Shown here: piece after piece, positions 1-64,000 of the stretch
Position numbering within the stretch: the stretch's first letter is position 1
Layout: every line of letters begins with the position of its first letter
DNA from: Cricetibacter osteomyelitidis
GTDB lineage: Bacteria; Pseudomonadota; Gammaproteobacteria; Enterobacterales; Pasteurellaceae
Assembly (NCBI RefSeq): GCF_004340985.1
Contig: NZ_SLYB01000005.1
Span: 1-64,000 of the forward strand
Direction: 5' to 3'
Length of the DNA stretch: 64,000 nt
Made by a program: the position numbers and the translations under genes
The notes under the pieces: generated by a model
The model's database searches: none
Told to the model about the DNA's origin: nothing
The model's input: the letters and a program-made list of their open reading frames with translations, nothing else

Positions 1-30
1 CAAAGCGGGAGTGGGTTTGTCAGTAGTCTG

Positions 31-58
31 AGCCCTAGCGTATGCTAGGGCTTTTTTT
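31..58 (+). terminator. Intrinsic terminator of the gene upstream of the window
   Basis: A perfect 9-bp stem (AGCCCTAGC / GCTAGGGCT) with a 4-nt loop is followed by seven T residues on the + strand. It would end a transcript entering from the left edge. An uptake signal (AAGTGCGGT) follows near position 77. Confidence 0.8.
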
Positions 59-195
59 GTAGCAAAAATGTAACAAAGTGCGGTCAAAAAAACATAAATT
101 TTAAAAAATATCTACAAATTTGCTACACTATTTCTGAAAAATCACGTAAAATCCCAAAATCTTGACGAGGATCCCTTTTAGGTGATAAATAACAG

Positions 196-1236
196 ATGAA
201 GCTCTCAATAGTAAATTTAGGCTTGCTCCGAGAAGGGCAGGATTACAGACAGGCTATTGAGTCAATAGTGAAGTTGGCTCAAGTTGCAGAAGAGCTGGAA
301 TTGGAGCGTTATTGGATCGCAGAACATCATAATTCCAAACATTTGGTGAGTACGTCAACTCAGTTATTGATTCAGCATACTTTATCAAATACTAAGAAAA
401 TTAAGGTCGGGGCGGGCGGAGTGATGCTGCCGAATCATAGCCCTTATATTGTTGCGGAGCAATATGCGATGTTAGCAACACTTTATCCGGAACGTGTAGA
501 ACTCGGATTAGGGCGTGCGCCCGGCATGGAAGTTCATACTGTGGAAGCTTTACGTCGTCATCTTACACAACATGATTTTCCGATGGATTTGATTGAATTA
601 CGCAGTTATTTCGAAAGCAATGCAAGAGTGCATGCCTATTTAGCGGAAAATGTTGAAATGCCTTTTTATATCTTGGGTTCAAGTACGGAAAGTGCATATT
701 TAGCCGCGGAATTAGGGCTGCCTTATTCTTATGCCGCCCATTTTGTTCCGGAGACGATGGAAGAAGCGATTGCCGTTTATCGGAATAATTTTAAACCTTC
801 GAAATATTTAGCTGCCCCCTATGTGATTTTAGGTTTTAATGTGATCGTTGCGGACACAGATGATGAAGCCAAACATCTTGCCACAACACAAACTCAACTA
901 TATTTGGATATTGTGACGGATCAGCAATATGGCTTACGTCCGCCATTGAAATCCGACAAAGAAGTGTGGCAGAGACCCTATGTTCATGCTGACCATACTC
1001 CTCATTTTGGTCCGGTGGATTTTTCAAATATCCCGTTATACGATCAAGAAGAATTTGTCGTGAAACAGCTTATGGCATGTTCCTTGATTGGTAGCCCGAA
1101 AACGGTGGAAGCACAATTAAAAGTACTGAAAAGTGCGGTCAAATTTGAAGAAATTATTGCCTTAAGCCATATTTTTGATGAAGAAAAACAGTATTATTCT
1201 TATCGACTATTTAATGAAATAGTCAGAAGACAGTAA
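196..1236 (+). CDS. Luciferase-like flavin-dependent monooxygenase (LLM class)
   Basis: The 346-residue protein fits the bacterial-luciferase superfamily, TIM-barrel enzymes that use reduced FMN. Seen in the sequence: an N-terminal strand MKLSIVNLG, the AEHH motif near residue 43, VGAGGVMLPNHSP near 72-84 and ELGLGRAPG near 102-110. These are typical of the MsnO8-like branch of the family. Length is normal for a full single-domain member. The substrate cannot be read from the sequence; no neighbour suggests a pathway. The ribosome site is weak (AGGTG about 12 bases before the ATG). An uptake signal lies inside the 3' end near 1131. It appears to be a single-gene unit, with the autotransporter starting 260 bases downstream on the same strand. 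Confidence 0.85.
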   Translation: MKLSIVNLGLLREGQDYRQAIESIVKLAQVAEELELERYWIAEHHNSKHLVSTSTQLLIQHTLSNTKKIKVGAGGVMLPNHSPYIVAEQYAMLATLYPERVELGLGRAPGMEVHTVEALRRHLTQHDFPMDLIELRSYFESNARVHAYLAENVEMPFYILGSSTESAYLAAELGLPYSYAAHFVPETMEEAIAVYRNNFKPSKYLAAPYVILGFNVIVADTDDEAKHLATTQTQLYLDIVTDQQYGLRPPLKSDKEVWQRPYVHADHTPHFGPVDFSNIPLYDQEEFVVKQLMACSLIGSPKTVEAQLKVLKSAVKFEEIIALSHIFDEEKQYYSYRLFNEIVRRQ

Positions 1237-1330
1237 AAAATAAAGGTGCATTGAATAAGTGTATCCTTTGTTGATACGCCTATTAGATCAAAGTAACCGC
1301 TTTTTGTTCGGAGGTTTGCCGGTGGTTTGC

Positions 1331-1384
1331 ATCATTATTATCATAACTTTTATTCTCTTCACTAAAACCTCATTTGAAAATAAA
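1331..1384 (+). repeat. Copy A of a ~53-base motif upstream of the autotransporter
   Basis: This AT-rich stretch contains ATCATTATTATCATAACTTT and ends in TTTGAAAATAAA. It recurs, with about 80 percent identity by eye, at 5837-5889 beyond the autotransporter. Lying about 110 bases before the autotransporter start, it is probably part of a promoter or regulator-binding region. Confidence 0.55.
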
Positions 1385-1496
1385 GTATAAAGGGCTTTTT
1401 ATTATCAAAAATTTCTATACTAAAAATGAGATTTATTATCATTTTTATTTCTGTTAATATTCATTAACTTTAAATTAACAAAGGAAATGAATACCA

Positions 1497-4400
1497 ATGA
1501 ACAATCACAATAATGCTTTTCTTAAGAGTCTGACATTGACAGCCGTTATACTTACAACCATATCCATTTCGGCAAATGCTTATCAGCGAAGTGAAGGTTC
1601 TATTGCTATTGTCAATGAAGAAGATAACGTTGAAAAAATTGATACCATTACCAGTGATAGTACGGAAGAACGCATTACCGGAAAATTTAATCGTTCCGGT
1701 AATCCGGTACGGATTATTTGGTATGGCAATCCCAATGATAGCGATGGAAAAGTGGCACAACTTGCCGCAAAAAATGCCGGACAAATTGCCGGTGGTGTTA
1801 TTGCCATCGGGAAAACGACAACAGAAAGCGAGGACCGTCGTGGTGCGATTTCCATTGATGGTATTGCCAATGGATTTGATGCATTAGGTTGGTCAGCACC
1901 AAGTAACCCGGCAAATGTGATATTTTCTCTGGAAAACATTGAAAATAGCGGGACAATTTCAGCACGGGCGAGCCTACAAGGCGGCAAAGCAGAAACTCAT
2001 GGCGATGTAAAAAGCTATGGTAGCAGTAACGGGATTTCGATCGTTGGTTTAGCGGATTTTGGTAAACATACCGCAGAGGTGGGAGCAGATGGTATCGCTG
2101 ATGGTTACAGCGGTGCGACCAGTGTTTCCCGGGTAAGAGTCAGCCGCAGTGCAACGCGTTCCCGAGCTGTCACAGTCGAAGAAAGTACGCCAAGTACACC
2201 AGAGTTGGAAAAAGCTGATTTTGAAGGTAAAACCGTAGAAGTGAGCTTACAAAAATTCAAAAACAGCGGACAAATTCACGCCAATATTCAAGCACAAGCA
2301 GAGCAAAATACTATAGCCCATACCTCTAGTTATAAACCTCAATTCTATTCTGTTACCACTTCCGCATCCGGTAATGCCGTATCTGCCGCTTCTTATGTAA
2401 ACACCATTGATAAGCTGACCTTTTCTGAACAACAGAATAATTTTGCCAAACTCGGTGATATTGAAAATAGCGGTAGTTTAAACGGTAATGCAATGCTAAA
2501 AGGCGGACAAAATACAACGCATACGACGACCCATTCCACTAACACGGGTAACGGGATTTCAGCGTTGGCACATACCGGTCGTTTTGCCAAGAATAAAACC
2601 GAAAGTGCGGTTGGAAATATTCAAAATACCGGACAAATTAACGGAACACTGGAGCAAATTTCAGGCAATAATTCCAACTATCAAGGATTCCATCTCTATT
2701 CCGATGCAAATGCCCTTGGTAGCGGTAACGGTGTGTCGGTTACGGCAGACTCCAGTAACGGACAAACCCGTTATCTCTCTTCAAGTGCCACCATCGGTGA
2801 TGTGCAAAATAGCGGCTATATTCGAGGAACGGCAATAGTTCACGCCGGCAACGGAATGGGGAGTTTAATGGCAAAAGCCGTCTCTTCCGGTAATGGTTTA
2901 TCTACCTATTCACAAGGCAATAACGGGCAATTATCGGCAATTGGCAACATTGACAATAGCGGAATTATTAGTGGTCAAATTGAAGTCAAAGGTGGACGAT
3001 CCGGTGATAATTCACGAGATAAGATATTTATCCCGAAAATTGAACAAACATCGGCAAATAATAATTTATTTGGTAACGATGGAATGAATAATTGGCTCGC
3101 ACCAAGCTCAAAACCAATAGCCGCAACCAGCCCGAAGTTAAGCGAAGAAACCTGTAAATGGTTGGCAGCAGGCACACCGGGCTGTGAAAAAGAAAAACCA
3201 AAAGCAGATGACACACCGAATCACGTCAAAGCAACGGTTCAAACATCGACTACCGTCCATTCAAGCGGTAATGGTATTACGGCTTGGAGTTATCTGGAAT
3301 CAGCGCCCGGCGATTATGCCACGAAAAATTCCCGTTTAGGTAATATATCCAATACCGGTGTAATCAGCGGTTATGCCAAAGTTTTACAAGGTTTCTCGCA
3401 AAATCAATTTACACCTGTGGATTACCGCAATAACGGTGCCGGGATCGCGATAAATTCGGAAACCAATGCAAATATTACCAATGCCGGTATTATTTCAGGC
3501 AATCACAGTGCATTACTCTCCAGAGGTAAAATAGATACCTCTTGGAGTATTCGTAATCCGGAATACCGTTCCGGCTTTAAAGGAAATATTTATAACTATG
3601 GGATCTTAGCCGGTCGTTTGATTATCGGTAATTATGAGTTAGATAATAATTCCGGGCAATATTACCGCTATTTTGATACTAGCGATAAAACCAACTCTAA
3701 GGTTAAAAATGCCGGGTTGTATGTAAAACTAGATGAAAATGAAGCAATTGATAAAATTATTGTTGGCAATGATAAGCCGGATAATTTCGTCCAAAACGGC
3801 AAAACCTATACCATTGAAAACGCTCCACTCACAACGAATGGCAAAGATAGTGAAAAGGTTACTAATCAAGCTGAAACGATTACCAACAAAATTATCAACG
3901 GTGTAGGAATGGCAAATGGAGCATTGTTTGCCAAGCATAATCTAACTCTGACCGACAGTATTGTGAACGGCTATAAAACCGCTTTAAAAATCGCTGAAAA
4001 CAGCGAGGTAAACCTTAACGGGGCAATCCTTAATGTGAATGGTTTTAAAAACAACCAAATCGATAAACCATTGGCAGTGAAAGGGGATATGGGTACAAAT
4101 AAACTTATCATTGCAAATAAATCAAATATCAATGGCGATATTGATCTGAAAGCAGGCGACGACCAACTGACGATTAGCGACAGCCACTCCAGATTTAATG
4201 GTCGTACGATTGATTTGGGCGAGGGCAACGATACCTTGGCTTTTGGTCAGGAAAATAATCCATTAACCACACCGATTAAGGTGGATTACCATATTGCGAA
4301 TGCCGAAAATATCTTGATTAATCAACCCACTGAGTTACAAGCCAATGCAGCAGTAAGAGGTACTGATAGCATTACGCTCAATCAAGACCTACACTATCAG

Positions 4401-5723
4401 GTTCTCAGTCCAAACCAACATGCTTTATTTGATAAAGCTCGCAACAAGTCAATTTCATTAACAGGAAAAGGTAAGTTTGTGGTCGATACGACCAAAGCGA
4501 CAAGTGAATACGAAGTAAACTTTGGTGGTTTTCAGCTCCAGCCAACTGATATTAAGTTTGCTACCAATAATGTCTTACAATCAGCGATCTTTAAAGACGG
4601 AAAATTATTGATACAACCAAAAACCGTAATAACTCAAGAAGAGACGGGACAGCATGCCACATCCGAGCAACAATTCCAAACACCTTATGCAGAGGCTTAC
4701 AACAGTTATATCGACAGCTGGCGTGTAAATGGTATAAATCCACTGGAAAACAGTGCCTCAACGGATAATAAGTCGGCAAAAGCAGCAAGCGAAGCGATTA
4801 ATCGCTATTTGGCAGATACCGTAGAACATAATCTGTATGCGGCAATACTTCCGCAATTAGCTCACAATATGGCAGTGAAACGTGATGCGTTGTTGTCTGA
4901 GAATAAACGTCTTAATGCGCAAGAATGGATGGTATCGGCACAGGTATTATCACGCCGTAATGACTATCATGAATCGGCTCGGAAGGGTAAAACCCATACC
5001 TCGATGTTAGCAATCCATTATGGTATCAACAATGATATTACTACCGGTGCTCATATCAGCACAAACAAAACACAGATTGAAGGTTACCAATCAAGCTATT
5101 TGAAAGGTAATGGCATAGCATTTGGCGGCTATATCCGCAGCCGGTTTGAGCGCTTAACGCTAACCGGAGGCGTAATACATGAACAGTTCAACCTAAAAGG
5201 CAAACGTACTATCAGCAATAGTTACAACAGTCATCAGTTTGATGCAAACGGCAAAGCCAATGCAACAGGCATTTATACTCAGTTAAAATACGCGTTACCG
5301 CTCGGAGAACAATGGCAACTTGTACCTAAATTTGCGGTTGCCTATAGTCGTTTTAATCAAAAAGCGATTAATGAAATCGGAGTAGCAGGGCTAACGATTG
5401 ATGCACAACATAGTAATCGCCTTGAAGGCATTATCGGCCAGGAATTGATCGCCAATATTCCAACACTTAATGGTAATGCAGTGTTTAAATTCAGCGGTGA
5501 TTATAGCGTTATTTCCGCAGAAAAAGATTTGCACAGCCATTTCCGTAATGGTCGAACATTCAAAATTCGCAGCGAACCGACACGCCATGTAACTCATGTT
5601 GGCTTAGGTGTTGGTTATCAGTGGAAAATCGGTGTTGATCTTTACCTAAATGCTCACAAAGCTTTCAGTAAAACCGGCGACCAGACTTCCATGAATTTGA
5701 AAATCGGTTACACCTTCAAATAG
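1497..5723 (+). CDS. Large classical (type V) autotransporter
   Basis: The 1408-residue surface protein has a signal peptide at about residues 1-29 (hydrophobic core LTLTAVILTTISISANA). A long passenger follows, built from repeats of two kinds of phrase, 'NSG or NTG followed by I/Q' and 'SSGNGIS', as in beta-helical passengers. The C-terminal roughly 270 residues, from about AQEWMVSAQ, have the alternating strands of an autotransporter beta-barrel that would translocate the passenger across the outer membrane. The final residues are GYTFK, so the usual terminal aromatic residue is followed by one extra Lys. No protease triad stands out, so an adhesin role is more likely than a protease, but this is inference. 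The ATG is preceded by AAAGGAAATGAA, a fair ribosome site. Confidence 0.85.
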   Translation: MNNHNNAFLKSLTLTAVILTTISISANAYQRSEGSIAIVNEEDNVEKIDTITSDSTEERITGKFNRSGNPVRIIWYGNPNDSDGKVAQLAAKNAGQIAGGVIAIGKTTTESEDRRGAISIDGIANGFDALGWSAPSNPANVIFSLENIENSGTISARASLQGGKAETHGDVKSYGSSNGISIVGLADFGKHTAEVGADGIADGYSGATSVSRVRVSRSATRSRAVTVEESTPSTPELEKADFEGKTVEVSLQKFKNSGQIHANIQAQAEQNTIAHTSSYKPQFYSVTTSASGNAVSAASYVNTIDKLTFSEQQNNFAKLGDIENSGSLNGNAMLKGGQNTTHTTTHSTNTGNGISALAHTGRFAKNKTESAVGNIQNTGQINGTLEQISGNNSNYQGFHLYSDANALGSGNGVSVTADSSNGQTRYLSSSATIGDVQNSGYIRGTAIVHAGNGMGSLMAKAVSSGNGLSTYSQGNNGQLSAIGNIDNSGIISGQIEVKGGRSGDNSRDKIFIPKIEQTSANNNLFGNDGMNNWLAPSSKPIAATSPKLSEETCKWLAAGTPGCEKEKPKADDTPNHVKATVQTSTTVHSSGNGITAWSYLESAPGDYATKNSRLGNISNTGVISGYAKVLQGFSQNQFTPVDYRNNGAGIAINSETNANITNAGIISGNHSALLSRGKIDTSWSIRNPEYRSGFKGNIYNYGILAGRLIIGNYELDNNSGQYYRYFDTSDKTNSKVKNAGLYVKLDENEAIDKIIVGNDKPDNFVQNGKTYTIENAPLTTNGKDSEKVTNQAETITNKIINGVGMANGALFAKHNLTLTDSIVNGYKTALKIAENSEVNLNGAILNVNGFKNNQIDKPLAVKGDMGTNKLIIANKSNINGDIDLKAGDDQLTISDSHSRFNGRTIDLGEGNDTLAFGQENNPLTTPIKVDYHIANAENILINQPTELQANAAVRGTDSITLNQDLHYQVLSPNQHALFDKARNKSISLTGKGKFVVDTTKATSEYEVNFGGFQLQPTDIKFATNNVLQSAIFKDGKLLIQPKTVITQEETGQHATSEQQFQTPYAEAYNSYIDSWRVNGINPLENSASTDNKSAKAASEAINRYLADTVEHNLYAAILPQLAHNMAVKRDALLSENKRLNAQEWMVSAQVLSRRNDYHESARKGKTHTSMLAIHYGINNDITTGAHISTNKTQIEGYQSSYLKGNGIAFGGYIRSRFERLTLTGGVIHEQFNLKGKRTISNSYNSHQFDANGKANATGIYTQLKYALPLGEQWQLVPKFAVAYSRFNQKAINEIGVAGLTIDAQHSNRLEGIIGQELIANIPTLNGNAVFKFSGDYSVISAEKDLHSHFRNGRTFKIRSEPTRHVTHVGLGVGYQWKIGVDLYLNAHKAFSKTGDQTSMNLKIGYTFK

Positions 5724-5781
5724 CGGATTATCCTTTTCATCTAATGGATTATCAAAGATTTAAGAACAGAAAATAAGGTGC

Positions 5782-5812
5782 AATGGTCAAAATTGTTTGT
5801 ATTTTGACCATT
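5782..5812 (+). terminator. Hairpin after the autotransporter
   Basis: An 11-bp perfect stem (AATGGTCAAAA / TTTTGACCATT) surrounds a 9-nt loop about 60 bases after the autotransporter stop. The stem ends in T residues, but no long T run follows, so efficiency is uncertain. Confidence 0.55.
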
Positions 5813-5836
5813 ACATTTATCCTTTATACCAAAAAT

Positions 5837-5889
5837 ATCGTTATTGTCATAACCTTTATTTTTTCACTAAAACGTTATTTGAAAATAAC
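5837..5889 (+). repeat. Copy B of the autotransporter upstream motif
   Basis: This stretch aligns with 1331-1384: it shares CACTAAAAC, ATTTGAAAATAA and a TCATAACnTTTATT core. No gene follows it on the + strand within 1.5 kb. It could be the promoter of a second autotransporter that has been deleted. Confidence 0.5.
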
Positions 5890-6186
5890 AATCTGTGTTT
5901 ATTAATGATTTTTTAATCAACACCATTGTTAATGAATACTAAATAGCAATTCATTTTCCCGTATACTTCCACTATCACGGAAAATCATTGTTCCGGCAGC
6001 AAAACACATCATAACAGCCAGTAATTTTTAATTAACCGTGGTGAAAAAGACAAATGTCCCAAGCATAAATTATCCTTGTGCAAAATATGATTTACATATT
6101 AGATAACTATCGCTGTGATTCGGATAGTTATTTCCCTAATAGGATAAATCATTGATTTATACTCACTGAAGGTATAATAAGAGCGT

Positions 6187-6774
6187 TTATAACAATCCGG
6201 TCAATGTAAAAAAAGCACGATATGCAGCGGCTTTTTTCGCTAAACTTAAAGGGTACGCTCTTGATGTGGAAGGTAATCGACAAAGTTTTAAGTGTCTGCC
6301 CGTATAATAATAATCGATCACTTCGTTGGTTTTTGGTAATTTAATTTTTTCCGCTAACAAACTTAGTAACACTTCCGTGGCTTTGCCGCCTGTTGTGCCG
6401 ATCCATTGGCATTGTGGAAGTTGATTCAACACCGCTTTAAGATCAACCGATTCGACAATTTTTAAAAATTTATCGGAGGCATTACCTTGTTCGCGAATGG
6501 CTTTAAATACGGTCGGACAGGAAGCTATACCGCGTTCATTCAAAAATGCTTTGATTTTATCCGCATCAAACTGCTTTTTACCCTTCACTTGAAAATGCTG
6601 TGGATCATCAAAAAACACAATGCCGTAAATTCGCCACATATCATTTTGAAAGTTGGGATAATGAAATTCCATCGCCCGTTTATCCGCAGGCGGTGGAAAT
6701 GTGCCCATCGTCATTACTGTGGCGTTAGCTGGCAATAGCGGAGGGAAAGGATGGTTTTCAATAATTTCTATCAT
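6187..6774 (-). CDS. Uracil-DNA glycosylase superfamily protein (putative)
   Basis: The 195-residue protein has features of the UDG-like fold. An early strand and loop (TVMTMGTFPPPADKRA, about residues 19-34) fits the position of the first catalytic loop. A late motif, RLPSTSRAYP (about residues 166-175), fits the second loop, where a proline/serine-rich turn enters the DNA. The middle contains a WIGTTGGKA strand-turn. Length is typical of short UDG-family members. I infer a DNA repair or mismatch-glycosylase role; the active-site residues do not match family 1 Ung, so base specificity is unknown. It lies downstream of the YjbR/EVE-like gene on the same strand with a 44-base gap, which holds an inverted uptake signal, so the two could be cotranscribed. 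Confidence 0.6.
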   Translation of the reverse strand: MIEIIENHPFPPLLPANATVMTMGTFPPPADKRAMEFHYPNFQNDMWRIYGIVFFDDPQHFQVKGKKQFDADKIKAFLNERGIASCPTVFKAIREQGNASDKFLKIVESVDLKAVLNQLPQCQWIGTTGGKATEVLLSLLAEKIKLPKTNEVIDYYYTGRHLKLCRLPSTSRAYPLSLAKKAAAYRAFFTLTGLL

Positions 6775-6818
6775 GTTGTTCTCTATAAAATTTTTAAAAA
6801 ATAGACCGCACTTTTGGG

Positions 6819-7889
6819 CTAGGCTAAGGTCTCTAAATAAGCTAATAAATCCGTGGGTACAGACCGTGGACCACGCACGCCTTTAATACCGAATTCCCGT
6901 AGTTTGGTCAGGTGCAACGTATCCGGAGCATATTGGTACAATAGACGGATTTTCATTACACGTTCGACTTTCACATATTTATTTTTCTTGGTATAAGGCA
7001 GATTTATCGCCAATACGTCGCATTTATACAAAATCGCCGAGCGGGGAGCGGCTACATACATATAGATCACATCGCCCACCGCCACATTACTGCTTTGTTT
7101 CCACAAAATTTCTGATTGCTCACGAAAGGCTTGTTCCACATCGAAATATTTCGGATTTGCCGGAATCAACCACTGAGAAATCCGGCCGTTTTGCTTACGG
7201 CTTTTTAAGTTTTTTGAGCCGGATTTAGTAAGATCATAACTTTGTTGAACCAATTGCAAAATTCGCTCATCAGGCAGCGTATCATCTAATATCACGCTTA
7301 TCCAGTTTTTCTTATTCATATGATAAGCGGGATAAATACCTTTTTCTTGCAGTAGGTTATTAATGTGTTCACTCTCTACTTTCAAATTGACCACATCCAC
7401 CATACCTTGCGTTTTTTTCGCCAATTTGCTCTTGTCAATATTCATTACCAAGGCATACCACTTTTCATTGGCAGCATGCTTAAACACACCGAAATTCGGG
7501 TATTTTTCCCAAGGAAATACCGGCTTATCCCCATAATTTGCCGCAAATGTTTTTGCTAACCGCTTTGCCTGCGGCGAAATAAAATATTCCTGAATAAAGC
7601 AATGCGCTAAAATAGCCTGCAACACGGCAAAATAAGCTTCCCGCACCTGATGTACAAACTCCCCGAGCTGCCCGGCAATATGGATATTATCGTATTCCGC
7701 TTCCATCTCCACATCAAATACCCGCCCGCGGACTTCCCCTTTCAATGAAATCCAAATTTCTGCTAAAAATTGACCATTTAGAATCGGACAAGAATAGTAA
7801 TAACCCTGCTCGGTTTGCGTAAACCCAAAGGACAGCAGCGTAGAAAAATCCACCTCTGCTTTTTGGAAGAATTGTTGTTCGAGGGACAT
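6819..7889 (-). CDS. MmcQ/YjbR-like protein with C-terminal EVE/PUA-like domain
   Basis: The 356-residue protein has three recognisable parts. Residues 1-115 are of unknown type. Residues about 125-230 match the MmcQ/YjbR 'CyaY-like' family (YPNFGVFKH, WYALVMNIDKSKL, NWISVILDD). Residues about 240-356 resemble an EVE/PUA-like domain that reads modified bases in other proteins (WLIPANPKYFDVEQAF, VGDVIYMYV, ILYKCDV). The order of domains is seen; a role in binding DNA or modified nucleotides is inference from the families. The start is the ATG at 7889, preceded by a GGAGAAA ribosome site. The first 38 codons and about 90 bases of upstream DNA are duplicated as a dead copy at 12550-12750. Confidence 0.7.
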   Translation of the reverse strand: MSLEQQFFQKAEVDFSTLLSFGFTQTEQGYYYSCPILNGQFLAEIWISLKGEVRGRVFDVEMEAEYDNIHIAGQLGEFVHQVREAYFAVLQAILAHCFIQEYFISPQAKRLAKTFAANYGDKPVFPWEKYPNFGVFKHAANEKWYALVMNIDKSKLAKKTQGMVDVVNLKVESEHINNLLQEKGIYPAYHMNKKNWISVILDDTLPDERILQLVQQSYDLTKSGSKNLKSRKQNGRISQWLIPANPKYFDVEQAFREQSEILWKQSSNVAVGDVIYMYVAAPRSAILYKCDVLAINLPYTKKNKYVKVERVMKIRLLYQYAPDTLHLTKLREFGIKGVRGPRSVPTDLLAYLETLA

Positions 7890-8221
7890 TTGATATTTCT
7901 CCGATTGTTTTTGTTATTTATGTTTTTATTATATACCTAATTCTTTTTTTATTTAAATGTGTAGAAAATTGTCGAACAGGAGCAAAGTGCGGTGGAAAAC
8001 AATTATTAGTTATGGGTAGTCGTATTCAGCAAGCAAATGATGAAATCGTGCGAATTAATGTGCATGGTTTAGAGCATTGGCTTAGATTTTGTTTTTATCG
8101 TCCAACAAAAAATCTTCCGATTTTACGGAAGATTTTTCAGTTATTACGCATTAAGCCGTATTTGAACCGACCAATACATTCTAGGGATACAGCATTTTTC
8201 CATTAAATAGTGATAATGAAA
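7890..8221. other. 332-base intergenic region
   Basis: The region contains the promoter area of the YjbR/EVE-like gene, an uptake signal near 7985, and a strong hairpin at 8108-8137. An open frame of 64 codons at 8012-8206 runs straight through the hairpin and is unlikely to be a gene. Confidence 0.6.
8108..8137 (-). terminator. Terminator of the trimeric adhesin gene
   Basis: A 12-bp perfect stem (AAAAATCTTCCG / CGGAAGATTTTT) with a 6-nt loop has T runs at its 3' end on either strand. It lies 85 bases beyond the adhesin stop, in the right direction to end that transcript. Confidence 0.8.
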
Positions 8222-11176
8222 TTACCATTCATATCCCACAGCCGCCGCACCGACAAGATCGCCTCTCGTATCGGAACTGCCGGAAAGTTTTATCATCACT
8301 TTACCGTTATCCGAAGCTCTCGAATAGCCCATCGCTACTGCGTTCTCGCCTCGATAGGTCGCAACTCCCACCGCCACTTGTGAGTGTCCGGCACGACGTA
8401 CTTGCGGTAAGTTACCAATCGCCGCCGCACCCGCAACGCCTGCTCGTAATTTTTTATCTTGACGATTCAGTTTTGCCTCCAAGTTATTAATACGCTTACT
8501 GTTATTATTCACTTGCTTGGAAACCTGTTTTAACTGTCCAACATTCACGGCATCCGTATCTTGCGTACCGGCGGCAACATTTTGAATCTTAGTTGGGCCT
8601 CCGGCACTATTTTTGATCACAACTCCCGTTGCATTTGAGGTGATTGTTGTTGCATTATTTCCCGAACCTATCTTAACACTGTCCGTTGCGGTAACCGTCT
8701 CAAAGGTCGGCTTAGACGAAGTCGCAATACTAATTTTATTGCCGCTTTGCGTAATATTAATGTTTTTACCCGCATCTACCGTCACAGTATTGCCCATTTT
8801 AACAGTGTTTTCACTTGAGCCCGTTACCTCGCCTTCACTTGCGCTCGTTGTGATATTCCAACCTTTATTTACCATTTCATTCGTGTCGTTAATAATTTTC
8901 TTAATATTATCGGATAAATCGTAAACCACTAAACCGTTACTATCTGTCGTCACCTTCAAACCGGAAGTTGCACCCAAAGTGAGAGTATCGGCGGTTTCCA
9001 ACGACCATTCGCCTGCCGTTCCATCCGTATTCGGCGCAGTGGCATTATTCTTCACCTTAAAGTTATCTTTCGGTGCCGTTATCGGTCCTGAGGCATTTTT
9101 AATTTGTTTAGATAAGGAATCTATTATGGCATAAAGTTGAGAACCATTAATCGCATCTGTTGAATCTTTAGAAATTAAACCTGCGGCAACGTATTGGATA
9201 CGGCGTTGCTCCTCGTCGTTTCCCACAGACACGACGGAAGAGGGTTTACTTCCTGCAAAACCGCCGTACGTAACCTCATTTATTTCTGCTGAATTAACCA
9301 TAGTCACCCCTGCTGTAGCATTGGTTAATTGGGATTCCGTACTTGAATAGCTGCCTAAAGCAACGGATTCCTCTTCATCAGCTCTTGCTAACACTCCTAA
9401 AGCGATAGAATATTTGCCCTTAGAACGAGCTGCTCTACCAAGACTTATTGTAGCATCTGCGAGTGCACTTGAGCCCCAGCCAATTGCGATTGAGGAATCA
9501 TCTGTAGATTCTGAACTTACTCCTATAGCAACACTACCGTTGCCAGTGGATTTAGAATTATAACCGGCTGCAATTGCACTATAGTTTGCAGCATTTGCTG
9601 AAGATCCTAAGGCAATTGAATTCTCACCTGAGGCATTAGACTGACTTCCTAATGCGGCGGCACTATCTTTTTCCGCTTTAGCCTGCTCTCCAAGTGCTAT
9701 CGTTTGATTGCCTGACGCTTGAGAATATTGACCTATTGCAATTGCCTCTAATCCATCTGAAAGGCTATAATGTCCCATTGCAATCCCGTAGTTAGAATTT
9801 GCCTGAGCCTTACTTCCTACCGTCACAGAACCTTCTCCATAAGCCTTAGAATTATCGCCAATTGCCGTACTATAATTAGCCGACGCATTAGCAAAAATAC
9901 CAAGTGCTGCAGAGTATGTTCCTGCTGCTTTAGTTTCAGCGCCAATTGCCATTGAACCATTTCCTGTAGCATTAGCGTAAGCACCAAGTGCTGAAGATTG
10001 CCATCCTTCTGCTTTAGTTACACCACCAATTGCTGTTGAGAACTCCTCCGTAGCATTAGCTCCACCACCTAAAGCTACGGCATTTGTTTCGGTTGCCTTA
10101 GCAAATGATCCCAATGCAATAGCATCAGAATATGTTGAAGTCGCATTACTACCAAGAGATATTGCCCCCGCTCCTGATGAATTAGCGGCATAACCGATAC
10201 TAACGGATTGACTGCCGCTTGCTTGGGAATAAATACCTTGTGAAATAGTTGCAAAACTTGTTGCATTGGATAAATAACCTAAAGCAAGGGCGTGATGAGC
10301 GCTTGCCTTTGCATCTTGACCAATGGCAATTGCATAGATGTCGGAAGCATTTGCAAAGTCACCCAGCGCAATTGAATAAGTAGCGGAAGCTCTCGCGGCA
10401 TTACCCGTTGCTATAGCGTGATATCCGGCAGCATTTGCACCATAGCCGTTGGCAATTGAGGCTTCTCCAGAAGCATTTGCGACAAAGCCGGTGGCAACCG
10501 AGGCTTCTCCGGATGCCTGTGCGCCGTCTCCTAATGCAAGGCTTGCCAAGCCACTTGCATTGGAATTAGAACCCAACGCAGTTGCCATATTGCCCGTTGC
10601 TTTAGTGCCGAACCCCATAGCAATTGCACCGTAATCACTGGTTTTAGCGTCATAACCGATAGCAATTGCTGCATTGCCACGACCTGTAGTAGTGCCATTT
10701 GCTTGTGCTTCCGCTAAGGATTTGGGATCATAAGAATTAGTCGCTCCTTGCCCAATTGCAATGGACCACTGAGTGTTGGCTGTGGCATCCGATCCGATTG
10801 CCACACCGCTAAAATCTGCCGCTTTAACATTTTTACCGATGGCTACTGAATAAGAGCCCGTTACTGTGGCATTATTGCCAATAGCAACAACATCTTGTGT
10901 ATAATCTGCTGTACTTGGTTTTGCGGTGCTGCCAATGAGAATATTGTTTTTTGTATCATCTTCCGCCGATACCGTTGCTCCGGTAATTTTAGTATTTACA
11001 ATCGTTGTTGCTAAAGCAGCCGGTGGAGTAAATAATGCTACCGTAATCGCAGAAAGTGCGGTTAATTTCATCGTAGTTTTATTTGTGGAAGATAGGTTAT
11101 TTTTGGAAGTCGCTAATTCTGAAGCGACTACAGATAGACCAAGTCGATTATGTTTAACTTTAAAAATTTTATTCAT
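8222..11176 (-). CDS. Trimeric autotransporter adhesin (YadA/Hia type)
   Basis: The 984-residue protein should form a trimeric surface fibre that binds host cells or matrix. It starts with an extended signal peptide (ESPR): MNKIFKVKHNRLGL, a polar linker, then a hydrophobic core ending in AALA near residue 56. Residues about 80-650 are a very long run of 14-residue YadA-head repeats (pattern SxAIGxxAxAxG). Two neck motifs are visible (DAINGSQLY near 680 and DAVNVGQLK near 870). A short coiled-coil stalk and a YadA anchor of about 78 residues close the protein, ending in VGAAAVGYEW with a C-terminal aromatic residue. The head repeats make this a likely site for length variation between strains. 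The gene stands alone, with a terminator downstream. Confidence 0.95.
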   Translation of the reverse strand: MNKIFKVKHNRLGLSVVASELATSKNNLSSTNKTTMKLTALSAITVALFTPPAALATTIVNTKITGATVSAEDDTKNNILIGSTAKPSTADYTQDVVAIGNNATVTGSYSVAIGKNVKAADFSGVAIGSDATANTQWSIAIGQGATNSYDPKSLAEAQANGTTTGRGNAAIAIGYDAKTSDYGAIAMGFGTKATGNMATALGSNSNASGLASLALGDGAQASGEASVATGFVANASGEASIANGYGANAAGYHAIATGNAARASATYSIALGDFANASDIYAIAIGQDAKASAHHALALGYLSNATSFATISQGIYSQASGSQSVSIGYAANSSGAGAISLGSNATSTYSDAIALGSFAKATETNAVALGGGANATEEFSTAIGGVTKAEGWQSSALGAYANATGNGSMAIGAETKAAGTYSAALGIFANASANYSTAIGDNSKAYGEGSVTVGSKAQANSNYGIAMGHYSLSDGLEAIAIGQYSQASGNQTIALGEQAKAEKDSAAALGSQSNASGENSIALGSSANAANYSAIAAGYNSKSTGNGSVAIGVSSESTDDSSIAIGWGSSALADATISLGRAARSKGKYSIALGVLARADEEESVALGSYSSTESQLTNATAGVTMVNSAEINEVTYGGFAGSKPSSVVSVGNDEEQRRIQYVAAGLISKDSTDAINGSQLYAIIDSLSKQIKNASGPITAPKDNFKVKNNATAPNTDGTAGEWSLETADTLTLGATSGLKVTTDSNGLVVYDLSDNIKKIINDTNEMVNKGWNITTSASEGEVTGSSENTVKMGNTVTVDAGKNINITQSGNKISIATSSKPTFETVTATDSVKIGSGNNATTITSNATGVVIKNSAGGPTKIQNVAAGTQDTDAVNVGQLKQVSKQVNNNSKRINNLEAKLNRQDKKLRAGVAGAAAIGNLPQVRRAGHSQVAVGVATYRGENAVAMGYSRASDNGKVMIKLSGSSDTRGDLVGAAAVGYEW

Positions 11177-11504
11177 TTTTATATCCTTTATTCAGATGTT
11201 TTAGTTTCAATCTGTTATCATCCCAAACCAACTTAGATGGTTCACTCACAAAAAAACAGCGTGGATTTTACCTTAAAGTGCGGTTAAAAATACTCACTTT
11301 TTTGTAAAGGCATTGTAAATATTGTCGTACGCTTAAAAAATCAATAGTTTACATATGTTTTGGCATATTAAGTTCGGGGTATGGCTGGATAAGTAAACAG
11401 CGTATTGAGATGCGTTTTTAGGCTTCGATAAGCGCTTCTAAGTCACTGGTGTGTATAGTGTGATTTGTGGGTTCGCGGGTTAATGATGCATTCATATCAT
11501 CTTC
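11177..11504. other. Upstream region of the trimeric adhesin
   Basis: There are about 330 bases without a gene. An uptake signal lies near 11275. The promoter of the adhesin should lie here, but I see no convincing -35/-10 pair. The left part (11340-11500) appears to be degenerate DNA. Confidence 0.4.
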
Positions 11505-11619
11505 TCAACCATAAAACCAAGCCGACAAATAGTCATTAAGATGATCAACTTGATATTCTTGAGTTAAAAAAGTTAATTTTTCTTTGGGTATATATTGTAA
11601 AAATTTCAGCTAATTTCAT
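11505..11619 (-). pseudogene. Remnant of an IS4-like transposase N-terminus
   Basis: Reading leftward from an ATG at 11619 gives MKLAEI, then a frameshift in a T run, then LQYIPKEKLTFLTQEYQVDH and NDYLSAWFYG before a stop. The phrase 'xIPKEKLxFL' resembles the start of IS4-family transposases. Only about 37 residues remain. The DNA upstream of this start is repeated at 13260-13362, consistent with two copies of one IS end. Identification is by motif memory only. Confidence 0.35.
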
Positions 11620-11703
11620 AGGATGGCTCCTTAGTAATTATGCTGAAATTTTACGCTATTTTATTGGTTTCGAACAGTTATGGTTACAGACTTGCGTCAT
11701 CGG
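11600..11703. repeat. Repeat R1: putative IS end, copy 1
   Basis: About 104 bases match 13260-13362 with roughly 87 percent identity by eye. The unit contains an imperfect palindrome (AAAATTTCAGCTAATT ... AATTATGCTGAAATTTT) and finishes with ACAGACTTGCG. A third, shorter occurrence of ACAGACTTGCG lies at about 12530. Confidence 0.65.
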
Positions 11704-11741
11704 GAGAATAACGTCAGTTAGTACTCTGTTAGCTTACTCCA

Positions 11742-12413
11742 TTATTGCAAACAACATTTTTTAAATTTTTTGCCACTGCCGCAAGGGCAAGGTTTGTTCA
11801 CTCCAACCTTTTTCTCTTTGCGTACAGGTTCAATTGCTTGAACTCGTAAATTAAAAAAGTATGTATAAATCGCACCGGCTGATTCAATAATATGATCAGC
11901 AAGATTTTGGCTTTCTTTGACTGTCAATTTCTTCCTACTAGGATTAGATTCGCCATAAAAGGACTCAGCATAAATCACATCATAGCAAGTCTGAATTTCA
12001 TCAGGTAATTTGCCCCAAGTGAAGTATCGTGCGCCAATAATATAACCGGTACACCATTCCTCCACAGATACATAACCATCTTCGTATGTAGAAAAATACG
12101 CAATGTTTTCTTCTTCAAAAAATCGTTGAGCCACGTCGTTATAATGGCGGAATAATAATTCCATCATTAGTTCAAATTCTTGCTGATCGGCTAAAAGTCG
12201 CTCCCGATCTTCATCATCGAAAATCACCGACATCCATTGACTTGGTTTCACTAATTCAGGGCTTGCAATCACGGCAGCAAAAAAACCGTCTAAATTTGCA
12301 GGTGTGACAATACAGTCCCCATTTTCCCATTCAGTGGCATATTCTAGTAACAGATCTTCTAATACCTCAATTTCTTCATCATCTAGTAGTTGGTTGGGAA
12401 ATTTAAATTCCAT
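11742..12413 (-). CDS. UPF0149 (YecA/YgfB) family protein with SEC-C zinc motif
   Basis: The 223-residue protein combines a helical UPF0149 domain (about residues 10-180; motifs LDGFFAAV near 43 and [14 protein letters not shown] near 125) with a C-terminal SEC-C motif. That motif is [14 protein letters not shown], at about 208-221. Its three Cys-pairing positions bind zinc, as in SecA and YecA. Function in the family is poorly defined; binding to ribosome or secretion components is only inferred. The start ATG is preceded by AAGGAGACCCC, a good ribosome site. The gene is flanked by repeats R1 and R2 and by decayed genes, so it sits in a rearranged area but itself looks intact. Confidence 0.8.
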
Positions 12414-12549
12414 TGGGGTCTCCTTAAAATTAGTTGTTTATTGTGATGTAAGTTTATGATTTGTACTTAAAATAATAGCTGAAATCTAAAATTTTGCTTG
12501 TAAATCAAAGATAAAAAGACACAAGTCACAGACTTGCGCTATCGGAGCG

Positions 12550-12662
12550 TTTAAAATCGGGCAAGAATAGTAATAACCCTGCTCGGTTTGCATAAGCCCA
12601 AAGGACAGTAGCGTAGAAAAATCTACCTCAGCTTTTTGGAAGAATTGTTGTTCGAGAGACAT
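12550..12662 (-). pseudogene. Truncated duplicate of the YjbR/EVE-like gene start
   Basis: Read leftward from an ATG at 12662, the first 38 codons match the start of the gene at 7889 almost base for base (MSLEQQFFQKAEVDFSTLL). The match ends at about 12550, where the sequence jumps to the ACAGACTTGCG repeat. The upstream 80-90 bases, including the uptake signal, are duplicated too. No downstream coding remains. Confidence 0.8.
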
Positions 12663-12853
12663 TTTGCATTTCTCCGGTTGTTATTGAGATTTTTATTATA
12701 TACCTGATTCTTTTTTATTTAAAAATCGAACAGAAGTAAAGTGCGGTGGAAATGTAAATACTCCATTCCTTAGAAAACCACTCGACCGCTTAAGAAAGTG
12801 TTATAGGCTAAAATATTAAAAATTGTATCTTACCTGTTTATACATAAGAGGTA

Positions 12854-12872
12854 TGTATAGTTAAACTATACA
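12854..12872. promoter_or_regulatory. Palindromic operator of the higB remnant
   Basis: TGTATAGTT-A-AACTATACA is a perfect 19-base palindrome, 13 bases before the higB ATG. Type II higBA modules are autorepressed by HigA binding such sites. That this is the HigA site is inferred from position. Confidence 0.6.
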
Positions 12873-12885
12873 AAGAGGTAAGGCA

Positions 12886-13164
12886 ATGATTCTATCTTTT
12901 AAACATAAAGGACTTGAACGCTTTTTTAAAACCGGTTCAACCGTTGGTATTCAGGCAAAGCACGCCAATAAACTTCGCTTGCAGTTACCCACGTTCAATA
13001 ATACCGAGACAGTTATAGCGATGGATATATCGGGCTGGAAGTTGCATAAATAACAGGGTAATTTAGCCGAACATTGGTCAATTAGCGTAAATAGCAACTG
13101 GCAATTAACCTTTAAGTTTGAAAACGGACACGCTGAAATTGTGGACTATCAGGATTATTACTAA
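12886..13164 (+). pseudogene. higB: higB toxin pseudogene with an in-frame stop
   Basis: The 93-codon frame has the full length of a HigB/RelE-fold mRNA interferase of the plasmid-maintenance-killer family. It contains SFKHKGLERFF, GIQAKHANKLR, MDISGWKLHK, NSNWQLTFKF and EIVDYQDYY. A TAA at 13051-13053 interrupts it after LHK, where relatives usually carry a hydrophobic residue, so a single T-to-A change in a leucine codon would explain it. No higA antitoxin follows; instead there is a terminator and repeat R2. Loss of the antitoxin after toxin inactivation is the simplest reading. A sequencing error is the alternative, but absence of higA argues for real decay. Confidence 0.85.
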
Positions 13165-13199
13165 AGAATATGTACAATCCACCACACCACGGTCTTTTA

Positions 13200-13230
13200 C
13201 CCACTAAATCATCTGCTTTAGTGGGGTTTT
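13200..13230 (+). terminator. Terminator after the higB remnant
   Basis: A 9-bp perfect stem (CCCACTAAA / TTTAGTGGG) with an 8-nt loop is followed by GTTTT. It probably closed the ancestral higBA transcript. Confidence 0.7.
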
Positions 13231-13259
13231 CTACGCATAAAAGAACATCTTTCATAATT

Positions 13260-13362
13260 AAAATTTCAGCTAATTTCACAGAATAGCTCCTTAGTAATTA
13301 TACTGAAGTTTTACGCTATTTTATAGGTTTCGAGTAGTATGACTATAGACTTGTGCTACCGT
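13260..13362. repeat. Repeat R2: putative IS end, copy 2
   Basis: This is the second copy of the unit at 11600-11703. It begins with AAAATTTCAGCTAATTTCAC and ends with TAGACTTGTGC. It stops four bases short of the reverse-transcriptase gene, so it marks the left edge of the retron island. Confidence 0.65.
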
Positions 13363-13366
13363 GGGA

Positions 13367-14296
13367 TTATATTTTATTTAACTTTAATAGAGTTTCCAAA
13401 CCATATTTTTTTATCAATTTACTTTCAAATTCAGGCTCAATATAAAAAGTAAATGCTAGTTCCCCTTGCAATTTTTTAGCTTCATCATCATTAATCTTTC
13501 CCAGTGAATAATGATGAACTTTTGATGATAGTACTCTTTTCTTATTTCTTCCTATCGATAATTTATTATCATTAGTTAGCCTTATTCCTGTAACATGTCT
13601 ATTATTAGCTTTAGATGAAAAAATAGTTTTTTTATTATTTATAATAATTTTTCCTGAAAATTCCTCTAATAAAATTTTTTTTATCTCATTAGGAATATCA
13701 AATAATATATTTCTCACATTGGTTGTGAATGTTATATCATCTGCATATCTTGTATAAGTCACATTAATATTATTACAATAATCATTAATTTTTTTATCAA
13801 AAGAATACATTATAAAGTTAGATATTAATGGAGAACTAGGAGCACCTATACTTAATGATAAATATTCTTTATATCTACTAGGCTTCCAAAATAATAATCT
13901 TGATATAATCTCCCTATCTTCAACACTATAACTGATGTTATTTTTATCTAATTGGTCAAAGAAAATCTCTGGAGTTATTGAAGGGAAAAAATTTTTAAAA
14001 TCCATTTTCAATAAATATTGAGATTTTAAATGTTTTTGTGCATTATCTTTGATACTTACTTCTTTTTTATAAGAAAATACAGCCTCATGCACTGGTAGAA
14101 TGTTCGATAAAATCCCATTCAGTGCTCTCTGGATAAATTTTAATTCTTTTGATGGATGAGCTATAGTTCTTTTTTTCTTAGAGTTTCGTTTAGGTATTTG
14201 ATAAACCTTATACCTATATGGTGAAGTTGATGCAAATTTTTTTAGTTCCTGCATATCTAATAGTAGTGTATCCATAAGAATATCTAAGATTGTCAT
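13367..14296 (-). CDS. Retron reverse transcriptase
   Basis: The 309-residue protein is a compact retron RT that makes msDNA from its cognate RNA. Visible motifs: the retron-specific NAxxH (NAQKH, residues 85-89), motif A MDFKNFFPSI (98-107) with the first catalytic Asp, GAPSSPLISN (151-160), the catalytic YADD (184-187), and the retron VTG motif (235-237), which contacts the msr. Length equals that of the RT in the Eco1 (Ec86) group. The ATG overlaps the stop of the effector gene by four bases (ATGA), so the two are translationally coupled. Codons are strongly AT-rich compared with purL next door, a sign of transfer. All key residues are present, so the enzyme should be active. Confidence 0.95.
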   Translation of the reverse strand: MTILDILMDTLLLDMQELKKFASTSPYRYKVYQIPKRNSKKKRTIAHPSKELKFIQRALNGILSNILPVHEAVFSYKKEVSIKDNAQKHLKSQYLLKMDFKNFFPSITPEIFFDQLDKNNISYSVEDREIISRLLFWKPSRYKEYLSLSIGAPSSPLISNFIMYSFDKKINDYCNNINVTYTRYADDITFTTNVRNILFDIPNEIKKILLEEFSGKIIINNKKTIFSSKANNRHVTGIRLTNDNKLSIGRNKKRVLSSKVHHYSLGKINDDEAKKLQGELAFTFYIEPEFESKLIKKYGLETLLKLNKI

Positions 14297-15252
14297 GATC
14301 TATGTTCCTTCATAATATATTTAAGTGCGGACTTTCTTTTTCTAGCTATATCATCATTAGATTGCATATATGATTCTCTTAATTTCATCTTATGTTTGCT
14401 CTCATCAAATTTAGTTCCTTCATTATTTTTACCAAATTTAACAAAACATTTATCTTTATAATTTGAACTAGGATAGTAAAATTTATATGAACTATAGTCA
14501 TATACATTAATATATTCTAACTTATCTAACAAATATAAAAACCTCTTTACTTCCGTTTGTGTTAAATCAATATATAAAGCAGCTAAACTGAATTCTATTT
14601 CTGTCAGTATTATAGGATAAGACAATCTTACTATTTCACAAATCAAAAAAATTATATGCGTTATATTATTTGAATCAAACTTCTGTGTTTTATCAAGTTT
14701 AGATAAAATTTCTTTAGTACATGAGATTATATCGTCTACATGAGACTGATCAAAATCAATCCCTTTTTTGGGGAAAGGATAGCTTAATACTAACTTATCA
14801 TTCTTTCTTTTTATATGAGTCAATGGACCTAAATAAATGAAAGAATCTTTACTTTCTGTATTAGGCGTAATAATTAATAGTTTATTATAAAAGTCAGATT
14901 TGTTTGAAAATAACCCTAATTCAACCAGAGAACCAGGACTTTCTAAAAAAATTATTATTAACGCTGATATATGAGCAATATCAGTTTCGAAAGTTAATAA
15001 ATCATTATATAAACCATCTTGTAAGTAATCCTTAAATGATTCTGCCATAATTAATAATGATTCTAATTCAGGATTACTAGAGGCAGCTCTCTCAAAAAAA
15101 TATTCTCTGAAACTATTTGGAGGCGGATTTTTTATATCGACATACCCTCCACAAACAAATATTTTTTGCTCACTCAGTTGGACTATAAATTGTTTAAGCT
15201 CATAAGAACCATACAGATCTATTAGTATATCTTCATACTTATTTTTATTCAT
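14293..15252 (-). CDS. Retron effector: NDT-like N-glycosidase with C-terminal winged helix
   Basis: The 319-residue protein lies between the msr-msd RNA and the RT, the order found in retrons Eco1 and Sen2 (type II-A). Residues about 28-180 look like a nucleoside-deoxyribosyltransferase/TIR-like fold: the strand IFVCGG (31-36) and the motif ESPGSLVELG (104-113), in which the first Glu and the later Glu are the expected catalytic and ribose-binding residues. Residues about 185-270 form a helix-turn-helix-like domain (LTQTEVKRFLYLLDKLEYI). In Eco1 and Sen2 the homologous protein is the toxin, held inactive by RT-msDNA; for Eco1, NAD+ hydrolysis has been reported. Assigning that activity here is inference. 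Confidence 0.85.
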   Translation of the reverse strand: MNKNKYEDILIDLYGSYELKQFIVQLSEQKIFVCGGYVDIKNPPPNSFREYFFERAASSNPELESLLIMAESFKDYLQDGLYNDLLTFETDIAHISALIIIFLESPGSLVELGLFSNKSDFYNKLLIITPNTESKDSFIYLGPLTHIKRKNDKLVLSYPFPKKGIDFDQSHVDDIISCTKEILSKLDKTQKFDSNNITHIIFLICEIVRLSYPIILTEIEFSLAALYIDLTQTEVKRFLYLLDKLEYINVYDYSSYKFYYPSSNYKDKCFVKFGKNNEGTKFDESKHKMKLRESYMQSNDDIARKRKSALKYIMKEHRS

Positions 15253-15279
15253 ATATTAAAATCTTACAATTCATAAAAA

Positions 15280-15306
15280 AGGCAATCCACATAAAGTAGA
15301 CTGCCT
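15280..15306 (-). terminator. Attenuating hairpin between msr-msd and effector
   Basis: Read leftward, AGGCAGTCTA and TGGATTGCCT form a 10-bp stem (two G-U pairs) with a 7-nt loop, followed by six T residues. It lies 28 bases before the effector ATG. It would end most transcripts after the RNA, giving excess msr-msd over effector mRNA. Confidence 0.7.
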
Positions 15307-15314
15307 TCTGAAGA

Positions 15315-15465
15315 TACTCTTTACTAAAGGCCGCGTTAGAAAATTTTCTATCGCTCCGAATCCAGGATCGATAGAAAATTTTCTAACGCATCCTAAATCT
15401 AATCAATAAATTTGAGTCTAGCTAAACACCTGACTGAGCAATTTGCTTACAAACGCTAAAGAGTA
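15315..15465 (-). ncRNA. Retron msr-msd RNA
   Basis: The RNA is read leftward. Repeat a1 (15465-15457, TACTCTTTA) pairs perfectly with a2 (15323-15315, TAAAGAGTA). The base right after a1 is G (complement of 15456), in the context TTTAGC, exactly where Eco1 places its branching guanosine (CTTAGC). The msr (about 15456-15395) can form small stem-loops. The msd region holds a perfect 21-bp stem (15389-15369 with 15353-15333), one mismatch, three further pairs and a 7-nt loop. The expected msDNA is about 65-75 nt, with one long hairpin. Exact ends need mapping. Confidence 0.88.
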
Positions 15466-15471
15466 GTTGAG

Positions 15472-15500
15472 ATTATACTATAAAAATTTATTTTTGATAA
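15472..15500 (-). promoter_or_regulatory. Retron promoter
   Basis: On the - strand, TTATCA (15500-15495) and TATAAT (15477-15472) are separated by 17 bases. The start would fall near 15465, the first base of a1, which fits retron transcripts that begin at the msr. Confidence 0.75.
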
Positions 15501-15549
15501 TCTTTTATACCTTTTCCATTCTAAATTATCAGGGCAACCGCATACTTTT

Positions 15550-15751
15550 TTATTCTGCCTGAACACCAAATAGTAACTCTTCTCTGAAATTATTCGACCA
15601 ACCTGCGAATTTCAATTTTCCCTGCATACTAGTTTCGCTTGGATGTAAACACGAAAGATTTAAGACAAACAGCGTAAAATTGCCTTATTTTCTGTTGTAA
15701 TGCAGATAGTCCTAATCTTTTCATATGCTCAGATATATTCTTAAAATTCAT
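15550..15751 (-). pseudogene. Short broken open frames between the retron and the DUF3644 gene
   Basis: From an ATG at 15751 a 40-codon frame begins MNFKNISEHMKRLGLSALQQ and stops at 15629. In another frame, about 44 open codons without a start of their own run leftward to a stop at 15550 and include LHPSETSMQGKLKFAGW. Neither alone looks like a gene with a ribosome site. Together they could be one frameshifted gene. I do not recognise a family with confidence. Confidence 0.3.
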
Positions 15752-15763
15752 ATAATTGAATAC

Positions 15764-16984
15764 CTACTTAGATAATTCCCCAATTAAAAAATCAACCCAT
15801 TTTTTAGAATATAAGTAAGAATCATATCCTTCAATATAAGCTGAGTATTCGCCTTTAAACTTAGTATCAATAGAGTTCGGTCTAGCATTATATTTTTTCC
15901 AACACTCTGTATGTTTATGAATGTTAAATGTAGGTATTTTTTCTTTTATAAGCTCTACAACTCTAGACGGCTTAAATTTATAAGGAAATTCAACTTGCTT
16001 TAGAAAACTTATAGCATGTTCATAGTTTTTTTTCTGTTCATCAGATAAGTAATCTACATGAATGAATTCAATAGATAAATCAGAAGAATTAATGTTATTT
16101 GATATTTTAGGTATTAAATACACGGATATTCTATAATTCTGACTATTTATAATATCTTCATTTAAACTTCCCCGATAGCTATCCATAAATTTCTTAATAT
16201 CTTGATAGGCTTGAGTTTGGAATTCCTTTCTTGCCTTAATTTGAGCTTGTGATGAGATATTATTTAATTGCATTGCGATAGCTAGATTTGTTCCTAATGC
16301 ATATTTCTCTCCAAATTCTCTAACTAGCAATAGCTCAAAATTATTCAATGCAGCTTGACATTCACCTGCTACCATTATATCTATTGCAGGTAATCCCCTA
16401 TGTTCAATTTTATTTCTTAGCTTTATTAAAAAATCTAAATTGCTCTTTTCTGGTTTATTGGAATTTATCCAATATTTATCTAAGCAAGTTGATAATTCCC
16501 AAGCTTTTTCCTGTCCGTCAATTATCTTAAAATCCCCATTTTTACCTTTATAGTAGTAAACTTCATTTCTTCTTTCAAAAATAGCATGAAATAAAGATGT
16601 ATAAGCAATTATTATATTAACTATAAAGCCGTAAGTTTTAAATTCTGTAAAAGGATTGTTATATATTGAAACAGCAAGTAGTGCAAATTCTCTTGCTTTG
16701 TTTAGTAATTTACCATATTCCACTCTATTTATATCGAAACTATTCTTTTGAGAGGAAATACTTCTGAATTGCTCTTTGCTTATTGTTTTCAAAGTTTTAA
16801 CAATATATTCAAAATTGCTTTTTTCTATATATTGATACCACTTTTTAGATAAATATGTTTTACAGGTACTCTCACTTAAACCTGAATAATATGATAATTC
16901 CTTTATGTTGAAAGTATCATCTAAGTTTTCTCTCTCCACTAAGAAATCATAAGCTTTATCTATATGAATATATCTATTTTCCAT
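15764..16984 (-). CDS. DUF3644-like protein with HEPN-type R-x4-H motif
   Basis: The 406-residue protein has an N-terminal region (residues 1-95) with a possible helix-turn-helix (IKELSYYSGLSESTCKTYLS, about 27-46). A DUF3644-like helical domain (about 95-215) contains KAREFALLAVSIYNNPFTEF and the motif LRNKIEHR. In that motif Arg190 and His195 make R-x4-H, the signature of HEPN ribonucleases. The C-terminal half (about 230-406) is of unknown type. HEPN proteins are common in phage defence, where they cut RNA. Activity and any partnership with the retron are inferences from motif and location. The gene is AT-rich like the retron and separated from it by about 260 bases with the retron's own promoter, so it is probably a distinct transcription unit. 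Confidence 0.65.
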   Translation of the reverse strand: MENRYIHIDKAYDFLVERENLDDTFNIKELSYYSGLSESTCKTYLSKKWYQYIEKSNFEYIVKTLKTISKEQFRSISSQKNSFDINRVEYGKLLNKAREFALLAVSIYNNPFTEFKTYGFIVNIIIAYTSLFHAIFERRNEVYYYKGKNGDFKIIDGQEKAWELSTCLDKYWINSNKPEKSNLDFLIKLRNKIEHRGLPAIDIMVAGECQAALNNFELLLVREFGEKYALGTNLAIAMQLNNISSQAQIKARKEFQTQAYQDIKKFMDSYRGSLNEDIINSQNYRISVYLIPKISNNINSSDLSIEFIHVDYLSDEQKKNYEHAISFLKQVEFPYKFKPSRVVELIKEKIPTFNIHKHTECWKKYNARPNSIDTKFKGEYSAYIEGYDSYLYSKKWVDFLIGELSK

Positions 16985-17010
16985 ATAATTTACCTATTTA
17001 TTAATTAAAC

Positions 17011-17034
17011 AGGGCAAAGAACATACTTTGCCCT
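17011..17034 (-). terminator. purL terminator
   Basis: A 9-bp perfect stem (AGGGCAAAG / CTTTGCCCT) with a 6-nt loop lies 9 bases beyond the purL stop. A T-rich tract follows in the direction of purL transcription. It also separates purL from the defence island. Confidence 0.75.
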
Positions 17035-17042
17035 ATTATTTA

Positions 17043-20000
17043 TTATCCCAACACCACCCTCGCATTCCTAAACATCCGCATCCAAGCGCCGTCTTCGCTC
17101 CAATCTTCCGGATACCAAGAGTTGCTGACTGCTCGGAATACACGTTCAGGGTGTGGCATCATTGCAGCGATGCGGCCGTCTAGGTTAGTGATGATGGTGA
17201 TACCGTCGGTTGAGCCGTTCGGGTTTGCCGGGTATTGTTCGGTTGGGTTGCCGAGGCTGTCCACATATTGACCGACGATTAAGTTTTGGGCACGAAGTGC
17301 GGTCAGATTTTCGAGAGTTTTGAACTCGGTTTGACCTTCGCCGTGGGAAACCGCAATCGGCATATGGCTGCCTGCCATTCCTTGGAACCAAAGCGATCCG
17401 GTGTCGTTGATTTTCACCATTGCGACACGGGCTTCAAAACGTTCCGATTTATTGCGCACGAAACGCGGCCAGTTTTCGGTTCCCGGGATAATTTCCGCAA
17501 GGTTGGAAATCATTTGGCAGCCGTTGCACACCCCTAAAGCAAGGGTGTTTGGATTGGCAAAGAATTGGCTGAACTGATCACGAAGTGCGGTATTAAATAG
17601 GATCGATTTTGCCCAACCGCCGCCGGCGCCCAGTACGTCGCCATAAGAGAAGCCGCCGCAGGCGACTAACGCATTGAAATCCTTGAGGTTTCGTCTGCCG
17701 CTCATTAGGTCGGACATATGTCCGTCAATGGCATCGAAGCCGGCACGATCAAATGCCGCCGCCATTTCGTAATGGCTGTTTACTCCTTGCTCACGCAAAA
17801 TTGCAATACGTGGTTTGGCGCCTTTGGCAATATAAGGTGCGGCAATGTCTTCATTCACGTCATAACTTAAATGCACGGATAACCCTTTGTTATTCGGGTC
17901 TTTTTTCGCAGCGAACTCTTGATCGGCACATTCCGGATTGTCACGCAGGCGTTGCATTTGATGGGTCAGTTCCGCCCAGATACCACGCAATTCGGAGCGT
18001 TTTTCGCTGAGTAATACTTTAACGCCACGCACAATTTCAAAATGATCGTTATCCATTACCAGGCCTAATTCCTTGGTTAAATGGATTAAACCGTGTTGGC
18101 TTAGAACCTCACGCACGGCATTTAAATCACTTTCCCGAACCTGAATCACTGCGCCCAATTCTTCATTGAACAACACGCCTAAATCATTATCGCCAAGCGC
18201 TGAAATATCCACAGAAACGCCGCAGTTGCCGGCAAACGCCATTTCCGCCAACGTCACCACTAACCCACCGTCCGAACGGTCGTGGTAGGCAAGCAATTTT
18301 TGCTGGGCAACCAAGGCTTGCATTGCGTTAAAGAAATTTTTTAAGGTTTGCGCATTCACCACATCTGCCGGCTTGTCGCCTAATTGTTTGTAAACCTGCG
18401 CAAGTGCGGTGGCGCCCAAGCGATTTTTGCCTTCGCCCAAATCAATTAACAACAAACGGCTGTCGCCTTTGTCGGTGCGTAATTGCGGTGTCACGGTTTT
18501 GCGTACATCTTCCACACGAGCAAAGGCGGAAATCACCAAAGAAAGCGGTGCGGTGACGGTTTTTTGTTCGCCATCGTCATTCCACGTGGTTTTCATTGAC
18601 ATCGAATCCTTGCCCACCGGAATGGTCAGCCCCAATGCCGGACAAAGCTCTTCGCCCACGGCTTTAACCGCCTCATAAAGCCCGGCATCTTCGCCTTTAT
18701 GACCGGCGGCGGACATCCAGTTTGCCGATAATTTAATGCGTTTAATATCGCCGATTTCCGTTGCCGCAATATTGGTAATTGCCTCCGCCACGGCAAGGCG
18801 TGCCGACGCGCCGAAATCCAATAAGGCAACCGGTGCACGCTCGCCCATTGCCATCGCCTCGCCGTAATAGCTGTCCAAGCTCGCTGTGGTGACGGCACAA
18901 TCCGCCACCGGAATTTGCCACGGGCCGACCATCTGATCACGTGCCACCATTCCGGTGACCGAGCGGTCGCCAATGGTGATTAAGAAGGTTTTTTCCGCCA
19001 CCACAGGCAAACGTAACACCCGATGTAGCGCTTCTTTTAGCTGAATCCCCTCTTGCGAAACCGGCGCATTTTCAACCGCACTTTTTGCCGCATTACGGGT
19101 CATTTTCGGCGTTTTTCCCAATAACACATTCATCGGTAAATCAATCGGATTATTGTCAAAATGCGCATCGTGCAAGGTTAGATGTTCTTCCGCCGTTGCC
19201 TCACCGATAATCGCATAAGGCGCACGTTCACGGCGACAAAATTCCTCAAACACCGCCAATTTATCCGGCGCAACCGCCAGCACATAGCGCTCCTGCGATT
19301 CATTACACCAAATTTCCAACGGCGACATTCCTTTTTCATCGCACAAAATATCACGCAGCTCGAATTTGCCACCCCGTCCGCCATCGTGCACCAATTCCGG
19401 CATCGCATTGGATAAACCGCCTGCGCCCACATCGTGAATAAAGGCAATCGGATTATCCTCGCCTAACTGCCAGCAGCGGTCGATTACCTCCTGACAACGG
19501 CGCTCCATTTCCGGATTATCCCGTTGCACGGAAGCAAAATCCAAATCCTCTTTTGACTTACCGGATGCCATCGACGATGCTGCACCGCCGCCCAAGCCGA
19601 TATTCATCGCAGGCCCGCCCAGCACCACCAATTTCGCCCCGACAGGAATTTCCCCTTTTTGCACGTGTTCGGCACGAATATTGCCAATACCGCCGGCAAG
19701 CATAATCGGCTTATGATAGCCGCGCACTTCCTCGCCGCCAAAGCTGTTGACCTTTTCCTCATAAGTACGGAAATAACCGAGTAACGCCGGACGACCAAAT
19801 TCATTATTAAACGCTGCACCGCCTAAAGGGCCTTCAATCATAATATCCAATGCCGAAGCGATACGGCTCGGCTTAGAAAGCGGATTTTCCCAAGGCTGCT
19901 CAAAGCCCGGAATCACCAAATTCGACACAGAAAAGCCCACAAGACCGGCTTTCGGCTTCGCACCACGACCTGTTGCACCCTCATCACGAATCTCACCGCC

Positions 20001-20936
20001 CGAGCCCGTTGCCGCCCCCGGGAACGGCGAAATTGCCGTCGGGTGATTATGGGTTTCCACCTTCATTAAAATATGCGCCTCTTCGTTGTGATAACGATAT
20101 TGCCCGTCCTGATCGGGAAAGAAACGCCCGATTTTCGAACCTTCCATCACCGCCGCATTGTCTTTATAGGCGGAAAGCACATAATCCGGCGTTTTCTCAA
20201 AGGTATTTTTAATCATCTTAAACAGGGATTTTTCCTGTTTTTCACCGTCAATCACCCAATCCGCATTAAAAATCTTATGGCGGCAATGCTCCGAGTTTGC
20301 CTGCGCAAACATATACAGCTCAATATCATTCGGATTGCGCCCAAGTGCGGTGAAATTTTCCACTAAATAATCAATCTCATCTTCCGCCAGCGCCAAGCCT
20401 AACTCCACATTTGCCGCTTCCAACGCCTGACGGCCGCCGGTTAATACATCAACAGTGGTAAATGGTTTAGGTTCTTGTTGTTGGAATAACGCTTGTGCTT
20501 CGCTTTCGATACGAATCACGGTTTCCATCATGCGATCGTGCAAAAGTGCGGTCAGTTTTTCTGTTTTTTCTGTGTCTAATTCAGTTGAAAATTCAAAGTA
20601 ATAGGCAAGTCCGCGTTCAATACGTTGCACCTTGCTTAGGCCGCAGTTATGAGCAATGTCGGTGGCTTTGGAAGACCAGGAGGAAATTGTGCCGATGCGA
20701 GGAATCACGATAAAGGTTTCGCCTTTCGGCTCATGTTCTGCTAACGTTGGACCATAATGCAATAATTCGGTGAGCTCTTTTTCTTCAAGTGCGGTCAATT
20801 TTTCATTTAAATTGACGAAATGCACGTATTCAGCATAAACGGATTTCACCGACAATGCTGCTTTTTCAAAACGTGCTAATAATTGATTAATACGGAATTC
20901 GGAAAGGGCTGGCGAGCCACGGAAGATTTGTAACAT
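17043..20936 (-). CDS. purL: Phosphoribosylformylglycinamidine synthase (FGAM synthase)
   Basis: PurL converts FGAR, glutamine and ATP to FGAM in purine synthesis. From the ATG at 20936 it has 1297 residues, the usual length of the large single-chain form. It starts [15 protein letters not shown]. The synthase core contains [28 protein letters not shown] split over two conserved segments. A class I glutamine amidotransferase domain fills the last roughly 250 residues, with the nucleophile in GVCNGCQM and the partner His/Glu in MPHPER. An in-frame ATG at 21044 would add 36 residues, but it lies upstream of the promoter and PurR box, so it is not the start. Base composition is clearly higher in GC than in the retron island next door. 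Confidence 0.97.
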
Positions 20937-20978
20937 AGGAGTTTCACCAAAGTTGAGTTGTACAAAAAAATTGAGGAT

Positions 20979-21017
20979 ATTATAAAGGAAAGGGCGGAAA
21001 AACGAAAACGTTTGCGT
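20979..21017 (-). promoter_or_regulatory. purL promoter with PurR operator
   Basis: On the - strand, TTTCGT (21007-21002) and TATAAT (20984-20979) are spaced 17 bases apart. The palindrome ACGAAAACGTTTGCGT (21002-21017) fits the PurR consensus and covers the -35 element. Repression by PurR with hypoxanthine or guanine is the known mode in enterobacteria. Confidence 0.85.
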
Positions 21018-21114
21018 ATTTTGATGTAAAAAAAGATTGAACAAAATTGCTATTTGTGTAACTAATATGTAAAAATCAACAAAATTAATTTATAAATAGA
21101 ATAATTGAGGTTCT

Positions 21115-22629
21115 TTGAAAGGCTTATTTTTACGTAGTATCGTGGCGATTGCCCTACTGCTTTGGGCAATAGATATGGTGTTTCCGTGGCAGCGGATTAT
21201 GCAGTCGGAAGAAAACCATTACAGTGCGATTTTACAACAGAAAAAATTGACAGTGGGAACTATCAATAATTCGGTTTCATATTTTATCGGTTCGGAAGGA
21301 CAATCCGGCTTGGAATATGAGCTTAGTCGTGCTTTTGCCGATTATTTGGGCGTGGGGCTTGATGTGAAAGTCATGAGTAATAGCGATGAATTGTTCGATG
21401 CGTTGGAAAATAATGATATTGATATTGCCGCCGCCAATTTATTATTTCAACCGCAAAAAGCCGATCGTTACCAAATCGGGCCGGCGTATTATTCCGCATC
21501 GTGGCAACTTGCCTATCGCAAAGGCGAAGTGAGACCGAAATCGTTGGGCGATATTAAAGGCAAATTAGCCATCATAAATGGCTCGGAACTGACCGCACTT
21601 TTGCAGGATGCCAAGTTGAAATATTCCGATTTGCAATGGACAACAGAGAAGTCGCTGAATCAAGAAGAATTATTGCTTAAAGTAGCGAATGGTCAACTGG
21701 ATTATACTATTGCTAATTCCATTGATATTTCTGCCGTGCAACAAATTCGTCCGGAAATTGATGTGGCTTTCGATTTAACTGATGAATCTTCCGTGCATTG
21801 GTATTTGCCCACCAGTTCATACAGCGAGCTGCAATCGGCGTTGTTGGATTTTATGAATGGTGCTATTGAAAGCGGTTTGATCGCCCGTATTGAAGAAAAA
21901 TATTTTAATCATTTCAGTAACTTCGATTATGTGGATACCCGTTCGTATTTACAGGCAATTGAGAAAATTCTGCCGAAATATCAACCGCACTTTGAGAAAT
22001 ATCGCGGCGATTTAGATTGGCGATTGCTGGCTGCTATTGCTTATCAGGAGTCGCATTGGGTGGAAGATGCCACATCACCTACCGGTGTTCGCGGTATTAT
22101 GATGCTCACTAAAGATACGGCGGATCGCATGAAAATCACCAATCGAATCAATGCAGAGCAGAGTATTAAGGCCGGTGCGGGATATTTGCATTTGCTGATG
22201 AATCAAATGCCGGAAACCATTCCTCAGGAAGACCGTATTTGGTATGCGTTGGCGGCGTATAATATGGGCTTGGGACATTTATTGGATGTGCGGCGTTTAA
22301 CTAAAGAGTTGGGCGGTGATCCCGATAATTGGCTAGATGTAAAGAAAAACTTACCGCTCTTGGCGGAAAAGAAATATTATAGTAAGCTCAAGTATGGCTA
22401 CGCCCGTGGTTATGAGGCTTATCAATATGTGGAAAATATCCGTCGTTACATGAACAGTATTATGAATTATCACCGCGTGCAGGAAGAGCAGGCGAACACA
22501 CAGGCTCATGTAACGACACAGACGGTAATTGCAGAGAGAAACGCAGAAATACCGGAAAATCAAGCAGTAATAAAATCGGAAACTGAAAATAAACAAATAA
22601 AAGCAGAGGAAAAGCAGGAGAATAAATAA
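21115..22629 (+). CDS. mltF: Membrane-bound lytic murein transglycosylase F
   Basis: The 504-residue enzyme cleaves peptidoglycan to 1,6-anhydromuropeptides at the outer membrane. An N-terminal hydrophobic segment (residues 5-24) acts as signal or anchor. Residues about 42-265 form a periplasmic solute-binding-like domain that regulates activity. Residues about 298-450 are the SLT domain, with the catalytic Glu312 in AYQESHW and the downstream [12 protein letters not shown] motif. The start is a TTG at 21115 with GAGG just before it; no ATG fits. The C-terminal 40 residues are charged and low-complexity. The stop codon overlaps the start of a small basic gene (TAATG). Confidence 0.92.
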
Positions 22630-22766
22630 TGGCAAGACGTAAATCTTTTTTTAAACGAACAAAATCTCTGTCATTGCAAAGAAGAACAAGACGAATGCAT
22701 CATATTAAGTATCGTAAATCATTGATTCTATCCCGTCATGCATTGCATTTTATGATGCAACAATAG
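22629..22766 (+). CDS. 45-residue strongly basic protein coupled to mltF
   Basis: The short open frame begins at an ATG whose A is the last base of the mltF stop (TAATG). An AGGAG ribosome site sits 8 bases upstream, inside the end of mltF. The protein begins [19 protein letters not shown] and ends HALHFMMQQ. It has about 16 Lys/Arg and several His but no Asp or Glu, so it is extremely basic; no membrane segment or signal peptide is seen. It ends 15 bases before proB. I do not recognise a family. RNA binding, or partnership with a nucleic acid or ribosome, would fit its composition but is guesswork. Confidence 0.65.
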   Translation: MARRKSFFKRTKSLSLQRRTRRMHHIKYRKSLILSRHALHFMMQQ

Positions 22767-22781
22767 AAGTAAACCTGAACT

Positions 22782-23888
22782 ATGTTAAATAAAAAGAAGA
22801 CTATTGTTGTTAAATTCGGAACTAGCACATTAACATCAGGCAGTCCGAAACTTGATCGTCCGCAAATGTTGGAAATCGTACGACAAATTGCTCAGTTACA
22901 AAAAGCGGACTTTAATATGGTGATTGTCACATCCGGTGCTATTGCTGCCGGTCGGGATTATCTCGGTCATCCGCAATTACCGCCGACTATTGCCTCAAAA
23001 CAATTATTGGCTGCAGTCGGACAAAGCCAACTGATTCAAACTTGGGAGCAACTGTTTGATATTTATGGAATTCATATCGGGCAGATTTTATTAAGTCGTG
23101 CGGATATTGAAGATCGCGAACGTTTTTTAAATGCCCGCGATACATTGCATGCCTTGTTGGATAATAATATTATTCCAGTGATCAATGAAAATGATGCCGT
23201 GGCCACCGCCGAAATTAAAGTAGGCGATAACGATAATTTATCGGCATTAGTGGCAATTTTGGTGCAGGCGGATCAACTTTATTTATTGACGGATCAACAA
23301 GGGTTGTTTGACAGTGATCCCCGTTCAAATCCTGATGCCGAATTAATCAAGGTGGTGGATAAAGTCACCGATCATATCCGTTCTATTGCAGGCGGTAGCG
23401 GCACTAATTTAGGTACGGGCGGAATGATTACAAAAATTATCGCAGCAGATGTGGCAACCCGTTCCGGTATTGAAACCATTATCGCACCGGGCAGCCGCAA
23501 TAATGTGATTACCGATCTTGCCCTGGGCGCTGAAATCGGGACAAAATTTACCGCACTTTCCGATCATTTGGAAAGCCGTAAGCAATGGCTGTTTGCCGCA
23601 CCGAGAGTGGGTTTTCTGACGATTGATAAAGGTGCGGAAAGCGCACTGCTTAATCAGGGTAAATCGCTGCTTCCTGCCGGTATTGCTACGGTAGAAGGGC
23701 GTTTTTCCCGTGGCGAAGTGGTGATGATCCGCACTCAACAAGGTAAAAATATTGCACTGGGAATGCCGCGTTATAACAGCGATGCGTTACAACAAATCAA
23801 AGGCAAAAAATCACAAGATATTGAAAACATTCTCGGTTATGAATACGGTCCGGTCGCCATTCATCGAGATGATATGGTATTGTTGTGA
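22782..23888 (+). CDS. proB: Glutamate 5-kinase
   Basis: ProB phosphorylates glutamate, the first step of proline synthesis. The 368-residue protein has an amino-acid kinase domain (residues 1-245). Its motifs are VVKFGTSTL (nucleotide site), [11 protein letters not shown], the glutamate-site loop NENDAV, and [11 protein letters not shown]-terminal PUA domain follows (about 280-355; [20 protein letters not shown]). This is the usual full length. It lies 15 bases after the small basic gene and may share its transcript. proA is not adjacent, unlike in E. coli. Proline probably controls the enzyme by feedback through the kinase domain, as known for the family. Confidence 0.95.
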
Positions 23889-23919
23889 TTTGATGTCGCA
23901 GGTCGGGTATAAAAGAAAA

Positions 23920-23984
23920 GGATTAAGTTCATTGAACTTAATCCTCAGGCTGTTGACAAACCTTCTCCCGTTTACGGGAGAAGA
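23920..23984. terminator. Two hairpins between convergent proB and trpS
   Basis: The first hairpin is 12 bp (AGGATTAAGTTC / GAACTTAATCCT, 23920-23946) and is followed on the - strand by a T-rich tract, fitting the end of the trpS operon. The second is 10 bp with a 2-nt loop (CTTCTCCCGT / ACGGGAGAAG, 23963-23984). Confidence 0.65.
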
Positions 23985-24043
23985 GGGATAAAAATCCCAC
24001 ATTTTTGTCCATTACGCCCTTTTTTCATATAGTTTCTAAGTTC

Positions 24044-25051
24044 CTATGATTGCCCTAAGGTAAATCCGACGGCATCGTACACCTTACGTAATGTGGCTTC
24101 CGCCCGTTCATTGGCTTTTCTCGCCCCTTCTGCGGCGATTTTATTTAATAAGGCTTCATCGTTACGGAATTTCCAGAAGCGTTCTTGTAAACCACTCAGC
24201 ATTTCGGATACACGTTCTGCTGTTTCGGTTTTTAAATGACCATACATTTTACCTTCAAATTCCGCTTCTAATTGAGTGATGGATTTACCTGTCACACCGG
24301 CAAGAATATCCAATAAGTTCGATACACCGGCTTTATTTACGCGGTCGTAACGAATAACCGGCGGTTCATCGGAATCCGTCACGGCACGTTTGATTTTTTT
24401 CGCTACGGCTTTCGGATCTTCCAATAAGCTAATCACATTATTGCGGTTATCGTCGGATTTCGACATTTTTTTCTCGGGATCTTGTAAAGACATCACGCGA
24501 GCACCGGATTTAGCAATAAATACTTCCGGCACTGCAAAAATATCGCCATATAAAGCATTGAAACGATTAGCAATATCGCGAGTAATTTCTAAGTGTTGTT
24601 TTTGGTCTTCACCCACCGGCACTTGGTTGGCCTGATAGAGTAAAATATCCGCGGCCATCAGCACGGGATAAGTAAATAAGCCGACGTTTACGTTATCGGC
24701 GTGGCGGGCAGACTTGTCTTTAAATTGAGTCATACGACCCATTTCACCGAAATAGGTGTAGCAATTCAGCACCCAAGCTAATTGCGTGTGAGCCGGTACG
24801 TGGGATTGAATGAAAATCGTGCTTTTTTCCGGATCGATACCGCAGGCCAAGTATAACGCTAACACATCAAGACTGGCTTTGCGTAGTGCTGCGGGGTCTT
24901 GCCGTACGGTGATGGCATGCAAATCTACGATACAATACAGGCAATCGTAATCGTCTTGCATTGCTACGAATTGACGCAATGCTCCCATGTAGTTACCGAT
25001 AGTCAGTTCGCCGGACGGTTGTACGCCGCTGAATACAATAGGTTTTGTCAT
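24044..25051 (-). CDS. trpS: Tryptophanyl-tRNA synthetase
   Basis: This is a class I synthetase that charges tRNA-Trp. The 335-residue protein begins with [18 protein letters not shown], which carries the HIGH-like element TIGN, and has the KMSKSD signature near residue 200 ([12 protein letters not shown]). GEDQKQHLE (about 144-152) contributes to the ATP/Trp pocket. Length matches the bacterial enzyme. It is the last gene of the rpe-gph-trpS operon, 9 bases after gph, the same order as in E. coli. Confidence 0.97.
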
Positions 25052-25060
25052 TTGAGTTCC

Positions 25061-25732
25061 TTATACAATTTTTAAAATATCGGCGAAATCGTCAAACACC
25101 CAGTCCGGGTTGGCTTCGCTGATAGGAATGTTGTAGTTGTAGCCGTAGGTTAAGCCCACTACCGGACAACCAGCGGAATGTGCCGCTAGAATATCATTTT
25201 TTGAGTCGCCCACAAATAACATTTGTTTCGGATAGATACCGAATTTGCCGAATAAATAATACATCGGCCCCGGATGCGGTTTAATGGCTGGCAGCGATTG
25301 GCCGCCTAGCATTTCGCTGAACAAATGATCGATTCCAAAAGCCGCCAATACCGGTTCTACGTGTTTAGTCGGTTTATTGGTGATCACGGCAAGAATATAG
25401 CCTTTTGCTTTTAATTGCTCTAAGGTTTCTTTTACGTTCGGGTATAACCGACTCACATTACAGAGATTTTCGCCGTAATATACGCCGAAACGGTATTTCA
25501 GCTGTTTGATTTCGTCATCATTAAGTGTTTTGCCCGATTCCGCTTTCGCCCAAGCCAACGCTTCACCGATTAAGATATCTGCTCCTTTGCCGATCCAGGT
25601 CATCACACGGTTTTCTTCTGCTTGCGGTAAACCGAATTCTGTCAAAGCCGAATTTACTGAAAGAGCCAAATCCGGTAGGCTGTTTACCAAGGTTCCGTCT
25701 AAATCGAAACCGATTACTTTAAATTGAGACAT
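25061..25732 (-). CDS. gph: Phosphoglycolate phosphatase
   Basis: This HAD-superfamily phosphatase removes 2-phosphoglycolate arising from DNA repair. The 223-residue protein shows HAD motif I, GFDLDGTLVNS (residues 8-18, nucleophile Asp10), motif II, VITNKP (about 115-120), the Lys in PAIKPHPGP, and motif IV, FVGDSKNDI. A helical cap lies between motifs I and II. It starts 26 bases after rpe and ends 9 bases before trpS, as in the conserved operon. Confidence 0.93.
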   Translation of the reverse strand: MSQFKVIGFDLDGTLVNSLPDLALSVNSALTEFGLPQAEENRVMTWIGKGADILIGEALAWAKAESGKTLNDDEIKQLKYRFGVYYGENLCNVSRLYPNVKETLEQLKAKGYILAVITNKPTKHVEPVLAAFGIDHLFSEMLGGQSLPAIKPHPGPMYYLFGKFGIYPKQMLFVGDSKNDILAAHSAGCPVVGLTYGYNYNIPISEANPDWVFDDFADILKIV

Positions 25733-25758
25733 TTTATTTTTCCTTGTAATTTAAATAG

Positions 25759-26442
25759 TTACACCAAGTCACCACAGACTTTAGCAAGTTCTGCTCGCAT
25801 TTCATCAATAACTTTTTGATAATTCGGTTGGTCGAAAATAGCGGAACCGGCGACAAACATATCCGCACCGGCACGGGCGATCTCGGCGATATTGTTAGTT
25901 TTCACACCGCCGTCCACTTCCAAACGAATATCAAAACCGCTTGCATCAATACGTTGACGGGCTTGTTTGAGTTTATCTAAGGTTGACGGGATAAAAGATT
26001 GTCCGCCGAATCCCGGATTAACGGACATTAATAAGATGATATCCACTTTATCCATTACATAATCCAAATAGCTTAGCGGTGTTGCCGGATTAAAAACCAG
26101 ACCTGATTTGCATCCGCAATCGCGGATCAGCTGTAACGAACGGTCAATATGCTCACTGGCTTCCGGGTGGAAAGTAATATAGTTTGCACCGGCTTTTGCG
26201 AAATCCGGAATAATGCGATCAACCGGTTTCACCATCAAATGTACATCAATGGGGGCGGTGATACCGTAATCACGCAAAGCTTTGCAGACAGCCGGACCGA
26301 ACGTTAAATTTGGCACATAATGGTTATCCATCACATCAAAATGAATCACATCCGCACCGGCAGCCAGTACTTGCCGCACATCATCGCCTAAACGAGCCAA
26401 ATCCGCAGATAAAATAGACGGGGCAATTAAATAATTTTTCAT
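25759..26442 (-). CDS. rpe: Ribulose-phosphate 3-epimerase
   Basis: Rpe interconverts ribulose 5-phosphate and xylulose 5-phosphate in the pentose phosphate pathway. The 227-residue TIM barrel contains [32 protein letters not shown] (metal His and Asp), [18 protein letters not shown] and EVDGGV. All metal-binding and catalytic residues are visible. It is the first gene of the rpe-gph-trpS operon. The interval to the divergent glpE gene carries a pair of inverted uptake signals. Confidence 0.96.
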
Positions 26443-26511
26443 AGTATCACCATTGATTTTGCTAAAAATAATGTCATGTAGTTTACTACTTAATGGGAAA
26501 TTGGTAAAACG

Positions 26512-26578
26512 AAAGTGCGGTTCAATTTGGCAAGATTTTCGGTATTTGTTAAAATACTGTAAAATCTTACCGCACTTT
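26512..26578. repeat. Inverted uptake-signal pair between rpe and glpE
   Basis: AAAGTGCGGT (26512-26521) and ACCGCACTTT (26569-26578) are complementary. Inside them AAGATTTT (26532-26539) pairs with AAAATCTT (26561-26568), so a nested hairpin can form. Since rpe and glpE diverge here, it cannot end either gene; it sits in their shared promoter region. Confidence 0.6.
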
Positions 26579-26597
26579 ATAGAAAAACAGGTTCATT

Positions 26598-26924
26598 ATG
26601 GCACAATTTACTGAAATCAGCCCGCAGCAAGCGTGGCAGATGATGAATGACGAGAACGCCGTGTTAGTGGACGTGCGTGATGCCATGCATTTTCAATACA
26701 GCCGCCCGCAAAGGGCGTTTCATCTCACCAATCAAAGTTATGGCGAATTCCGGAATTTATATGATTATGATGATCCGATCATTGTCAGCTGCTATCACGG
26801 CATCAGCAGTCGAAACGTCGCACAGTTTTTAGTTGAACAGGGCTACGATAATGTGTTCAGCGTTATTGGTGGGTTTGAAGGCTGGCATCGGGCAGGATTG
26901 CCGATTGAAACGGCTTGTGTCTAA
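26598..26924 (+). CDS. glpE: Thiosulfate sulfurtransferase (rhodanese) GlpE
   Basis: The single-domain rhodanese has 108 residues and transfers sulfur from thiosulfate to cyanide or thioredoxin in vitro. The active-site loop CYHGIS begins at Cys65, the same position as in E. coli GlpE. The strand [12 protein letters not shown] (22-33) and [12 protein letters not shown] close the domain. It is not linked to glp genes here. An inverted uptake signal follows the gene near 26970. Confidence 0.93.
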
Positions 26925-27175
26925 AATATTTTCTCCTACGGAAGTTTCTATAAATTTTTTAAAAAACGACCGCACTTTAGCTGTTTTCTTGTCTATCGTC
27001 TTGAATTGTCTTCCTGATAAATCTTTATTTTGAATATTAATATAAAAAATATAGGAAATATTGATTTTATTTTAAAAAATATCAAAGAAATTTAAGGAAA
27101 CGTTGAGAAATAATACTATTTTTTATAGAATGGTTCTCTTTTATGATAATTAAGTTGATACAGGAAAAGAGTATT

Positions 27176-28405
27176 ATGCAATTTAAAGAAATTAACCCAT
27201 CTCCGCGTTTATTAATGTGTCCCGGCCCGACAGATGCGGATCCGCGTGTATTGCGTGCGATGTCTGCACCGATTTTAGGCCAATTTGATCCGGAATTTAC
27301 CGCACTTATGACGGAAACCATGGAAATGGAACGTCGTTTATTCCAAACTAAAAATGAGCAAACTTATTTGGTGGATACGACTTCTCGCGGCGGTATTGAA
27401 ACTGTGCTGACCGGTGCGATTTGCCCGGGGGATAAAGTATTAATTCCGGCATTCGGCCGTTTCGGTTATTTATTAAATGAGATCCTTGAGCGTAGCGGTG
27501 CGGACATCACCGTTATCGAAAGAGAATGGGGGACGGTTTTTGAGCCTGAAGAAATTGAAGCGGAATTAAAAAAAGGCGGTTATAAAGCCGTTGCGATTAT
27601 TCACGGTGAAACGTCTACATCAATGATGCAACCGTTGGAAGATATCGGCCGTATCTGTAAACAATACGATGTGATGTTATTAGTCGATACCGTGGCTACT
27701 ATCGGCGGTGTGGATATTCGTGTGGACGAATGGAATATTGATGCTTGTATCGGCGGTACGCAAAAATGTATTTCCGCACCATCGGGCACGGCATTGATTA
27801 CTTATAACAAGCGTATTGAAGATATCGTGGCAAAACGTAAACGCGTTGAAAAAGGGATTCGCACGGATTCTGATATTGATGGTAAATTACCGCCGATTCC
27901 AAGCAATTATTTGGATTTGGCTCAATTACAGGATTATTGGAGCCCGCGTCGTTTGAATCATCATACGGAAGCGACAACGCATCAATATGGTGTGCATGAA
28001 GCATTACGGTGTATTTTGATGGAAGGTTTGGAAAATCGTTTTGCCCGTCATATTTTAAATGACAAAGCATTATGTGCCGGTCTTGATGCGATGGGATTGA
28101 AAATTTTCGGTGACAGAAAACACAAAGCGCCGGTAGTAACTGCGGTTGAAATTCCGCAAGGTATTAGCGGCCCGCAATTACGCAGTGGTATGCTGAATGA
28201 TTTTGGTATTGAGGTTGCCACTTCATTTGGTCCGCTTGACGGCAAAGTAATTCGTATCGGTAATATGGGTTATTCCAGCCAAAAACGTAATATGTTGTTG
28301 ACATTAGGTGCATTAGAAGCGGTATTATTAAACCATGGCGTGAAAGTGCCTGCAGGTGATGCTGTAGCCGCTGCGTTAGCGGTTTATCGTGATGCTGAAA
28401 AATAA
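27176..28405 (+). CDS. pucG: (S)-ureidoglycine-glyoxylate aminotransferase (PucG type)
   Basis: This 409-residue fold-type I PLP enzyme is of the alanine-glyoxylate aminotransferase family. It contains MCPGPTDADPRVLRAMS (about 13-29), TSRGGIETVL, DTVATIGGVD (PLP Asp) and the PLP lysine in GGTQKCISAPSG. The PucG branch transfers the amino group of ureidoglycine to glyoxylate, giving oxalurate and glycine. Its location beside allantoin genes supports this over serine-pyruvate or alanine-glyoxylate activity. The ATG at 27176 has CAGGAAAAGAG upstream; an ATG 33 bases earlier lacks a site. It converges with the permease gene, separated by a strong terminator. Confidence 0.85.
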   Translation: MQFKEINPSPRLLMCPGPTDADPRVLRAMSAPILGQFDPEFTALMTETMEMERRLFQTKNEQTYLVDTTSRGGIETVLTGAICPGDKVLIPAFGRFGYLLNEILERSGADITVIEREWGTVFEPEEIEAELKKGGYKAVAIIHGETSTSMMQPLEDIGRICKQYDVMLLVDTVATIGGVDIRVDEWNIDACIGGTQKCISAPSGTALITYNKRIEDIVAKRKRVEKGIRTDSDIDGKLPPIPSNYLDLAQLQDYWSPRRLNHHTEATTHQYGVHEALRCILMEGLENRFARHILNDKALCAGLDAMGLKIFGDRKHKAPVVTAVEIPQGISGPQLRSGMLNDFGIEVATSFGPLDGKVIRIGNMGYSSQKRNMLLTLGALEAVLLNHGVKVPAGDAVAAALAVYRDAEK

Positions 28406-28426
28406 TTCGTATTGATTAAATTGAGT

Positions 28427-28462
28427 AAAAAAGGATTGTGTTGAAAGACGCAATCCTTTTTT
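28427..28462. terminator. Bidirectional terminator after pucG
   Basis: A 12-bp perfect stem (AAAAAAGGATTG / CAATCCTTTTTT) with T runs on both strands separates convergent pucG and the NCS1 permease gene. Confidence 0.85.
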
Positions 28463-28565
28463 ACTTTGTTTAATATAGAATTATTCAGCGTTATTCATAC
28501 TGCCCGAACCGATGGGAGCGATGATGTTGGTTGGGAAAAGTCAGTATATATTTTATGCCGTAAGA

Positions 28566-29921
28566 TTATTTCTCAAAAATCGTTCCTTTACGGAAAGATT
28601 CCGCACTTTTTAGGGTTTTCATCAGAACGTAATAAGTTAAACCTGATGGAATTAAGCTGACATACCAAGATAGGTCCACGACAATAAGTGAACATAATGA
28701 ACCTACCGCAATAGCAATAATGGCGGCCCGGTTAATACCTTTGAAGATACCTTGTTTATTGTAAACATCATTTACATTTAGTTTTCTGCCTCGCAAAATA
28801 TAGTAGTCAACTACCATCACGGCAAAAATAGGGCCTAAGAAAGCCGAGTAGATTTTGATAAATAATGATAAGCCTTCGGCAGATTCGGCAGTCACCAGTT
28901 TCCATGGCATTACACACATAGAAAGAATACCCACTAAAATGGTAGCGTGTGACCATTTCATTTTGAAGGAATCCATTAAAATATAAGCCGGCGGTACGAT
29001 ATTGTTTAATACGTTAGTGGTGACTTGAGCGAAAGCGATGAATAATAAGGTAACTACTGTTAAGAATTTATTATCCATGGCTGTAGCAAAGACTTCTACC
29101 GGATCACTGTTGCCTGTTGCGGCCGTTACTAATAAGCCGATTAATCCCATAAATAGTGTTACCGGAAGAATAGATAATGTATAAATGCTACCCGTAGCAA
29201 CAGGTCCTGTTTTATGGGTGACATGGCGGGCATAGTCGGAAGCATTCAGGATCATGGTGGAATAAATACCTAGGAATGCAGTAGTTGCCGCCCAGAAAGG
29301 CAAACCCCAAGACCCGGTGATTTCAGAGAATCGGTTGCCGATTTCTACGGAGAACTGTGTGTTCACAATATAAAGCATATAAGCTAAAATGCCGATCAAG
29401 AACACGCTGCAAATGTTTTCCAGCCATTTGATTCCAGTAAAGCCATTAATGGATAAAGCCACTTGAAGTGCGGTAAATAATACGTAAACAACGACAAGGT
29501 TATCAATACCGAATAGAATGTTTAAGCACATATTAATTGCACCGGCACCTACCCAGCTTTGGAAACCGAACCACACAATTGCCGGAATACCCCGTAATAA
29601 ACCGGGGATTTTCACACCGGAAGTACCGAAACTGGTTCTTAACTGAATAGTAAACGGAATCCCGTATTTATGCCCGGCATTACCGATTAAGACCAAACCG
29701 ATAGCGATGACCAGGCAACCGATAGACATGGCAATAATCGCTTGGCTGATGGTTAATGTACCGATGAGGCTTGCACCCATGGAGAATGTCCCGATAGATA
29801 CACAGCCCCCTAAAAAGCTAGCGGCATAAGAAAGCGGATCCATAATACGTTTTGAAGTCGGCTGAAGATCGATATCCGTCTCTTTCGCCAATTCGGCGCT
29901 GAGTTCTTTGTTATCAATCAT
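28566..29921 (-). CDS. NCS1 family permease A (allantoin or related ureide)
   Basis: The 451-residue polytopic protein has about 12 membrane segments. NCS1 signatures: an N-terminal DPLSYAASFLGGCVSIGTFSMG, then PAIVWFGFQSWVGAGAIN (substrate site) and NASDYARHV. E. coli AllP/YbbW belongs to the same family, so allantoin uptake is likely, but a hydantoin or pyrimidine substrate is possible. The ATG at 29921 has AAAGGAGCATAAC before it; a longer frame (to 29978) overlaps the previous gene and lacks a site. It follows the allantoinase gene by one base, so the two form an operon. A close paralogue lies at 33960 in the opposite arm. Confidence 0.87.
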   Translation of the reverse strand: MIDNKELSAELAKETDIDLQPTSKRIMDPLSYAASFLGGCVSIGTFSMGASLIGTLTISQAIIAMSIGCLVIAIGLVLIGNAGHKYGIPFTIQLRTSFGTSGVKIPGLLRGIPAIVWFGFQSWVGAGAINMCLNILFGIDNLVVVYVLFTALQVALSINGFTGIKWLENICSVFLIGILAYMLYIVNTQFSVEIGNRFSEITGSWGLPFWAATTAFLGIYSTMILNASDYARHVTHKTGPVATGSIYTLSILPVTLFMGLIGLLVTAATGNSDPVEVFATAMDNKFLTVVTLLFIAFAQVTTNVLNNIVPPAYILMDSFKMKWSHATILVGILSMCVMPWKLVTAESAEGLSLFIKIYSAFLGPIFAVMVVDYYILRGRKLNVNDVYNKQGIFKGINRAAIIAIAVGSLCSLIVVDLSWYVSLIPSGLTYYVLMKTLKSAESFRKGTIFEK

Positions 29922-29922
29922 G

Positions 29923-31296
29923 TTATGCTCCTTTTGTGATAAGTTTACCGAAGCCTTTGCTATCAGTAAGTTGACCATTTTCAGCGATTACCTGACCGCG
30001 GACGATAGTACAAACCGGAAGCCCTTTGCCTGTTTTACCTACATAAGCAGACATTTTATTTACATAATGTAATGATTCGGCAGTGATTTCCCATTCTTGA
30101 TTCGGATCTACAATAGTGAAATCCGCATCAAAACCAACGCGAATATCACCTTTTTGTCCGTAGATGCCGAAGGCTTTGGCCGGTAATTTAGCCATAGAAT
30201 TAGCCAGCACCGTCGGACAAACCCCGCGTTTCACACAGCCTTCATAGAAGGCTACCTGGAAACAGCTTTGAATACCGCTGATACCGCCCCATACATCAAA
30301 GACGTTATTGATTTTTCGACCGAGAATTTCATTATATTTTTCATCATAAGAACAAGGTGAATGGTCACTCGCAATACCGCTAAATGTACCGTCAATCACA
30401 TATTCCCATAATTTATCTACATCAGAAGATGAACGTAACGGCGGCGCACATTTAAATAAGGGGCCTTTTTCAATCACATCTTGTTCGCTGAAACATAAAT
30501 AATGTGCACAGGTTTCCGCCGTGATGTCATAGCCTTGTTGTTGGGCTTCTTTGATACGCTGTGCTACATCTGGATGGCTGACATGGCAAATATGTGCTTT
30601 ACAGCCGGTTGCTTTAGCGATTTCAATAATATCTACGGTGGCTAATATTTCCGCAATAAGCGGGCGAGAATCTAAAAATCCCTGCCAATCCAACCGCCCT
30701 TCGTTCTTAATACGTTGTTCCTGCCATTTGATGGTAGAAAAATCTTCGCAATGGAATCCGGCTCTGCCGTCAAATTTTTGAATACGTTGCATGGCTTCAT
30801 AAGTTTGACCGTAGTTTAGCGATGCGTAATCCGGTGAAACCGGACCGATAAATGATTTAAAAGCCACACAACCTTTTTCATTTAAACCTTTTAAATCGTC
30901 TAAATTGGTTGGTACCAAACCGCCCCAGAAACAGTAATCAATATAAGCATTTGGCGAAACTTTTTCGATTTTTTTATCAAAAATAGCCGCATTGGTTAAT
31001 GCGGGTTCATTTTGGAGCGGCATATCGATAACGGTTGTATAGCCGCCAATTGCTGCGGCAGCTGTACCATGTTCGTAGTCTTCCCGCCATTCATAACCGG
31101 GATCATTTAAATGGGCATGGGTATCAATGGCACCGGGAAAAATATAATTTCCGTTTACATTAATCGTTTTTCGTGCTTCCGGAATGTTGGCTGAATCGAG
31201 AATTGCGGCAATTTTACCGTCTTTTACGGCAATAGTGCCGTTGAATATGCTATCAGACAAAACAATTTTGCCATTGGTCAGTACAAGATCGAACAT
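29923..31296 (-). CDS. Allantoinase/dihydropyrimidinase-type amidohydrolase A
   Basis: The 457-residue cyclic amidohydrolase has a binuclear metal site. Metal ligands are visible: DTHAHLND (about 58-65), the carbamylated Lys in FKSFIGP, GFHCED, HICHVSHP and the final Asp in ASDHSP. These features fit allantoinase (AllB), which opens allantoin to allantoate; a hydantoinase cannot be excluded. The final domain FTIVDP-NQEWEI is typical. It pairs with permease A. A second, clearly related copy occurs at 32538, and whether the two act on the same substrate is open. Confidence 0.8.
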   Translation of the reverse strand: MFDLVLTNGKIVLSDSIFNGTIAVKDGKIAAILDSANIPEARKTINVNGNYIFPGAIDTHAHLNDPGYEWREDYEHGTAAAAIGGYTTVIDMPLQNEPALTNAAIFDKKIEKVSPNAYIDYCFWGGLVPTNLDDLKGLNEKGCVAFKSFIGPVSPDYASLNYGQTYEAMQRIQKFDGRAGFHCEDFSTIKWQEQRIKNEGRLDWQGFLDSRPLIAEILATVDIIEIAKATGCKAHICHVSHPDVAQRIKEAQQQGYDITAETCAHYLCFSEQDVIEKGPLFKCAPPLRSSSDVDKLWEYVIDGTFSGIASDHSPCSYDEKYNEILGRKINNVFDVWGGISGIQSCFQVAFYEGCVKRGVCPTVLANSMAKLPAKAFGIYGQKGDIRVGFDADFTIVDPNQEWEITAESLHYVNKMSAYVGKTGKGLPVCTIVRGQVIAENGQLTDSKGFGKLITKGA

Positions 31297-31379
31297 GTAA
31301 TTACTCCTTATTGGTTATGGGTTTCCAGATTTCTGTTTAATGCTGCGTTTAATAAAATTATCTTATTTTTAATTTTATT

Positions 31380-32270
31380 TTAATAAAAAACCGATATATT
31401 TAAATTATTTAATAGATTAGTAATAAAGTAAATACCAAATAATGTATCGATACCGGAGGAATGTCCGATATTTTTAAACGATTGTAATAACTTTTGTTTT
31501 TGAACCAATGAGATTTGTTCGTCAACAGCGAAGAAATTAATGATAAATTCGGCATATTGATGTTGCAACGCACAATGTAAAAATGCCGCACTGATATCAT
31601 TCGTTCGGTTTAACTGTTTTTCAATTTCTTCAGATAAGTGCTTGTAAAAAATAGTCTGCTGAAAACCCAGATTATATAAAGCGGCAAGCACGCCGCACAG
31701 GAAATCATCCCCGCTCGGCGTTAAGCCGATGCCTATACCGATAAGCTTCACTAAATAATAGGCGGCTTCTTGAAATGCTTTTTGTTGAAATGCATTGTGG
31801 GTCTGAGTTAAATAATGGTGAACGTTATCTAGTAGAAAATCGCGATGTTGCATACTGCATAATAATTGGCTTAACCCCGGTTTATCCGTTTGAGTTAATA
31901 GCTCAAAAGCCAAATTTTCATAAAAAAATGACCGCTCTTTTGCCGACACATTCGCTGTTAATGTGGAATTATAAATATAACATTGTGTGTCCGGCTTGAA
32001 ATCAATTAATAAATGATCATTAACATGCCAGTTGAGTTGAGTGAATTGTCGTTCGGTTAATGAAGTCATTAAGCTTAGCGGAGAAAGTGGAGACAAATGA
32101 GTTTGCAGTGTGAATAATTGTTTATTAAATAAGAGATTAATACTATTGGAATAAATGGAATGTACTTGTGCAAATACGGGTTGTGTGTTTTTTAAATAAT
32201 GCGATGCGTGAGTTGATGTGGAAATTATATGAAATTGTATAAAATTAGAGTTGTTTTGGTGTTTTTCCAT
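31380..32270 (-). CDS. allH: DUF2877 protein, AllH-like subunit of oxamate carbamoyltransferase
   Basis: The protein has about 297 residues from the ATG at 32270 (a GTG at 32279 would add three). The C-terminal half shows the DUF2877 hallmarks: GIGLTPSGDDFLCGVLAAL (about 183-201) and GHSSGIDTLFGI (about 270-281). E. coli YlbF (AllH) is in this family and is reported to work with FdrA and YlbE (AllF, AllG) as oxamate carbamoyltransferase, which phosphorolyses oxalurate. Here it lies 6 kb from the fused FdrA-YlbE gene and on the other strand, at the head of the leftward arm. The N-terminal half is AT-rich and weakly conserved to my eye. Confidence 0.75.
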   Translation of the reverse strand: MEKHQNNSNFIQFHIISTSTHASHYLKNTQPVFAQVHSIYSNSINLLFNKQLFTLQTHLSPLSPLSLMTSLTERQFTQLNWHVNDHLLIDFKPDTQCYIYNSTLTANVSAKERSFFYENLAFELLTQTDKPGLSQLLCSMQHRDFLLDNVHHYLTQTHNAFQQKAFQEAAYYLVKLIGIGIGLTPSGDDFLCGVLAALYNLGFQQTIFYKHLSEEIEKQLNRTNDISAAFLHCALQHQYAEFIINFFAVDEQISLVQKQKLLQSFKNIGHSSGIDTLFGIYFITNLLNNLNISVFY

Positions 32271-32486
32271 AAAAGCCACACTTTTATTAAGTTTTTTATA
32301 AAATATTACATTAAATTTTCTGTTGTCTTAAATGTCGTTATCGTATATGTTATTGCCTATGGTCTCATTGATTGATGTCTCGTTAATCTACGTGCTGGAA
32401 TTTATTTTGTCAAGTTCGATTATGATTCTTACTTATCTCTATGATAATAAATAAATTTAAGTCTTTTTGCGATTAAATATTCTATC

Positions 32487-32516
32487 TTGACCTACACTGA
32501 TTTGTTTCACCATAAA
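32487..32516 (+). promoter_or_regulatory. Probable promoter of the rightward allantoin arm
   Basis: TTGACC (32487-32492) and CATAAA (32511-32516) have an 18-base spacer. The predicted start lies about 15 bases before the ATG at 32538. The intergenic region 32280-32486 separates the two arms and is very AT-rich; no clear operator palindrome is visible. Confidence 0.5.
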
Positions 32517-32537
32517 GGTTCTATAAGGACGGTATAT

Positions 32538-33941
32538 ATGTATGATTTAGTCATCAAAAACGGAAAACTGGTTACCCCCGATCGGATTTATGAGGCGAAT
32601 ATTGCTGTGAAAAATGGTAAATTCGCCGCTTTTTTATCTGCGGATAGTGAAATTGAAGCCAAACAAGTGATCGATGCTAAAGGTAATTTGGTTTATCCGG
32701 GTATTATTGATTGTCACGCACATATGAATGAACCGGGTTTTAACTATCGTGAAGATTTTGAAACCGGTTCTCGTGCCGCAGTTTCAGCCGGATGTACCAC
32801 TCTCATCGATATGCCTCTCAATAATGATCCTTCCTTAATTAATAAAGATGTTTTCAAACTCAAACATGACCGAATCAGCCAGCATTCCTATATTGACTTT
32901 GCACTGTGGGGCGGTATTGTGGGCGATTATGATGATAGTCCTGATTCCATTAAAAGCAATGTAAACGACTTAGCCGATCTTGAGGCTTGCGGCGTAGCGG
33001 CATTCAAAGGTTTTACTTGCCCGAACGGTGATCTGTTTCCTACGGTAAATTTAGGCAATGTGCGTAAAGCGCTGGAAATTTTAAAACCGTTTAATGCGTT
33101 ATCCGGTTTTCACTGTGAAGAATTCGGTCAGGTGAAAGAGCGGGTTAAAGAGGCTAAGGCTAAACAAGGATTGACGGAGGAACAAAAAATTCGTGAATTT
33201 TTAGATGCTCATGATGTGTGGGTAGAATATGTGGCGACCAAAAATATTATTGATATGTCTCGTGCTACGGGCGGTCGCGTGCATATTTGTCATGTTACTC
33301 ATCCAATGGTGGCTCAATTGGTTAAAGATGCCATTTATGAAGGTTTACCGGTGTCCGGTGAAACCTGTCCGCATTATCTCGGGTTTACCGAAGACTTTGT
33401 GTTTGAGCAAGGCGGCAAAGCAAAATGTACACCGCCATTACGTAAACGCGAAGATATGGAAAAACTTTGGGATTATGTATTAGACGGCACGTTATCTTGC
33501 ATCGGTAGTGACCACTCACCGGCAGCGGATTATGAAAAAGACAATGCCACTAAAGATATTTGGCAGGCTTGGGGCGGTTTAAACAGTATTCAGTTCTTCT
33601 TACCGATGGTATTTGATATGGTGGTACATCAACGAAAATTCAGCCCGACTTTGATCGCTAAAGTGATGGGGTATAACCCGGCGAAGCTCTTTGGTTTGTA
33701 TGGTCAAAAAGGGGCGTTTGAGCTAGGATTTGATGCGGATATCGTGATTGTCGATCCTGAAAAGGAATGGAAAGTGGAACAAGAGAAATTATTTACTAAA
33801 GGTCATGTGACTTGTTTCAACGGATTGACGGGTAAAGGGGCGGCAGTGTACACCATTATTCGCGGTAAAGTGGTTGCTGAAAATGGCGTTTATAAAGAAG
33901 ACGCTATTGGTTATGGCAAATTTGTAAAACCTACACGTTAA
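32538..33941 (+). CDS. allB: Allantoinase/dihydropyrimidinase-type amidohydrolase B
   Basis: The 467-residue paralogue of the enzyme at 29923-31296 has the same metal ligands: DCHAHMNEPGF (about 60-70), FKGFTCP with the carbamylated Lys, GFHCEE, HICHVTHP and GSDHSP. From the ATG at 32538 there is an AAGGAC site 7 bases upstream; an ATG in frame 51 bases earlier overlaps the promoter and is rejected. It heads the rightward arm, followed by permease B, then (after one reversed gene) allE-allD and the rest. Of the two copies this is the one next to the pathway genes, so I give it the name allB with reserve. Confidence 0.8.
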   Translation: MYDLVIKNGKLVTPDRIYEANIAVKNGKFAAFLSADSEIEAKQVIDAKGNLVYPGIIDCHAHMNEPGFNYREDFETGSRAAVSAGCTTLIDMPLNNDPSLINKDVFKLKHDRISQHSYIDFALWGGIVGDYDDSPDSIKSNVNDLADLEACGVAAFKGFTCPNGDLFPTVNLGNVRKALEILKPFNALSGFHCEEFGQVKERVKEAKAKQGLTEEQKIREFLDAHDVWVEYVATKNIIDMSRATGGRVHICHVTHPMVAQLVKDAIYEGLPVSGETCPHYLGFTEDFVFEQGGKAKCTPPLRKREDMEKLWDYVLDGTLSCIGSDHSPAADYEKDNATKDIWQAWGGLNSIQFFLPMVFDMVVHQRKFSPTLIAKVMGYNPAKLFGLYGQKGAFELGFDADIVIVDPEKEWKVEQEKLFTKGHVTCFNGLTGKGAAVYTIIRGKVVAENGVYKEDAIGYGKFVKPTR

Positions 33942-33959
33942 TGTTGGGAGAAAATTATT

Positions 33960-35300
33960 ATGACGGATAAAACAGATTTATCGCCGATTCCGGCCCATAA
34001 ACGGATTATGGGTTTACCTTCTTATCTCTTTTTATGGTTGGGGGGATGTGTATCCATCGGTACTTTTGCTTTAGGCTCAGGTCAGCTCGAAAAAGGTTTA
34101 AACTTAACCCAAGCCTTTACCGCTATGTTAATTGGTTCGTTGATTTTAATTGTATGCCTTTGTTTAAATGACCAATTCAGTTATAAAACCGGTGCACCTT
34201 ATGCGGTTCAACTAAAAAGTGCTTTTGGTACCAAAGGTAATATTTTACCGGCAATGTTGCGTGGTTTGCCCGCGATAGTTTGGTATGGCGTACAAAGTTG
34301 GTTGGGCGGCTCCGCTATTAATCAAATCTCCATTTCTCTTTTTGATTACGATAATACCGTATTATTTTTCTTACTGTTTCAGTTATTGCAAATCATTATT
34401 TCTATGACGGGGTTTCACGGCTTAAAATGGTTGGAAAATATCGGTGCCTGTGTGATCGTTGCATCACTTGCCTATATGTTTTATGTGTGTATGAATAAAT
34501 ACGGCGGTGTGATCGAAGCCAATTTAATCAACAAGGAAGGTACTTGGGGCATTCCGTTTATTAGCGCGATTGTCGCGTTCTTTGGTGTGAATGTTACGGT
34601 AATGCTCAATGCCGGTGATTATGTGCGTGAGTTAAAACCGGGTTATTCATCCACAAAACGCGGGACTGTGTACTTCTTGGCAATGGTTCCGACCACAGTA
34701 TTTATGGGGATTATCGGATTAATGATTTCCAGTGCTACCGGTATTGCAAACCCGATTAATGCGTTTGCACAAGCGGCGGATAATAAAGTGTTGGTAACCA
34801 TCACATTAGTCTTTATTTTGTTTGCACAAATGACCACTAACTTGGCAAGTAACGTAATTCCACCGACTTACGCTTTAATGGATGCGTTTAAAATCAAACA
34901 CAAAACTGCGGTTGTAGTAGTAGGTATTTTGGCTATTGCAACTTGTCCGTGGTTGCTTACATCAGATAAATCCGCTGCCGGTTTGGATATTTTCGTTTTA
35001 TTATATACCGTATTCTTCAGCCCGATTTTTGCGGTATTGTTGGTGGACTACTACATCATGCACAAACGCAAAGTGGATATTGACGAACTTTATAATGAAG
35101 ACGGTAATCGTCAAGGGGTGAACTGGGCGGCGATTGTTGCGATTTCCGTCGGTGCGGTTATCGGCTTGGTTAATGCGGATATTTCGTTCTTAACCGCCAC
35201 GATTCCTAGCGGGATTGTGTATTATATTTGTATGAAAACGTTACCGTCATGCAAACGATTTAGAGAAGGCACTATTTTAGCGGAAAGTGCGGTCAAATAA
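33960..35300 (+). CDS. NCS1 family permease B
   Basis: The 446-residue transporter is closely related to permease A. It shows LFLWLGGCVSIGTFALGSGQ in the first segment, PAIVWYGVQSWLGGSAINQ at the substrate site and NAGDYVRE later. About 12 membrane segments are expected. GGGAG precedes the ATG by 8 bases; the gap to the amidohydrolase is 18 bases, so they form an operon. The differences at the substrate site (GVQSWLGGSAIN against GFQSWVGAGAIN) hint at related but not identical substrates. A hairpin (ATCGGAT / ATCCGAT, 35316-35344) follows, shared with the convergent gene. Confidence 0.85.
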   Translation: MTDKTDLSPIPAHKRIMGLPSYLFLWLGGCVSIGTFALGSGQLEKGLNLTQAFTAMLIGSLILIVCLCLNDQFSYKTGAPYAVQLKSAFGTKGNILPAMLRGLPAIVWYGVQSWLGGSAINQISISLFDYDNTVLFFLLFQLLQIIISMTGFHGLKWLENIGACVIVASLAYMFYVCMNKYGGVIEANLINKEGTWGIPFISAIVAFFGVNVTVMLNAGDYVRELKPGYSSTKRGTVYFLAMVPTTVFMGIIGLMISSATGIANPINAFAQAADNKVLVTITLVFILFAQMTTNLASNVIPPTYALMDAFKIKHKTAVVVVGILAIATCPWLLTSDKSAAGLDIFVLLYTVFFSPIFAVLLVDYYIMHKRKVDIDELYNEDGNRQGVNWAAIVAISVGAVIGLVNADISFLTATIPSGIVYYICMKTLPSCKRFREGTILAESAVK

Positions 35301-35354
35301 TTAAAAATTTTGTAGATCGGATTAGGCGTTAGCACTGATCCGATATATAACTAG

Positions 35355-36203
35355 TTAAATTAAGTTATTGATAAAATCAATGGTATGTTGTAATAATTCC
35401 GTAGTTTGTACCGCACTTTCATCGCGATCGAAATCATGCATCTCGGAAGACGCAATAAATCGTTGAACAGAATATTTATCACATAGTGCTTTAAATTCGG
35501 TAAATGGCACATCAGGATCACCGGTAGCATGGGTCAGAAACAGCGGTATATTGATCTTATCGCATAAACGTAAAGTGAAATCCGTATAAAAGAATTTATC
35601 TCGGCCTTGATAAAACAGCTCTTTCCATTTGCCGCTCTGACGGGCGTAAATATAAGCACTGTAATAGCCCTCCATCGGAGCGTGCGTAATAAGCGTATCG
35701 GCGTATAAGGTCGGGATGATTTCAGGCGTGATGTGAGGCATCTTCAAATAAGCGGAATTCGGGATTTCATACCAATGGTCGGTGAGAAACCCGTAACCGT
35801 AAAAAGAAATAATGCCATTGGGTTTGAAGTTGTCATCAGCATTAAATTTTGTGGCGGCCAATAGCGTTAAATAAGCACCGGCAGAACGTCCGAATAAGAA
35901 AAAAGGAAGCGATTCGTTATAGCTGTGGATGGAATCTAAAACCGATTGCAGAACTTCACCGATTTGAGCCTTCGGTGCTAACGGATAATCATAACAAAGC
36001 ACTTGAAATCCTGCTTGAGTAAATGATTCTAAATGTAGCAAAGGGAGGTCGTTACGTGTACCATACAGTAACCCGCCGCCGTGAAAATATAAAATACTGG
36101 CTTTTGGAGGAATTTCACTGTCAATATATTTTGTCATCCGAATATCAGCAGTTTTGTTATTTATAGATATTTGATTTATTTGAATATCAATAGATTGCAA
36201 CAT
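35355..36203 (-). CDS. Alpha/beta hydrolase of the allantoin island
   Basis: The protein has about 282 residues from the ATG at 36203 (GGAAA at the right distance). A second ATG at 36215 would add four residues. The sequence shows an oxyanion-hole HGGG (YFHGGGLLYG), the nucleophile elbow GRSAGA, an acid residue in THATGDPDVPF and a late His in EMHDFDRDE. That is the complete catalytic set of an HSL/carboxylesterase-like enzyme. It is the only reversed gene inside the rightward arm and diverges from allE. Substrate is unknown; an ester or amide related to ureide breakdown is possible, but nothing proves it. Confidence 0.75.
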   Translation of the reverse strand: MLQSIDIQINQISINNKTADIRMTKYIDSEIPPKASILYFHGGGLLYGTRNDLPLLHLESFTQAGFQVLCYDYPLAPKAQIGEVLQSVLDSIHSYNESLPFFLFGRSAGAYLTLLAATKFNADDNFKPNGIISFYGYGFLTDHWYEIPNSAYLKMPHITPEIIPTLYADTLITHAPMEGYYSAYIYARQSGKWKELFYQGRDKFFYTDFTLRLCDKINIPLFLTHATGDPDVPFTEFKALCDKYSVQRFIASSEMHDFDRDESAVQTTELLQHTIDFINNLI

Positions 36204-36301
36204 AGTTATTTCCATAGATTCAATAATAGCGGTTCATTATAAGTAACTGTTATTGAAAGCACAAATAGTTAAATCAACTGATACAAACTAAGGAGAAAGT
36301 C

Positions 36302-37087
36302 ATGGGGTATTTAAATGGACAAACCGGTTATAGAAAAGGCTTATTAGAGACTCGTTCTGTTATTCGCAAAGAAAATTTTGTGTTACTTGAGGCTGATGGA
36401 TTAGTCAAAAATAGTATTCCATATTATTCCAATTGTGATATTAGTATTCTTTCATCACCGGCACTCGGTGCTTCTTTTGCCGATTACATTGCCACGGTAC
36501 ATCCGCAGGGCGGAAATACTCAGTTGGGCGGTGAAGGTATTCAAGTGTTCGTTTATTGCATTAGCGGTAACTTAACCGTTAAAAACCAAGATATCGAAGC
36601 CGAATTAACCAGCGGCGGTTATATTTATTCCCCAAGCGATAAGGTATTAAGTTTCGTCAATAATTCCGCTCAAGATACCAAAATTTATATTCACCGCAGA
36701 AGATATATTCCGTTAGCAGGGTATGCCGCTACAACTGTAGTCGGTAATGTGAACGAAATTGCATATAACCAATATGAAGGCATGGAAACCTGTTTGATCA
36801 AAGATTTATTGCCGGCGGCAGCGGATTTCGGGTTTGATATGAATATGCATATTTTGTTATTCAAACCGGGTGCATCACACGGTTATATCGAGACCCACTT
36901 CCAAGAACACGGCATGTATTTCCTATCCGGCAAAGGGATGTACCGTTTAGATGATGAATGGCTTCCTGTTCAGGCCGGCGAGTATGTGTTTATGGATTCC
37001 TATTGTCCGCAAGCCTGTTATGCCGTAGGTGATGAAGATTTTGTCTATATTTATTCAAAAGAATGTAATCGTGATGTTCAACTATAA
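36302..37087 (+). CDS. allE: (S)-ureidoglycine aminohydrolase
   Basis: AllE removes ammonia from (S)-ureidoglycine, giving (S)-ureidoglycolate. The 261-residue two-cupin protein has the same length as the E. coli enzyme. The C-terminal cupin carries likely manganese ligands in HGYIETHFQEHGMYFLSGKG (Glu, His and His, about residues 197-216), and DSYCPQACYA follows in its last strands. AGGAG stands 8 bases before the ATG. It is the first gene of the allE-allD-fdrA/ylbE-kinase-permease-allC series. Confidence 0.93.
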   Translation: MGYLNGQTGYRKGLLETRSVIRKENFVLLEADGLVKNSIPYYSNCDISILSSPALGASFADYIATVHPQGGNTQLGGEGIQVFVYCISGNLTVKNQDIEAELTSGGYIYSPSDKVLSFVNNSAQDTKIYIHRRRYIPLAGYAATTVVGNVNEIAYNQYEGMETCLIKDLLPAAADFGFDMNMHILLFKPGASHGYIETHFQEHGMYFLSGKGMYRLDDEWLPVQAGEYVFMDSYCPQACYAVGDEDFVYIYSKECNRDVQL

Positions 37088-37107
37088 TTTTAAGTAAGGT
37101 CTTTAAT

Positions 37108-38157
37108 ATGAAACTATCCAGAGATGAATTAAAAGGTTTAATGAAAAACAAACTGATGAAAGCCGGCTTAAATGATCAACACGCCGATATTACGGCAGAG
37201 ATTCTTACTTGGTCAGATGAACGGGGTTATCATTCTCACGGTGCGGTTCGCATGGAATATTACTGTGAGCGTATTTTTAAAGGCGGTATTACTCACGATC
37301 CTAAATTCGAATGGAACGAAACCGGTCCGGCTTCCGCTATTTTTGAAGGGGATAACGGTTGCGGTTACGTAGCGGCAACTTTTGCTATGGAAAAAGCCAT
37401 TGAAATGGCGAAAAAATCCGGTATTGCCATTGTGGGCGTGCGTAATATTTCACACAGCGGTGCCATCGGTTATTACACCGAAATGGCAGCGAAAGAAGGG
37501 TTGTTGTCTATTTCATTCTGCCAATCTGACCCAATGGCAGTGCCTTACGGCGGTTCCGAACCTTATTATGGCACGAATCCTATTTCTTTTGCCGCACCGG
37601 CTGATGATCGCAATGTGGTATTTGATATGGCAACCACCGTACAAGCGTGGGGTAAAATTTTAGATAAACGTTCACGCAATGAAAATATTCCTGATTCTTG
37701 GGCGGTAGATGAGGCGGGTAATCCGGTAACCGATCCGAATAAAGTAAATGCTTTAGTGCCGATTTCCGGTGCCAAAGGTTATGGTTTAATGATGATGGTG
37801 GATGTGTTCTCCGGTATTTTATTGGGCGTACCATTCGGCAAACACGTATCATCCATGTATCATGATTTATCAGAAGGTCGCCGTTTGGGTCATATGCACA
37901 TTGTTATCGATCCGGCCAGATTCTGTGGTGCGGAAAAATTCAGAAGCGATATGGCTCAATCTTTGGATGAATTAAATGAAATGGCTCCGGCACCCGGGTT
38001 TGATAAAGTTTATTATCCGGGTGAACGTGCAGAAAAACGTAAAAACGATGCTTATGCCACAGGCGGTATTGAAATTGTCGATTCGGTCTATCAATACTTA
38101 ATCAGTGATGATATTCATTTTAATCGCTATGATCATAAAAATAGATTCGCAGATTAA
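37108..38157 (+). CDS. allD: Ureidoglycolate dehydrogenase (NAD+)
   Basis: AllD oxidises ureidoglycolate to oxalurate. The 349-residue protein is of the malate/L-lactate dehydrogenase (LDH2) family and matches E. coli AllD in length. It contains WSDERGYHSHGAVRMEYY (about 50-67), HSGAIGYYTEMAA with the catalytic His, the NAD-site strand GTNPISFAAP and GYGLMMMVDVFSGIL. It follows allE by 20 bases. AllD commits ureidoglycolate to the oxalurate/oxamate route rather than to glyoxylate; no ureidoglycolate lyase (AllA) is present here. Confidence 0.93.
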   Translation: MKLSRDELKGLMKNKLMKAGLNDQHADITAEILTWSDERGYHSHGAVRMEYYCERIFKGGITHDPKFEWNETGPASAIFEGDNGCGYVAATFAMEKAIEMAKKSGIAIVGVRNISHSGAIGYYTEMAAKEGLLSISFCQSDPMAVPYGGSEPYYGTNPISFAAPADDRNVVFDMATTVQAWGKILDKRSRNENIPDSWAVDEAGNPVTDPNKVNALVPISGAKGYGLMMMVDVFSGILLGVPFGKHVSSMYHDLSEGRRLGHMHIVIDPARFCGAEKFRSDMAQSLDELNEMAPAPGFDKVYYPGERAEKRKNDAYATGGIEIVDSVYQYLISDDIHFNRYDHKNRFAD

Positions 38158-38220
38158 TTTGCTTTAAATACAAAAATTTCTCCCGTGAATGAGAGAGCCC
38201 ATTAAAAACTAGAGGACTAT

Positions 38221-41200
38221 ATGTTAAAAACAGTCGTAAAAAAAGGAAGCTATCACGATTCCGTGGTGTTAATGCTGCTTACCAATGCTATTTCCACTAT
38301 TGAAGGCGTGAATAAAGTTTCCATTATGATGGCAACACCGGCCAATAAAGATATTTTCAAACAGAGCGGTTTAGATACGCCGGAGTTAATGGAAGCCGGT
38401 GCCAATGATATGGTTGTGGTGGCGGATGTCGAGCAAGACAGTGTGTTGGATGTGATTATGCAAAAAACCGAAGCGTTTTTATTGCAAAAAGCCAAAGCAA
38501 GCAGCATAAAATCCGGTGACGAAAGCGTTAAATCCTGGAATAAAGCCCTGGATAAATTACCGCAAGCCAATCTCGCATTGATTTCCATTCCGGGAGCCTA
38601 TGCCGCATTAGAGGCGGATCGCGCATTAGATGAAGGGCTGCATGTGTTTATGTTCAGCGATAATGTTACTGTGGAAGATGAAAAACGTCTCAAACAAAAA
38701 GCGCATAGTAAAGGCTTATTGGTTATGGGACCGGATTGCGGTACGGGCATTATCAAAGGTGTTCCCTTGGCGTTTACCAACAGCGTAACACCGGGCAGTA
38801 TCGGCATTATCGGTGCTTCAGGTACGGGTATTCAAGAGCTGACCACCATTATCGACCGTCTCGGCGAAGGCGTGGAAAATGCTATCGGTACCGGAGGACG
38901 GGATTTATACGAAGATATCGGCGGTATCACTATGTTGGATACCATTGAAGCAATGGAACAAAACGATAACGTGAAAGTGTTGATCGTAATTTCCAAACCG
39001 CCGGCAAAAGCCGTACGTGAGAAAATTTCTGCCCGTTTAAGCCGTTTCAGCAAACCTGTGATCACTTTATTTCTGGGTGAGAAACCGGAATATCACGAAG
39101 AAAACTTCTACCACGCTTACACCTTGGACGAAGCGGCACGTTTGGCTGTTTCTCTTGTTCGTGGAAAACAACCGGAAAATCAACCGCACTTTGCAGTGAA
39201 TAATGCCGATTTTTATCCGCAATCAGCGAATAAAACCCTAAAAGCCTATTATTCCGGCGGTACACTGGCAGGCGAAGCGGCAATGTTGTTGAAAGACGGC
39301 TTGCATATTACCGCATCCGGTGCGAAAGCCGACGGCTTTATGTTTAAACAAGACGGTCATATTGTAATTGACTTGGGTGATGATGTTTACACGCAAGGCA
39401 AACCGCATCCGATGATCGATCCGGCAAAACGTATCGAATGTATGCGGGAGGCCGTTGATGATCCTTCTACCGGCGTGATTTTATTTGATGTGGTGTTAGG
39501 CTACGGTTCTCACGAAGATATGGCGGGAGCGTTAATTCCAACCATTAACGCATTGAAACAAAAAGCACAGCAAGCTGATCGAAAAGTCTTTTTCGTTGCC
39601 ACTGTATGTGGAACACGCAACGATTATCAAGGTTATGATGCCGCCGTACAAAAATTAAAAGAGGCGGGTGTGATCGTTTGTGAAACCAATAAAATTGCCG
39701 TGAGAACGGCAATGCAGGCCATCGGTTTGGATTTTGAAGAAGCAGTCAAACCGATAAAAGCCAAAGTGGTGAGTGATGTAGCCATTAATGCACCATCAGA
39801 AAGCTTATTACGCTTATTATCGGAAAAACCGGCAATTATTAATATCGGTTTAAGCAGTTTTGCCGATGTGGCGAGAAAATTTGGTTGTGAAGCGGTGCAA
39901 TATAATTGGACACCGCCGGCAGGAGGCAATATCCAACTTATCAAAACCTTGAATTTCTTAAGAAATTATGAAAGTTTAGACATTGATGCCAGCAACCGTA
40001 AAGTAATTGCCAAAGTGGTGGCAGCCGCTCCGATAATTCGTGATAACGTAAGAGCGAAAATGGTTATTCCGGCATTAAATGAAGGCAAAGTGATCTTGCA
40101 CGCAGGTCCGCCGATTGAATATAAAGATATGCCGCATACCGTGCAAGGTTCTTGCGTAGGTGGCGTATTATTTGAAGAATGGGCAACGGATGAAGCATCG
40201 GCTCGTCAGTTGTTAGAATCAGGCGAGATTAAACTGATCCCATGTCACCACGTCGGTGCGGTAGGCCCAATGGGCGGCATTACCACTGCCAATATGCCGG
40301 TGTGGGTTGTAGAAAACGAAACCGATGGCAATTTTGCTTACTGTACTATGAATGAAGGTATCGGCAAAGTATTACGTTTCGGTGCCTATTCGGAAGAAGT
40401 AATCAATCGTTTACGTTGGATGCGTGATGTCCTTGGACCGACATTAGGTAAAGCCGTTCGTTCCATGGAAAACGGCTTAGCGATCAATCCGCTTGTAGCG
40501 AAAGCTATCGCCATGGGTGATGAATTTCATCAACGCAATATAGCCGCTTCCTTAGCCTTCTTTAAAGAAGTCGCACCGCGTATTACCGCAATGGATTTGA
40601 ACGATCAGGATAAATACGATGTGATTAAATTCTTAGCGGATACGGATCAGTTCTTCTTAAACATTATGATGGCAACAGGTAAAGCCATTATGGACGGTGC
40701 CCGCACGCTGCAGGAAGGGACGATTGTGACCGCAATGTGTCGTAACGGCGTACACTTCGGTATCCGCATTGCCGGTATGGGCGATGAATGGTTTGTCGGG
40801 CCGGTAAATACACCGCAAGGTCTGTATTTTACCGGTTATGATGGCGAAGATGCCTGCCCGGATATCGGTGACTCGGCCATTACGGAAACTGTGGGTGTCG
40901 GCGGTATGGCGATGATTGCCGCACCGGCAGTAACCCGTTTCGTGGGTGCCGGCGGTTATGAAGATGCCTTGCGTACCAGTAACGATATGCAGGAAATCTG
41001 CATTGATCGCAACCCGAACTATATTATTCCGAACTGGAATTTCCAAGGTGCCTGTTTAGGTATTGATGCCCGTTTGGTGGTCGAAAAAGGCATTACACCG
41101 GTGATCAATACAGGGATTGCCCATAAAGTTGCCGGTTTCGGTCAAATTGGTGCGGGGACTGTACGTCCACCGATAAGTTGTTTTGAAAAAGCCATTTTGG

Positions 41201-41232
41201 CCTATGCAAAAAAACTTGGCTTTAACGAATAA
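38221..41232 (+). CDS. fdrA-ylbE: FdrA-YlbE fusion: oxamate carbamoyltransferase AllF-AllG
   Basis: The 1003-residue protein joins two proteins that are separate in E. coli (about 555 and 419 residues). Residues 1 to about 510 match FdrA, an acyl-CoA-synthetase-like protein, with GPDCGTGIIKGVPLAF, GIIGASGTGIQELTTII and a His/Gly-rich turn GYGSHEDMAGALIP. Residues about 540-1003 match the DUF1116/YlbE family, with HAGPPIEYKDMP, HHVGAVGPMGGITTANMPVW, NGLAINPLVAKAIAMGDE and HKVAGFGQIGAGTVRPP. FdrA, YlbE and YlbF are reported to form the enzyme that splits oxalurate with phosphate into oxamate and carbamoyl phosphate. There is no stop or frameshift at the junction. The gene sits between allD and carbamate kinase. 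Confidence 0.88.
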   Translation: MLKTVVKKGSYHDSVVLMLLTNAISTIEGVNKVSIMMATPANKDIFKQSGLDTPELMEAGANDMVVVADVEQDSVLDVIMQKTEAFLLQKAKASSIKSGDESVKSWNKALDKLPQANLALISIPGAYAALEADRALDEGLHVFMFSDNVTVEDEKRLKQKAHSKGLLVMGPDCGTGIIKGVPLAFTNSVTPGSIGIIGASGTGIQELTTIIDRLGEGVENAIGTGGRDLYEDIGGITMLDTIEAMEQNDNVKVLIVISKPPAKAVREKISARLSRFSKPVITLFLGEKPEYHEENFYHAYTLDEAARLAVSLVRGKQPENQPHFAVNNADFYPQSANKTLKAYYSGGTLAGEAAMLLKDGLHITASGAKADGFMFKQDGHIVIDLGDDVYTQGKPHPMIDPAKRIECMREAVDDPSTGVILFDVVLGYGSHEDMAGALIPTINALKQKAQQADRKVFFVATVCGTRNDYQGYDAAVQKLKEAGVIVCETNKIAVRTAMQAIGLDFEEAVKPIKAKVVSDVAINAPSESLLRLLSEKPAIINIGLSSFADVARKFGCEAVQYNWTPPAGGNIQLIKTLNFLRNYESLDIDASNRKVIAKVVAAAPIIRDNVRAKMVIPALNEGKVILHAGPPIEYKDMPHTVQGSCVGGVLFEEWATDEASARQLLESGEIKLIPCHHVGAVGPMGGITTANMPVWVVENETDGNFAYCTMNEGIGKVLRFGAYSEEVINRLRWMRDVLGPTLGKAVRSMENGLAINPLVAKAIAMGDEFHQRNIAASLAFFKEVAPRITAMDLNDQDKYDVIKFLADTDQFFLNIMMATGKAIMDGARTLQEGTIVTAMCRNGVHFGIRIAGMGDEWFVGPVNTPQGLYFTGYDGEDACPDIGDSAITETVGVGGMAMIAAPAVTRFVGAGGYEDALRTSNDMQEICIDRNPNYIIPNWNFQGACLGIDARLVVEKGITPVINTGIAHKVAGFGQIGAGTVRPPISCFEKAILAYAKKLGFNE

Positions 41233-41249
41233 CGGCAATGGGAGTAATT

Positions 41250-42182
41250 ATGACAAAAGAAACCATTGTAATTGCACTTGGCGGCAATGCCCTTGGTAAT
41301 AATTTAACGGAACAACACGAGGCGGTTGCAAAAACCGCCAAAGTGATTGTGGATATTTTATTACAAGGTAAAAATATCGTGATTACACACGGTAACGGCC
41401 CGCAAGTAGGCATGATCCAAAAAGCCATGGACGACTATGCAAAAACTACCGGTGATGTAGTACCATTGCCGACCAGTGTGGCAATGAGTCAGGGTTATAT
41501 CGGCATTGATTTACAAAATGCCATTAAATATGAATTGCTCAGCCGCAGTATCGACCAAAAAGTCAGCACCATTCTGTCACAAATCGAAGTAGATCCTAAA
41601 GATCAGGCATTCCGGAATCCGGATAAGCCTATCGGCAAATTTATGACGGAAGAAGAAGCGAAGCTGTTGCAGGCCAAAGGCATTGTCTGTATGGAAGATG
41701 CCGGACGCGGTTATCGTATTGTAGTGCCTTCGCCGAAACCGATGCGGATTCGTGAATTGGAAACCATTAAAACCTTATTGAATGCCGGTCATATCGTGAT
41801 TACTTGCGGGGGCGGCGGCATTCCGGTGGTGAGCGACAAACAAGGTCGCTTGGTAGGGATTAATGCAGTGATTGACAAAGACAGTGCAAGCTGTGTATTG
41901 GCAGAAAAATTGGTGGCAGATTATTTGGTGATTCTCACTGCGGTGGAAAAAGTCGCCATTAATTACGGCAAACCGAATCAACAATGGCTTTCTCAACTGA
42001 GTACGCAAGAAGCAAGGCAATATATCGCTGAAGGGCAATTTGCTAAAGGGTCGATGCTGCCGAAAGTGGAAGCAGCATTAAAATTTGTTGAATCGGCACC
42101 GAACCGTAAGGCATTAATCACCTTATTGGATAAAGCCGCCGAAGGTATTGCGGGTAAAACCGGTACCGTGATTTATTCTTAG
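41250..42182 (+). CDS. arcC: Carbamate kinase of the allantoin pathway
   Basis: The 310-residue enzyme makes ATP from carbamoyl phosphate. It starts at the ATG at 41250, preceded by GGGAG; a second ATG 12 bases earlier has no site. Motifs: IALGGNALG (residues 6-14), THGNGPQVG, DAGRGYRIVVPSPKP, CGGGGIPV and VIDKDSASCVLAE. All are characteristic of ArcC/YbcF. It follows the fusion gene by 17 bases. With the fusion enzyme it gives the energy-conserving step of allantoin fermentation: one ATP per oxalurate. Confidence 0.93.
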   Translation: MTKETIVIALGGNALGNNLTEQHEAVAKTAKVIVDILLQGKNIVITHGNGPQVGMIQKAMDDYAKTTGDVVPLPTSVAMSQGYIGIDLQNAIKYELLSRSIDQKVSTILSQIEVDPKDQAFRNPDKPIGKFMTEEEAKLLQAKGIVCMEDAGRGYRIVVPSPKPMRIRELETIKTLLNAGHIVITCGGGGIPVVSDKQGRLVGINAVIDKDSASCVLAEKLVADYLVILTAVEKVAINYGKPNQQWLSQLSTQEARQYIAEGQFAKGSMLPKVEAALKFVESAPNRKALITLLDKAAEGIAGKTGTVIYS

Positions 42183-42193
42183 GATTCCATAAA

Positions 42194-43798
42194 ATGGATA
42201 TACCAGTTAATTTTTTCATGTGGATAATGGCATTATTGCCCATTTTGACACTCGTTATCCTGATGGTGAAATTTCAATGGGGGGCGACGGAAGCCGCTCC
42301 CGTCGGCTTATTAATCACCATTTTTACCGGGATATTTTTATATAAAGCCGATGTAAGCCTGATCGCCGCCGAATCCGCCAAAGGTATTTGGAATGCACTC
42401 GTAATCTTATTGATCGTGTGGACGGCGGTGTTAATGTATCAAGTGAGCGAAGCGGCAAAAGCCTTTTTGGTGATTCGCGAACGCATGAGCAAATTCTTTC
42501 CCAATGAATTATTACTTGTGATGACCATGGGCTGGATCTTCGAAAGTTTCTTACAGGGTATCACCGGTTTCGGTGTGCCGGTTGCCGTAGGTGCGCCATT
42601 ATTAATCGGTATCGGGGTGCGACCGCTATGGGCGGTGATTTTGCCGTTGCTCGGTCAAGCCTGGGGAAATACTTTCGGCACGCTTGCCGCGGCTTGGGAT
42701 GCGTTGGCGGTTTCAGCCGGTATTGAAACAGGTGGAAAAGATTATTTTCTGACCGCACTTTGGGCAGCCATTTTCTTATGGCTCTGGATTATAGTTACCG
42801 GCGTGGCAATGTCTTGGTTCTATGGTAAATGGAAAGCAGTGAAAAAAGGGTTTATCGCAACGTTAATTATTGCCACGATCCAAGGTGGTGGCGAGTTAGT
42901 GTTATCGCAGGTGAATACCACGATTTCCGCCTTTATTCCGGCCTGCTTGTCCATTCTTGCGATTATTTTTATCGGCAAAATGAGTATGTACAAAGCAGAG
43001 TGGCGAATTGAAGACAGCCCGATTATGGATCGCAGTAAAACTACTGAAAATCCTACCGCACTTCCGGATATGAGCCTGTTACAAGCCTTTGTACCTTATA
43101 TCGTGTTATCCGTATTGACATTATTTGTGTTAATTATTAGTCCTGTGAATCAGTTTTTATCGCAATTCTCTATCGGTTTTGCTTTCCCCGAAACTTCAAC
43201 GGGCTATGGTCATGTTAATCATGCCTATGAGTCTTATTCGCCGATAGCGATTTTCACCCACGCCAGTATGTTTTTGTTTATTTCATCCATTATCGGATTG
43301 ATTTACTACAAAGCGAAAGGTTGGATCAAACAAGGCGAAAGCAAAAGCATTTTTGCCAAATCCATTGCCATGACAATGCCTTCGGGTATTGCCGTAGTGG
43401 GCTTGGTGATTATGTCTAAAATTATGGGCGGTACGGGGCAAACGGTGGTCTTGGCAAATGGTATGGCAGCAGTATTAGGTAAAAGTTATATCGTACTCTC
43501 GCCATTTATCGGTATGTTGGGTACATTTATGACCGGTAGTAATATGAGCTCGAATATTTTATTCGGTGATTTTCAAATGACCACATCGAAATTACTCGGT
43601 GCGAATTTCGCTGCAATTCTCGGCGCACAAACAGCCGGTGGGGCGATTGGTAGTGCCATTAGTCCGAGTAAAATTATTTTAGGCACAACAACTGCGAATA
43701 TTTTGGGCAAAGAAGGCGATGTGCTGAAAACCATTATTTGGATTACTCTGCTGCCAACCCTATTGATTGGCGTAGTTGCTTATTTGGCTTCACTTTAA
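42194..43798 (+). CDS. L-lactate permease family transporter, putative oxamate carrier
   Basis: The 534-residue polytopic protein is of the LctP/LldP family (TC 2.A.14). Family features: GWIFESFLQGITGFGVPVAVGAPLL (about 116-140), GNTFGTLAAAWDAL, TGSNMSSNILFG and GGAIGSAISPSKI near the end. It lies 11 bases after carbamate kinase and before allC, deep inside the pathway genes. Oxamate has the size and charge of lactate and pyruvate. I therefore infer that this carrier exports oxamate, perhaps with protons, or exchanges it. Lactate or glycolate transport is the alternative. Confidence 0.85.
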   Translation: MDIPVNFFMWIMALLPILTLVILMVKFQWGATEAAPVGLLITIFTGIFLYKADVSLIAAESAKGIWNALVILLIVWTAVLMYQVSEAAKAFLVIRERMSKFFPNELLLVMTMGWIFESFLQGITGFGVPVAVGAPLLIGIGVRPLWAVILPLLGQAWGNTFGTLAAAWDALAVSAGIETGGKDYFLTALWAAIFLWLWIIVTGVAMSWFYGKWKAVKKGFIATLIIATIQGGGELVLSQVNTTISAFIPACLSILAIIFIGKMSMYKAEWRIEDSPIMDRSKTTENPTALPDMSLLQAFVPYIVLSVLTLFVLIISPVNQFLSQFSIGFAFPETSTGYGHVNHAYESYSPIAIFTHASMFLFISSIIGLIYYKAKGWIKQGESKSIFAKSIAMTMPSGIAVVGLVIMSKIMGGTGQTVVLANGMAAVLGKSYIVLSPFIGMLGTFMTGSNMSSNILFGDFQMTTSKLLGANFAAILGAQTAGGAIGSAISPSKIILGTTTANILGKEGDVLKTIIWITLLPTLLIGVVAYLASL

Positions 43799-43807
43799 GG
43801 AATGATT

Positions 43808-44005
43808 ATGGAAAATACATCATTTTTTCACACCAAAGCCGGCAAATTGACGCTGATTTTTATTCTGATCATGATTGCGTTTATTATCATCATGCTCAGT
43901 TTGTCGTCAGGCAATAAAATGTTAAGTTATTGCGGTTTTATTATTATGGTTGTCGCAATTATGTATCCGCCGGTGGATACTTACATTCTCAAACGCAATA
44001 AAAAA
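43808..44005 (+). CDS. Small two-segment membrane protein next to the permease
   Basis: The 65-residue protein starts at the ATG at 43808 with AAGGA 6 bases upstream; an ATG at 43802 overlaps that site. It has two membrane segments (about residues 14-33, LTLIFILIMIAFIIIMLSL, and 41-59, MLSYCGFIIMVVAIMY), a PPVD turn and a positive tail KRNKK. The C-terminus is probably cytoplasmic. I do not recognise a family. It lies 9 bases after the permease and before allC. An accessory subunit of the permease is the natural guess. Confidence 0.75.
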
Positions 44006-44020
44006 TAGAGGTTTTGATCA

Positions 44021-45256
44021 ATGGATAAAATGACTCAACGCATTGAAGCGAACTTGGAATATCTCAAACGTTTCACTGCTACTCCGGGCGAAGGTTGTAC
44101 CCGTCTGCCGTTTTCTGCCGAAGCAAAAAGTGCGGTCGCTTATTTAAAAGAAATTATGTTGGAAGCCGGTCTTCAAGTGAAAGAAGACGAAGCGGGCAAT
44201 ATTTTCGGCACATTGGAAGGCAGCGAACCGCATTTACCCTGTGTGATGTCCGGTTCGCACTATGATTCTGTCGTACACGGCGGTGATTATGACGGCATTG
44301 CTGGTGTGATCGTGGCATTGGAAACTGCCCGTTTATTAAAACAATCCGGCAAAAAATTCAAACGTAATTTTGTGGTCGCCGGCTTTAATGATGAAGAAGG
44401 TATGCGTTTCGGTACGGGTTATTTCGGCTCCGGGGCAATGCTCGGCTTACGGGATCCCGCTTATTGCAAACAATTCAAAGATGCAAACGGCATTTCTATT
44501 TATGAGGCAATGCTATCTTACGGTTTGGATCCGGAAAAAGTAGCGAACGCCACTTGGCCTCAAGGGGCGATCAATTGCTTTATCGAAACTCATATTGAAC
44601 AAGGTCCGGTATTGGATACTTTTGGTATTGATATTGGCTTGGTGACAGGCATTGTGGGCATTCAACGCTATATCTTCACCGTACACGGACGGGCCGATCA
44701 CTCTGGCACAACGCCGATGGATATGCGTATCGATGCAGTGGACGCGGCAAGTAAAGTGATTGCCAAAATTGCCGATTGGGCGCGAGAAAAACAAGACGGC
44801 ACGGTTGCTACCGTGGGTTATATGAAAGTTTTGCCGGGCGGTATCAATATTGTGGCAGAAAAAGTGGAATTCAGTGTGGATATTCGTTCTATGAATGTGG
44901 TGCACATTGATGACATAGCCCAAAAAATTGAAGCGGCATTAGATTATGAAGTAAAACAAAATCACGGCAGTTTTGAAAAAGCCACCAAATTGATTATTCA
45001 ACCCGTGGCATTATCCGACAAAATGCTGGATATTTTAGAAGGCTCTTGCAAAGCACATCAATTCAGCTATAAACGCTTACCGAGCGGAGCGGGTCACGAT
45101 TCATTGGAAATCGGACAAAAAATTCCGACCGTGATGATCTTCGTGCCAAGTAAAGACGGTCGCAGCCATACGCCGGTGGAATATACACCGTATCATTATT
45201 TCGGCAAAGCGGCACAATTAGCCGTAGAATTAGCGGAAAAAATGTTAAACGAGTAA
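44021..45256 (+). CDS. allC: Allantoate amidohydrolase
   Basis: AllC hydrolyses allantoate to (S)-ureidoglycine, ammonia and CO2. The 411-residue M20-family metalloenzyme equals E. coli AllC in length. It shows GSHYDSVVHGGDYDGIAGV (metal His and Asp, about 79-97), GFNDEEGMRFG with the catalytic Glu, a dimerisation domain, ETHIEQGPVL, and the last metal His in SGAGHDSLEIG. It ends the operon, followed 37 bases later by a strong terminator. That the second enzyme of the route stands last in the operon is a feature of order only. Confidence 0.93.
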   Translation: MDKMTQRIEANLEYLKRFTATPGEGCTRLPFSAEAKSAVAYLKEIMLEAGLQVKEDEAGNIFGTLEGSEPHLPCVMSGSHYDSVVHGGDYDGIAGVIVALETARLLKQSGKKFKRNFVVAGFNDEEGMRFGTGYFGSGAMLGLRDPAYCKQFKDANGISIYEAMLSYGLDPEKVANATWPQGAINCFIETHIEQGPVLDTFGIDIGLVTGIVGIQRYIFTVHGRADHSGTTPMDMRIDAVDAASKVIAKIADWAREKQDGTVATVGYMKVLPGGINIVAEKVEFSVDIRSMNVVHIDDIAQKIEAALDYEVKQNHGSFEKATKLIIQPVALSDKMLDILEGSCKAHQFSYKRLPSGAGHDSLEIGQKIPTVMIFVPSKDGRSHTPVEYTPYHYFGKAAQLAVELAEKMLNE

Positions 45257-45293
45257 TTAAAAACTTGTGGGAAAATGACCGCACTTTTATACT

Positions 45294-45324
45294 AAAATCC
45301 GGCATGGGAAACTTGCCGGATTTT
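45294..45324 (+). terminator. Terminator of the allE-allC operon
   Basis: A 10-bp perfect stem (AAAATCCGGC / GCCGGATTTT) has an 11-nt loop and T residues at the 3' side. An inverted uptake signal lies just upstream near 45279. Confidence 0.85.
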
Positions 45325-45350
45325 CTACATTCTCTTTATCGGATAAAGAT

Positions 45351-45773
45351 GTGGAATTGCAAGGTAAAATGTATCCTTATCCTTTTATTTACAGTGCAGA
45401 TGAACAACGGATATTGAGCTTTTTCTATCAACGGGAAAAGCTGTTGTTTGCCGTGACCCGAATCAATTATGCCAATGATTACCGTAACACGAAAAATCAA
45501 CTGTATTTTGAAATTGTTGCCACACCGACAGAAAATAATCCCTATTATTTAGTCCGCACTTACACCGATGGTAAAGAAAAATCGCCGGACGGCGAGCTAA
45601 AATTCAGCATTACATCGGATGGTAAGCAGGTTTACCGGGAAGGTTATGCTCAGTTGATTCCTTTTGATGATTGGCTGAATGATAGTATCCGACAAGCCAT
45701 AGAATATCAAAAAGAACATCCCGATATGCCGAACAAGTTTAATCCGGCGAATTTTGGATTAAACGTTCCGTAA
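45351..45773 (+). CDS. Hypothetical protein, 140 residues
   Basis: The frame opens with a GTG at 45351 (GGATAAA about 8 bases upstream) or an ATG at 45369 (MYPYPFIYSADEQR). The protein is rich in Tyr, Asn and Asp, has no signal peptide or membrane segment, and looks like a small beta-rich cytoplasmic protein (LLFAVTRINY, NQLYFEIVATP, PYYLVRTYTDGKEK). I recognise no family. It follows the allantoin operon terminator and is probably a single gene. The region after it is decayed. Confidence 0.6.
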   Translation: MELQGKMYPYPFIYSADEQRILSFFYQREKLLFAVTRINYANDYRNTKNQLYFEIVATPTENNPYYLVRTYTDGKEKSPDGELKFSITSDGKQVYREGYAQLIPFDDWLNDSIRQAIEYQKEHPDMPNKFNPANFGLNVP

Positions 45774-45853
45774 AAAAATCTAAAAAACATACCGCTCTTT
45801 TAAGGTAAAGATAGATCTATCATAACGATAAAATATAATAAAAGGAAACCACA

Positions 45854-45916
45854 ATGTCCAAACCAATTAACGATCTCGACACATTAATTCGCTCAATGGA
45901 ACCCGTGTTAAATTAG
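45854..45916 (+). pseudogene. Truncated start of a small cytoplasmic protein (ACT-domain-like)
   Basis: AAAGGAAACC precedes an ATG that opens 20 codons (MSKPINDLDTLIRSMEPVLN) ending in TAG. The phrase 'I-x-DL-x-TLxRSMEPVLN' resembles the start of small ACT-domain proteins of about 130 residues. Just after, another frame continues open as VKLAVGLGTGLTLAAKSIV up to a stop at about 45984. This looks like a junction of two deleted genes. Confidence 0.4.
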
Positions 45917-45964
45917 CGGTGGGATTAGGGACAGGATTGACCCTTGCAGCAAAGAGTATAGTTA

Positions 45965-46120
45965 ATGAACAAATCACTACTTAATTTAATTATTGGCTTC
46001 GCATTAAGCCAAACCACAAACGCACTGGATGCGGATTTTGCTTAGCAATGTACATCATTGAAAGAGGCAAAAATTTATAATACTTTGCTCAACAAAGCAG
46101 CAAGTTTTAAGTGTAACTAA
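45965..46120 (+). pseudogene. Small secreted protein with an in-frame stop
   Basis: The 52-codon frame begins with a signal peptide (MNKSLLNLIIGFALSQTTNA). It meets TAG at 46043 after LDADFA, then continues for 24 codons (QCTSLKEAKIYNTLLNKAAS, ending FKCN) to TAA at 46120, right before the next ATG. The two Cys residues after the stop could have formed a disulphide. Family unknown. Either a broken gene or, less likely, suppression at the stop. Confidence 0.45.
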
Positions 46121-46573
46121 ATGAAATTACAACAAAAAACTTTCCAAAATCTGACCGCACTTGAGTTGTATAAAATCCTGCAACTGCGAAGCGCGGTGTT
46201 TGTAGTGGAACAAAACTGCGTTTATCAGGATATTGATAATAAAGATTTGTCCGCCACGCACCTATGGTTGCAGCACGATGACAACATTGCCGCTTATGTA
46301 CGCTTATTGCCTGCGGGCGTAAGTTATAAAAATGCCGCAATCGGGCGAGTGATCGTTGCGGAAAAATACCGCAGACAAGGTCTGGCAGAACGCATAATGC
46401 AAGAAGCCATTGCCGTTATCGAACAGCAATGGCAACAGGATTGTATTCAGCTGCAGGCTCAAACTTATTTGCAAAAATTTTATACCGAGCTGGGTTTCCT
46501 ACCTGCATCCGAACCATATTTGGAAGACGGCATACCGCATATTGATATGATGTATCGCAGAAAACCGCAATAA
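46121..46573 (+). CDS. elaA: ElaA-type GNAT acetyltransferase
   Basis: The 150-residue protein fits the ElaA subgroup of GNAT N-acetyltransferases. It has an LRSAVFVVEQNCVYQDID segment (about 22-39), typical of ElaA. The acetyl-CoA loop is RVIVAEKYRRQGLAERIM (about 76-93), which contains the R/Q-x-x-G-x-G/A pattern, followed by YTELGF. Substrate unknown in the family. It abuts the broken secreted gene and converges with marR, 24 bases away. An uptake signal lies within the 5' end. Confidence 0.85.
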   Translation: MKLQQKTFQNLTALELYKILQLRSAVFVVEQNCVYQDIDNKDLSATHLWLQHDDNIAAYVRLLPAGVSYKNAAIGRVIVAEKYRRQGLAERIMQEAIAVIEQQWQQDCIQLQAQTYLQKFYTELGFLPASEPYLEDGIPHIDMMYRRKPQ

Positions 46574-46597
46574 AAGTAATGTTGACTAATAAATATA

Positions 46598-47035
46598 TCA
46601 TCGGTCAGCATTACTCCCATATAATTGTTGTGTGAATATTTGTTGTAAATGATCGAATTCTTTCAGTAACTTCTCTAATTTTTTATCGCCAAATTTTTTA
46701 CTAACCTGCAACTCCGCTTTAGTTAACGTATCAATAAGTGGTTGAGTAAACTGTTCACCTTGTACACTCAATCGAATGAATTTGCTACGTTTATCTTTTT
46801 CATCTGTGACAAACAATAAAAATTCTTTCCTATTTAATTGCTTACACACCGAAGTAACCGTTTGTTTTGGCAAACTCCATTTATCGCCAATTTCCGTTGC
46901 GGAACATTGTCCGTTTCGTCCGATGTAATATAAAAATCTTAGCTCATTTAATGTCAAATTATACTGCTTTGCCCATTGAGCGTAGAGCTGTGATAACTGG
47001 GCGGACAACTCTGATAATTTATCGAAATGGTTCAT
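46598..47035 (-). CDS. MarR family transcriptional regulator
   Basis: The 145-residue winged-helix dimer shows LNELRFLYYIGRNGQCSATEIGDKW (helices 2-3), the recognition helix SLPKQTVTSVCKQLNRKEFL (about 54-73), and the wing DEKDKRSKFIRLS with the conserved Asp-x-Arg. N- and C-terminal helices for dimerisation are present. It diverges from a polytopic membrane protein. The shared intergenic region carries two identical 12-bp palindromes, the probable operators, so it likely represses that gene and itself, and is released by a small molecule. Confidence 0.9.
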   Translation of the reverse strand: MNHFDKLSELSAQLSQLYAQWAKQYNLTLNELRFLYYIGRNGQCSATEIGDKWSLPKQTVTSVCKQLNRKEFLLFVTDEKDKRSKFIRLSVQGEQFTQPLIDTLTKAELQVSKKFGDKKLEKLLKEFDHLQQIFTQQLYGSNADR

Positions 47036-47130
47036 AATTATTCCTATATCGTATTATTTTTGTCTAGTATGACATAGGATTAATCTTAGAAAAAGCAATT
47101 TATATTTTTAAGGCATTTTACTATTGACTT

Positions 47131-47169
47131 AATCCTATATAGGACTAAAATATAGTCCTATATAGGATT
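47131..47169. promoter_or_regulatory. Double palindromic operator for the MarR regulator
   Basis: Two copies of TCCTATATAGGA (47133-47144 and 47156-47167) lie 23 bases apart, centre to centre. They are arranged so that the whole 39 bases form a 17-bp inverted repeat with a 5-nt centre (AATCCTATATAGGACTA / TAGTCCTATATAGGATT). A TTGACT element (47124-47129) lies just left, so a bound repressor would cover the promoter of the membrane protein gene. Confidence 0.8.
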
Positions 47170-47212
47170 ATATATTATGTGCGAATTTGTTTTACTCTCA
47201 GGAGAAATATTT

Positions 47213-48616
47213 ATGAAAACAATCAATAATAGTGAACTTAGCTTAGGAAAATACAGCTGGATTCAAATAATTAAGTGGCTTTTAATGGCGTTGGTTATTT
47301 ACGCATTATGCAGTATCTTTATTTCCAATCCATTTTCCATTTTTGTAGATAGATTTACTCCTGTAGATTATTCAAGAGTCATGTATTTTCACGGATTAAC
47401 TGTAAGTTTAGCGGGTATTACATGTTTGATGATCAGTCAGGTTTTTGATATAGAAAACAAATTCAAGAAATTTATTTTCTATTGTACGGTCATGACAATT
47501 TTTTTCGGCATTACTGGCGGAGCGATTAATCGTTCGATGGAAGAAACTAAATTACTACTTTGGTATCAAACCCTGTCTTTCTTTGTATTGGATGCAATTC
47601 TGATTATGCTATTTATTGGGTTTTGTTACAGCAAGAATACTCAGCTTAGACAATCACCTACTTATTATTTAGTGCTTGCTTCATCGGGTTCTGCAATGAT
47701 GGCGGCGTTAATCGGTGATCTAATGGGGATTATTTTGGATTTTGGTGATGTGTTGGGTATATTCAGCTGGTATGCGAATAAAATTGGCTATAGCCTATCG
47801 GAATGGAATGATAATTTGCTCCGCTCTCACTCGGATATGATTGTTGTAGCTATTATAGGTTTTATTTTATCCATTGTTAGTTGGAAATATGGTCGTTATT
47901 TATCCGTTAAAACCGCTGTGATTAAAATAACTGGTGAATGGATGGCAACTATCGGATTGGCTCTAATGACACTTGTGTTGCTGGTTTCTGGATTTTGCGG
48001 TGTGAATTGGCAGATTCCCCACATTTTTACCGAAAAAGGCTTTTTTGCACCACGTGGACAAAGCGTTGCAGGTATTGATTTAGTGGATTTTATCATCGGT
48101 ACATTATTCCTATTCGGCGGTTTGTTGTTGATTGCTGCCATTTTATTTGGTAAACAAAAAAACGGTAATCCATTAAACCGCACTGCAAAATATACTCTAT
48201 ATGGCGTTTTACTGACTTGGAGCAGTATTATTATTACCGTGGCAGGCATGGGATTTTTGCAGGAATATCACGCAGAGTTATATAACTCTGCCAAAGATGT
48301 GTCATTAGCAGACTATGGTTTTGCGTTCCGTATGTTGCACCTTGATGTCAGTTTAATCTTATTCCCGGCAATTATGAGTGTTATGCTATGGGTGCAACAT
48401 CTGTTAAAAGATAAACAAAATCAACGTATTCAATGGATCTTACGCATTGGTGTGATTTTGTGTACTCTAGGTTCACTCGTGTATATGACGATTAATCCTA
48501 CTGCATTCGGTCCCGGATATTGGATTGTGTCCATAGGTTTTGTTTTTGTAGTGGCTGCAATGATCTATTTTTTCGTATTCGGTAGCCATAAAGAAATCGA
48601 AAAATTCGGACATTAA
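47213..48616 (+). CDS. Polytopic membrane protein, possible heme-copper oxidase relative
   Basis: The 467-residue protein starts at the ATG at 47213 with GGAGA upstream; an earlier ATG (47177) has no site. About 11-12 membrane segments are visible. Histidines occur in or at segments: MYFHGLTVSLAG, LLRSHSDMIVVAIIG and FRMLHLDVSLILFP. That pattern recalls subunit I of heme-copper oxidases and their non-pumping relatives, which use such His to hold heme. No subunit II or assembly gene lies nearby. It is under probable MarR control, which would fit a stress-induced respiratory or nitric-oxide-related function. The assignment is tentative. Confidence 0.5.
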   Translation: MKTINNSELSLGKYSWIQIIKWLLMALVIYALCSIFISNPFSIFVDRFTPVDYSRVMYFHGLTVSLAGITCLMISQVFDIENKFKKFIFYCTVMTIFFGITGGAINRSMEETKLLLWYQTLSFFVLDAILIMLFIGFCYSKNTQLRQSPTYYLVLASSGSAMMAALIGDLMGIILDFGDVLGIFSWYANKIGYSLSEWNDNLLRSHSDMIVVAIIGFILSIVSWKYGRYLSVKTAVIKITGEWMATIGLALMTLVLLVSGFCGVNWQIPHIFTEKGFFAPRGQSVAGIDLVDFIIGTLFLFGGLLLIAAILFGKQKNGNPLNRTAKYTLYGVLLTWSSIIITVAGMGFLQEYHAELYNSAKDVSLADYGFAFRMLHLDVSLILFPAIMSVMLWVQHLLKDKQNQRIQWILRIGVILCTLGSLVYMTINPTAFGPGYWIVSIGFVFVVAAMIYFFVFGSHKEIEKFGH

Positions 48617-48655
48617 GCATACAATAAACACGGTTACTAATCATAATGAGATAAA

Positions 48656-49174
48656 ATGATGAATATTCGTCAACTGACTTTGACTGATTTACCCGCATTA
48701 CAACAAATCAGTCGCCAGACATTTTTTGATACCTTTAAAGATGCCAATACTGAATCGAATATGCAGCAGTATTTGGATAAAACTTATGCCACCGCACAAT
48801 TAATGCAAGAATTGAGCGATCCAAATATGGCTTTTTATTTTGCTGAAATTGGGGATCAGCCTGTAGGTTATTTGAAATTAAACTTTGCGACGGCACAAAC
48901 GGAATTGCAAGATGAAAGTGCGGTAGAAATTGAACGAATTTATGTGCTACATAATTATCACGGCAAAGGTATTGGACAACAGTTATATGAATTTGCCGTA
49001 CAAACCGCTAATCGGAAAAACGCAGATTATCTTTGGCTCGGTGTGTGGGAGAATAATCATAACGCCTTACGCTTTTATGAAAAAAATGGTTTTGTACCAT
49101 TTGATAAACATATTTTTAAACTAGGAAATGATGAACAGACTGATATTATGATGAAATTAAAGTTGGAGAAATAA
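48656..49174 (+). CDS. paiA: GNAT acetyltransferase, PaiA-like
   Basis: The 172-residue GNAT protein (start at either of two adjacent ATGs, 48656 or 48659) has the motif IERIYVLHNYHGKGIGQQLYEFA (about 97-119) with the acetyl-CoA loop HGKGIG. WLGVWENNHNALRFYEKNGF (about 133-152) completes the fold. This arrangement is that of Bacillus PaiA, a spermidine/spermine acetyltransferase. The neighbour one base downstream is a PaiB homologue, which reinforces the identification. An uptake signal is embedded in the coding sequence near 48916. Confidence 0.75.
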   Translation: MMNIRQLTLTDLPALQQISRQTFFDTFKDANTESNMQQYLDKTYATAQLMQELSDPNMAFYFAEIGDQPVGYLKLNFATAQTELQDESAVEIERIYVLHNYHGKGIGQQLYEFAVQTANRKNADYLWLGVWENNHNALRFYEKNGFVPFDKHIFKLGNDEQTDIMMKLKLEK

Positions 49175-49175
49175 A

Positions 49176-49808
49176 ATGTATACCCCCAAAATTTTTCAAC
49201 AAACCGACCACACTTTATTAAGTCAATTTATGCGGGAAAATCCCTTTGCAACGGTGATCGCAAGCACGGAAAACGGCTTGGAAGCGACGCATATTCCGTT
49301 GGTGTGGGTGGATAACGGTTCACTCTGGGGATGTCTGCAAGGGCATTTTGCCCGTGCCAACCGTATTTGGAAAAAAGCCTTGCCGGAGCAGGATTGGCTG
49401 GTGATTTTCCAGGGTGCGGATCATTATATTTCCGCCAGTTATTACCCCACCAAGCAAATCGATCACAAAGACGTACCAACTTGGAACTATCAAGCAGTGC
49501 ATTGTAAAGGGCGGTTGAAATTGGTGGAAAATCTAGAAGAAATGAAAGCTATGCTGGCAACGCTCACGGCACAGAGCGAACACTATCAACCCCGCCCGTG
49601 GCAGCTTTCTGATGCATCGGCAGACTATATCAACAATGAATGCCGCGGCATAATCTGCTTTGAAATTCGGATCGATCATATTGAAGGCAAATTCAAACTT
49701 AGCCAAAACCAACCGCCACAAAATCGACAGGGCGTTGTCAATGGACTGCAAACAGAAGGCACATCGGAAGCGGTGAAAATGGCGGAGTTGATTCGGGAAT
49801 TTGGTTAA
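49176..49808 (+). CDS. paiB: PaiB-like FMN-binding protein/negative regulator
   Basis: The 210-residue protein matches PaiB family members: MYTPKIFQQTD at the start, LLSQFMRENPFATVIAS (about 15-31), GHFARANRIWK, ISASYYPTKQIDHKDVPTWNYQAVH (about 89-113) and KFKLSQNQPPQNRQGVVNGL near the end. The fold is a split-barrel flavin-binding fold. In Bacillus PaiB represses sporulation and degradative-enzyme genes; here the role is unknown, though polyamine metabolism is suggested by paiA. It follows paiA with one intervening base. No other regulator site is seen. Confidence 0.82.
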   Translation: MYTPKIFQQTDHTLLSQFMRENPFATVIASTENGLEATHIPLVWVDNGSLWGCLQGHFARANRIWKKALPEQDWLVIFQGADHYISASYYPTKQIDHKDVPTWNYQAVHCKGRLKLVENLEEMKAMLATLTAQSEHYQPRPWQLSDASADYINNECRGIICFEIRIDHIEGKFKLSQNQPPQNRQGVVNGLQTEGTSEAVKMAELIREFG

Positions 49809-49950
49809 TGCCAAAAGAAAATATGGTTTCATTTAAAGAAAATACTTTGTTGATTATTAGGTTACTTGGTTAATTTATTTTTTCGTTAATAAAAATTAAT
49901 CACAAAATCCGCTTTCCCATTTATTAATTTTCCGCTACAATCCTATCCAT

Positions 49951-50040
49951 TAGTCGGGGTGCTGTTTTTAGAAAAAATAGAAAAGCAGCTGAGATAATAC
50001 CCGTGAACCTGAAACAGTTAGCACTGACGTAGGAAACTAG
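49951..50040 (+). promoter_or_regulatory. TPP riboswitch (thi box)
   Basis: The element shows the conserved parts in order: CGGGGTGCTG, a variable A-rich arm, CAGCTGAGATAATACCCG, TGAACCTGA, and CACTGACGTAGGAAACTAG. Outer TAG/CTA bases form P1. It lies about 80 bases before thiZ. Thiamine pyrophosphate binding should reduce expression of the six genes downstream. The region 50041-50119 is the expression platform; I see no strong terminator in it, so translation control is possible. Confidence 0.95.
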
Positions 50041-50119
50041 ATTATGCACATAAAACACCTTTCTTTTATTTATTTCTTAAAAACTTCTCTAAAAAACACC
50101 GCACTTTTAGGTTAATCAA

Positions 50120-50836
50120 ATGAACATTGTTGATATTCATCAGCTTACGTTGGTTTTTGATGAGCAACCATTGTTTTCCCATTTGAATTTTCATCTGAAA
50201 CAAGGGGAATGGACAGTGTTGCTCGGGCGTTCCGGCGTGGGTAAATCTACCCTTTTGCGTACTATTGCCGGCTTAGAACAGCAGGCCGTTTCCCACGGTA
50301 ATATTCACATCCAAGCCGAGCACAAAATTGCTTGGCTGGCACAGCAGGACAGCCTTTATCCGTGGCTTTCTATTGTGGATAACGTGCAGTTGGAACAGCA
50401 TTTAACCAATACCAAAACTACCGCCAGCAAAGCACAGGCTATCAGTCTATTGCAACGCGTAGGCCTAGGCGAACATCTGCATAAAGCCTGTTATCAGCTT
50501 TCCGGCGGGCAGCGGCAGCGAGTGGCATTGGCTCGAACCCTAATGCAACAAGCGGATATTATTTTAATGGACGAACCTTTTTCCGCACTTGATGCGGTCA
50601 CCCGCTTGCAGTTGCAAAATCTGTCCTGCGAATTATTGCAGGGCAAAACCGTAATGTTGGTGACGCACGATCCGCAAGAAGCTATTCGCTTGGGCAATCG
50701 TTTGTATATTTTGGAAAATCAACCTGTTACGGTGCGGGAAGTAGCACATTTACCGGAAACCTGCCCCCATCAATTGGAACAGCATCAGTTGTGGCAACTG
50801 CAAAATCAACTGGTGCAGCAATTATTAGAGGATTAA
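50120..50836 (+). CDS. thiZ: ABC transporter ATPase for thiamine precursor uptake
   Basis: The 238-residue ABC ATPase has Walker A GRSGVGKST (about 35-43), Q-loop WLAQQD, signature LSGGQRQRVAL (about 129-139), Walker B IILMDEPFSALD and the H-loop VTHDP. Its place under a TPP riboswitch and beside thiX, tenA and thiY identifies it as ThiZ. It would drive import of a pyrimidine precursor of thiamine such as formyl-aminopyrimidine. The next gene starts two bases after its stop. Confidence 0.9.
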   Translation: MNIVDIHQLTLVFDEQPLFSHLNFHLKQGEWTVLLGRSGVGKSTLLRTIAGLEQQAVSHGNIHIQAEHKIAWLAQQDSLYPWLSIVDNVQLEQHLTNTKTTASKAQAISLLQRVGLGEHLHKACYQLSGGQRQRVALARTLMQQADIILMDEPFSALDAVTRLQLQNLSCELLQGKTVMLVTHDPQEAIRLGNRLYILENQPVTVREVAHLPETCPHQLEQHQLWQLQNQLVQQLLED

Positions 50837-50838
50837 GA

Positions 50839-51582
50839 ATGAAGCTGTTAAAAATCCTATTGTTAAGCCTGTGTTTGCTGGCATTGTGGCAAGGCAGTAT
50901 TTGGCTGTTGCAATTACCCCATTTTTTATTGCCCGGTCCGCAAGCGGTGTTTGAACGTTTAATTCAGCAACACGAATTATTGTGGCAGCATAGTCAAATT
51001 ACCTTATTGGAGATCTTTCTCGGCCTGTTATTAGGTTTTGCATTCGGGTTGATTTCTGCTTTTTTACTGGCATTATCGCCAAAAATCTCATCATTTTTAT
51101 TGCCATTATTAGTGATTTCACAAGCTATTCCCGTTTTTGCCATCGCCCCGTTATTGGTGCTGTGGTTTGGCTACGGTTTAGCATCTAAAATTGTGATGAC
51201 GATTTTAATTATTTATTTCCCCGTAACCGCTGCCTGTTATGACGGTTTACGCAACACGCCGAAGCAATGGCTGCAACTGGCTCAGACCATGCACATTTCA
51301 CCGCTGGCAATGTTGTTTAAAGTGAAATTGCCTGCAGCCTTGCCCTCACTGGCTTCGGGTTTACGGATTGCGGTATCCATTGCTCCTATCGGTGCGATTG
51401 TGGGTGAATGGGTCGGTTCATCACAAGGTCTGGGTTATTTAATGCTACAAGCCAATGCCCGCATGCAGGTGGACACTATGTTTGCTGCCTTGTTTATTTT
51501 GCTGTGTATCGCCTTATTACTTTATTTCTTTACGGATTACGCATTACGCAAGGCATTGCCTTGGGTACAGCATTTACATTAA
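50839..51582 (+). CDS. thiX: ABC transporter permease for thiamine precursor
   Basis: The 247-residue permease is of the SsuC/TauC class. It starts at the ATG at 50839; the longer frame from 50791 runs into thiZ. Six membrane segments are visible and the EAA-loop-like motif is GLRNTPKQWLQLAQTMHISPLAMLFKVKLPAALPSL (about 138-173, shown by its parts). IGAIVGEWVGSSQGLGYL follows. Together with thiZ and thiY it forms the pyrimidine importer. Confidence 0.9.
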   Translation: MKLLKILLLSLCLLALWQGSIWLLQLPHFLLPGPQAVFERLIQQHELLWQHSQITLLEIFLGLLLGFAFGLISAFLLALSPKISSFLLPLLVISQAIPVFAIAPLLVLWFGYGLASKIVMTILIIYFPVTAACYDGLRNTPKQWLQLAQTMHISPLAMLFKVKLPAALPSLASGLRIAVSIAPIGAIVGEWVGSSQGLGYLMLQANARMQVDTMFAALFILLCIALLLYFFTDYALRKALPWVQHLH

Positions 51583-51594
51583 AAAGGAGAATGT

Positions 51595-52251
51595 ATGTCG
51601 TTCACTCAACAACTGATAGCGGGATCCGGTTCCCATTGGAAAGCCTATGTACAACACGAATTTGTTCAAAAATTGGCGGACGGCAGTTTACCGAAAGCCG
51701 GTTTCCAGCATTATTTAAAGCAAGATTATTTGTACTTATTTCAATACAGCCGAATATTTGCACTGGCGATATTTAAAGCGGAAAACTTTGCTCAAATGGA
51801 AACCGCACAAAAAATGTTAAATGCGGTGCTGTCGGAAATTCAGTTGCATATTGATTATTGCCGCAGTTGGGGCATTGATGAAAAAACGTTATTTGCCACG
51901 CAAGAGTCCGCTGCCTGTATTGCTTACACGCGTTATGTTTTAGATTGCGGGATGAACGGCAGCTTGGCAGAACTCTATGCGGCGGTTGCACCTTGTGCTT
52001 TGGGCTATGCGGAAATCGGCCGTTGGATTGCGGATAATCGATTAAGCCCGCCGAATAATCCTTATCAAAGCTGGATTGATATGTATGCTTCCGCAGAATT
52101 TCAACAAAGTGCGGTAGAAATGGACAGCATTTTAGATGAACTTTGCCGTGATCTCACTGAAAAACAACTCGCCAAAGTGCAACAGATTTTCACCACAACA
52201 ACACGAATGGAAGTGGGGTTTTGGCAAATGGGCTTGGATTGTTTTTTATAA
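51595..52251 (+). CDS. tenA: Aminopyrimidine aminohydrolase (TenA, thiaminase II)
   Basis: TenA releases hydroxymethylpyrimidine from degraded thiamine, which feeds salvage. The 218-residue all-helical protein has FQHYLKQDYLYLFQYSR (about 37-53), YTRYVLDCGMNGSLAELYAAVAPC with catalytic Cys134, and a late Glu in TTTRMEVGFWQMGLDC. Length and residues are typical. It lies 12 bases after thiX, in the riboswitch operon with the matching transporter. This arrangement suggests uptake of formylated pyrimidine followed by hydrolysis. Confidence 0.95.
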   Translation: MSFTQQLIAGSGSHWKAYVQHEFVQKLADGSLPKAGFQHYLKQDYLYLFQYSRIFALAIFKAENFAQMETAQKMLNAVLSEIQLHIDYCRSWGIDEKTLFATQESAACIAYTRYVLDCGMNGSLAELYAAVAPCALGYAEIGRWIADNRLSPPNNPYQSWIDMYASAEFQQSAVEMDSILDELCRDLTEKQLAKVQQIFTTTTRMEVGFWQMGLDCFL

Positions 52252-52272
52252 ATATAACTCAAAGGAGACAAA

Positions 52273-53226
52273 ATGAAAAAAATCAAAATAGCAACCGCTC
52301 TTTTATACAGCGTATTTTTTAGCAGTTCTGCTTTAGCGGAAAAAGAAAAAATCACCTTATTGCTGGATTGGTTTGTAAATCCGGTACACGCCACAATGGT
52401 GGTGGCACAGCAAAAAGGCTTTTTTGCGGAACAAGGCTTAGAGGTGGAAATGGTGGAACCTGCAGATCCGTCCGCTCCGCCTAAGTTGGTTGCCGCAGGA
52501 CAGGCGGATATTTCGATGGATTATCAACCTAATTTATATATGCAAATAGACGAAGGTTTGCCTTTGGTGCGTATCGCTACGCTGGTTTCTACGCCGCTTA
52601 ATAGTTTAGTGGTGCTTGAAGATAGTCATATTCAACAACTTTCTGATTTAAAAGGTAAAAAAATCGGTTATTCGGTCAGCGGCTTTGAATCTGCCCTGTT
52701 AGGTACAATGTTGAAATCGAGCGGTGTTTCTACTGATGAAGTGGAAATGGTGAATGTGAATTGGTCGCTTTCTCCGGCATTAATTACCAAAAAAGTGGAT
52801 GCGGTGATTGGTGCATATCGCTGTTTCGAGCTGAATCAATTGAATTTGGAACATCATAAAGGCAAAGCTTTTTTTCCGGAAGAACACGGCGTACCGGCGT
52901 ATGAAGAACTGATTTTGGTGGTGAATAAAAACCGTGTTAATGAACGAAAATTTTCCAAATTTTTAACCGCACTTGAGAATGCCGCCAACTATATCAAAAC
53001 CAATCCGGAGGCGGCTTGGCTGGATTTTATGAGTTATAAGCCGAAGGATTTGGATAATGAACTGAACCGCTTGGCGTGGCGTGATACAGTACCGGCTTTA
53101 ACGACTCAGGTACGGGCGTTGGATCGTGCTAAATATCAACAAATGGCAGAATTTATGTCGGAAAATAAATTGATCAAACAAATTCCGCTCATTGATGATT
53201 ATGCCGTTGAGCTGAAATCAGAATAA
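52273..53226 (+). CDS. thiY: Pyrimidine-binding protein of the thiamine-precursor ABC importer, copy 1
   Basis: The 317-residue periplasmic protein is of the NMT1/THI5-like family. A signal peptide spans about residues 1-22 (ending ALA). The mature part begins EKEKITLLLDWFVNPVHATM; WFVNPxHA is the ThiY family hallmark that contacts the pyrimidine. GYSVSGFESALLGTMLKSSG and DDYAVEL at the end are conserved in the neighbour. It is followed by a close paralogue 18 bases on. The pair is the likely result of tandem duplication. Confidence 0.9.
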   Translation: MKKIKIATALLYSVFFSSSALAEKEKITLLLDWFVNPVHATMVVAQQKGFFAEQGLEVEMVEPADPSAPPKLVAAGQADISMDYQPNLYMQIDEGLPLVRIATLVSTPLNSLVVLEDSHIQQLSDLKGKKIGYSVSGFESALLGTMLKSSGVSTDEVEMVNVNWSLSPALITKKVDAVIGAYRCFELNQLNLEHHKGKAFFPEEHGVPAYEELILVVNKNRVNERKFSKFLTALENAANYIKTNPEAAWLDFMSYKPKDLDNELNRLAWRDTVPALTTQVRALDRAKYQQMAEFMSENKLIKQIPLIDDYAVELKSE

Positions 53227-53244
53227 CTAAACAAAGAAACTCAT

Positions 53245-54189
53245 ATGAAAACATTGAAACTCATAGCATTAACCTGTGGTTTGGTCTTCAGCAGTTCCGC
53301 TTTAGCAGAAAAAGAAAAAATTTCGTTATTGCTGGATTGGTTCGTTAATCCGGATCATGCGGTAATCGTAGTAGCACAACAAAAAGGCTATTTTGCCGAG
53401 CAAAATTTAGCCGTTGAAATTGTGGAACCGGCCGATCCGTCCATGCCGCCGAAATTAGTGGCTGTGGGTAAAGCGGACATTGCGGTGGATTACCAACCGC
53501 AATTACAAATGCAAGTGGATGAAGGATTACCACTGATGCGAATTGGTACGTTAGTACCATCGACATTGAATAGTTTAGTGGTATTGGAATCCGGCGGTAT
53601 TAAACAATTATCTGATCTTAAAGGGAAAAAAATCGGTTATTCAGTGAATGGAGTTGACACCGCATTATTAGATACGATGCTGAAATCATCGGGTTTATCC
53701 GTAAAAGATGTTGAATTAGTCAATGTAAATTGGTCGCTTTCATCTGCGTTAATCAGTAAACAAGTGGATGCCGTGATTGGGGCACTTCGTAATTTCGAAC
53801 TCAATCAATTAGCATTGGAAAATCAACAAGGTAAAGCATTTTTTCCGGAAGATTATGCGGTACCGGATTATGACGAATTAATTTTGGTAATTAACAAGGA
53901 AAGCGTAAAAGCAGAAAAATTTTCTCGATTTTTAACCGCACTTGAAAAAGCCTCCGAGTATATTCGTGCTAATCCGGAAGCCGCATGGCAGGATTTTGCC
54001 AATTATAAACCGAATGATCTGAATAACGAATTAAACCGCCGGGCATGGCGTGATACGTTGCCTTATCTGGCGACGCAGATACGTGCTTTAGATAGAAGCA
54101 AATATCAAAAAATGGCAGAGTTTATGTTTGAGCATAAATTGATTAAACAAATTCCGGCTATTGATGATTATGCCGTTGAGTTGAAATAG
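53245..54189 (+). CDS. thiY: Pyrimidine-binding protein of the thiamine-precursor ABC importer, copy 2
   Basis: The 314-residue protein is about 70 percent identical by eye to copy 1. A signal peptide ends near residue 21, followed by EKEKISLLLDWFVNPDHAVI. The hallmark WFVNPxHA is kept, with Asp instead of Val before His, which is the commoner residue of the family. At the position where copy 1 has IGAYRCFELNQL, this copy has IGALRNFELNQL, so the ligand pocket may differ slightly. Both copies look functional, with full-length frames and intact signal peptides. Confidence 0.9.
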   Translation: MKTLKLIALTCGLVFSSSALAEKEKISLLLDWFVNPDHAVIVVAQQKGYFAEQNLAVEIVEPADPSMPPKLVAVGKADIAVDYQPQLQMQVDEGLPLMRIGTLVPSTLNSLVVLESGGIKQLSDLKGKKIGYSVNGVDTALLDTMLKSSGLSVKDVELVNVNWSLSSALISKQVDAVIGALRNFELNQLALENQQGKAFFPEDYAVPDYDELILVINKESVKAEKFSRFLTALEKASEYIRANPEAAWQDFANYKPNDLNNELNRRAWRDTLPYLATQIRALDRSKYQKMAEFMFEHKLIKQIPAIDDYAVELK

Positions 54190-54198
54190 GTTGGACAA

Positions 54199-55422
54199 AT
54201 GAGCAAGTTATTCAAAGGATTCGGTCAATTCGGACCGGGTATTATTATGGCATCATCTTGCGTGGGCGGTTCGCATATTATCGCGTCTACTCAAGCCGGC
54301 GCCTATTACGGCTATCAGCTGGCACTGTTTATTATTGCGGTGAATTTACTGAAATACCCGTTTTTCAATTTTGCATTCAGTTACAGTCATCAGCATAATA
54401 AAAATTTATTGCAGGGTTATGCGGAAAAAGGCAAGGGCTATTTGTGGGTTTTTCTGGCATTTAACCTGTTTGCTACGGTGGTTAATATTGCAGGCGGCAC
54501 ACTGCTTTCAGCAGTGTTATTGGCGATGTTGTTACCCGTAGAATTGCCGCTAAATGTGTTGAACATTATTGTGATACTAAGTTTTATGGCATTGTTGTTT
54601 TATCATCAATATCAAAATCTGGATCGAGTATCAAAAACCATTATGTTACTGTTGACAGTCATTACCGCAGTTGCCTTGCTTGTAGCGTTGCAACAGCCAA
54701 GTAAACCGGTCACGGTTACATTTATCGAACCATCGCCTTGGACGTTAAGTGCCATTCCTTTTCTGATCGCCTTAATGGGCTGGATGCCCGCACCGATGGA
54801 GCTGAGTGTGTCCAGTTCATTATGGGTGACAGAAAAAATCAAACAAGATCCGAATTACCGTCATAAATCCAAATTAGATTTTAATACGGGTTATATTGTC
54901 ACCATTATTCTTGCTTTAATGTTTATGACCTTGGGGGCACTGGTGCAATACGGCAAAGAAATCACGCCGTTAAGCGGCGGTAAATTTATCCATCAATTTG
55001 TGGATATGTATGCCTTGAGTATCGGTGAATGGAGCCGCCGGCTGATGGCTTTATTGGCGTTTATTTGTATTTACGGCACAACCATTGTGGCGGTAGACGG
55101 TTATTCCCGTTGTAATCAACAAGCGGTGGGACTATTGCTGGATCGCCCGCAAAGTGCGGTGATTTTTTCAGAAAAAATACTGCGTTATTGGATTATCGCA
55201 GCGTGCTTGGTAGCCTTTGTGATTATTCAATTTTTCAGCGGAGCAATCGGCAAGATGGTCCCTTTTGCCATGACTGCTTCTTTCGTTTCCGCACCGGTAT
55301 TTGCCTGGCTTAATCTCAGTTTGGTAAAACGTCGGGAACAACCGCAATGGCTGTGGTGGTTGGCGATTTGCGGTTTGTTATATTTAATTGCGATGGTGTT
55401 TTTATATTTTGCCGTTGTTTGA
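54199..55422 (+). CDS. NRAMP-family-related transporter in the thiamine operon
   Basis: The 407-residue membrane protein has about 11 segments and the NRAMP fold pattern. It begins LFKGFGQFGPGIIMASSCVG. In true metal carriers the first segment carries DPGN, and here the corresponding sequence is SSCVGGSHII. The sixth segment has MGWMPAPMELSV in place of the metal-binding MPH motif. So the known metal ligands are absent. It is the last gene of the TPP-riboswitch operon, 9 bases after copy 2 of thiY. A cargo other than a free divalent metal, maybe thiamine or a related ring compound, is plausible but unproven. Confidence 0.8.
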   Translation: MSKLFKGFGQFGPGIIMASSCVGGSHIIASTQAGAYYGYQLALFIIAVNLLKYPFFNFAFSYSHQHNKNLLQGYAEKGKGYLWVFLAFNLFATVVNIAGGTLLSAVLLAMLLPVELPLNVLNIIVILSFMALLFYHQYQNLDRVSKTIMLLLTVITAVALLVALQQPSKPVTVTFIEPSPWTLSAIPFLIALMGWMPAPMELSVSSSLWVTEKIKQDPNYRHKSKLDFNTGYIVTIILALMFMTLGALVQYGKEITPLSGGKFIHQFVDMYALSIGEWSRRLMALLAFICIYGTTIVAVDGYSRCNQQAVGLLLDRPQSAVIFSEKILRYWIIAACLVAFVIIQFFSGAIGKMVPFAMTASFVSAPVFAWLNLSLVKRREQPQWLWWLAICGLLYLIAMVFLYFAVV

Positions 55423-55425
55423 TAT

Positions 55426-55454
55426 AGGGCGTTCCGGTTTAACCTGAACGCCCT
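55426..55454. terminator. Hairpin after the thiamine operon
   Basis: A 9-bp stem AGGGCGTTC / GAACGCCCT is extended by GGTT/AACC after one mismatch. No T run follows on either strand, so it may work with Rho or as a shared barrier between convergent genes. Confidence 0.55.
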
Positions 55455-55480
55455 GTGGTAACAAAATAATATCAATTCAA

Positions 55481-56737
55481 TTAAGCGGATTTATGACGAT
55501 TTACATTTACTGTAGCCATAGACTGTCCGCCCCCGGGAAGGGATACGGATACCAAATGTTGTTCGGTCACTTCTAACCGCCAACGGCCGCTTTCAATGGC
55601 TTCATGGTAACTTTTAGGCAATTCGAAGGTTTTACCTGCCGGAAACGAATAATCACAAAGTTCATGATTGTTTTCGTCCAAGATACGGATTTTGTAAGGT
55701 TTGTCCGTATTGGGTTTACGTTCGATTAATTGCCAAGATCCCAGGCAGTGATTTAACCCCTCGACGATATAATGACGAGGTAAATCTTCCGGCCATTGTG
55801 CCTCAAATACATCAAGGACGCTACTATGATGAAGCATATAGGGCTTAATTCGCGGCCAAACATATTCTGCCAGAAAATATTGATCTGCGTGAGTTGGATG
55901 CAAATTTCCTTGGCTCACATATTTCTCCATCCAAATACGAATAGCCGCAAGCAAACCGTGTCGCACGCCCCACATACCGGCTAAGATAAGATCACTATGG
56001 CTATACCAATCCCGCATAACATGAAACGGTTTATCAGATTCCAGCCAAATATTGACTAAGCGTTGTTCTCGCGGGTTAATAATTGAATCCGCATCACGAA
56101 AAATAACCGCATCGCAATCATCTTCCAATGCTAAAAAACGCCAAAACGTACCCGGAAAGTGGCCGGCATTAATGTTCGCAACATTAATACATTCCACACC
56201 TAAAGCCGTTAAACGGGGTATCAGATGATGAGGTACAGTGTGATCATGGTAAACCCGCATTGTCCAACCGGGATAAATTTCCTGCATACATTGGGCATTA
56301 ATGATAAGCGTTTCGCAATAAGCCGGATCACTGCCGTATAATGAAAAAACCACCAAACGTTTGGTAAAGCCTCTCCGCATGGCTTGTTCTTCACGCAATA
56401 TAGTTGCTTCATTGCCGTATAATCGGGCATCATCGAAATGTTTTAATTTCCAACTGAGATAAGACAAATTACTTACCACGGGTAACCGTTCTTGTCCTTG
56501 AAATTTGTGCACAACATTTTTTAAGCAGGTCACGGCAATAGGGTAATACATTGGGACTTTACTATCTCGCAGTAAATAACCTATTTTGGCTGAACATCCG
56601 GCATACTGTGATGTCGGTACATCAGACAGAATGTTTTCAATCAGTGCGGATAATTCTTTTACCGGTTGTAACGAATCCACGGCAGCACGCAAAGGAGCAA
56701 GTAGTTCTGCGGATTTTGTTCTTCTGATTTCTATCAT
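55481..56737 (-). CDS. Predicted glycosyltransferase-like protein
   Basis: The 418-residue protein has an N-terminal helical region (1-125) of unknown kind. A GT-A-like domain follows (about 126-340): VVFSLYGSDPAYCETLIINA, YPGWTMRVYHD, and VIFRDADSIINPRE, where DAD is a likely DxD metal/sugar-nucleotide motif. AGMWGVRHGLL resembles the acceptor loop. The last 75 residues form a beta-rich end (KPYKIRILDENNHELCDYSF). Relatives in capsule or surface-glycan systems exist, but the substrate cannot be named. It is not in an operon with glycan genes here; lysA lies just upstream on the same strand. Confidence 0.6.
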   Translation of the reverse strand: MIEIRRTKSAELLAPLRAAVDSLQPVKELSALIENILSDVPTSQYAGCSAKIGYLLRDSKVPMYYPIAVTCLKNVVHKFQGQERLPVVSNLSYLSWKLKHFDDARLYGNEATILREEQAMRRGFTKRLVVFSLYGSDPAYCETLIINAQCMQEIYPGWTMRVYHDHTVPHHLIPRLTALGVECINVANINAGHFPGTFWRFLALEDDCDAVIFRDADSIINPREQRLVNIWLESDKPFHVMRDWYSHSDLILAGMWGVRHGLLAAIRIWMEKYVSQGNLHPTHADQYFLAEYVWPRIKPYMLHHSSVLDVFEAQWPEDLPRHYIVEGLNHCLGSWQLIERKPNTDKPYKIRILDENNHELCDYSFPAGKTFELPKSYHEAIESGRWRLEVTEQHLVSVSLPGGGQSMATVNVNRHKSA

Positions 56738-56795
56738 CGTACTGTCTCATAATATATGCTGTTAAAGTTTAAATAAATCTGATAGTCATACCGTT

Positions 56796-58046
56796 TTATG
56801 AGGCGATTGCTTCCAATCGCCACAATTCTTCAAAGGTTTCACGGCGTTTAATTAAGTGCGTTTGTTCGCCGTACACTAATACTTCAACGGCACGCGGGCG
56901 TGAATTGTAAGTGGAAGCCATGCTTGCTCCGTAGGCTCCGGCACTGCGTTGAGCGATTAAATCACCTTGTGCAATAGCAAGAGTGCGTTGTTTACCCAAG
57001 AAATCTGAGGTTTCACAGATTGGGCCGACCACATCATAAACTTGCGGTTTGCGGTCTAAAGTGCGGTCAACTTCGACGATATTCATATAGGCTTGATACA
57101 GAGCCGGGCGGATCATGTCGTTCATTCCCGTATCGACAATGGCGAAATGGCGATCTTCGTTGGATTTCAAATATTCTACTTTAGTTACCAAAATCCCCGA
57201 ATTGGCGGAAATCGCCCGTCCGGGTTCTAAAATAATTTCTAACCCTTTGTATTGTTTTAATTTTTCCAATAGGGCTTTAGTGTAATCTGTCGGATGCGGC
57301 GGTGTTTCATCGGTGTAAGTTACGCCCAGTCCGCCGCCAAGGTCTAGATGTTCAAGCTCAATACCGTCTTGTGAGAGTTGTTCCATAAGCACGATAATAC
57401 GATCCGTCGCATCCAGGAAAGGTTGTAAGTCGGTGAGTTGCGAACCGATATGACAATCCATTCCGGTCACTTTGATATGCGGTAACAGAGTGGCGGTACG
57501 ATAAACTTCACGAGCCTGATGTACACTGACACCGAATTTATTTTCTTTCAATCCGGTGGAAATATAAGGATGAGTATGGGCATCTACATCCGGATTGACC
57601 CGTAACGAAATGGGGGCAATTTTACCCATTTTTTCCGCAACGTCATTGATACGGTGTAATTCTGCAATGGATTCCACATTAAAACAACGGATTCCCACTT
57701 CAAGAGCACGAAGGATTTCGCTTTCAGATTTTGCGACGCCGGAAAACACTACTTTTCCGGCTTCACCGCCGGCTGCGAGCACACGTTCCAACTCACCTTG
57801 AGATACAATATCAAAACCTGATCCCAGTTTTGCCATCACATTTAAAATGGCGATATTCGGATTGGATTTTACCGCATAGCAAATCAAGTGGGGATGATCG
57901 CCGAAAGCCGTATCAAAGGCGTGCCAATGGCGTTCTAATGTGGCTCGGGAATAAATATAGGCAGGCGTACCGTATTGTGTCGCAATATCGCTGACGGCGA
58001 CTTCTTCTGCGTAAAGGCGGTTGTTTTTGTAGTTAAAAAAATCCAT
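56796..58046 (-). CDS. lysA: Diaminopimelate decarboxylase
   Basis: LysA makes lysine from meso-diaminopimelate with PLP. The 416-residue fold-type III enzyme has the PLP Lys in CYAVKSNPN (about residue 59), HIGSQLTD, HLDLGGGLGV, EPGRAISANSG, VGPICETSDFLG with the active-site Cys, and GAYGASMASTYNSRPR near the end. Length is normal. It stands 58 bases upstream of the glycosyltransferase-like gene. Between lysA and lexA lies a strong inverted pair of uptake signals that serves as terminator. Confidence 0.96.
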   Translation of the reverse strand: MDFFNYKNNRLYAEEVAVSDIATQYGTPAYIYSRATLERHWHAFDTAFGDHPHLICYAVKSNPNIAILNVMAKLGSGFDIVSQGELERVLAAGGEAGKVVFSGVAKSESEILRALEVGIRCFNVESIAELHRINDVAEKMGKIAPISLRVNPDVDAHTHPYISTGLKENKFGVSVHQAREVYRTATLLPHIKVTGMDCHIGSQLTDLQPFLDATDRIIVLMEQLSQDGIELEHLDLGGGLGVTYTDETPPHPTDYTKALLEKLKQYKGLEIILEPGRAISANSGILVTKVEYLKSNEDRHFAIVDTGMNDMIRPALYQAYMNIVEVDRTLDRKPQVYDVVGPICETSDFLGKQRTLAIAQGDLIAQRSAGAYGASMASTYNSRPRAVEVLVYGEQTHLIKRRETFEELWRLEAIAS

Positions 58047-58113
58047 GGTGTTGTGTCCGTATTATTATTTTTGAAAGCGTTCATAGTGCCATTTTATGTG
58101 CGGAAAGTCGATA

Positions 58114-58161
58114 AAAAACCACCGCACTTATGATAATTTTAACGAAAGTGCGGTGGTTTTT
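58114..58161 (-). terminator. Uptake-signal dyad terminator after lexA
   Basis: AAAAACCACCGCACTT (58114-58129) and AAGTGCGGTGGTTTTT (58146-58161) form a 16-bp perfect stem with a T-rich 3' side. It begins 10 bases beyond the lexA stop. This is the classic Pasteurellaceae use of paired uptake signals. Confidence 0.88.
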
Positions 58162-58170
58162 AGAAGATTT

Positions 58171-58806
58171 TTACATCCAGGCGTTATTGCGGATAATACC
58201 TACGGCGATGCCTTCAATTTCAAAATACGGCTGTTCTTCCAAATTAACCACGATAGGATCAAATTCTTCGTTTTCGGCGTGTAAGTAAACCACGGAACCT
58301 TTACGTTCCAAACGCTTTACCGTGACTTCATCGTCAATGCGAGCCACGATAACCTGACCGTTACGCACATCCTTGGTGCTGTGTACGGCAAGTAAATCGC
58401 CGTCCAAAATGCCGATGTCTTTCATTGATTGGCCGTGAACTTTCAATAGGAAATCGGCGGCAGGTTTGAACATATTGGCATCCACTTTATAGGTACCTTC
58501 GATATGCTGTTCCGCTAAAATCGGTTCGCCGGCAGCCACTCGACCGATTAGCGGTAAGCCCTCTTCTTCTATGCTTTCATCTTGTTCCAATAACAAACGA
58601 ATACCACGGGATGTGCCGGATAACATTTCGATCACTCCTTTGCGGGCAAGGGCTTTTAAGTGTTCTTCTGCCGCATTCGGCGAACGGAATCCCAATTCTT
58701 TTGAAATTTCCGCGCGTGTCGGCGGCATTCCGTTATCCGACCAATAGCGATAAATAAAATCATACACTTCTTGTTGGCGTGCGGTCAGTGCTTTTAATGG
58801 CTTCAT
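58171..58806 (-). CDS. lexA: LexA repressor of the SOS response
   Basis: The 211-residue repressor has an N-terminal winged helix (residues 1-70; [21 protein letters not shown]). The autocleavage site is Ala92-Gly93 (RVAAGEPIL), the nucleophile Ser127 (HGQSMKD) and the general base Lys164 (DDEVTVKRL). All residues needed for RecA-stimulated self-cleavage are present. Two LexA boxes upstream show autorepression. The gene diverges from plsB. Confidence 0.97.
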
Positions 58807-58874
58807 TTTGCCCCCTTTTTATGATTACGTTACGTTTAAATATGTGCGAATATTGATTAGTGTAATTATTTATC

Positions 58875-58911
58875 CTGTTTTTTTATACAATTATGCTGTG
58901 ATTGCATACAG
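58875..58911 (-). promoter_or_regulatory. Two LexA boxes
   Basis: CTGTGATTGCATACAG (58896-58911) matches the CTGT-N8-ACAG consensus perfectly. CTGTTTTTTTATACAA (58875-58890) has one mismatch. The boxes are 21 bases apart and sit 70-105 bases before lexA, the same twin-box layout as E. coli lexA. Confidence 0.9.
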
Positions 58912-59057
58912 ATGTAAAGCATTTTCCGTGATGTATCCTTAAATTCACGCATAAATTTTGTGAACTCACTCTAATTATTGTGATTCCGTTCTAACGAGAA
59001 GGGGATTTTATGGTAGACTAACGGATTGTAAAAATCATTAAAAATGGATATTGCATT

Positions 59058-61481
59058 ATGTCTAGCTTATTGAAATTGTATAGAAAATTTTTGAGTTCGC
59101 CATTGGCATTGGTAAAAGAAAATCCGATTCCCCATAATCCGGTGGAAGAATTGGGATTAAACACCGAACAACCTTTCGTTTATGTATTACCTTATACGTC
59201 ACAAACGGATTTATTGATTTTCCGTAAAAATTGTTTAGCACTAGGGCTGCCGGATCCGTTGCAGGAAAATGAAATTGCCGGTACTAAATTAGCCCGTTTT
59301 GTCTTTTTGGATGAAGGTCGCCGCATTTTTAAATCCAAAGGCGTAAAACAGGAAACCGAAAATTTATTCAAAAAATACGTGAAATTACACCGCACTTCTG
59401 ATGATTTGGATGTGCAAATGGTGCCGGTTTCCGTATTGTGGGGACGTGCACCGGGCCGTGAAAATCAAAATAAATTACCGGATTTGCGTTTGGTCGGCGG
59501 GGTGAAAAAAGCACTGGCGACTTTGTGGTTCAGAAGCGATATTTTTGTTCGTTTTTCCAAAGCAGTGTCTTTGCGACAAATGCTCAATGAGCACGGCACG
59601 GATAAAAAATTATCGCAAAAATTAGCACGCGTAGCCAAAATCCATTTCTCCAGACAACGCCTTTCCGCCACCGGTCCGCAACTGCCGGATCGTCAGGCAA
59701 TGTTTAATAAATTATTAAATTCGCCGATCATTTTATCTGCCATCGATGATGAAGCGAAAGCGAAAAAAATCAGTCAGGATAAAGCCAAAAAAGAAGCACA
59801 GAAAATTTTGGATGAGATTGCGGCAAACGTGAATTACGAAGGTTTGCGTATGGCGGATCGCTTCTTGAGTTGGTTGTGGAATAAGCTGTATCAAGGTATC
59901 GAAGTGCAAAATGCCGATCGTGTGCGGGCACTGTCTTTGGAAGGGCATGAAATTGTGTATGTGCCTTGTCACCGCAGTCATATCGACTATTTGCTGTTAT
60001 CTTATGTGTTATACCATCAAGGCTTATTTCCACCGCATATCGCTGCGGGAATTAATTTAAACTTTTGGCCGGTGGGCGGTATGTTCCGTCGTGGCGGTGC
60101 GTTCTTTATTCGTCGCACGTTTAAAGGAAATCGACTCTATTCGACGATTTTCCGTGAATATTTAGCGGAATTGTTCCATCGCGGTTATTCCGTGGAATAT
60201 TTTATTGAAGGTGGTCGTTCCCGTACCGGTCGTTTATTGACACCGAAAACCGGTATGATGTCTATGACTTTGCAGGCATTGCAACAGGGACAAACCCGTC
60301 CGATTTCGTTGGTGCCGGTATATGTGGGTTATGAGCATGTATTGGAAGTGGACACTTACGCGAAAGAATTACGTGGTGCGGAAAAAGAAAAAGAAAATGC
60401 CGGTCTGGTATTGCGAGTCATTAAAAAACTGCGTAATTTGGGTAAAGGATTTGTGAATTTCGGCGAACCGATCACCTTAACCAATTACTTAAATCAGCAT
60501 TTCCCTCATTGGAAAGAGAATAATGAAAGCGAAGAACGCCCGGCTTGGTTTCCACCGGCGGTCGATCAAATTTCCAATCAAGTAATGGTGAATATCAATA
60601 ATGCGGCCGCAGTGAACGCTATGAATCTTACCGGCATGGCGTTATTGTCTTCCCGTCAGCGGGCGTTGTCACGGGAACAGTTATTAGAGCAGTTAAGCAG
60701 TTATCAACAATTTTTACAGAATGCTCCTTATTCCGCCGATATGATGGTGCCGTCGGATACACCGGAAGAAATGCTCAATCATGTGTTGAGTTTGGATCGT
60801 GTCGGTATGCTGACGGAAAAAGATAACTTTGGTGAGATCATCCGTTTAGAACGCAGTTCGGCTGTGTTGATGACTTATTATCGCAATAATATTCATCATT
60901 TATTTGTCTTGCCGTCATTAATCGCCAGCATTGTGTTGCACCATGAAGCCATTCAAAAAGATCTGGTAGAGGATGCCGTGACGAAAGTCTATCCGTTCTT
61001 GCGTAATGAATTATTCTTACATTTCGCACCGGAACAATTGGGCGGTTATATTGATTTAATTATCAAAGAGTTACATCGTCAAGAACTGATTAAGTGCGGT
61101 GAGAATTTGTTGAGTATTAACAAACCTCGCGTGCGGGCATTACAGTTGTGGGCGGCAGGTGTGCGTGAAATTATGCAACGTTATTACATCACCTTATGCC
61201 TGTTACAAAAAGACGGTGAAATGTCTCGCACTACGTTGGAAAAAGAAAGTCAATCTATTGCACAACGCTTATCAGTATTGCACGGCATTAATGCACCGGA
61301 ATTTTTTGATAAAGCAGTATTTTCGACCTTTATCGGCAGTTTGAAAGAAAACGGTTATTTTGATGAAAGCGGCATTGCGGTGGAGGAGAAAATCAATGAA
61401 ATCGCGGCGATTTTAACTCGAATCATTTCTGCGGAAGTCAGCCTGACCATTCAAAGTGCGGTGGAAAAAACTGAAGATTAA
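59058..61481 (+). CDS. plsB: Glycerol-3-phosphate acyltransferase
   Basis: PlsB adds the first acyl chain to sn-glycerol 3-phosphate at the inner membrane. The 807-residue protein contains the four acyltransferase blocks: [15 protein letters not shown] (block I with catalytic His-x4-Asp, about 305-319), GAFFIRRTF (II), [13 protein letters not shown] (III) and [10 protein letters not shown] (IV). Length matches the bacterial enzyme. The gene diverges from lexA, and it is followed by a terminator. An early region [12 protein letters not shown] is also typical of PlsB. Confidence 0.96.
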
Positions 61482-61501
61482 GTTTCACCCGACAAAACAA
61501 A

Positions 61502-61523
61502 AAATGCGGCGATTGCCGCATTT
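61502..61523 (+). terminator. plsB terminator
   Basis: A 9-bp perfect stem AAATGCGGC / GCCGCATTT with a 4-nt loop lies 21 bases after the plsB stop. The T run is short. Confidence 0.65.
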
Positions 61524-61593
61524 CAGACCATTGACAATAGAAATTAGGCGGGGTTGTCAATAGCCTGAAAGTGGGTAATAAATACCCACTTTG

Positions 61594-62346
61594 TTAAATA
61601 ATCCCCTGCTCTTCCAGTTTACCAAGGAAATACGGCATTTGGTCACGCCAGAGCGGCCAATCATGTGCCATATCGTGTCCCCAGTAGTCGAACCAGCCTT
61701 GAATGCCTTTTGCATTAAATGCATCTTGCAGACGGCGGGTGTCTTCTACATGTTGTTCTTCCCACGCACCTTGACCGACAGCCACGATGTAATGGTTTTG
61801 GCGATAGCGTTCTAAGAACCAATGATCGTTTTGATTCCACAAATAGTCGATTGGCGAGTTGTAATACACCGCCGGATCGCCGTTAAATTCGTGGGTAAAG
61901 AAACGGGCGTCGTATACACCACTCAGTGCAATAGCGATGTCAAACAAGTCCGGATGACGTAATGCAAAGTTTACTGTATGGAATGCCCCCATACTGCAAC
62001 CGGTGGCGATCATCGCACCACCCCATTGGGATTCGTGGCGGATCAGCGGCACTAATTCGTTGACGATATAGCGATCGTACGCATTATGTGCCAACGCCAT
62101 ATCATGACCGGATTTATAAGTTGCTAACCAAGATTCGCTGTCGTACGAATCCGGCGTGTAGAATTTGATTAAACCGCGATCGATAAATGTACGGCAGGCT
62201 TCGATCATGCCGAAATTGCCGTATTCGTTTTGGTTGCCGCCGGATGATGGAAACACGATCACCGGTTTGCCTGCGTGACCGTAAACGTTAAAGTACATTT
62301 CGCGGCCTAATTCACCACTCCATTGACTTCTTCTTTCAAAATGCAT
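61594..62346 (-). CDS. Putative esterase (alpha/beta hydrolase, esterase D-like)
   Basis: The protein has 250 residues from the ATG at 62346, which has a GGAAT site; an upstream in-frame ATG at 62394 overlaps the previous gene. It shows VIVFPSSGGNQNEYGNFG (oxyanion region, about 30-47), the nucleophile elbow GCSMGAFH (about 117-124), YDARFFTHEFNGD and the late His in WGHDMAHDWPLW. These fit the 'putative esterase' family (PF00756-like). It follows the ATP-grasp gene by 13 bases, so the two form an operon. A reaction that removes or transfers an acyl group on the product of the ligase is a guess. Confidence 0.75.
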   Translation of the reverse strand: MHFERRSQWSGELGREMYFNVYGHAGKPVIVFPSSGGNQNEYGNFGMIEACRTFIDRGLIKFYTPDSYDSESWLATYKSGHDMALAHNAYDRYIVNELVPLIRHESQWGGAMIATGCSMGAFHTVNFALRHPDLFDIAIALSGVYDARFFTHEFNGDPAVYYNSPIDYLWNQNDHWFLERYRQNHYIVAVGQGAWEEQHVEDTRRLQDAFNAKGIQGWFDYWGHDMAHDWPLWRDQMPYFLGKLEEQGII

Positions 62347-62359
62347 TGTTGTATTCCTA

Positions 62360-63538
62360 TTAATATTTTTGTTGGGCAAATTGGACGATTTCACGCATCT
62401 GTTCGATGGTTTCGGTACGGGCTAAAATGCCGTGCTCACCCATAATTTTCGCAAATACGCCCGGTACGTTTTGCACACTGATAATATTATGTGCAAATTT
62501 TTCGCACACGTACGGAATTGCATTAACATAATGTTGGTTTGCTTTACGGGAAATATATACCACGTTCCATGGGTGTGTAATATGCGAATGGAACTGATTT
62601 TCACGCACGATATTGGCATATTCGCGGAACACGTCGAAATCGTTGGCGTAGTTCCACATGTCGATGGTTAAACCGCCCGGCGGACGGCAGTTGATTTCTA
62701 ACGGCAATAATTCGCCGGTTTTCTTCACGCGGAAGAATTCAAAATGGAAGAAACGTTCTCTCACGTTAAAAGCCTTCACGCATTTTTGACCGAGTTCCAC
62801 CAGTTTCGGGGAAATCTCGCGCGGCACGTAGTAGAACATATCGCCGTCTTTTTCCACCGTATCCAACACCGCTTCGGAATATTCAAGACCGGCATAGAAC
62901 ACGATATTACCGTCGTGATCGGTTAAACCGTCAAAAGTAACGATATCGCCGTCGATAAATTCTTCCATAATATATTCGACATGCGTGTTTTTATAGCCGA
63001 AAAAGGCTTCCAATTCGTCCGCATTTTTGATTTTATAGGTATCGCTCGCCCCCACGCCGGAATTTGGTTTGATGATCACCGGGAAGTTTAATTTTTTCGC
63101 TAATTGACGGGCGGCTTCATCACTCTGGAAGACTTGCCCTTGTGCGACTTTCAAACCGGTTTTGCGGAAAATTTCTTTCATTTGTGCCTTGGTTTTGATC
63201 GCCAGCATATCATCATTTTTATAACCGAATACATTGAAATCGGTACGCAATTTTGCATCCAGCTCCAACCAATATTCGTTGTGCGACTCAATGCGGTCAA
63301 TTTTGCCGTATTTATGGGCAAAATATGCCACTGCACGGTAAACCTGATCGTAATCTTCCATATTATCCACGCGATAATATTCGGTTAGGCTATTTCGTAA
63401 GGTTTCACTTAAAGATTCATAAGGTGCATCGGCAATCCCTAAGGTATTAATCCCGTTTTCACGCAATCTAACGGCAAACGTCTCAAAATTGGTTGGGAAA
63501 TGCGGCGAAATCATCACAAAATTTAATGGTCTTGACAT
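62360..63538 (-). CDS. ATP-grasp carboxylate-amine ligase
   Basis: The 392-residue protein has an N-terminal Rossmann-like domain (FVMISPHFPTNFETFAVRL). The ATP-grasp domain shows FPVIIKPNSGVGASDTYKI (about 153-171), the adenine-binding EYIMEEFIDGDIVTFDG, and the magnesium-binding LPLEINCRPPGGLTIDM. The C-terminal 70 residues form a small domain. The family couples a carboxylate to an amine with ATP; substrates here are unknown. It is cotranscribed with a putative esterase. The pair looks like a small biosynthetic or modification unit; both genes are of normal composition for the chromosome. Confidence 0.8.
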   Translation of the reverse strand: MSRPLNFVMISPHFPTNFETFAVRLRENGINTLGIADAPYESLSETLRNSLTEYYRVDNMEDYDQVYRAVAYFAHKYGKIDRIESHNEYWLELDAKLRTDFNVFGYKNDDMLAIKTKAQMKEIFRKTGLKVAQGQVFQSDEAARQLAKKLNFPVIIKPNSGVGASDTYKIKNADELEAFFGYKNTHVEYIMEEFIDGDIVTFDGLTDHDGNIVFYAGLEYSEAVLDTVEKDGDMFYYVPREISPKLVELGQKCVKAFNVRERFFHFEFFRVKKTGELLPLEINCRPPGGLTIDMWNYANDFDVFREYANIVRENQFHSHITHPWNVVYISRKANQHYVNAIPYVCEKFAHNIISVQNVPGVFAKIMGEHGILARTETIEQMREIVQFAQQKY

Positions 63539-63664
63539 ATGTTTCTTCCTGTTATTTTTTTATTAAAAATTATTATATGGTCCTTTGCATTATACAAGAC
63601 TCAATCAAATTATCACCAATATTTGCTCATAATTTATGAAAAATGTGTAAAATTAACCGCACTT

Positions 63665-63678
63665 TTGATACCGATCAT
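63665..63678 (+). promoter_or_regulatory. Candidate FNR site upstream of hypF
   Basis: TTGATACCGATCAT matches the FNR consensus TTGAT-N4-ATCAA at 9 of 10 positions and lies 62 bases before hypF. Anaerobic activation would fit hydrogenase maturation. Confidence 0.5.
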
Positions 63679-63740
63679 AACGGATATAACAAATCGGCTT
63701 TAGCATTGGCATTATGATAAACGGACATTAAACAAACCTT

Positions 63741-64000
63741 ATGCACGGCATTGAATTACGGATTAAAGGCAAAGTACAAGGCGTAGGATTTCGCCCTTTC
63801 GTGTGGCTATTGGCTAATGAATATCAGCTTAAAGGTGATGTCAATAATGACGGTGAAGGCGTGTTGATTCGGTTTTTTGAGCCAAATTTCACCGCACTTC
63901 AGGGGTTTCTGACGGATTTATATGCCAAATTGCCGCCCTTGGCAGAAATTACCGCGTTATCTCAACGGGAAATGCAATGGCAGAATTTGTCGAACAGTAA
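63741..64000 (+). CDS. hypF: Carbamoyltransferase HypF, N-terminal part (cut by the window edge)
   Basis: The first 86 codons are open to the end of the window. They begin MHGIELRIKGKVQGVGFRPF, the acylphosphatase-like domain with which HypF starts, and its RPFVW segment is conserved. HypF makes the cyanide ligands of [NiFe]-hydrogenase from carbamoyl phosphate. The stop and the later YrdC-like and Kae1-like domains lie beyond the window. A possible FNR site precedes the gene. Confidence 0.88.
   Translation, partial: MHGIELRIKGKVQGVGFRPFVWLLANEYQLKGDVNNDGEGVLIRFFEPNFTALQGFLTDLYAKLPPLAEITALSQREMQWQNLSNS

Follow-up and report, generated by a model that had tools for sequence, protein, structure and literature searches.

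The minus strand of the window, by which we mean the whole 64,000-nucleotide stretch of DNA analysed here, carries at 15465-15315 a sequence that a preliminary description had read as the msr-msd of a retron. The locus raises the question of what kind of retron this would be and what, in the msDNA that it specifies, could be read by the partners of the system. The identity and the limits of the element are confirmed by its anatomy, its folding, and the conservation of a1, a2 and the G that adjoins a1, and we conclude that 15465-15315 is very probably the msr-msd RNA of a type II-A (St85/Sen2-family) retron. As judged from its sequence, the retron looks like a further member of an already known family, with an apparently complete set of parts, which are the following.

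15472-15500, minus strand: promoter-like site, TTATCA (15500-15495), a 17-nt spacer and TATAAT (15477-15472), with 10/12 consensus matches
15457-15465, minus strand: a1 arm, TACTCTTTA, from the sequence, its pairing with a2 and covariation
15456, minus strand: predicted branch guanosine, the G that comes first after a1 in a TTTA/GCG context, conserved in relatives
15415-15435, minus strand: msr stem-loop, AGTC/GACT, an A.A mismatch, three further pairs and a 5-nt loop, from the fold and covariation
15369-15389, minus strand: msd 5' arm, 21 nt, containing TAGAAAATTTTCTA within the 20-nt near-palindrome CGTTAGAAAATTTTCTATCG, from pairing and symmetry scoring
15366-15369, minus strand: GATC at the stem tip, facing GAGC (15356-15353), a candidate methylation tripwire, from the sequence
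15333-15353, minus strand: msd 3' arm, complementary to the 5' arm at every position, from pairing and covariation
15324, minus strand: predicted first template base, the G preceding a2, a G in 52 ncRNAs, where the finder required it
15315-15323, minus strand: a2 arm, TAAAGAGTA, from the sequence, its pairing with a1 and covariation
15275-15307, minus strand: intrinsic-terminator-like hairpin and T run past a2 (15314-15268 folds with -20.3 kcal/mol, z -6.15)
14293-15252, minus strand: effector of 319 aa, assigned by NF038232, whose structural model shows an NDT-like domain (residues 27-187, approximately) followed by a part resembling a winged helix (residues 197-261, approximately)
13367-14296, minus strand: retron reverse transcriptase (RT) of 309 aa with YADD, NAQKH and VTG motifs, from NF038233

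The exact complementarity claimed for a1 and a2 is borne out by 9/9 Watson-Crick pairs (15465-15457 against 15323-15315, minus strand), and the base directly after a1 is indeed a G, G15456, in the context TTTAGC. The arms of the msd, 15389-15369 and 15353-15333, pair at 21 of 21 positions, as described. A U-G wobble at the base of the stem extends the run to 22, and above the 21 pairs the fold places one mismatch and then three pairs closing a 7-nt loop. Folding of 15475-15300 yields -56.3 kcal/mol (z -4.95), and none of 200 shuffles was equally stable. The self-complementary core reported for each arm is present, but its length is 14 nt (TAGAAAATTTTCTA) rather than 12. A search of the 64 kb that tolerated at most one mismatch hit only the two arms, once each, against an expectation of 0.04. 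Between 11000 and 18000, the only inverted repeats of at least 14 nt with arms no more than 120 nt apart are the msd and a weaker one at 13987-14037. Upstream, the -10 hexamer of the promoter-like site ends 6 nt ahead of a1, and a start would be expected near a1; the site is weak on its own, because the region holds 33 such sites versus 26.4 expected in shuffles. Downstream, the terminator-like hairpin at 15275-15307, not listed by the consensus scan of the region, falls inside a match to the Rfam family RF02058 (15396-15262).

The search against retron ncRNA models proposed in the preliminary description gave an msr match just short of the threshold: RF00170 matches 15464-15398 with 51.7 bits (E 1.7e-7 in 4 kb), where the gathering score is 52, a shortfall of 0.3. 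RF02058 (STnc400) scores 68.6 bits, with a gathering score of 80. Neither retron family is thus found in the window at gathering thresholds, and both were given by a permissive scan, whose microRNA and snoRNA rows we took as chance. Among the relatives, L013, L015 and L021 pass the gathering score of RF00170, and in these three loci as well as in the window the two families jointly cover the ncRNA. In all four, the STnc400 "sRNA" directly abuts the RF00170 msr (15262-15464 in the window), and STnc400 would seem to be one half of the II-A retron RNA, comprising msd and terminator, that was made a family of its own.

The proteins encoded downstream define the class. The effector scores 253.8 bits against NF038232 (cut-off 100) and 274.6 bits against the PADLOC model NDT_II-A; it matches no Pfam family at E 0.001, and one of 25 effector homologues has a weak winged-helix match (HTH_12, E 0.0021). 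Its structural model (pLDDT 90.7) superimposes on the Eco1 effector, 8qbl_E, with a Z of 14.8 and an rmsd of 6.3 over 269 aligned residues. Counted along an alignment with the Eco1 effector, E106 of Eco1, the residue mutated according to the "inactive effector" title of 8qbl, corresponds to E111, and this glutamate does not vary in either of two alignments, of 6 and 25 sequences. From this conserved residue and from the relatives of the protein, an NAD+-hydrolysing anti-phage activity can be predicted for the effector. The RT scores 345.8 bits against NF038233 (cut-off 235) and 90.1 bits against Pfam RVT_1, and its sequence contains all three of the YADD, NAXXH and VTG motifs described for retron RTs in the available part of PMC12405507. 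PADLOC scores it nearly alike as RT_I-A (400.2) and RT_II-A (395). Retrons of type I-A carry Septu-type effectors instead of NDT, and a type I-A retron (Ec78/Ec83) was rejected here on its effector, which is NDT_II-A, with no Septu match among those listed for the four neighbouring proteins scanned. The replacement of NDT by Septu is described for II-A1 and I-A in the accessible text of PMC12548924. The gene order is ncRNA, NDT-type winged-helix effector and RT. An NF038233 RT, an NF038232/NDT_II-A effector and an Eco1-like fold therefore identify a type II-A, St85-family retron.

Homologous loci were gathered with the effector as bait. We scanned 63, including the window, and kept 52 distinct ncRNAs after dropping duplicates (L056, L059, L060) and loci without a recognisable ncRNA (L052, L054, L055, L066-L070); L009 and L046-L048, repeats or near-repeats of L025, L008 and L010, were set aside. 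Conservation of a1 and a2, together with a G after a1, was found throughout the 52 ncRNAs: the first eight pairs contain no mismatch in 34, one in 17 and two in a single case. The tallies of G after a1 and before a2 are circular, because the finder demanded a G at both places. When a1 and a2 were chosen by complementarity alone, without any requirement for G and in a 300-nt zone still centred on the place given by the finder, the same a1 was recovered in 35/52 loci, another place in 14 and none in 3. In all 35 loci where the place coincides, the base after a1 is G, which supports G15456 as the branch point. The contexts are TTAC/GCG in 31 loci, TTTA/GCG in the window and 13 others, and other variants in 7. 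The TTAC/GCG lineages have one more C in a1 and, to pair with it, one more G where a2 begins, so that the same G stays adjoining a1. The pairing is only 9 bp long at the window locus, and L004 pairs 7 before a mismatch. The branch context of the window is TAGC, and Eco1 reads TTAGC. In the available text of PMC6868368, TAGC is the commonest retron branch context and ACGC that of Retron-Vch2.

Covariation supports the fold as a whole. Of 13 aligned ncRNAs, 8 entered the pair count; L017 and L058, which are out of register in the stem, were left out beforehand, and the more divergent L018, L024 and L064 were also omitted before the run. Among these eight closer ncRNAs, 96.9% of cells are paired and 10 pairs have changed on both sides (22 such cells), values reached by 0/500 shuffles; sliding the partner by 1-3 columns lowers pairing to 35.7-43.6% of cells. 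The nearest relative found, L004, whose effector is 59-60% identical, lacks one base in each arm of the msd, so that its stem is still perfect. The notion that a long perfect stem is special to this locus did not survive comparison: contiguous runs of at least 21 pairs occur in 9/38 other loci folded (L013, L014, L015, L021, L024, L029, L031, L036, L039), and the accessible description of St85 msDNA (PMC4569332) gives a predicted stem without mismatched pairs and a 4-nt loop. Stems do vary in the family. By eye, the E. coli/Vibrio-type relatives L008, L010, L020, L023, L025, L026 and L045 share an msd stem from which a single C bulges out, AG(C)ACTT versus AAGTCT. The msd of L033 (Hahella) is far shorter, with 103 nt from branch G to a2 and a predicted hairpin of only 8 pairs, as if the palindrome of one arm had been turned into the whole stem.

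Some observations concern the surroundings of the retron and the wider distribution of such elements. The gene content of the window suggests a host within the Pasteurellaceae. Beside it lies a gene for a DUF3644 protein (15764-16984, minus strand; Pfam 172 bits, PADLOC candidate PDC-S19 349 bits), and both form a low-G+C stretch (about 23-30%) adjoining a 1333-aa ORF that we take for purL. In L004 (genome G079, about 950-1160), the related retron adjoins a broken copy of the purL 3' end, while the long purL frame of that genome is elsewhere (C1:3767); this retron has perhaps moved together with its purL flank. Its RT is frameshifted, and its effector frame and ncRNA look intact. The genome of the window encodes a second retron-type RT of 329 aa (L002, contig C32, 23061-26699; PADLOC RT_VI 309 bits), whose gene directly follows that for a small HTH protein (HTH_VI 114 bits); the two probably make up a type VI retron. 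An St85-type effector, RT and ncRNA lie near the start of the record of a filamentous Pseudomonas phage (L011, OR801192). Elsewhere in the window we noted a TPP riboswitch (49945-50052, plus strand, 60.7 bits) and a 984-aa ORF (8222-11176, minus strand) with many AIG-type repeats, reminiscent of a YadA-like trimeric autotransporter.

The arm of the msd has a property of its own, namely a 14-nt perfect palindrome inside a 20-nt near-palindrome in which 9/10 positions are symmetric (net score 8). For each 5' arm, the best internal inverted repeat was scored against shuffled versions of that arm, which gave p 0.003 for the window, or p 0.006 against GC-matched flanking DNA. Across the family, 17/52 arms reach p <=0.05 with shuffles and 14/52 with flanking DNA, and no significant symmetry is seen in the remaining 35/52 and 38/52, respectively; in the E. 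coli/Vibrio ACGC group, L024, L028-L031 and L040 it is not significant against shuffles. Where symmetry occurs, the half-sites differ by lineage: CCGCAGA/TCTGCGG in a group made up mostly of Pseudomonas, GCGGGAA/TTCCCGC in L053, TGAAAGA/TCTTTCA in L051 and CGTGAA/TTCACG in L064 (p 0.074). L035 alters both half-sites of the Pseudomonas pattern in concert (CCGCAGC/GCTGCGG versus CCGCAGA/TCTGCGG). Among the 22 arms with p <=0.11, 17 share a span of 19-22 nt and a dyad 9.5-11.5 bp above the stem base, and L005-L007, L022 and L051 depart from this arrangement. Grouping loci by effector identity, the shuffle control gives 6/20 significant clusters at 50% (binomial 3e-4), 3/13 at 45% (0.025) and 2/9 at 40% (0.071), and the flanking-DNA control 5/20, 2/13 (0.14) and 2/9 (0.071). 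Of the earlier suggestion that the palindrome presents a site for a protein, the symmetry stands, recurring with other half-sites in other clades; the contact itself we infer. The palindrome of the arm may well be a site for a protein, and by analogy the lower stem could be the site for the winged helix of the effector: in a type IX retron, as described in the accessible text of PMC13405049, the stem-loop of the msDNA is contacted by a winged-helix protein, which a phage HTH protein mimics to trigger the system.

The GATC at the tip of the stem, with a mismatch that is shared in the family, is an addition to the earlier reading. Facing GAGC, it produces an A.G mismatch in the RNA and a T.C mismatch in the msDNA. 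GATC is present in the msd of 25/52 ncRNAs versus 14.9 expected from mononucleotide shuffles. It lies opposite GAGC in 16/52, the window included (for L013, as for L019, the letters opposite GATC were deduced from one paired base), and L018 has the same pair with the arms swapped. Another single mismatch within GATC is found in L011, L019 and L064, a perfect GATC duplex in L010, L021 and L036 (3/52), and a GATC outside a clear stem in L037, L038 and L063. The host of the window has Dam (311 bits). Among the 31 of 52 hosts examined, the msd contains GATC in 15/18 Dam-positive hosts versus 3/13 without Dam (Fisher 0.0012, uncorrected for phylogeny in sets that are clade-structured, 3 of the 13 having weaker, below-cut-off matches). 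Fourteen of the 15 GATC-bearing msds of Dam-positive hosts are mismatched. Two of the perfect duplexes, that of L021, whose host is Dam-positive, and that of the E. coli retron L010, are exceptions that count against a strict mismatch rule. For the II-A retrons Asa1 and Squ1, whose ncRNAs both carry GATC, the trigger is a phage adenine methyltransferase acting at GATC, with phage assays in E. coli and one test in a native Serratia host (PMC12548924, in the parts available); the sections of that paper on Asa1 and Squ1 were not found to discuss host Dam or a GATC mismatch. Half-pairing of the GATC would be one way for the system to escape being triggered by the host's own Dam. More widely, neither the arm symmetry nor the GATC mismatch was found described in the passages of running text consulted from open-licence PMC papers.

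Reasoning from the family, the ncRNA would be made from its own promoter and end at the terminator, a1 would pair with a2, and the RT would prime from the 2'-OH of G15456 and copy from G15324 upwards, giving an msDNA with a 5' C, perhaps 75-90 nt long, with a perfect hairpin. RT and msDNA would together keep the NDT effector inactive. To these steps we add the proposals that the winged-helix domain of the effector reads the two-fold symmetric lower stem and that the half-paired GATC at the tip acts as a tripwire protected from host Dam. The effector would then be freed by a phage protein, either a GATC adenine methyltransferase or one that binds or destroys the msDNA, and would hydrolyse NAD+ and halt growth. 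We thus put forward, as a speculative reading that is rather unlikely to be right in full, that St85-type msDNA is a two-part sensor. Its lower 19-20 bp would be an operator for a dimer of the effector's winged helix, with a dyad roughly one turn of the helix above the base and with half-sites co-evolving with the effector, and its deliberately mismatched tip GATC would be methylatable by phage enzymes and Dam-proof. If true, this would account for the presence of an alarm based on GATC methylation in cells that have Dam. A shared GATC mismatch and a symmetric stem, in a family for which GATC methylation is the known trigger, lead to two directly testable questions: which part of the msDNA is read by the effector, and why host Dam leaves the system silent.

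The same features lend themselves to other interpretations. The palindrome could be a by-product of AT-rich sequence or of hairpin growth, with no binding partner, which we regard as possible though on balance doubtful. The arm is AT-rich, most arms in the family fail to reach p 0.05 (35/52 with shuffles, 38/52 with the flanking control) and at 40% effector identity only 2/9 clusters do so; against this, the window has p 0.003 (shuffles) and 0.006 (GC-matched flanking DNA), GC-rich clades are symmetric with other half-sites, those of L035 change in concert, and 17 of the 22 arms with p <=0.11 have almost the same span and dyad position. The two-fold symmetry of the lower stem would also suit a bait for a phage DNA-binding protein rather than for a methyltransferase, an HTH protein or an SSB displacing the effector. 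Eco8 is a type I-B retron. The precedents, according to the passages available, are phage T5 D5, which binds the msDNA of Kva2 by mimicking its winged-helix protein (PMC13405049), and the phage SSB that triggers Eco8 (PMC13158370), and they come from other retron types (IX for Kva2). Half-sites that differ among clades would be expected where every effector recognises the stem of its own retron, rather than with recognition by one phage protein, and the bait leaves the GATC unexplained; we consider it improbable, if worth keeping in mind.

Two further possibilities have little in their favour. The preliminary description had suggested that the palindrome could let the msDNA dimerise, and each arm might also fold separately. 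Among stems of at least 20 bp, the predicted dimer gain has a median of 3.35 kcal/mol with symmetric arms (n=14) versus 4.2 in the others (n=22), and 4.3 in the window; since symmetry does not raise it, the gain is a general property of hairpins. The arms alone do fold, with -5.8 and -5.6 kcal/mol, but the full hairpin reaches -27.9 kcal/mol, and both variants, very improbable on these energies, were rejected. That the window holds a decayed or inactive copy is scarcely credible: in the G079 relative the RT is frameshifted and the ncRNA and effector next to it look intact, whereas here the effector and RT frames are open across the family profiles, with scores far above the cut-offs, and the ncRNA is intact.

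The retron of the window can be compared with several known systems. Retron-Sen2 (St85) of Salmonella, STM3845/STM3846, has likewise an effector of NF038232 (STM3845_fam) and an RT of NF038233, and shares with the window an extra ORF between msr-msd and RT and a long msDNA stem predicted to be mismatch-free, Sen2 being compared by its description in the accessible parts of PMC6868368 and PMC4569332; its published loop is of 4 nt, versus a tip mismatch and a 7-nt loop in the window. Retron-Vch2 (Vc81), also compared by description, and the TTAC/GCG lineages have the family and ncRNA plan of the window, and the GATC/GAGC tip is found in many TTAC/GCG lineages too. They differ in the branch context, ACGC in Vch2 (PMC6868368, in the part available) versus TAGC in the window, and in an a1/a2 pairing that is one pair longer in the TTAC/GCG lineages. 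Unlike the window, the E. coli/Vibrio-type members of these lineages have a stem with a bulged C and arms without significant symmetry. Retron-Eco1 (Ec86) is more remote: its effector has a similar fold (8qbl_E) with about 22% identity, and its RT is much more distant from that of the window (about 125 bits versus 287.6 for the best PDB retron RT). The available text on Ec86 describes NAD+ degradation and a methylation trigger (PMC13158370, PMC12405507), the latter Dcm-like (PMC13158370). Asa1 and Squ1, compared by their description in the accessible sections of PMC12548924, are like the window of type II-A and carry GATC in their ncRNA.
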